A stretch of DNA of 27,799 nt, from NCBI GenBank assembly GCA_027596035.1, contig JADGJA010000247.1, forward strand, positions 1-27,799. The letters are read 5' to 3'. Of this stretch, positions 1 through 27,799 are shown piece after piece. The stretch is from Thoreauomyces humboldtii. Its lineage: Eukaryota; Chytridiomycota; Chytridiomycetes; Spizellomycetales; Powellomycetaceae. The translations under genes and the position numbers were made by a program. The notes below the pieces were generated by a model. The model was not told the origin of the DNA, searched no databases, and was given only the letters and a program-made list of their open reading frames with translations. Positions within the stretch are counted from its first letter, which is position 1. Each line of letters begins with the position of its first letter.

Positions 1-244
1 GAATTTTCTCTTGGGAATGAGTGTCCCCCTTGACGCGGAAGCGAACCCTCCGCGGAGCTGAAAGTCCCAGATAAGAGAGACTTCTGGGGGGTTCTGAACG
101 CGTTGGAAAAAGCGAGCAACGGCATGCGTGGTCCGTGGTGTACTTTGTTCTGACGTCCACGCGGTGGGAGAAGATGGGGACCTCATCCATTGGTTGCGGT
201 CGTGCGCTGAAAATGGGGACGCGACTGCTAGTTTTGCTGTCTGA

Positions 245-264
245 CGGTTACCGACGGTTACCGA
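245..264. repeat. Tandem perfect 10-mer in the lectin promoter
   Basis: Two adjacent copies of CGGTTACCGA lie about 105 bp upstream of the lectin start codon. Each copy contains the odd-centred palindrome CGGT-T-ACCG, and further GGTATACC/CCGGTA palindromic motifs follow up to about position 300. The arrangement resembles a paired site for a dimeric regulator spaced by one helical turn. That role is an inference; only the repeat and its symmetry are seen directly. Confidence 0.5.
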
Positions 265-368
265 GCCCGGTATCCCGGTACGCCCCAGGTATACCGGCGT
301 GATCCTTACGACAATTATCCCTCTTTAAGCAGCATCTCTCGAACCGACCTGCGCTATTCGTCTGCGTC

Positions 369-1713
369 ATGACCATCACACCCAGGGCCGTTGGGGCAGC
401 GATCCTGATCTTTTGTGTCGTCAGTGTTTGGGCGGCAGAGCCAGCGGAAGAAAAGGCCTTCAACCTATTTGTGAGTGCCTTCACTGACGCTGGTTGTCGA
501 GGATATCTCTGATTCGCTTCCAATCGAAACAGTCCTACTCGCTGACCGCTCCGTATGTTGAGGAAAACCTGCAAAACAAGTGGTTTGACTTCAATGGAGA
601 CACATACTTGGAAGTCAACAACTACGTCCGACTGACGGTGAGGTGGAAATGCGAAGCGTCCTGTCAGGAAGGTCAACGCATAACTTTCCGTTTGTACGCA
701 GTCTGAGAAGCGAAGTCAGCGAGGAAATTTATGGTCAAAAAGTCCCCTCACGGCCACATCCTGGATGGTCGACTTTGAGTTCAAGGTTCACGGGTCGAGT
801 GCCGGACTTCACGGGGATGGTTTCGCGTTCTGGTACACAGTATGAAATCAAAGTCGATGGTTCGCGGAAATGTACTGGCTGTGATCTAAAGCGCGTCATC
901 GGTCTTTTAGACCCGCAAGAACACCGTGGGACCCGTTTTTGGATCGGAAGACAAGTTCGGAGGTCTTGGAGTGTTTTTCGACACGGTACACGGGCGGACG
1001 CACGGAACGAATCTCGTCCGCCTCGCTGATTGCTTTTTGTCTTGCATCAGTACGCAAACGGGGGCAACAAGCATTCGTTTCCCCGAATCAATGCGATGAT
1101 CGGCGACGAAGTGCAGAAGTACGACCATGACAATGACGGGCAGGCTTGGGAAGTTGGGTCATGTCAGGCCGAGTTCCGGAATCGAGAACATTCCACGAAG
1201 GGGAGGGTGCGATACGTTCGAGAGACAAAGACCCTGAGTGTATTCCACTCGCTAAAAGGAAGCGACGCGCCCGAGGACTGGAAGTTGTGCTTCGAAGCAA
1301 AGACGGTCAATCTGCCTACCTCTGGGTATCTCGGGTTCTCTGCTCATACAGGCGACGTATCCGACATGCACGACATCATCAGCGTCAAGACGCAAGGGAT
1401 AAGTTTTGTGAGCATACTCGGATGGCTGCTTGCGTTCAGTTGCTCGTGGTACTCATGCATATCTATGTAGTCCGGCAAGCCACCTGGCTCGCAGTCTGGC
1501 GAGGTAGATGATTCAGTCAAGAAAGTATCATCAGATTCGGCTGGGTCTGGGGCACCGGTTGCCGCTTCCGTCGGAAAGGGCGATAGTACGGGCGGCGGGC
1601 TAATCTGGAGCTTCGTGAAGTTCATGTTGGCAATCGCGATCATCGCGGCGGTTTGCTATGGAGCGTGGATGTACGCGCAGAGAAACCAAGACCGCTCTTT
1701 CAAGCGGTTCTGA
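369..1713 (+). CDS. L-type lectin, VIP36/VIPL-like cargo receptor (six exons)
   Basis: The product is a type I membrane lectin of the early secretory pathway, expected to bind high-mannose glycoproteins between ER and Golgi. I read six exons, all joined in phase 0: 369-470, 533-637, 702-839, 911-985, 1051-1407 and 1471-1713, giving about 339 residues. A signal peptide (residues 1-22, ending VWAA) precedes the lectin fold. Recognisable blocks are NKWFDFNGD, GLHGDGFAFWYT, GPVFGSEDKFGGLGVFFDTY, FPRINAMIGD, YDHDNDG and GYLGFSAHTGDVSDMHDI. These hold the calcium- and sugar-binding Asp, Asn and His positions of the family. A Ser/Gly-rich stalk leads to one membrane segment (KFMLAIAIIAAVCYGAWMY) and a short tail ending SFKRF. 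That tail resembles the KRFY end of VIP36/VIPL rather than the KKFF of ERGIC-53. No coiled coil follows the lectin domain, which also favours VIP36/VIPL over ERGIC-53. Family assignment is secure; the exact orthologue is less so. Confidence 0.9.
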
Positions 1714-2466
1714 GTGTCTAGCCCCTGTTCCTTCAGATATTTAACTCCCAGTCTTTGGACGGAAAGGCAGCACATCGACTAGATCTTCGAATAGATGCAT
1801 TTCTTTGGTGCGGCATCTTCATGGTGCGGCATCTATTCTTGATTGTGAATCAGTCAGAACCGATGATGTGCGGAAGTTAAGCTAGCATTCACGAAGGGCA
1901 CCTAACAAGGCCAACGTGGTGCATCCATCTGGAGCACGCCATCGAGTTGCCGCGGCGCAGAATGACTCAGTATGATCGACTAACATTGCGATGTCAAACT
2001 CGTTCCATCGGATCTTTGCTCTCCCATGAGCGATAGAGGCATTGACAGCGAGTAGCTTTAAGGATAGCCGGAACACAGGCAATATTTAAAGGTTCCTTCT
2101 TACATTCTTTACCTCTTTGTCTTGTCGTTCCGACTGCCTGTAACACCCTTCGGAGAGATGGGAAAACACAAGCGAGTTTTCGATACCTTTGCACAGAATT
2201 GCCGTGAGCTCGGGCTGAATGGTCATTTTTCCGGCGTCGCAAGATGCATTCGAGTACCGAACGCATCTGCTTCCGCCCCAGTTCAGTCCACAAAACTGGA
2301 TCTCACGCCGCATATCGCAACGTGCAGCGACGGTTACCAGCAGGGCCGTAATCGCCTGCTTGTCAGAAACCCCTTGGTCGGCCTTGGGTGGGCTTGGGTG
2401 GTCAGCCCCACTCCTTGTGCTGTCAAAGCATGCATTTTCGATAGGTGAGCTGGAGTGCTCGAGGAG
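1714..2466. other. Intergenic stretch without a supported gene
   Basis: This holds the lectin 3' untranslated region and DNA upstream of the next promoter. Reading frames on both strands are short, overlap one another and show no recognisable motif. A 13-bp direct repeat (TGGTGCGGCATCT at 1806-1818 and 1822-1834) and a 9-bp near-tandem repeat (CTTGGGTGG at 2383-2391 and 2393-2401) are the only structure I see. Confidence 0.6.
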
Positions 2467-2523
2467 CACGTGACCTTCCGGGAGCCCTCGTCAAAAAGAG
2501 AAATGTCCCGGGGGCTATAAAAG
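2467..2523 (+). promoter_or_regulatory. E-box plus TATA-box core promoter
   Basis: CACGTGAC at 2467-2474 is a canonical E-box (bHLH site). TATAAAAG at 2516-2523 is a textbook TATA box. Pyrimidine-rich sequence about 25-35 bp downstream would fit a start near 2545-2555. No long reading frame follows on the + strand, so the promoter seems to drive the non-coding locus downstream. Confidence 0.65.
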
Positions 2524-2734
2524 AGGGTGCCTTCGTCGAGATCTCCCTTCGTCGACGTGCGCGCCCATTCCTCTGTGCCCTTCCTCGAACGCATTTCCCA
2601 CGGCTTCTGGTCTGATGACCCGAACCTGGATCTGCGCCGAGTGAGATGCATACCTGAAGAGCGTGATTATCCATCTAGACTCGTTTTCCCAGCAAGGTAA
2701 GAGAAATCGTCCATTCGGCCGTTCGAAGGGCCAT

Positions 2735-2868
2735 CTCGAACAAGCATTCGAAAGATGATCACAGGCATTTGGTTGTACGGGCCATCCGCGTTATGCGGGG
2801 ACGTCCGGATGATAGAAAAACTCCGAGCTACCTTTATAACTTCATTTCTGACTGCTTGCTTGTTCGAG
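2735..2868 (+). ncRNA. Intron-1 structured RNA, box C/D-like
   Basis: A 12-bp perfect terminal stem (CTCGAACAAGCA at 2735-2746 with its exact complement at 2857-2868) encloses 110 nt. Eight nt inside the 5' arm is ATGATCA (2755-2761), one mismatch from box C (RTGATGA). Five nt before the 3' arm is CTGA (2848-2851), a perfect box D. A second ATGAT near 2809 could be C'. CATCCG (2783-2788) can pair with CGGATG (2806-2811). I could not match the sequence before box D to rRNA from memory, so the target is unknown. Confidence 0.5.
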
Positions 2869-3028
2869 TCGGCTCCTTCAACGACCTTTCCTGCTTTCGT
2901 CGGAGCGTTGGCTGACCTCTTCTTACTTTCTTGACAAAGGCTGACTGCGTGACTACATCGCATGCTTGTGAAATGCTGCGCTAGCTTTCTGGTAAGAGAA
3001 TCTTTCTCCACATCCTCACGATGTTCGG

Positions 3029-3148
3029 CGTGAAGAGTCGCGAAGATGATATCTGAGATGATAGGGACATCATAGCGAAAGCAATGCTGATCATCCACTA
3101 AAAAGACAATTTTGGAGACATTATTGATCGAATGAGCGACTCTTCACG
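3029..3148 (+). ncRNA. Intron-2 structured RNA with 13-bp terminal stem
   Basis: CGTGAAGAGTCGC (3029-3041) is exactly complementary to 3136-3148 and encloses 94 nt. ATGATAT just inside the 5' arm keeps the TGAT core of box C. The matching box D position reads ATGA rather than CTGA, and two internal CTGA sequences lie at about 3053 and 3086. Its position in the intron mirrors that of the intron-1 element, which supports a functional RNA. Whether it is a true C/D snoRNA is less certain than for the first element. Confidence 0.42.
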
Positions 3149-3358
3149 ATCCCATGTCCCTGCTCTTGCTTGCATCGATCGTTTCGACTAACCTATCCGT
3201 TTGTCTCTTGCAAGCAGATGCTTTCCGAGGATGTGAATGTAACCTCTTCCTTCCTTCGCCTGGACATTGATCATCTTCTGTGTCGGACCACACGTTTTGC
3301 TTACCGCAAGCGCGTGCTCCGTCCCTCGACATGATCATTGAGCATTCCCCTCATCCAC

Positions 3359-3486
3359 ATGCGGGCATTCTCTCTTCCAAACGATGACATACACATCTGA
3401 CACCTCTTATCGTAGCGCGGACTCACACCTGCGCGATGCATAGAACAAACCCCATACCTGATGGAACTTGAGAGAAACGCCCGCAT
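3359..3486 (+). ncRNA. Third stem-bounded element, box C/D-like
   Basis: The closing stem is compound: ATGCGGGC (3359-3366) with GCCCGCAT (3479-3486), then TTCTCTC (3368-3374) with GAGAGAA (3470-3476), then TTCC (3375-3378) with GGAA (3463-3466). That makes 19 pairs interrupted by two small bulges. Right inside it are ACGATGA (3381-3387, one mismatch from box C) and CTGA (3458-3461, box D). CTGA at 3397-3400 and CGATG at 3434-3438 could serve as D' and C'. I could not place good flanking splice sites, so it may be processed from an exon or from a third intron. Confidence 0.48.
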
Positions 3487-3514
3487 TTTGAGATTGGATC
3501 ACCTAGACTACGCT

Positions 3515-3561
3515 ACGCCGTGAGCTGTCAGCCTTCTGGCTGTTCAGCTCGCGGCGTTTTT
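3515..3561 (+). terminator. Strong hairpin followed by T5
   Basis: ACGCCG-t-GAGCTG-t-CAGCC pairs across a TTCT loop with GGCTG-tt-CAGCTC-g-CGGCGT. This gives 17 Watson-Crick pairs in three helices separated by small mismatches. TTTTT ends at 3561, overlapping the last base of the stem. It sits 29 nt after the third element. It could be a 3'-end or processing signal of the small-RNA transcript, a pol III-type terminator, or the last stem-loop of an RNA. The structure is seen; the function is inferred. Confidence 0.4.
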
Positions 3562-3719
3562 CTATTTCTGTGTTTTGGGCACGGGGCGGGACAGTCGAGT
3601 GAGAAGCTGCAAGGCGAATCATGCGCCGCAACTTATGAGCAGCGTCATGGAATACTCGGGGAGAATTGATATGGTTGTATCAGAAAAAATGTCAAAGAAT
3701 GATGTGGAAACTACGGTGA

Positions 3720-6700
3720 TCAGGTGTCATCCTGCATGATGACTGAACCTCCTTCCACCGGTACTTCCTTGACCGGTAGCGGTTTCTCTAGCGATGGGCG
3801 CGGCGGCTCGATTGTTTGGGTTTCCACCGGTTCCGCGATACCGTTCGAGGTTTGTCCCGCCGGCTGTTGCGTCGTTGTCGGAGTTGGGAACAGCTCCGAC
3901 CGAAGTGTAGGCAGGAAAGTGTCGACATACTCCCAGGTAGGTCCCCACAAGTTTGGCTTGATGTAGGTCATCGTTTGTTGTTCGCTTGGTGGTTGGAAGA
4001 TGCCCTGCGTAGACATGACTAGGAGCATGTTCTTGAGCGACTCTTGAACGCCTTCCCTCTTTCGTTTCAGAGATTTGGAAAGTAAGACTCGCCGTTGAGC
4101 AGGTTGAGAGAAGTCGAGTTGATACATACCAAATAATCCGATCCTCCGGCCTGCATGTACTTTCGCATCAGCTCCAGAATCTTTCCCCAGAGCTGCGGCA
4201 GATCCTCCCACTCGTGGATGTGTGGGAAGTACTGCAGGAAGATCTTGCAAAGAAGGGCGGCGGCTCGCATCCTCGTCTCGTCCATGCCCATCGGATCCAG
4301 CCGGGTCATTTCGGGTCGGAGAAGCTCGTCCAACATGGGAAAGAGCACATTCTCGAAGCAGTCGGCCCAGATCTCTGGCGAGGATTGCCCCTGGCAACCC
4401 TGCTCGAGTTCCGAGGACAGGAGGGCACGCTGGAGGTGGGCGAGCGCGTACTGCCGGACCTCACGCGCGGGGTGGTAAGCCTGTTGACTCAACCCGGATA
4501 GGACTGGCAACCAAAACTCAAAGAACCCTGATGAGGTTGTTAGTGGATGAGCAAGTACTTCACCTTTCAGATTGTCGTTTTGGCCCACTCACCTCGCTTG
4601 ATCTTCATATCAGACTTCTCCATTAGCCCTGGAATGGCGTAATGTAAGCGAAAGAGCTTATCTAGAGCTCGCAGTGCTTGATCAACTGCTCCCTGATTGG
4701 CTGAACTAAAGTTACATTGACCATGTGTGAGTAAGTAAGAATTCAAACACATGATTACGGAAAGCTTCGAACCTTCGCGCAGCAAGATTATCCCGACTGC
4801 CCAAGACCGGGCTTCCGGGGCTGCTTCCCGCTGCCAGAAGCCCCGGGTTCAGCGGACTGGAGGCGCTACGCACACTCGGGGAGGCGTTACCCATTCCAGC
4901 AGGCACGAGTCGCGCGGCGGCAGCGTAGCTAATTAGGAGATCCACGCACTCGCCAAAGTTCTCGCCATTCACGACCGAATCGGCAGGCTTGTCCGAAATA
5001 AGAATGCAGGCGATCTCGAAACTCGTGCGCGAGGCTTCTGGATGGGGACCGGCTCGCGCAACGAGGTTGAAAATAACGTCCCAATGTAAGTCCCGGGACA
5101 CAATGGTGAGATCAGACTTGAAGATGGCCAGAAGCCCGGACATGGTTTGTTCTGCGATGGCATTGAAGATGTCCTGCGGTACGGTCAATACCAGCGAGAG
5201 GGCCGAGACGATTTGGGAAACGATGTCATCCTACGAGAACAGATCAGTGAGATGCTTTTCCCTTGAAGAGGTGCTGAGTTCGAGTGGATACCTTGTGGCC
5301 AACTCGAAGGATCAGCTGCAAAAGACTGACAACTGCCCTTTCGATGAGCACAATGTTCTGTGCGGCTGACGTTTGAAGGATTGTAGTTATGTGCTGCAAA
5401 GTCCTTGGCCATGTCACGGATATACGGTCACGATTATGGATGTTGATGGCGACCAAAAGCTCCAACAGGAAAACAGCGGCCACGTCAAACTTCAAAGGCT
5501 GAGCTGGTTGCTCGCTCAGGGGCTTCTCCTCCGTAGGCTCTGCTTTGGTGGCAGACTCGAACTCGGTCGGTCCTCGTTCTTGTTGAGCAAACGAAGCTTG
5601 AGCGAGGGAGTCGATCAGGAACTTGAGAGTGGCTTCTTCCAAGAACCTGCGCAACGATCGTCAGCTCGCGTCGTCTAGGATGATGTGATCTGCAGACTCA
5701 CCGTGTGTCGGAGAGCAGGACCTCAATTTTGCAGGACGCAACGCAATGACGAGCTTTCCGTTGACTTTCGATTTCTTCTGGCGTTGCCTCGTAATCGGCC
5801 CAATCGTCTCCAGAGCTCGAGCTCAAAGATAGAAAATTGGATAAGGTGGAGAAGAGTCCTGCTTCCCGCTTTGCGGAGGTTGCAGGTGTAGAACGCGTGA
5901 CCTTAGTTAACTCAGGAACCCGCGGGATGACAATGGAACCCCGCACAAAATCCTCGGCTGTGATCATAGAGTTTGGAAGGAGCATGTGCAGATACATGTT
6001 GCGAACGCAGGCAATGACCTAAACTTTTGGCATTAGATCTTACGGCATGAACTGAAGAGGCACTGTCCCAACTCCCAACGTACCCAACGCCACCCGCTGA
6101 GCAGACTTGTGCCAAACTCGTCTACGAGCCCAAACATGAGAGCGGCTGCGACCTGACTGCGGTAGTTTCGGCCAACCTCGACGCACCAGGGATCCACGAA
6201 CTTGGATTCCCGTTCTTTCTTGGTGTCCAAGTTAAGGATTTCTGGTGGGAGTCGTCGACTTTCTTTCAAAAAGCCAGTCATCTTCGAGAGGGCGACGATG
6301 ATCGAGTCAAAGAGCTCGGAAATCTCATAGTAAGCAGCAATCGTCGAGCAGTGATGAAAACCAACGATTGCCTTCTGCAACGTCAGCTCCTCTTCCGCGT
6401 TGTCAAAGGCTTTCGAGTAGAACAATTACACATTGGTTAAAGAAATGTGCAAAGAGCACAAGAGAACCTAGACTTACCGTAAGACAAAGCTGCGAGGATC
6501 GGACTCCAAGCCACAACCAGCATATCTTTGTCGCACGAGTTTTTTTCGTACTTGATCAGAGGACCGCAAGTCTCCGAGCGCTTCATGAGTTCCTTCCAGT
6601 GGTAATTGAAACTCAATTCGCCCTCGTGTTCCTCGGGAAGAACTATCTCGTTGTCCTTGATGTTGTTATATATTTGTGTCTATTGCAGATTCGTTAGCGT

Positions 6701-9700
6701 CTGGTTCAGCTTATACAGCCATAGTCTTGCAGTCAAAGGGATACCAGGAATTCCGGGGCAAAATCTCCTCCATTATTGAGGCCCCTAACGTTTCTGAAGA
6801 AACCGTCAAGGGTCATCTTGTGGCGAATATTTCTACTGTGCAGGTCTGTGTTCAAAATGATTCCCGAGTATGAAAGAACGAATATAGCGTCGGCATTTGC
6901 TAGGTCGTTGTTGCCCCTAACTGTCAGAGTAAGGAGTGTGAGACTGCAATACAATCTCGGACGTGAATCAAAACTCGGAGATTAACGCACGTTGCATGGC
7001 GTTGTAGTAAGCATCCGCAAAAACTTCTACAATCCGCTGAATCTGTTGAGCTTCTCCTGGTAGTCGGAAACTTTCAAGCAAAACGCGAAGGGCCTCATCA
7101 AAGCGTTTCTGATGTAAGGTCGATAAGTGACATGATAGACCAAGTCGGGCTCCGGAGCTGGGCGATCAGACACATACATCTGAGAAATCCAGCGCATGCA
7201 CAAAGGCCCTGAGGATGTCCACATTCCTGGGTTTCGCCAAATACTCCCCCAGAACTGTTTTGTTTATGGTAGGTGTACCTCGAAGAAACTCGGCAAGGCT
7301 ACCAGGATCAGGAGGTGTTGGGAGAAAATTGTGTTCTTTCAAGAAGTACGGCATTAGCGACCGCACGAGAGATAACGACGGGTTGTTGTCCCACTCACCT
7401 TGTAAAAACACGATGCCCTCCCTAGGCTCTTGGTTGAAAAGCGCAGAACCCTCTGCCAAAATGCGTTTCCGCCCTTTGTTGAATTTCAGGGCCTCCGGCG
7501 CCAAAGTCTGTGTGACGGGAATTGAGTAGAGGTTCCGAGATTGTAATGATAGCAAAAAATTGTGCTTACGTCTGGAAGGTTACTGACAGGCTCAGGGACA
7601 GAGGTCTAAAGCCAGCGAAGTCAGCAGAGTATCTTTTGCTGACTGAAATAAGCGAGAGCACCTTCTGGCTTCCAGATGTTCCTGACGATTTCAAAGGGAG
7701 TTCTCTCGTGAAGCTTTTGCGAGCGACCATATGCTGGACCATGATCAGGAGCGAATCGAAGCAAATGATTTGATGTGAAGCTGATGCGATAGGGCCACCT
7801 GGTGTAAGGTCCGGGAACGTATGCTGATAGCAAGAAATGTTATACTGTGCTCAGAAAAGTTCGGATGCACTTGGAAAGGCTACTACTACCTTCGCCAGAA
7901 AGGTGACGAGTGCTTCGAATAAATGACTCCGTTGTGCCAGGTCGCAGTCATAGTTTATGTAGAGCTCTGCGGCAAAGTGCGGCATTTGACAAAGCTGCGA
8001 AAACAAGGTGGTTCTGTGAGTATTCTGGGATTTCGATACAAATGATGCATCACCCCTACCTGAGCCAAAGACTCGAGGATTAGCGCTCGTGCTTCGCCTA
8101 CAATAGGCGTTCCACGTGAGGTTGGAACAGCATTCCGGTGCGGCGATGCTCCCTGAGCAGTGTCCTTCTGGTCCCAGTCGCCCCCAATGTCCCAGGTGAC
8201 TATGCCTGCGTCCAAACGCTCCAGCACCCACTCGATAAACCACTCCTGCTGCATCTTGAGCTGCTGTCGGCAGGTCTGCAAAAGTGTCGTGATGCACTGG
8301 AGCGACAGTGACAAAATGCCTATGGAAGTTGTACTGGGTGCAGTCGAGCTAGCCATCGCGCTATTTTGAAGCAGCTGTGATAAACAGTATTAGCCTCATG
8401 CGTCAGAGGGCAAGTGACTTCATTCCCTACTTGAAAAAGGTGCCTGCATAGCTCGTTCAGTACGAGGTCACGAAACATCATGATAATCCGGTCCTCGCCG
8501 TCTTGCCACGACTCCGCTTCTGCGTCAGCGTCGCCTGGTAGCTGGGTTGGTAAAGTACCGTCGATTGAGGATGGTCGACCTAGCTGTGGAAGCCCCACGG
8601 AGACTTCCACAAGAGGAAGAATTGGTGATGGACTCCGCCTCGCTTCTGGAGCAGCCGGAAGGATGGTATTTAAAGAGGGTTCGTCGGCCCCGGTAGACGC
8701 CTGGTCCGCATGCAAAGTCCAGGATATAAGCTTGCCAAGAGACAGGCCCCCGACCTCAAGTCCAGCGTGAAGGAGCCCCAGGGCAATAGTCCGGTGCATT
8801 GAATCGGTATGCTGATGGTTCTTCGGATCAATAAGAGTGATAAGAACGCGTAACATTTCCAGAATAGCGGGAAGTCCGAAGGGCTGCATCGACGCAGCCG
8901 CTATTTCCGAGCCGTTTCCGGTTTCCTCCGAAGTAGCCTTATGTTCGGAAGCCTCATTTTCCGCGCTGCCAAGATTGGCGCTAGAAGGTTGAGCAAGCTG
9001 AGTGCCCGCACCCAGCGCGCTACGAGCAGGGCCATGCTCAGGTCGGACCGCCCTGATGCCTCCGTCGGATAAGATGTGTTCGTTCCGGGAAACTGCTATC
9101 CGCGGACTGTCGCCATGTTCCTCATGACTGGCGGAAGACCCCGCTGACCCTGCCACAGATATGAGATTGACGTCGCGCGTCACATTGCTACTCTCGGATG
9201 GATTGAACATCTGAATCGACGGCGACGGTGCCCCGGCGTGATCGGTTCCATCGCCGCTGAGTATAGGCATAGGGACCGATGGTCTTCTGCCTCCAGCAGC
9301 CTGAGCGAAACGGGCGGAATGAGCCAAGGGCTCTGGGGTGCGAGAACGAGGAACTTCCATCGCACGCAGTTGATCCTCGTGCTCTCGAGCTCGAACAAGT
9401 ACGGTTAACCTGGATGATCAACCCCGGCTTAGATCCATGTGACTATGATACTCCGCTTCAACTACACTTGCCTCTCAAACAAAGCCTGAACCAAGGCAAT
9501 CAGAGTTTGCTCAGCGGATTTTCTGAGAAGTTCTGGCGACCGACCGAAATTAGTTTGAAGCACCTGACGCCTGCTCGTGGCTGCCCCCAGCTACGCACCA
9601 TTGACTCGCCCTTGGAATATCATGCCGAACGCAACTTCAACCATCTCACAGATGCCCCTGTCGCTGAGACTCTTCTGCCCTATGTCCGAGATCAAGATCA

Positions 9701-10522
9701 CGCGAAGAAGTCCAAGGATCTTTGCAAGGACCGCCTCGTCTGCCACTGCGTCGGTTGCTTCAAACCGACATCTTACGACTGCATCCGTTAGAGCAGCTGT
9801 TGCTACCGAGAGTCCGGGGTGATTGGGATCTTACAAAAAGCAGAGTGAGCAGGGGTCCCCCCGCCAACCGCAAGCTTGCCATTTACCTAGCACTCGGTAA
9901 GTGATGAATTTCTCAACACTTGTCAAAGCAGCTCCAGTCATCGGGCCGGTCGTGTCTGGGCTTCGAATAACCTCCAAGAAGGGCTCTAGTAGGATCAAAG
10001 GATCCAAGTCCCGGAGAGCTGGTTCAAAGGAACAGCCATCAGCGCTTGCATCTCGCCCTTCACCACAAGTTCATGCCCTACCATGCACGAGCGTGAGACG
10101 GGCCCGAAGCGTCGAGAATCCGTGGAGCAACGAGCTGTCCTATGAATCGCACGCCCAATCAGAACCAACCACGTTACGGGAGCACGTAGTCCGCGAATCA
10201 GCGATACCTCCGCCGCGGCGAAACCTCTTGCAGCCTTCCCCTGACCCTTTGTAAATTCCAACACCGCGTCGAGATTGGCGTAACCGTATGTACCATTCTC
10301 TCGGCAGAAGTTGTAAGGTGGCGATGCAGGTAGGTCGCTCTTCTTCTCACGCTCGAATGGCAGGCTCCAGCGCTGATTCTTGCGTAGGGCGTTGGTGACG
10401 TTTACGATCTCATTCTGGACTACGTACTTCCAGTTGAGCTCTGGCCGTGACTTCTTGGTGGGCTGATATGCATATGCGCCTTCGCTGGGGTTGGTTCTCA
10501 ATGCAGCGGAGTGTCCCGCCAT
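3720..10522 (-). CDS. Gea/GBF1-type Arf guanine-nucleotide exchange factor (many exons)
   Basis: This large GEF loads GTP on Arf at the Golgi and drives COPI coat recruitment. Reading from 10522, the N-terminal DCB part holds WKYVVQNEIVNVTNALRKNQ, then PFLEVIRSPDTTGPMTGAAL and the block ELLRKSAEQTL. Early exons are 10522-10208, 10139-10082, 10018-9887 and one from about 9830, all joining in phase. A long Ser/Pro-rich insert (about 8500-9360) precedes the HUS box, seen as LYINYDCD. In the Sec7 domain (about 6700-7270), ALRVLLESFRLPGEAQQIQR includes the catalytic Glu (codon 7054-7052), followed by GIILNTDLHS and KMTLDGFFRN. HDS domains continue to the C-terminus (LLVMSTQGIF, LWGPTWEYVDTFLP), ending in a Pro/Thr-rich tail with its stop at 3720. 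The domain order and Sec7 type match GBF1/Gea, not BIG/Sec7. The Met at 9360 is internal, because conserved sequence extends upstream. One N-terminal intron is GC-AG (9471-9410). Confidence 0.92.
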
Positions 10523-10796
10523 TCCCTCGGTGTTGCTGCAGTGGTCGATGGTTTATGACTCAACGGAAACGTCGAGTGCAGGTCGCGCAATGGTGCCTGG
10601 TGCGAGATGGGCGTCCTAATAATACTGCCAGAGGAACGACGCTGCCGCAAGCCGCACGTCCCCGTGGCACCTTCCCCTCCAGTTGCTCCCCCGCTATCGA
10701 AGAAGATGTGACCGACTGTCGGTACTAAAAACATCGCTACGTTTCTTCTGTTTATTTTGCAAATCTAAGGGACGGCTGGATCGCATTGTTCCGCTC
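10523..10796. promoter_or_regulatory. Spacer between GEA start and AMT end
   Basis: This 274-bp gap must hold the upstream region of the Arf-GEF gene and the 3' end of the ammonium transporter gene, both read leftwards. I see no TATA box and no convincing reading frame in it. Confidence 0.4.
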
Positions 10797-12959
10797 TCAG
10801 GTTATAGTGTTGGCGACATGCGTAACGGAGGTGACTCGTTCAGGCTTCTCAGCTCGCTTGAGCAGCGCAGCAGCATCGTGATGACCAGAGTGGTGCGTCA
10901 CCGTGACAATTTCGTAGGCGACTATCACAAAGAAGAGTGTGAGTAATAAACTCTGCGGGCTCCTCGAAGATGGCTACGTAAACGTACCTTCTCCCATTTC
11001 GCTCAAGTCATTTCCCTCGTTGTGCTCGTCATCCTTTGGTCGAACATGCATTCCTGGTATCTTGTCGATGAAAAACAGGAGGATGAGGGAGAGGAAAAAG
11101 GACCACGCAGCAATCGATGTAGATCCTGCGAGCTGGTAACCGACTTGTCGCCAATTTCCGTCAATCCAGCCGCCTGCAATGACCGAACCGTCAAGCTCTC
11201 CGATCCTGGAGATAGAAACAGGGTAATAATCTAATCCAAGCCGATTCCAAGGAGAACCCCGCTTGAGCCAAGCCCTCACCATTGTTCCGCAAAAACTCCC
11301 GTCAATATTCCCCCCACGTAACCTTAGGGTAATCTTAGGGCATGAGCGTACATATGATAGTTTGGTACCTTTCAAACACTCACCACCAACCCCGTGGACC
11401 CCCCACGTATCGAGACTATCGTCGAACCCAGCCATCGTCTTGATACGGCACGCAATGTTGCAGCACACCGCTGTTACCGCCCCAATTACGATGGCAGCCC
11501 ATGGAGCAACGTAGCCTGCCGCTGGTGTGATGCCAACCAATCCTTCGAAAGCCAAAATGCAACGTCAGCAGATGGGATTGAAAGTAGGCAGCAACGCCAA
11601 ACATGCAGTAGCGCGCTTAGCACTTTGTGCCTATGACGTACCTGCAACAGCACCAGCGCAATAACCCATGCCAGAAAGCTTCTTGTGACGCACCTAAACA
11701 GAGTAATTGATATCAAGGTCAACAGGGAACTTATCCGAAATCTTGAGTAGTATGTGCACTTACATAGTCATATGCAACCCAGGATAAGGAGCCAGATGCG
11801 GCAGCGACAGTGGTAACGACTCCAGCCATAGCCGCACGAGGTGTCGCTGCAAGGGCAGATCCCGCATTGAATCCGTACCAGCCGTACCATAACAGAGCAA
11901 GCCCCAAGAATACATTGGTCATGTTGTGAGCTTTGAAAGGTTCCTCAGTTCGGTGACGCTTCCCGACCATGATGCAATAGGCGAGACCTGCCAACGGGTA
12001 ATCACCGATTGAGAAATACCGCTTTACTTGCCCATCCCACCCTCTCTGTTCATCTTCTTACCACTAAATCCGGAGGCGATGTGGACCGGGCCGCCGCCGG
12101 CAAAATCATAACCTCCTATTCCGCAGGGGGCCGCGCTCGTCAAAGTATCCAAACATGACAGGGACTTGATCCATCCGTTTTTGGACCACGTCCAATATGC
12201 TGTATAAGTGCAGCAGATATGTTACTAAGTTCGCCTTTGAACCCTGCCCATGCTCATAGCTCATACCGACTGGATTGTACACAATCGTGGACCTGTCGAA
12301 AGAGCGCTTCTTTAGCTCTGGTTTTCGCTTCCACTTTTCGAGACGGGAGATACCATAGGAATATGAAGAGCATGGCAGGCATCAGCCGAATGCGCTCGGC
12401 CACTGAACCGAAGATCAAGGCCGAGGTGATGGTGGCGAATTGCATCTATGCAGAAGAAGGAGGTTGGTAAATCATAGCTGAGATCGCTCTAGAGTTTCTT
12501 CACTTGTAAACTACCTGGTAGAGCGCGAACAAGATTCCAGGTATCTGCGGGGCTGTCATAGGCAGAGAGCTCATTCCTAAGTTCCTAAATCCCGCCATGT
12601 GGAAATCTCCAATGAATCGGCCACCGGTTTCTGAGAAAGACAGACTTTCCATGGAACAAGCATCAGAAACCGCAGTTCATGGATCAAGGAATGCACGCGG
12701 ACGGTTACCTGAAGCCAAAGAGCACCCATTGTATGGTGATGATTGACATCGCCAGCATGGTTACCATGATCAGAGACAAGGCGTTCTTGGTCCTAGACAT
12801 TCCAGAGTAGAACAGTCCGAGTCCTGGTGTCATGATCCAGACCAAGGCGGAGCATATGAGGATGAACGCGACAGAAGCATAACCCGTCTCAATGAAAGGA
12901 GTATCGCCGCCGTCGGTTCCTGGATTGAGTATTGCTGTTCCGGCATATGTAACCGACAT
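10797..12959 (-). CDS. Ammonium transporter, Amt/Mep family
   Basis: This is a plasma-membrane ammonium channel/transporter with about 11 membrane segments. Exon 1 (from 12959) gives the extracellular N-terminus and the first segments, including TPGLGLFYSGMSRTKNALS. After splicing, the sequence runs through LSFSETGGRFIGDFHMAG and MQFATITSALIFGSVAERIR to the family signature YDFAGGGPVHIASGFSG. NVFLGLALLWYGWYGFNAGS and DTWGVHGVGG follow. Both pore histidines are present, in GGGPVHIASG and GVHGVGG. The last intron begins GTACGT after SEMGE. The final exon then supplies a cytosolic tail ending HVANTIT, with its stop at 10797. About ten short introns interrupt the gene. The join after GYVGGILTGVF, before LDGSVIAGGW, is ambiguous by a few codons. 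A short Cys-containing stretch precedes the signature. The gene is divergent from the MYCBPAP-like gene, and I found no GATAA nitrogen-control element in their shared 375-bp spacer. Confidence 0.93.
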
Positions 12960-13334
12960 GATTCCGTATGGCTCTAGTGTCGAAGGGGAGAGCTCTTCGG
13001 CGCTGCTGCTTTAACAATTGTTTTTAAGTTTGAAGCGGCGGAGCAGAAGAGCGCCATGACTTCCGCGGATTGAAGCCGAGAGTTCAGTCACCAGGAACCT
13101 GGCCGGCCCCTGAGGGTTCCATCGACAGGCTATTATTATTGTCAAGAGTATCAGCGGCCCAAAAAGTCCGCCTCATTGACTGGCTGCGCCACCGAAGGAC
13201 TAGCGCGGTCAGGGTCTTCGACAGCGACGCCAACCGACACGACAGACCGACGCGGTTTGCAACAGAATACAGCTTTCCACAGTCTCTGCAACCGTCTTGT
13301 TCAGCTGAACCGTCTGATATATACTGCAGCAAGC
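12960..13334. promoter_or_regulatory. Divergent promoter region, AMT / MYCBPAP-like
   Basis: A 375-bp spacer lies between two start codons that point away from each other. I see no TATA box at a usable distance on either side. TATATA at 13318-13323 is only 11 bp before the rightward ATG. Confidence 0.4.
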
Positions 13335-16300
13335 ATGGCGCCAGCTGCCGGGACATTCAACACCGCAGATCATGCGGCCCTCGACAAGCTGGCGAAAGAC
13401 TTATCCGTCCCTGAGGGTGGAAAATACATCCTCGTAGCCAAGAGGTTTCCCCCAGATTTGATGGGAGAAGGCACGCTTTGGTCCATCCATGGTCAACGAG
13501 CCTTGACCAGACTGTCTAACATATTCTGGGCAGATCTGAAGTACACCCATCCGGAGCGAAAATCTGTCCCCGTATCACTTTTGAGCGAGCGAGACGTGAG
13601 ACCGTTCAACGCGAGCGAAAGATCGCCGTATCGCTATCGAGGGCCTGACTAAAGCGACGTTCGCAGCACGGTCCGCGAAGAACGCGACATGGACAGATTG
13701 TTGGGCATACACTGCTTGGGGATGCAGATGATTTCGAGCAGATGGACCGGATGTTCTCTGGAGATCCGGACGATGGCTCGTACTATTCGGACGAGGGATC
13801 GGAATCAGATGAGGTAGACAAAAGTCAGAATTGGAGACCGATCGAGCCAACGCCAAGGACTCTGAGCAGCCGTCTTCAAACAGAGTTTCGGGGAGCAGCA
13901 ACAGCAGCAAGCGCCGCCCGCTCATAGACGGAAGTCCGCATACGACCGTGCAGCTGCCGAAGAAGCCAAACGGAAGCAAGAGGAGGAGCGCAATATGTGG
14001 TTGAGCCAGCTACATATCTTTCAACGATATCGGTATCGTCAATCGCAAAAAGTCATGGATGAAGGCGGTTGTCAACCTTTGACCCGGTATACTACAGGGA
14101 GGTTCGCGAGGAACGTGCTCTCAAGAATTGGCAGCGACACAGCGTTGAATGGAACCGCACGGAAACGCTACTTGCAAATAAATCAAAAAGAGTATGTTAG
14201 CGGAACTTTAGCAACTAGAAAGCTTGTATAAACCTTGCGTTTGATAGACTCCATCCGATCTTCTCATGGCGCGCATCGGAGAGTATCGGCAACGTCTGGA
14301 GGAGCATGAACTAGTAGAAACTGCTTTGCGCTTACTCGACGAAGAGCACGTCGACTTTTGGAAAGTAGGACTACGCCTGGGAAGCGATCTTCTAGGCTTG
14401 ACGATGCCCATACCACGAGGCGGACCGCGACAGTGAGTACGTGAGGAAGACTGGACTACAATTTCGGTCTTTGACAAGTTTCTATCTGCATCAGAATCGA
14501 GCGAGTCCGGACTTACGAAAGGTCGGTGGGGTTGTTAGACACGGGCTATTCTCTCGTTGTTGGTCCTGACGGACTCGACAGAGCAGGCAAAAACGATGCT
14601 GGGAAACGGCGGCCCCTTAACGCCAAAGAACAGATGTACGGAGACATCATTTCTCTCTTCGATCCATTCCATCAGGTATGACCCTTCCTCTTCTAGGACG
14701 AGTGACGAGATCGCGTTGGTGAACCTGAAGCCTTTCATGACAAGCACGGCGATAGTGGTTACCTCGAGCTGGAAGGTCACAATACCGTTATGCCAAGTCG
14801 CATGCACAACCTTGCCACGTCCTACCTCGCCAAACTGGACTCGCAAAAAAGTTCTTCTGGGTCGATGGCAGATCCGAGCGGAAGCCGCAGCCATACTCCT
14901 CGATCGTCATCTGCCGTACCTGGCGATAAAGCTGATGACAATGAGGAACCCGCATCCCACATCTCGGGACCTGCGTTAACATTGGCAACAAACCGGCTGT
15001 CGTTTACCAACGTACTGAAACAAGTGTCTGTGTCGGTGCTAACCGTATATAACTGCGGGACAACCGCATGTCAATTTGAGTGGGTCAAGGTCGTGCGGCC
15101 GAACCCTTTGAATGTAAGTCTCAGACGATGAGGTACTTGAAAAAAAAATAACTGAGAAGAAAAGTCAGGTATCTGCCATCTACGAACCTACGCAACGGTT
15201 TTTTTTCTACTATAAGAAGGGGGTCATCCATCCAGATTCTGCTTTCGATTTCCCTATCATCTTTAAATCTACTACTCCGGGAGTACGTACGCACAGATGG
15301 TGATGCCCCAGCCTGAGAAGAACAATAGCTCATTGTAGTTCCCTGTCGCAGATATACACGGAAGAATGGACGTTGAAAACTACGCCGGCGCTATCAGAAC
15401 CCCAGCCTATGCTTGTCCTGCAAGGCATCGCCATTGAAGAGGACGTCAACTCTGCAAAGCGAAAGGCATTGGAAGTATCGCTCACGCGTGCTCAGTGAGT
15501 TTTGACTGCGGCGCCTTTTATCCGAGCGATTTGAGCGTTAAATCTCTATTGCCATAGGGCTCTTACCGCTGCGAAATCGATCGTCTCTCAAATCATCTCG
15601 TCCATCAAACCGCGGACTACGTCCGCAAGATCCCTCCGACGATTGGCTGCTAACAGAGATGAGCAACTCTTCGCTCGTCGGAACCGAGAGCTTGGGGTAA
15701 GAGCATTCATATTGCTGCCGAGTCACCCAGGGCTTTCGAGCTGATCCGGTTATTTGGCAGCTGTACTACACATCCAAGCACTTCACGAGACTTCTCAAGG
15801 TCGTTTCCGAGACACATGCGGTTCTGGGTAAAGAAAGTCTTCCCGAATGGGATCGCTCAGTTGCTTCGCTGGCGCAGGTAATGAGGAATCATGCATCTCT
15901 GCAGTTCTATGACATACTGCTGACCGGTTTCTTCTCACTGCTCAGCTCATTAGCACCGTGGAGGATCGAGATGTTCAATCCACTCTGCTGCGACGGCTCA
16001 ACGGATTGATAGTAGCCATGGGCGTTGCGCCTACGGACACTGCGGATTCAATGCTGCACGTTATAGCGTGAGTGGGGTCGGGCCTACCCTGGTGGTATCG
16101 AGAGCTACAATCTAAGAAGTTCGGCCCGCTAACGCACAAAACCAGGCATGACACGCTTACATCTTTAGCCGAAACAATCTCGGAAGTTTCCGATGGCCTG
16201 CGACGTCGATTTACGCTGCCGATCATGGTATCGTACAAAGTCTCCTGGACACTTGGCAAGGGGACTTGATAGCTGATACAAGTTCCTAACTGATACAAAG

Positions 16301-17194
16301 CGCTCGGCAACTCGCTTCGACGACACTGGAGACGCGTGGGGAGGTGGAGAGAACTCGGAAGGTGAGGGCATGGAGCATATCTGTACTCTGAGAGTCAGTC
16401 TTCTCACGCTGTCCGACTTTAGCAGGACACACAGCTCCCCCGCCACAGCAGCAGCAAGCTCAACAACCGGCACCGCAGGCCGCTCAGTTGCCGCCGGCCG
16501 TGCAGCAAGAGTCTACTCGCAAAGCCACACCGCCCGTCGCAGCGGCAGCGGCGGAAGAAAAGCCTGGGAAAAAGACAGCGGTAGGGAAAAATTGTAGATC
16601 TCTGAAACCTCTTTGCTACCGTGCATTCGTTCCTGATCCTTCTTAAAACCTCTGTAGCCGTCTGCCGCAAAGGATGCCGGTAAGAAAGGTGCAGCTGCAG
16701 CTACCCAAGCAGCATCTGGAGGGGCCGCAGGCGGGAAAGGGGGGAAAGCCGGAGCGACCCCGACGGCACAACCAGCACAAGCGCCCGCGGCAGTCCCAGC
16801 AGTTGCGGCTGGCAAGGCCGGGAAGGTTGATGCAGGTAGTTATCTGCTCCATTATGGATGTTCCGAATATGAGTACTCACAGCTTCTCGTACCACGTAGA
16901 CGTGGAGCAGCAGCCCGTCCGTGCGCCACTGGTATTGTCAAAGATCACCGCCAAAATTAAGGTGAACTCGTCGAGAACTTCCTGTATGCGCTGTTGATCC
17001 ACCTTGCTGATTCACTATTGTCTCTGGTGTATTTCGCATCTTAGAAACCAGACTCTTCCCGCGGGTGGAACAAAGAGCGAAAGGCATCGGAGGAAGCTTA
17101 TCGCGTCGCTTTGCGCTCTGAAGTCACCCAAGTCATTGATGCTGCGATATCGCGCATGTGTCAACTTTTCGACGATGCTGGATCAAATTTTTGA
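13335..17194 (+). CDS. MYCBPAP-family protein (MYC-binding-protein-associated-protein-like, probably flagellar)
   Basis: About 13-15 exons. The start ATG (13335) opens an exon with KYILVAKRFPPDLMGEGTLW. An acidic linker follows, then VYYREVREERALKNWQRHS, HVDFWKVGLRLGSDLLGLTM and RVRTYERSVGLLDTGYSLVV. The core has a beta-sandwich-like stretch: LTVYNCGTTACQFEWVKV, then FFFYYKKGVIHPDSAFDFP and FIFKSTTPG-type residues read here as IIFKSTTPG. It continues with IYTEEWTLKTTP and PMLVLQGIA. This series (Asn-Gly-Thr strand, stalk, EEW, L-x-G-x-A) is how I recognise the family. Helical sequence follows (LYYTSKHFTRLLKVVSETH), then a Pro/Gln stretch and an Ala/Gly/Lys-rich low-complexity segment (16656-16836). 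The C-terminus is ambiguous: one splice choice ends in LADSLLSLVYFAS at 17044, the other in MCQLFDDAGSNF at 17194. Exon borders between about 13800 and 14200 are also uncertain. Members are known from ciliated eukaryotes, so a role at the zoospore flagellum is an inference. Confidence 0.78.
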
Positions 17195-17337
17195 AGTCTC
17201 AAGTCGCGGATGTTTTTTCGGATGTTTTGACGTGTTTGTAATTAATCTCAAATGGGATCTAAGAAAGACTGAGTCATGAGCGTTGTAGTCAGGACAGCCC
17301 ATGGTTGTTTCCGCGTCGCATTTGTCGGAAAGCTCCT

Positions 17338-18951
17338 TTACGATCCACGTGCACGTTTCTGTTGATCAAGTAAGGAGTCCTTCAAAGCTTGTATCCGCCT
17401 TTCGATGGCCTCCATGTCGGCCTGAGAAAAATGAGAGTCAGTCCCTGCCGAATCTCCAATGCCCGACGTCACAGCACTCGCTTACACCAGGGCGTTTGGG
17501 AGTGACCGCTCCGTATCCGGCTCCCGCCCGTTGTTCGCTACCATCATTGGCATGCGCCGCAGTCGGCCTGGAAACATGCTGATGCGTAGCTCCCCCTTTC
17601 GCAACGCTACGGCGACGCACGTCCGCCACTCTATTCTCTCCCGGAATCACGGAAACGTGCATATCGTTATCTGCTGTTCGCGTAATCACCGTTTGGGCTG
17701 GACCGTTGCGAAGCACAGGATTTTCGTACTGCGTAACGAAGGCTTTCGCGTAAGTGGTTGATTTTCGTTGTTTGTGGTATGCAATTTCAATCGCTTACCC
17801 CCTACCAAGTCACGATTAGGCTGATTGAAATGAAATGCGGCCCATGCGGGCTGATCAGCTTCTAGCTGCATGATCTTGTCTTCCAGCGCCTTGATGCGTG
17901 TGAAGGCATCCAGCGGCTTGCGTGAGACTGGGACGCGGGATTAACGCCGGAATGTTTGTCTTAGAAGTGGATCCGCCGAGCTTACCGAAAGAAACATTGA
18001 GGTGCTCTTGAACATTGAGTATCCGTTCTTCTAAGCCATCCAATGGTTTCGATGAATAGTCCTTTACAGCCACTGGAATAATGTTGCCATCCGCATCACG
18101 CAGGGTAGACCGTTCAAGGGGACCGGACTTGTTGTGTACGACGTCGAGTTTCATCTGTATAGTCCTGTTCAACTGCGCCGCGTCGACACGGGCACAGGTA
18201 GTGTCTGCTTGCGTAACTCCGTTGAGTATTACAGCAGCACGGAATTGAAAACATCGCGAAGATAACTTACCAGACCCAGTTTTGGATTCTAGGAACTCCC
18301 GCTTATTGCTTTCGTTGATTTGTCTTCGTTTTGCGTGAATGAAATGACTAATCCTTGTATCCATCTGTGCAAGCGCCGTACCGGTAAGTCAAAGACTCAA
18401 CCCGCGAACAACATCTCCACATGTCTCGTTGTTCAGCAAGCTTACTTGGGCTTTATTGTCGTGTATCCTCGTCAACGCTGGTTCGATCTTCATTGCCTTA
18501 GCAGGTGGATGTGAAGCTTCATGGTCCATTAGCACTACAGCCCAAAAAAGTGTTTCCGAGACGATATTGAATACCTTCATCCAGATTTGATAACTTTCGC
18601 TTGCCCAGGTTCGCTTGTTCCTGACTTCCGGTCTCCGTTTCCTCCACGGAATCTGGTCCGCAGGCCAGGCACGCGTACGGCAACAAATTTGAAGAGGTCA
18701 TGAGACTCCCCAAAAGGCTCACAAGAGCGGGAACAGTTGCGGCTGTAGTCTTCTCAATCATAAGTGGACTAGCATCTGAGACTTGAAATAGATCTATCGG
18801 GTCCTTCAGTCGTCCGTCAGGCAAGGCAGAGGGAGCTGCGCAAAATTTCCGACGCACCTGCACCAACGTGAGCCAGGAAAGTTCGGATATGTCCCAAAGC
18901 AGATTGGGTAGCCTCCATGCGAAGACTCTCGTCTGCTAATGTCTCTTGCAT
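17338..18951 (-). CDS. MBIP-family protein (MAP3K12-binding inhibitory protein-like, ATAC-type subunit)
   Basis: Start is placed at 18951 (MQETLADESLR), with an in-frame Met 12 codons in as the alternative. Introns lie between about 18865 and 18802, at about 18579-18540, and with donor GTAAGC at about 18461 joining DNKAQ to MDTRISHF. The core then reads RISHFIHAKRRQINESNKRE, CARVDAAQLNRTI, STLRDADGN, GLEERILNVQEHLNV, RIKALEDKIMQLEADQPAWA and AFHFNQPNRD. The order FI..KR..IN..N..EF, then CAR.DA, then LEERL.N.E.HL, then RIK.LEDKI..LE is that of human MBIP. After a basic, poorly conserved stretch, the last exon gives ADMEAIERRIQALKDSLL and a basic end (stop 17338-17340). MBIP is a subunit of the metazoan ATAC histone acetyltransferase complex; nuclear function here is inferred. 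The gene converges on the MYCBPAP-like gene, about 143 bp away. Confidence 0.8.
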
Positions 18952-19389
18952 GTCAACGAAGCCTCCCCAGTAGTGAAATGTCCAGGTCAATATTCGATTC
19001 TTCCATGTGGAAATGGTAAGATGGTGGTGGCTTGCTTTCCCTGCGTGTGGTTCCTTGCGCGAAACCTTCTTTTCCTTCGGTTTCGACGGACCAGACGCAG
19101 CACCACGCTTCGCCGAAAGCCCCTTTGGCCAGACAGATGCCAGTGCAAGCCGAACATCCTCTTCACAGAAGCCTCAGAAGCGAAGAAGAAGAAGGAATGG
19201 AGAGAGTGAATGGGCACAGCCCATGAGCAGCATGCCTTCCACAGCCCCACTATATATCAGGTGCGATATCGGTCCGCAGCTTGTTCTGGGCACTCCGTAC
19301 ATTTCACTCTCCTTCAACATATCCAAGATATTACTTTATAACTTCCTGCTTTGAAGCTTGCGTCCTTTAAGAGTACCCCTCACAAAACA
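18952..19389. promoter_or_regulatory. Divergent spacer with TATA box for the secreted-protein gene
   Basis: This 438-bp spacer separates the leftward MBIP-like gene from a rightward small gene. TATATATC at 19251-19258 stands about 130 bp before the rightward start codon and is a plausible TATA box. CT-rich sequence (CACTCTCCTTCAAC, about 19305) follows, typical of strongly expressed fungal genes. Reading frames inside the spacer look like chance. Confidence 0.5.
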
Positions 19390-19884
19390 ATGTTTGCAAT
19401 CACACGATCTGCTCTCTGTCTTTCCTTGGTGGCCATCGCCGCCTGCCTTTTGGTAAGCTGAAGAACATCCAACATATTCCAGCTTCTGATTTTCTGACCT
19501 TCTCCTTCTTGTTGCTTCTCTTAGCCATGCGTCGATGCAGCGCCATCCAGCACCATGTCTGCGTCTCCTTCACTCGAATCTCAACTTGCCAGCATCGGTT
19601 TCGACACCTGCCCGTTGACTGAAATCTCTTTGCGACCCGTTCCCTTCGTCGACCTCCAGTTCGCTCAACTCTTTGTCCAGGACGATCCCACTCCTGCAGC
19701 AACCTACAACTGGACCCTCAACCTCATCCGACCCGAGGGAAAGATCATTGTGACACCTTCCGGAGTCGTCAGTCTGAACGGCTCCCTTCCCGCACCAGCC
19801 ATCCTCGCCTTCACCGTCACCGCCACACCTCTCACCAACCTCGGCGAGATCAGGACCGACTCCTTTAGCATCGAAATCAAGTAA
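19390..19884 (+). CDS. Small secreted protein of unknown function
   Basis: Two exons. Exon 1 (19390-19452) encodes MFAITRSALCLSLVAIAACL plus Leu, a clear signal peptide. A roughly 70-nt intron (GTAAGC...CTCTTAG) follows. Exon 2 begins PCVDAAPSST and ends DSFSIEIK with its stop at 19884, giving about 130 residues. The mature part is rich in Thr, Pro and Leu and looks all-beta, for example GKIIVTPSGVVSLNGSLPAP and AILAFTVTATP. This recalls Ig/cadherin-like folds but is not a family I can name. There are only a few Cys and possible N-glycosylation sites (NWT, NGS). Third codon positions are strongly C-biased compared with neighbouring genes and the promoter has a TATA box, which together suggest high expression. 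It could be a wall-associated or secreted structural protein. Confidence 0.72.
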
Positions 19885-20029
19885 ACTCAAGTAAACTTTC
19901 TCTCCTCTCCTCCGCAAAGGAGCCTCAACCTCTGGTTGTTTCTTTTTGGGACCACCTTTTACCTTCCATTCCTTTTTGTTCATACAATATTTTTCATACT
20001 ATGTAAATTAAACTTGTCATCAAAACAAC

Positions 20030-20051
20030 TGAAGTCCGCTTGAAGTCCGCT
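20030..20051. repeat. Tandem perfect 11-mer
   Basis: Two adjacent copies of TGAAGTCCGCT lie downstream of the small secreted gene, just before the next reading frame. Nothing indicates a function. Confidence 0.5.
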
Positions 20052-20056
20052 GTGAC

Positions 20057-20368
20057 TTGATCCGAAGTTCAATTGCCTTCGTGGATGCCGCAGCTGCCCA
20101 TATGAGCAGCCCATCTGACCTGCCAACCTTTCATCGCGGATCTTACGAGCCGAGCTTCATGCCAGATTTGAGCTCGCTCACTTCTCTGTTAAAGCGAGAT
20201 TGGGCTCAATACGGAAACGAAGGCAATACGGTTGCAAAGCTGCGAGTTCTCAGCTCTCACGAGTGGACAGTAGTTCCGGCCGTTGAGGCGAGAGCGAAGG
20301 AGTTCAGGCCCATCGAAGAGCGTTTCAAGTCACTTCAAGTGATAAGGTCAGTTCGCCGTTACCAGTAG
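20057..20368 (+). CDS. Unassigned reading frame, possible small gene
   Basis: An open frame of 103 codons, with a second candidate start at 20102 (MSSPSDLPTFHRGSYEPSF). It reads through LKRDWAQYGNEGNTVAKLRV and VVPAVEARAKEFRPIEERFK. Codon choice and mixed polar composition look like genuine protein. GTCAGT near 20346 could be a donor site, so the frame may continue in another exon that I cannot find. I do not recognise the family. It lies about 280 bp upstream of the proteasome gene on the same strand. Confidence 0.35.
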   Translation: MIRSSIAFVDAAAAHMSSPSDLPTFHRGSYEPSFMPDLSSLTSLLKRDWAQYGNEGNTVAKLRVLSSHEWTVVPAVEARAKEFRPIEERFKSLQVIRSVRRYQ

Positions 20369-20403
20369 TATAAACAGTAGCTGGAATCAAGGCTGTCGTC
20401 GCC

Positions 20404-20423
20404 CCGGAAACGACCGGAAACGA
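20404..20423. repeat. Tandem perfect 10-mer upstream of proteasome alpha-5
   Basis: Two adjacent copies of CCGGAAACGA lie about 220 bp before the PSMA5 start codon, followed by a partial third (GAAACGG). This may be a paired regulator site. It does not match the yeast Rpn4 element GGTGGCAAA. Confidence 0.45.
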
Positions 20424-20643
20424 GAAACGGTCTGTCAAAAACCGTGGGGGCGGCTGGGGTCGCGTCGTCGTCGTCCTCGCACTTTGTAGACACGTTCGGC
20501 AAGAATTGGCATCTTACTTACATCTTCCACACGAAGCAGCCATCCTCGCAACGCAACCACCCACCATCTTTGCAAAGGTGCACCCGGAGTCGTCCAGAAA
20601 TTCACATTCTTAGTATCAATACCCACCTTTCTCGCCATCAGCA

Positions 20644-21805
20644 ATGTTCTTGACCAGGTGCGGGCCGGTCGAGTAGATCTCTTTCGGGCATGGGAGAAAC
20701 CACTAAGCCATTGTTTCGCCCATGTAGGAGTGAATACGACCGAGGAGTGAACACTTTCAGTCCCGAGGGTCGTCTATTCCAAGTAGAGTATGCCATCGAA
20801 GCCATCAAGGTGTGGGCCAAACAGACTTGTGTGGACGGGGACGCAATAGACATCGGTTCTTACCCCGGTATGGCTTGCTTAGCAAGGTTCCACTGCCGTG
20901 GGCATCCAGACGTCCGAGGGAGTCGTCTTGGCCGTGGAAAAGCGTGCTACCTCGACTCTGCTCGAGCCTTCGTCCATTGAAAAGATCATGGAGATTGACG
21001 CCCACCTCGGTTGCGCTATGTCGGGTCTGACGGCTGATTCGAGGACCATGATCGACCATGCTCGGGTGGAGGCACAGGTGGGCACTGGAGTCACATTCAC
21101 GACATCACCACTGCAGCGTAGGACTCATATGACGTTCTGATTGCTTTTGACAGAACCATTGGTTCACTTACAACGAGCGCATCAAGGTGGAGAGCGTCAC
21201 CCAGGCCGTGTGCGATCTCGCACTCCGGTTCGGAGAAAGCGCAAACTCTGAGGAGGCCCTGATGGTATGACTCGCACAGACCGACATAGCTAATGTCACA
21301 CATATCTCATCATGTTCTGTTATCTTACAGTCTCGGCCCTTCGGTGTTGCATTGCTCATTGCCGGCATCGACGAGAAAGGACCCCAGCTGTGAGTCAGAG
21401 AGGAAACGGGATCTCACCCTCACGCAGAACGCTTATCCAGACAAATGTTGCAGCTTCCACACCGATCCCTCGGGAACCTTTATGCGATACGACGCGAAGG
21501 CGATAGGTTCAGGTTCGGAGGGCGCGCAAGGGGAACTACAAGAGCAATACCACAAGGTACGTATCCGCATCTCGACGCTCTTACTTGACTAGCCTAATTC
21601 TAAATTTCCTCTCGTTTCTTAGTCTCTGACGCTGGAGGAGGCCAAAGTCCTGTCGCTCAAGGTTCTGAAGCAGGTGATGGAGGAGAAGCTCAACTCGATC
21701 AACGTCCAGATTGCCGTCGTGACGCCAATCACTGGGCCGCAGCAGGGTGGCTTCCGTACCTTGACTGAACCGGAATGCCAGGCCGTGATCGATCAGTTGG
21801 CTTGA
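20644..21805 (+). CDS. PUP2: 20S proteasome subunit alpha-5 (PSMA5 / Pup2)
   Basis: This is a non-catalytic outer-ring subunit of the 20S proteasome. Exon 1 is tiny (ATGTTCTTGACCAG). After the first intron the protein reads [20 protein letters not shown], then [12 protein letters not shown], the proteasome alpha-subunit N-terminal signature. Further blocks are [112 protein letters not shown] and [19 protein letters not shown]. The order and residues match alpha-5 throughout and the length (about 240 residues) is normal. Six introns interrupt the gene. The fully conserved [14 protein letters not shown] start fixes the unusual 14-base first coding exon. The gene converges on an unrecognised gene whose stop lies about 190 bp downstream. 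Confidence 0.96.
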
Positions 21806-21995
21806 TGTTGTCCTCATGATTTTGAATTGAAGTTTGTACACAAGGCTTACGACCCGTGGTCGACGCTCAGAGCTGGGAGCTCGCATTATCTTTTCAACTC
21901 TCGCTATCCTGCGTGAGCTTTTTATTGGTACTGGCTCTGCTACGTTAATGTTCACCCTTGCATCCAATCCCAGTTCGCCGTTACGCCTTCGCCAG

Positions 21996-22708
21996 TTACG
22001 CCTTGGCCGCTACAACGGACCCCGACGGCAAGGCTCCACAGATCAACAACGATATGGCGGCACCCACCGTCGACGGCGGCTCCTCACCGTCGTACGTGAC
22101 GGCGTAGATGCGTCGTTGCGTCGAAGACCAAGCGGCCGCCAACTCGGCTGTCGGTCCAACCTTACCCATGAAGATGACGACGGCGTCCTCCACTATGCAC
22201 CGGGTCATGGTCGACACGATATCAGCACAATCCTGAACGACCAATATCTTGGCCTGGAAAACTCCAGGAGGGTTTGGTCGGTGAAAGACGTCAGTGAGAA
22301 TCCCGAACTTTTCTTTCCCAAGCTTTTGCGTTCGCCCCTCTTCCTCCTCTTTTTTTTTTCATTTTTGGTGCCGTCTTTACGCACCGGGTCTATTCCGTCC
22401 ACGAGTCCGTAAACGTCTTCGGATTTGGGACAGGGTCTCGCGAAGACGGCCTGCATTGGGTCGGGTCCCGGAACGTTGAAGATGGTGGAGGCCATGCTCT
22501 GTTGGTATTCGGGTTGGGTGATGCCTATGAAGAGGCTGGCTCCCTGCTCCCTCAGGATACCACCTATAAACCACGATTAGGCTTCATGGGAAGTTCAGAT
22601 AGAGAGAGTTTCGTGTTGGACCTTACCGACATATGCGCAGGCAGGAGTTCCCTTCGTAATGTATATGATGTTCTGCTTCAGCGATATCGGTGGGGTTGCG
22701 TTGACCAT
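21996..22708 (-). CDS. Unrecognised three-exon gene
   Basis: From the Met at 22708 the frame reads MVNATPPISLKQNIIYITKG. A GTAAGG...TTATAG intron joins in phase to GILREQGASLFIGITQPEYQ and then SEDVYGLVDGIDP. A GTGCGT...TTCCAG intron joins in phase to AKILVVQDCADIVSTMTRCI. The rest includes VEDAVVIFMGKVGPTAELAA and RRIYAVTYDGEEPPSTVGAA, with the stop at 21996. The predicted protein has about 175 residues, with alternating hydrophobic strands and helices suggesting a Rossmann-like alpha/beta fold. GPTAELAAAW near a strand weakly recalls nucleoside deoxyribosyltransferase-like proteins, which is no more than a hint. A further in-frame Met at 22792 would add 28 residues. Two phase-consistent introns and a continuous frame support a real gene. 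It follows ILV5 on the same strand. Confidence 0.6.
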
Positions 22709-22945
22709 GGTAAAACTAGTTTCTGAGGAATGTGCACGTGTGTGTTGGGAAAAAACTCGGAAAACATCGGTCTGGCTGTCTGCGACACGCAAGCCTCCTC
22801 AACCATGGAAATCCCTGAAGACTTGTACTAACACATGGCTCTACGTAATAAGACGTGTACGCTAATCTTTGATATCGAGCCGATATGTATTCAAAGGGCG
22901 AGCGAAAATGGAAAAGCTTTGTACAGAGAAAGTTGGCTCGAACGC

Positions 22946-24427
22946 TCACTTGACGTTCTCGGGTCGGAGACCGCGGACGGTCTTGCCCGCTCGCCACATC
23001 TCGCTCTCGCGGATGACGCGCAGCTCCTCCTCGAGACGCTCTCGGTAGTCCGGCCGAGAGTTCTCGACCAGACTGCGGCGAGTCTCGGATCCGTCCTCGA
23101 CGGCTGCATACAGGGCCTCGAACACGGGCTTGGTGGCATCGTAGAACTTGGGCGCCCAGTCGAGGGCACCTCTGCGTGCGGTCGTGGAGCAGTTGGCGTA
23201 CATCCAATCCATACCCTGTGAGAAAGACGAGGAAGTGAGTGACTGCGCTCCAAAGATAGCACAGTTCCCATTGGTTACTTACGTTTTTGGAGATGAGAGG
23301 GTAGAGCGACTGGGTAGCTTCCTCGACGGTCTCGTTGAATGCTTCCGATGGCGAGTGTCCCTTTGCGCGCAGGACATCGTATTGGGCCGCGAAGGCTCCC
23401 TGGATGGCGCCCATCAGGATGCCGCGCTCGCCGACGAGATCAGAGTGGACTTCCTTCTCGCTATTGATCGGAGAGGAGAGAAACCGGTAAGAAAGTGTTC
23501 GCTGTCGACAAAGGGATAGCATTGCAAAGATACTCACAAGGTGGTCTCGTACAGGTAACCGCTTCCGATAGCGACACCCATGGCGAAAGCACGATCCCGG
23601 GCCTCGCCTGAAGCGTCCTGCCAGATGGCGACGGACGAGTTGATGCCGCGGCCCTCCAGGAACAGGGATCGAACGGTGGCTCCGCTGCCCTTTGGTGCGG
23701 CGAGGATCACGTCGACGTCCTTGGGTGGGACGACGCCGGTCTGGTCGTGGAAGACGACGCTGAATCCGTGAGAAAAGTACAGCGTCTTTCCCTTGGTGAC
23801 GTGGGGCTTGAGGGCAGGCCACCCTTGCTTCTGGCCGGCGTCCGAGAGCAGGTTCATGAGGACGGTGCCCTTCTCGGCGGCCTCCTCGATCGTGAAGAGG
23901 GTCTTGCCCTCGACCCATCCGTCCTTCTTGGCGGCCTCCCAGGAATGTCCTCCCTTGCGGACGCCGACGATGACCTTGAGCCCATTGTCGCGAAGGTTGA
24001 GGGACTGTGCAAAGCCTTGCGTTCCGTAGCCGAGGACGGCGAACGTGTCCTTGGCAAAGATCTTGTGGAGCTTTTCCTTGGGGAAGTCGGCGCGTTCCCA
24101 GACGGTCTCTTTCGAGCCTCCGAAGTCAAGAGTCTTCACTCCTCGGGACTGCAGAAACTAAGGGAAACAGGAAAACACTTGTAAATGAGCGGTTCTGATC
24201 TCCAAGATTGCAGCTGGCCATTGCCCTCGCAAGACTGCCAGGGGCTCGGAACAGAAGGGACTCACTGTGGAAGAAGCGGCTGCAATAGAGGCAGATGGCC
24301 TGGATGCTCTCGTTGGTCGCGCAGCAGCAGCGATGGTGGTGATTGAGCGAGCTGCTGCGGTCGAGCGCCTTGCAGCGACGCTGCCGGTTGCTCGAGCGGT
24401 TGAAGCGATGTATCGTGTAGCGTTCAT
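22946..24427 (-). CDS. ILV5: Ketol-acid reductoisomerase, mitochondrial
   Basis: The enzyme converts acetolactate and acetohydroxybutyrate, with NADPH and magnesium, in the second common step of valine, isoleucine and leucine synthesis. It acts in the mitochondrial matrix. Exon 1 encodes a presequence (MNATRYIASTARATGSVAAR and more Arg/Ser/Ala, no acidic residues). After an intron of about 105 nt comes FLQSRGVKTLDFGGSKETVW. The nucleotide-binding motif FAVLGYGTQGFAQSLNLRD is followed by GVRKGGHSWEAAKKDGW, YFSHGFSVVFHDQTGVVPPK and DVDVILAAPKGSGATVRSLF. The metal-binding region LYETTFEKEVHSDLVGERGI then GAIQGAF spans an intron joining in phase. The last exon starts GMDWMYANCSTTARRGALDW and ends KTVRGLRPENVK. 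All expected blocks and the roughly 400-residue length agree with fungal Ilv5. A TATA box on this strand (24549-24556) lies about 120 bp upstream. Confidence 0.96.
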
Positions 24428-24504
24428 GATTTGTATTGACGTGGTTGGTTATGTATGTGAGGTACAGAGGGGAGAGAAGTACGATCGTGTATCTCTATGG
24501 AACA

Positions 24505-24556
24505 GGCAGAGTGGGGGGGGAGAGGGGGGGGCTGTGGGGACCCTCGTCCTTTATAA
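24505..24556 (-). promoter_or_regulatory. ILV5 core promoter: TATA box and C/T tract
   Basis: Read leftwards, TTATAAAG (24556-24549) is followed by a strand-biased tract that appears on the + strand as G8-AGA-G8-CTGT-G4 (24513-24539). On the ILV5 sense strand this is a pyrimidine tract between TATA box and start codon, a common arrangement in strongly expressed fungal genes. The G-runs on the other strand could form a quadruplex. Confidence 0.6.
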
Positions 24557-25048
24557 GTGATACGCGCAGTGCGATGACGGATTGGGGGCGAACAACGGCT
24601 CTCTCTCTGCTGATTGTTCGGTGATGATTTGATCCCAGAGATCCTTTTGATCTCTAGGGCTTTTCCTGTTTAAAAGAAGGATGCACAACCCTAACGCGTC
24701 GCGCACCATGAAAGGTCCAACCCTTGTGGATACAGGACGTGTGGATACAGGTCGTGGAGAGTACCGCCTCCCTCTCGCGTCTTCTCTTGATATGTGCAAT
24801 GGGCGCGTGCAAGGAAAGTACTGCCGCTTTGGGCAACTGCGGGCATGGCATAGTCATCACTGGGGACCGCCAAATCTGACTCTCTGGTGCTTGCATCCAC
24901 AAGTGACGTACTGTATATGGATTGATCGTGTCTGGGGAATGCAGGACCGGTGATGGGATATGCGTCCAAGTAGACATGCCTCGGTGTCTCTCGCAGTCCA
25001 ACAGCCGTAGTCTTTCTACGGGACTTGACTCTCACTCCCTCTAAGCAA
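24557..25048. other. Spacer between ILV5 promoter and ALG14 3' end
   Basis: No gene is supported here. It contains a hairpin (CCC-a-GAGATC with GATCTC-ta-GGG, 24634-24659). It also has a tandem 15-mer with one mismatch (TGTGGATACAGGACG then TGTGGATACAGGTCG, 24725-24754). Confidence 0.5.
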
Positions 25049-25842
25049 CTAAACCACCCGACCGACGTACTCCACGTTCCTCACTCGTTCCATCTCCCAC
25101 TGCACCAGGAACCGATCCACAAAGTACCAGGACAGCTTCCCCGTCAACGACAAGCCGCCCACCCGTGCCCAGCTCTCCACGTACACCAAGCGCGGGGCCG
25201 ATGCGGCGCCCACCAGCACGCGCGGGAGGAACGACAGGAGCAGGATGGGCAGCGCCGTGCCCGGACCGTTGGAGATGACGAGGTTCGGGCGGGCGGCCGT
25301 CAGGATCCGCACGCTAGCGACGCTTGCCCGCAGGAAGCTGAGCGGCGTGGTGAGGTACGATTGGTGCACGCTACGCGCTCTCGGTATCTTGTCGATGAAG
25401 AACTAGACGGGGAAACGGACAACACAACGGATAGTGAGAAGGAACGGGTTTGGCTGAAGCGGTTTCCCCCCCGCGCCGCAGTCCCGAGGGGGAAAAACGA
25501 GAACAAGTGTGTGTTGCTGACATCTCTGTTTAGCGTGCCACCGCGGGCTGCCTCGAACTTTATCGCCTTGCCGTAGCTTCCCGCGTCCGTGTCCGCCATC
25601 AGGTAATGCCGAGGGGTGTAACGGTCCGTCGCCAGGGTCTCTAGCATCCTGAGCATCTCCGTGGTGTGTCCTCCTGAACCGAGCACGATGCACGTCCTGC
25701 AGACGCTCCTGCGGGTCGTTCTGCGTGGAGGAGGCCGAGGCCGATGACGATACGGTAGAATCAGCCATATCCGAAGGAGGATCAACAGAGGCAGAAGGAG
25801 GGTCAGGAAGACGAGAATCGGCAATGGTTCCACCATCATCAT
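25049..25842 (-). CDS. ALG14: UDP-GlcNAc transferase membrane-anchor subunit Alg14
   Basis: Alg14 anchors the catalytic Alg13 at the ER and helps bind the dolichol acceptor for the second step of lipid-linked oligosaccharide synthesis. From 25842 the protein opens with [20 protein letters not shown], a membrane anchor, and then a Pro/Arg-rich patch. The hallmark [15 protein letters not shown] is followed by [17 protein letters not shown]. One intron (donor GTCAGC, acceptor CGTCTAG) joins LNRD to [17 protein letters not shown]. The second hallmark [14 protein letters not shown] and then [20 protein letters not shown] and [10 protein letters not shown] complete the fold, with the stop at 25049. 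About 225 residues is usual for Alg14. The donor is non-standard (GTCAGC), but phase and conserved sequence on both sides support it. No Alg13 domain is fused to it. Confidence 0.93.
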
Positions 25843-26024
25843 CGTTGGGTTCGCGAAGCACGCCCTTCGTTTCAAAGAGTCACAGTGCGGGCGGAAAGGC
25901 AAAGGGGGAAGATCCTGGCGTTTCCCGCGTCCGATCTCCTCGGACAAAAAAGATTCCGCTTTCCGGATTTTCCTCGCTCTCGCAGGCTGTGAGTTCCCAC
26001 CGATATCGTACGGCAAAGTGCGCA
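25843..26024. promoter_or_regulatory. Shared divergent promoter, ALG14 / COX15
   Basis: Only 182 bp separate the two start codons. No TATA box is visible on either strand. Confidence 0.5.
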
Positions 26025-27758
26025 ATGTCGACTCCACTGGGCAGTCGGTTGGTCGAGGCCATCGGTCGCATCTCTTCCGTGCGATTCCCCTCGGTACGTC
26101 TCTCATGTCGTTCCACACGTCCAACGTGCTCGCGGTCACCGCCTGCACGCTCCTTTACCCGCCTTCCGGCATATCCCACTTCCCCACCGCCATGCCTTGC
26201 GTCTCGAACACCTTCGCCGCTTCTAGCTCGCCTTTCTCAGCTGTCACAGATTCGTAGCGTATCGGGAGCCAGCGTGTCCCAGCCTTCGACGTTGACAGGA
26301 CCCGCCGCTCCCGTCGGAGTATCTACGGAACCACCACCCCTGGGCGAGGAGCAGGAGGAAACGCCCAGCAAACCCATCGTTGGATGGTGGTACCTTTTCT
26401 CGGGATCCTTGGTGTTCGGGATCGTGGCATTGGGAGGCTTCACCCGTCTGACCGAGAGCGGACTCTCGATCGTCGAGTGGAACCTCATCAAGGGCATGAG
26501 ACCGCCAAGATCGCAGCAGGAGTGGGAGGAGGAGTTCGATAAGTACAAGCAGTTTCCCGAATACAAACTGTACGCCCTCGCCCTCAGGGACGTTTGTTCC
26601 CTGCTCCTCCTCTGAGGTTTAACGCATTGTGTGGTCATCGATAGGCTCAACCACAACATCACGCTGGCCGAGTTCAAGTCCATCTTCTACATGGAGTGGG
26701 CTCACCGCATGGTCGGAAGGTTCATCGGCATGGCGTTTGTGATCCCCGGCGCCTACTTCGCGTACAAGGGATACATGACCCGGACGATCCGCAATCGGTC
26801 GCTTCTGGTGGCGACGCTCATCGGTGGACAGGTAAGAAATCGCACATTTACTAAACTGGCAAAGGAGGGCATCCGGAAGCTGAAGAGTCTTTGCGCATTG
26901 TCAGGGGCTCTTGGGTTGGCTCATGGTCAAGAGCGGCCTCTCTGACGACCTGATGGAGAAGGCCCATGCCGTCCCCCGTGTCAGTCACTATTGGCTGGCG
27001 GCCCACCTCTGTTCTGCATTTACCATCTATTCCATCATGCTCGTTACCGGTTTGGACATCCTCCGATCCAACAAGACCAAGGCGGTTGCCTCGGTCAAGG
27101 CTGCACTCGCCGGGATGGATGTGCGCAAGTTTGGCAGGTACGCAAAGGGCGTGTCGGCACTGGTTCTGCTTACGGCCATGTCAGGTAAGCAGAGGCACGA
27201 TGTTTGGCACAGAGTCTGAGAGATTTCGATTCTGACACTCTCAACTACTGGACGAAGGCGCGTTTGTTGCTGGACTGGACGCAGGTCTCATCTACAATGA
27301 ATTCCCGTACATGGGTGAGGGCATCGTACCATCCGATATGTGGGCATTATCCACCGAAACACCTCGCAACCCCAATCCCGTCCCATGGTGGAAGAACCTA
27401 TTGGAAAACCCCTCGGCCGTGCAGTTCAACCACAGAGTCATGGTGAGAAAGGGTCACGTTAGGCTGTGCGATCGATCAGCCAATGTCTGATACTGCTTGT
27501 CCATTAACTCAGGCCATGACCACGACGACAGCTGTCACCGGTCTTTGGCTGTATTCGCGCAAAGTGAGACTCCCACCAAACGCCCGGCTCGCCGTCAATT
27601 GTCTGCTTGGCATGGTCGGTGTTCAAGTGGCTCTCGGTATCAGCACCCTCCTCTATTTCGTACCGACCCCGCTGGCAGCTGCTCACCAGAGCGGGTCGTT
27701 GACCCTTTTGTCAATCTCACTGTGGCTCGTACATGCGCTTCGCTACGTGAAGCGATAG
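26025..27758 (+). CDS. COX15: Heme A synthase, mitochondrial (Cox15)
   Basis: Cox15 oxidises heme O to heme A in the inner mitochondrial membrane for cytochrome c oxidase. Start is placed at 26025 ([20 protein letters not shown]), opening a long Arg/Ser/Pro-rich targeting region. [20 protein letters not shown] with [13 protein letters not shown] is the family signature in the first membrane segment. The first intron (GTACGC...GATAG) joins YKL to [100 protein letters not shown] and [19 protein letters not shown] follow. The four His expected as heme ligands are visible (WAHR, AAHL, FNHR, AHQ). Eight membrane segments and about 470 residues fit the eukaryotic family. Four introns, all phase-consistent. 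The exact N-terminus is the least certain part. Confidence 0.95.
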
Positions 27759-27799
27759 GTGAAACCCGGTTGGATTTACCTTTTTGCCCCCTCCCCTCT

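Follow-up and report, generated by a model that had tools for sequence, protein, structure and literature searches.

C/D guide RNAs carry box C (consensus RUGAUGA) and box D (CUGA) near their ends, which are joined by a stem. The two boxes follow the kink-turn rule of a three-base bulge plus tandem G-A, and Snu13 normally holds the flipped-out U of the box C kink-turn. Fungal polycistronic hosts of such RNAs resemble animal UHG/GAS5. Polycistronic, intron-bearing, non-coding snoRNA hosts have been described from ascomycetes, basidiomycetes and a zygomycete (PMC3596301; PMC2780460), and the Neurospora account includes an exon-encoded member of a snoRNA cluster (PMC2780460). Three of the families listed in Table 1 of that account are relevant here: snR13, with the homologue CD1 (125 nt, intronic, D' guide, 10/0 match), snR64/U74, with CD36 (90 nt, intronic, D' guide, 10/0 match), and snR48, with the intergenic CD8. 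PMC3511168 tabulates modification sites that eukaryotes share, and all three are included. Both snR13 and snR48 are known for one guide marking two bases; for yeast snR13, extra pairing beside the target and a D' box readable as UCGA or CUCGA lead to methylation of two adjacent bases (PMC5389607).

The window analysed here is a stretch of 27,799 nt of Thoreauomyces humboldtii DNA. The stems, boxes, guide complementarity, guide register and splice-like motifs discussed below can be read directly from its letters. The best explanation, to which we assign a probability of about 0.9, is that the locus holds a putative non-coding host gene with two intronic C/D snoRNAs, one snR13-like and one snR64/U74-like, followed by an snR48/U60-like one in the last exon or in a separate unit (Table 1). 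A sequence-only reading had already proposed a small non-coding C/D snoRNA host gene, and our analysis supports this view: boxes C, D', C' and D are present, the candidate guides address known sites in the register of their homologues, and there is no long frame. That reading recognized both intronic small RNAs and missed a third, here called element 3, at about 3376-3463. Since fungal hosts of this kind have already been published, the locus is a further case of an established gene type. With the clusters described in PMC3596301 (I-III) and PMC2780460 (I-V) it shares a single C/D snoRNA in each intron, short exons that are non-coding and, probably, the occasional member encoded in an exon. 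Its members differ, however, as clusters I-III of PMC3596301 hold other snoRNAs, and the Neurospora homologues of snR13, snR64 and snR48 are placed on chromosomes III, I and I (PMC2780460). Searches of an open-licence library returned no account of these three in a single unit, and the grouping of snR13-, snR64- and snR48-like members in one locus looks unreported.

Table 1. Proposed features of the locus and neighbouring protein genes, in window positions; the introns are proposed from splice-like motifs in the sequence
Feature	Position	Strand	Details
TATA-like promoter element	2515-2523	+	CTATAAAAG; letters read directly, putative function for the proposed host gene
Intron 1	2697-2939	+	243 nt, GTAAGA...CTGAC...AAAG
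Closing (external) stem of snoRNA 1	2735-2868	+	arms 2735-2746 and 2857-2868; 12 bp, 110 nt enclosed; 5 nt outside boxes C and D
SnoRNA 1, snR13-like	2747-2856	+	boxes and 25S complementarity
SnoRNA 1 box C	2752-2758	+	AAGATGA
SnoRNA 1 D' guide	2763-2772	+	10 Watson-Crick (WC) pairs to 25S 2277-2286
SnoRNA 1 D' box	2774-2777	+	TGTA; alternative TTGTA at 2773-2777
SnoRNA 1 C'-like box	2807-2814	+	GGATGATA
SnoRNA 1 accessory guide	2827-2834	+	8 WC pairs to 25S 2270-2277
SnoRNA 1 box D	2848-2851	+	CTGA
Exon 2	2940-2991	+	52 nt, non-coding, between the introns; spliced transcript without long frame
Intron 2	2992-3217	+	226 nt, GTAAGA...CTAAC...GCAG
Closing stem of snoRNA 2	3029-3148	+	arms 3029-3041 and 3136-3148; 13 bp around 94 nt; stops 1 nt upstream of box C, resumes right after box D
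SnoRNA 2, snR64/U74-like	3038-3140 (outer ends approximate)	+	boxes, 25S complementarity, kink-turn scan
SnoRNA 2 box C	3043-3049	+	AAGATGA
SnoRNA 2 D' guide	3060-3069	+	10 WC pairs to 25S 2334-2343, covering C2337
SnoRNA 2 D' box	3071-3074	+	CATA
SnoRNA 2 C' box	3084-3090	+	ATGCTGA
SnoRNA 2 box D	3132-3135	+	ATGA
Long closing stem of element 3	3359-3486	+	3359-3366/3479-3486, 3368-3374/3470-3476, 3375-3379/3462-3466
Element 3, snR48/U60-like snoRNA	about 3376-3463	+	snR48 alignment, box-plus-stem scan, rRNA pairing
Element 3 box C	3381-3387	+	ACGATGA
Element 3 guide	3396-3407	+	TCTGACACCTCT; 11 WC pairs to L001 LSU rRNA
Element 3 D' region	3409-3414	+	ATCGTA
Element 3 C' box	3434-3440	+	CGATGCA
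Element 3 box D	3458-3461	+	CTGA
Legume-like lectin (Pfam)	1030-1470	+	protein gene near locus
GBF1-like TPR (Pfam)	3720-4588	-	match 3720-4397 just under cut-off
Ammonium transporter (Pfam)	10974-11555	-	protein gene near locus
Acetohydroxy acid isomeroreductase (Pfam)	23534-24139	-	protein gene near locus
COX15/CtaA (Pfam)	25725-26615	+	protein gene near locus

The two introns were said to begin alike, and both indeed start with GTAAGAGAA, a 9-mer that occurs twice on the + strand of the whole window and is absent from the - strand. Branch-point-like motifs (CTGAC at 2912-2916, CTAAC at 3188-3192) lie upstream of the 3' ends, which read AAAG at 2939 and GCAG at 3217; the former is non-YAG and the weakest splice signal of the locus. 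Re-measuring returned the reported spacings: the 5' splice site and the stem are 38 and 37 nt apart, and the stem and the 3' splice site 71 and 69 nt (introns 1 and 2, respectively). From the 5' splice site to box C there are 55 and 51 nt, and from the end of box D to the 3' splice site 88 and 82 nt. The geometry, described as strikingly regular, is nothing unusual, because snoRNAs within introns tend to lie at preferred distances from either splice site, the 5'-side distance in the Neurospora set being mainly 41-60 nt (PMC2780460).

Each of the two introns thus delimited holds one candidate snoRNA, and the exons were likewise described correctly as lacking a usable reading frame, the spliced transcript having Met-initiated frames of at most 48 aa with outer exon ends assumed at 2545 and 3560. 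A 143-aa open frame on the - strand (2667-3098), which overlaps both introns, is taken as accidental. Downstream of element 3, a strong hairpin formed by ACGCCGTGAGCTGTCAGCC and GGCTGTTCAGCTCGCGGCG (3515-3561) is followed by five T and looks like an end signal.

Both intronic stems are perfect and of the sizes originally given. The 27.8-kb window contains no further perfect inverted repeat of 12 bp or more whose loop measures 60-150 nt; the same search in 200 dinucleotide shuffles returned a mean of 0.16 and a maximum of 2, with at least one in 31 of the 200. Folding is more stable than in shuffled sequence for both, with z-scores of -2.0 for snoRNA 1 (2733-2870; 3 of 200 shuffles fold as well) and -4.5 for snoRNA 2 (3028-3149; 0 of 200).

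Guide targets were sought in S. cerevisiae rRNA, which may differ from the host rRNA; its lengths and all listed methylated positions were correct. Site numbers 2280/2281 and 2791/2793 follow PMC5389607, and the table in PMC3511168 numbers the yeast sites otherwise (Am2279, Cm2235, Gm2788). Two further eukaryotic rRNAs, L001 and L002, were taken from contigs filed under bacterial MAGs (PKCZ01000144.1 and JABSRU010000113.1); because eukaryotic rRNA genes lie in these bacterial-filed contigs, the MAGs appear contaminated. No eukaryotic LSU rRNA was found in viral contigs.

Intron 2 holds the clearest C/D element of the two introns, which looks like an snR64/U74 homologue (SNORD74, Rfam RF00509 and RF00284; Neurospora CD36) whose D' guide covers Cm2337. 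A single base separates its 13-bp stem from AAGATGA, and the stem continues immediately downstream of ATGA, a layout that gives the three-base bulge plus tandem G-A of kink-turn geometry. The D' box CATA starts 5 nt downstream of the base that pairs with C2337, as the +5 rule demands, and position 2337 of 25S is a known Cm site (yeast numbering). The element shares with snR64/U74 the 10-bp D' guide, the intronic location, a size of 90-100 nt and an abutting terminal stem. It departs from snR64/U74 in its D' box (CAUA, not CUGA), box D (AUGA), box C (AAGAUGA) and Rfam score, which at 15.5 bits (E 2.2) against SNORD74 lies below the gathering score of 41. The target is present in L002, not in L001.

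The element of intron 1 looks like an snR13 homologue (Rfam RF01223, clan of U15; Neurospora CD1), its 10-bp D' guide covering Am2280/Am2281, and the target of this guide is also present in L001 and L002. The accessory pairing with 25S 2270-2277 adjoins the guide target 2277-2286, as it does for snR13; 8 pairs within 25S 2257-2306 were reached in 151 of 5,000 shuffles of 2773-2847. The deviant D' box admits a four- or a five-base reading, as in snR13, with TTGTA standing for CUCGA when compared by eye, and the intronic location is shared with CD1. In contrast to snR13, the D' box is (U)UGUA where snR13 has (C)UCGA, box C lacks its U, the stem is external rather than abutting, and an Rfam match is absent, no family being returned for intron 1 at E up to 10. 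A sense-strand control of this element gave three 10-mer rRNA matches, none of them at known methylation sites. Both intronic elements agree with their Neurospora homologues in match length and guide position.

Element 3 is probably a third C/D guide RNA of the locus, judging from its alignment, boxes and pairing. It aligns end to end with Rfam snR48 (RF00471; 26 bits, E 1.3; gathering score 60), and its D' region ATCGTA sits where yeast snR48 has AUGUUA, the conserved D' region of that RNA (PMC5389607). The likeness to snR48/U60 extends to a candidate guide for the Gm2791/Gm2793 region, the unusual six-base D' region, a hairpin between D' and C', and a location that, as for CD8, is not evidently intronic; the D' letters (AUCGUA against AUGUUA) differ, the score is below the gathering threshold, and one guide base fits 25S with U at 2797. 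This base is the single mismatch of the guide to yeast 25S; all 11 pairs to L001 LSU are WC pairs, and L002 ends before the target site. A third intron around the element was rejected, as a pattern search found no consensus 5' splice site in 2992-3599 nor any CTRAY between box D and 3720. Because no consensus splice sites flank it, element 3 is probably exonic or separately transcribed.

The same observations could be explained if the two intronic elements alone were snoRNAs, element 3 being either a decayed copy or a stem that arose by chance and carries motifs resembling the boxes. The missing splice patterns, the low Rfam score and the guide mismatch, with which the element fails a scan restricted to yeast rRNA, all point in this direction. 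However, element 3 is one of only two box-plus-stem matches in the window, folds at -42.4 kcal/mol (z -5.4, equalled by 0 of 200 shuffles), aligns with snR48 over its full length, pairs with L001 LSU at the snR48 site and carries its D' region in the corresponding place, and the Neurospora snR48 homologue is listed as intergenic too (PMC2780460). We regard a chance or decayed element 3 as unlikely, and retain it as a probable third guide.

The longest unbroken WC run of snoRNA 2 joins 11 bases (3085-3095) to positions 52-62 of yeast U6. It was set aside as probably due to chance, as it overlaps C' and no D-like box was recognized at the right distance. This run would favour C/D snoRNAs whose main targets are other than 25S, e.g. 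U6, yet the 25S guides are placed as in the homologues, and the U6 52-62 stretch differs in most other fungi, which makes this explanation very unlikely. Also set aside were an 11-bp run between the closing stem of element 3 and 18S 192-202, two runs of 10 bp that element 3 forms with L002, and several runs scoring 9-10 with G-U pairs, some of which overlap box D of snoRNA 1 or snoRNA 2.

The 25S guides of the preferred host-gene reading were compared with controls. In either intronic element, the stretch from box C to box D contains a single run of 10 WC pairs to yeast rRNA, and both runs span a known methylation site (A2280/A2281; C2337). Such a known-site match arose in 3.0% (snoRNA 1) and 2.2% (snoRNA 2) of 5,000 shuffled elements each, and any 10-mer rRNA match in about 30%. 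A 10-mer guide match by itself was not accepted as evidence, as the whole window holds 37 known-site matches (17 on the + and 20 on the - strand). A box-plus-stem scan of both strands (C-like box plus CTGA or ATGA, with a stem of 5 bp or more no further than 3 nt away) returned only 3043/3132 (13 bp) and 3381/3458 (5 bp) in the window; snoRNA 1 is absent because its AAGATGA and CTGA each lie 5 nt inside the external stem. The box-plus-guide scan of both strands of the 27.8 kb (box C just upstream, guide to a known site, D box downstream) returned only the elements described here, two with yeast rRNA and three, including element 3, with U at 25S 2797. Neither scan gave a - strand snoRNA in the window. 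In 300 shuffled windows, the box-plus-guide scan gave means of 0.58 (yeast rRNA) and 0.59 (U at 2797) candidates, with at least one in 119. Rfam matched nothing in the whole window at E up to 5; a relaxed search of 871 bases gave three sub-threshold matches, snR48, SNORD74 and a - strand UCA1, the last rejected as chance.

That stems and motifs arose by chance or serve another role, such as long-stem introns aiding splicing or remnants of inverted-repeat mobile elements, would suit the frequency of single motifs and of shuffled stems and candidates, but it is within these elements, and nowhere else in the window, that stems, boxes, guides and register come together, with sizes and guide positions matching the Neurospora homologues. 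We regard this explanation as very unlikely.

On the host-gene reading, the transcript would be non-coding and presumably made by RNA polymerase II. Its introns would be spliced and debranched, after which exonucleases may trim each to a particle assembled on the C/D kink-turn from Snu13, Nop56, Nop58 and Nop1, with the stem holding the two boxes next to each other. 2'-O-methylation in domain V of 25S rRNA would follow, directed by the D' guides, with predicted marks (yeast numbering) at Am2280/Am2281 (snoRNA 1), Cm2337 (snoRNA 2) and Gm2791/Gm2793 (element 3). We infer transcription, splicing, processing and methylation, as well as a host rRNA that is yeast-like at these sites, from sequence features. 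Counted against this reading are the Rfam matches, all below gathering scores with E about 1-2 and none for snoRNA 1, the frequency of candidates in shuffled windows and of plain 10-mer matches in the window, the three matches of the sense-strand control of snoRNA 1, the C boxes without U, the deviant D' boxes, the mismatch of the snR48-like guide and an L001 without the snoRNA 2 target.

Box C deviates from the consensus once in each of the three elements, the D boxes are CTGA, ATGA and CTGA, and the D' boxes depart from CUGA; box C lies 5, 1 and 1 nt from the stem (snoRNA 1, snoRNA 2 and element 3). In 3 of 3 elements, box C takes the form A-[AC]-GATGA and lacks, at the same position, the U of RUGAUGA. 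In the Neurospora account, 86% of C and D boxes are highly conserved (PMC2780460). The kink-turn may have drifted to A-[AC]-GAUGA in this lineage, the flipped-out U held by Snu13 being lost and Snu13 changed to match, with snR13, snR48 and snR64 made from one unit that would coordinate methylation of 25S domain V. We consider this combined proposal doubtful.

The locus has implications for annotation and for guide function. Three probable guide RNAs escape the Rfam thresholds, which shows that fungal snoRNA annotation has a gap. Two of them, of the snR13 and snR48 types, lie at one locus and provide diverged sequences in which the marking of two bases by one guide can be studied. Should the change in box C hold genome-wide, it would provide a natural experiment on how strictly Snu13 depends on the uridine in box C.
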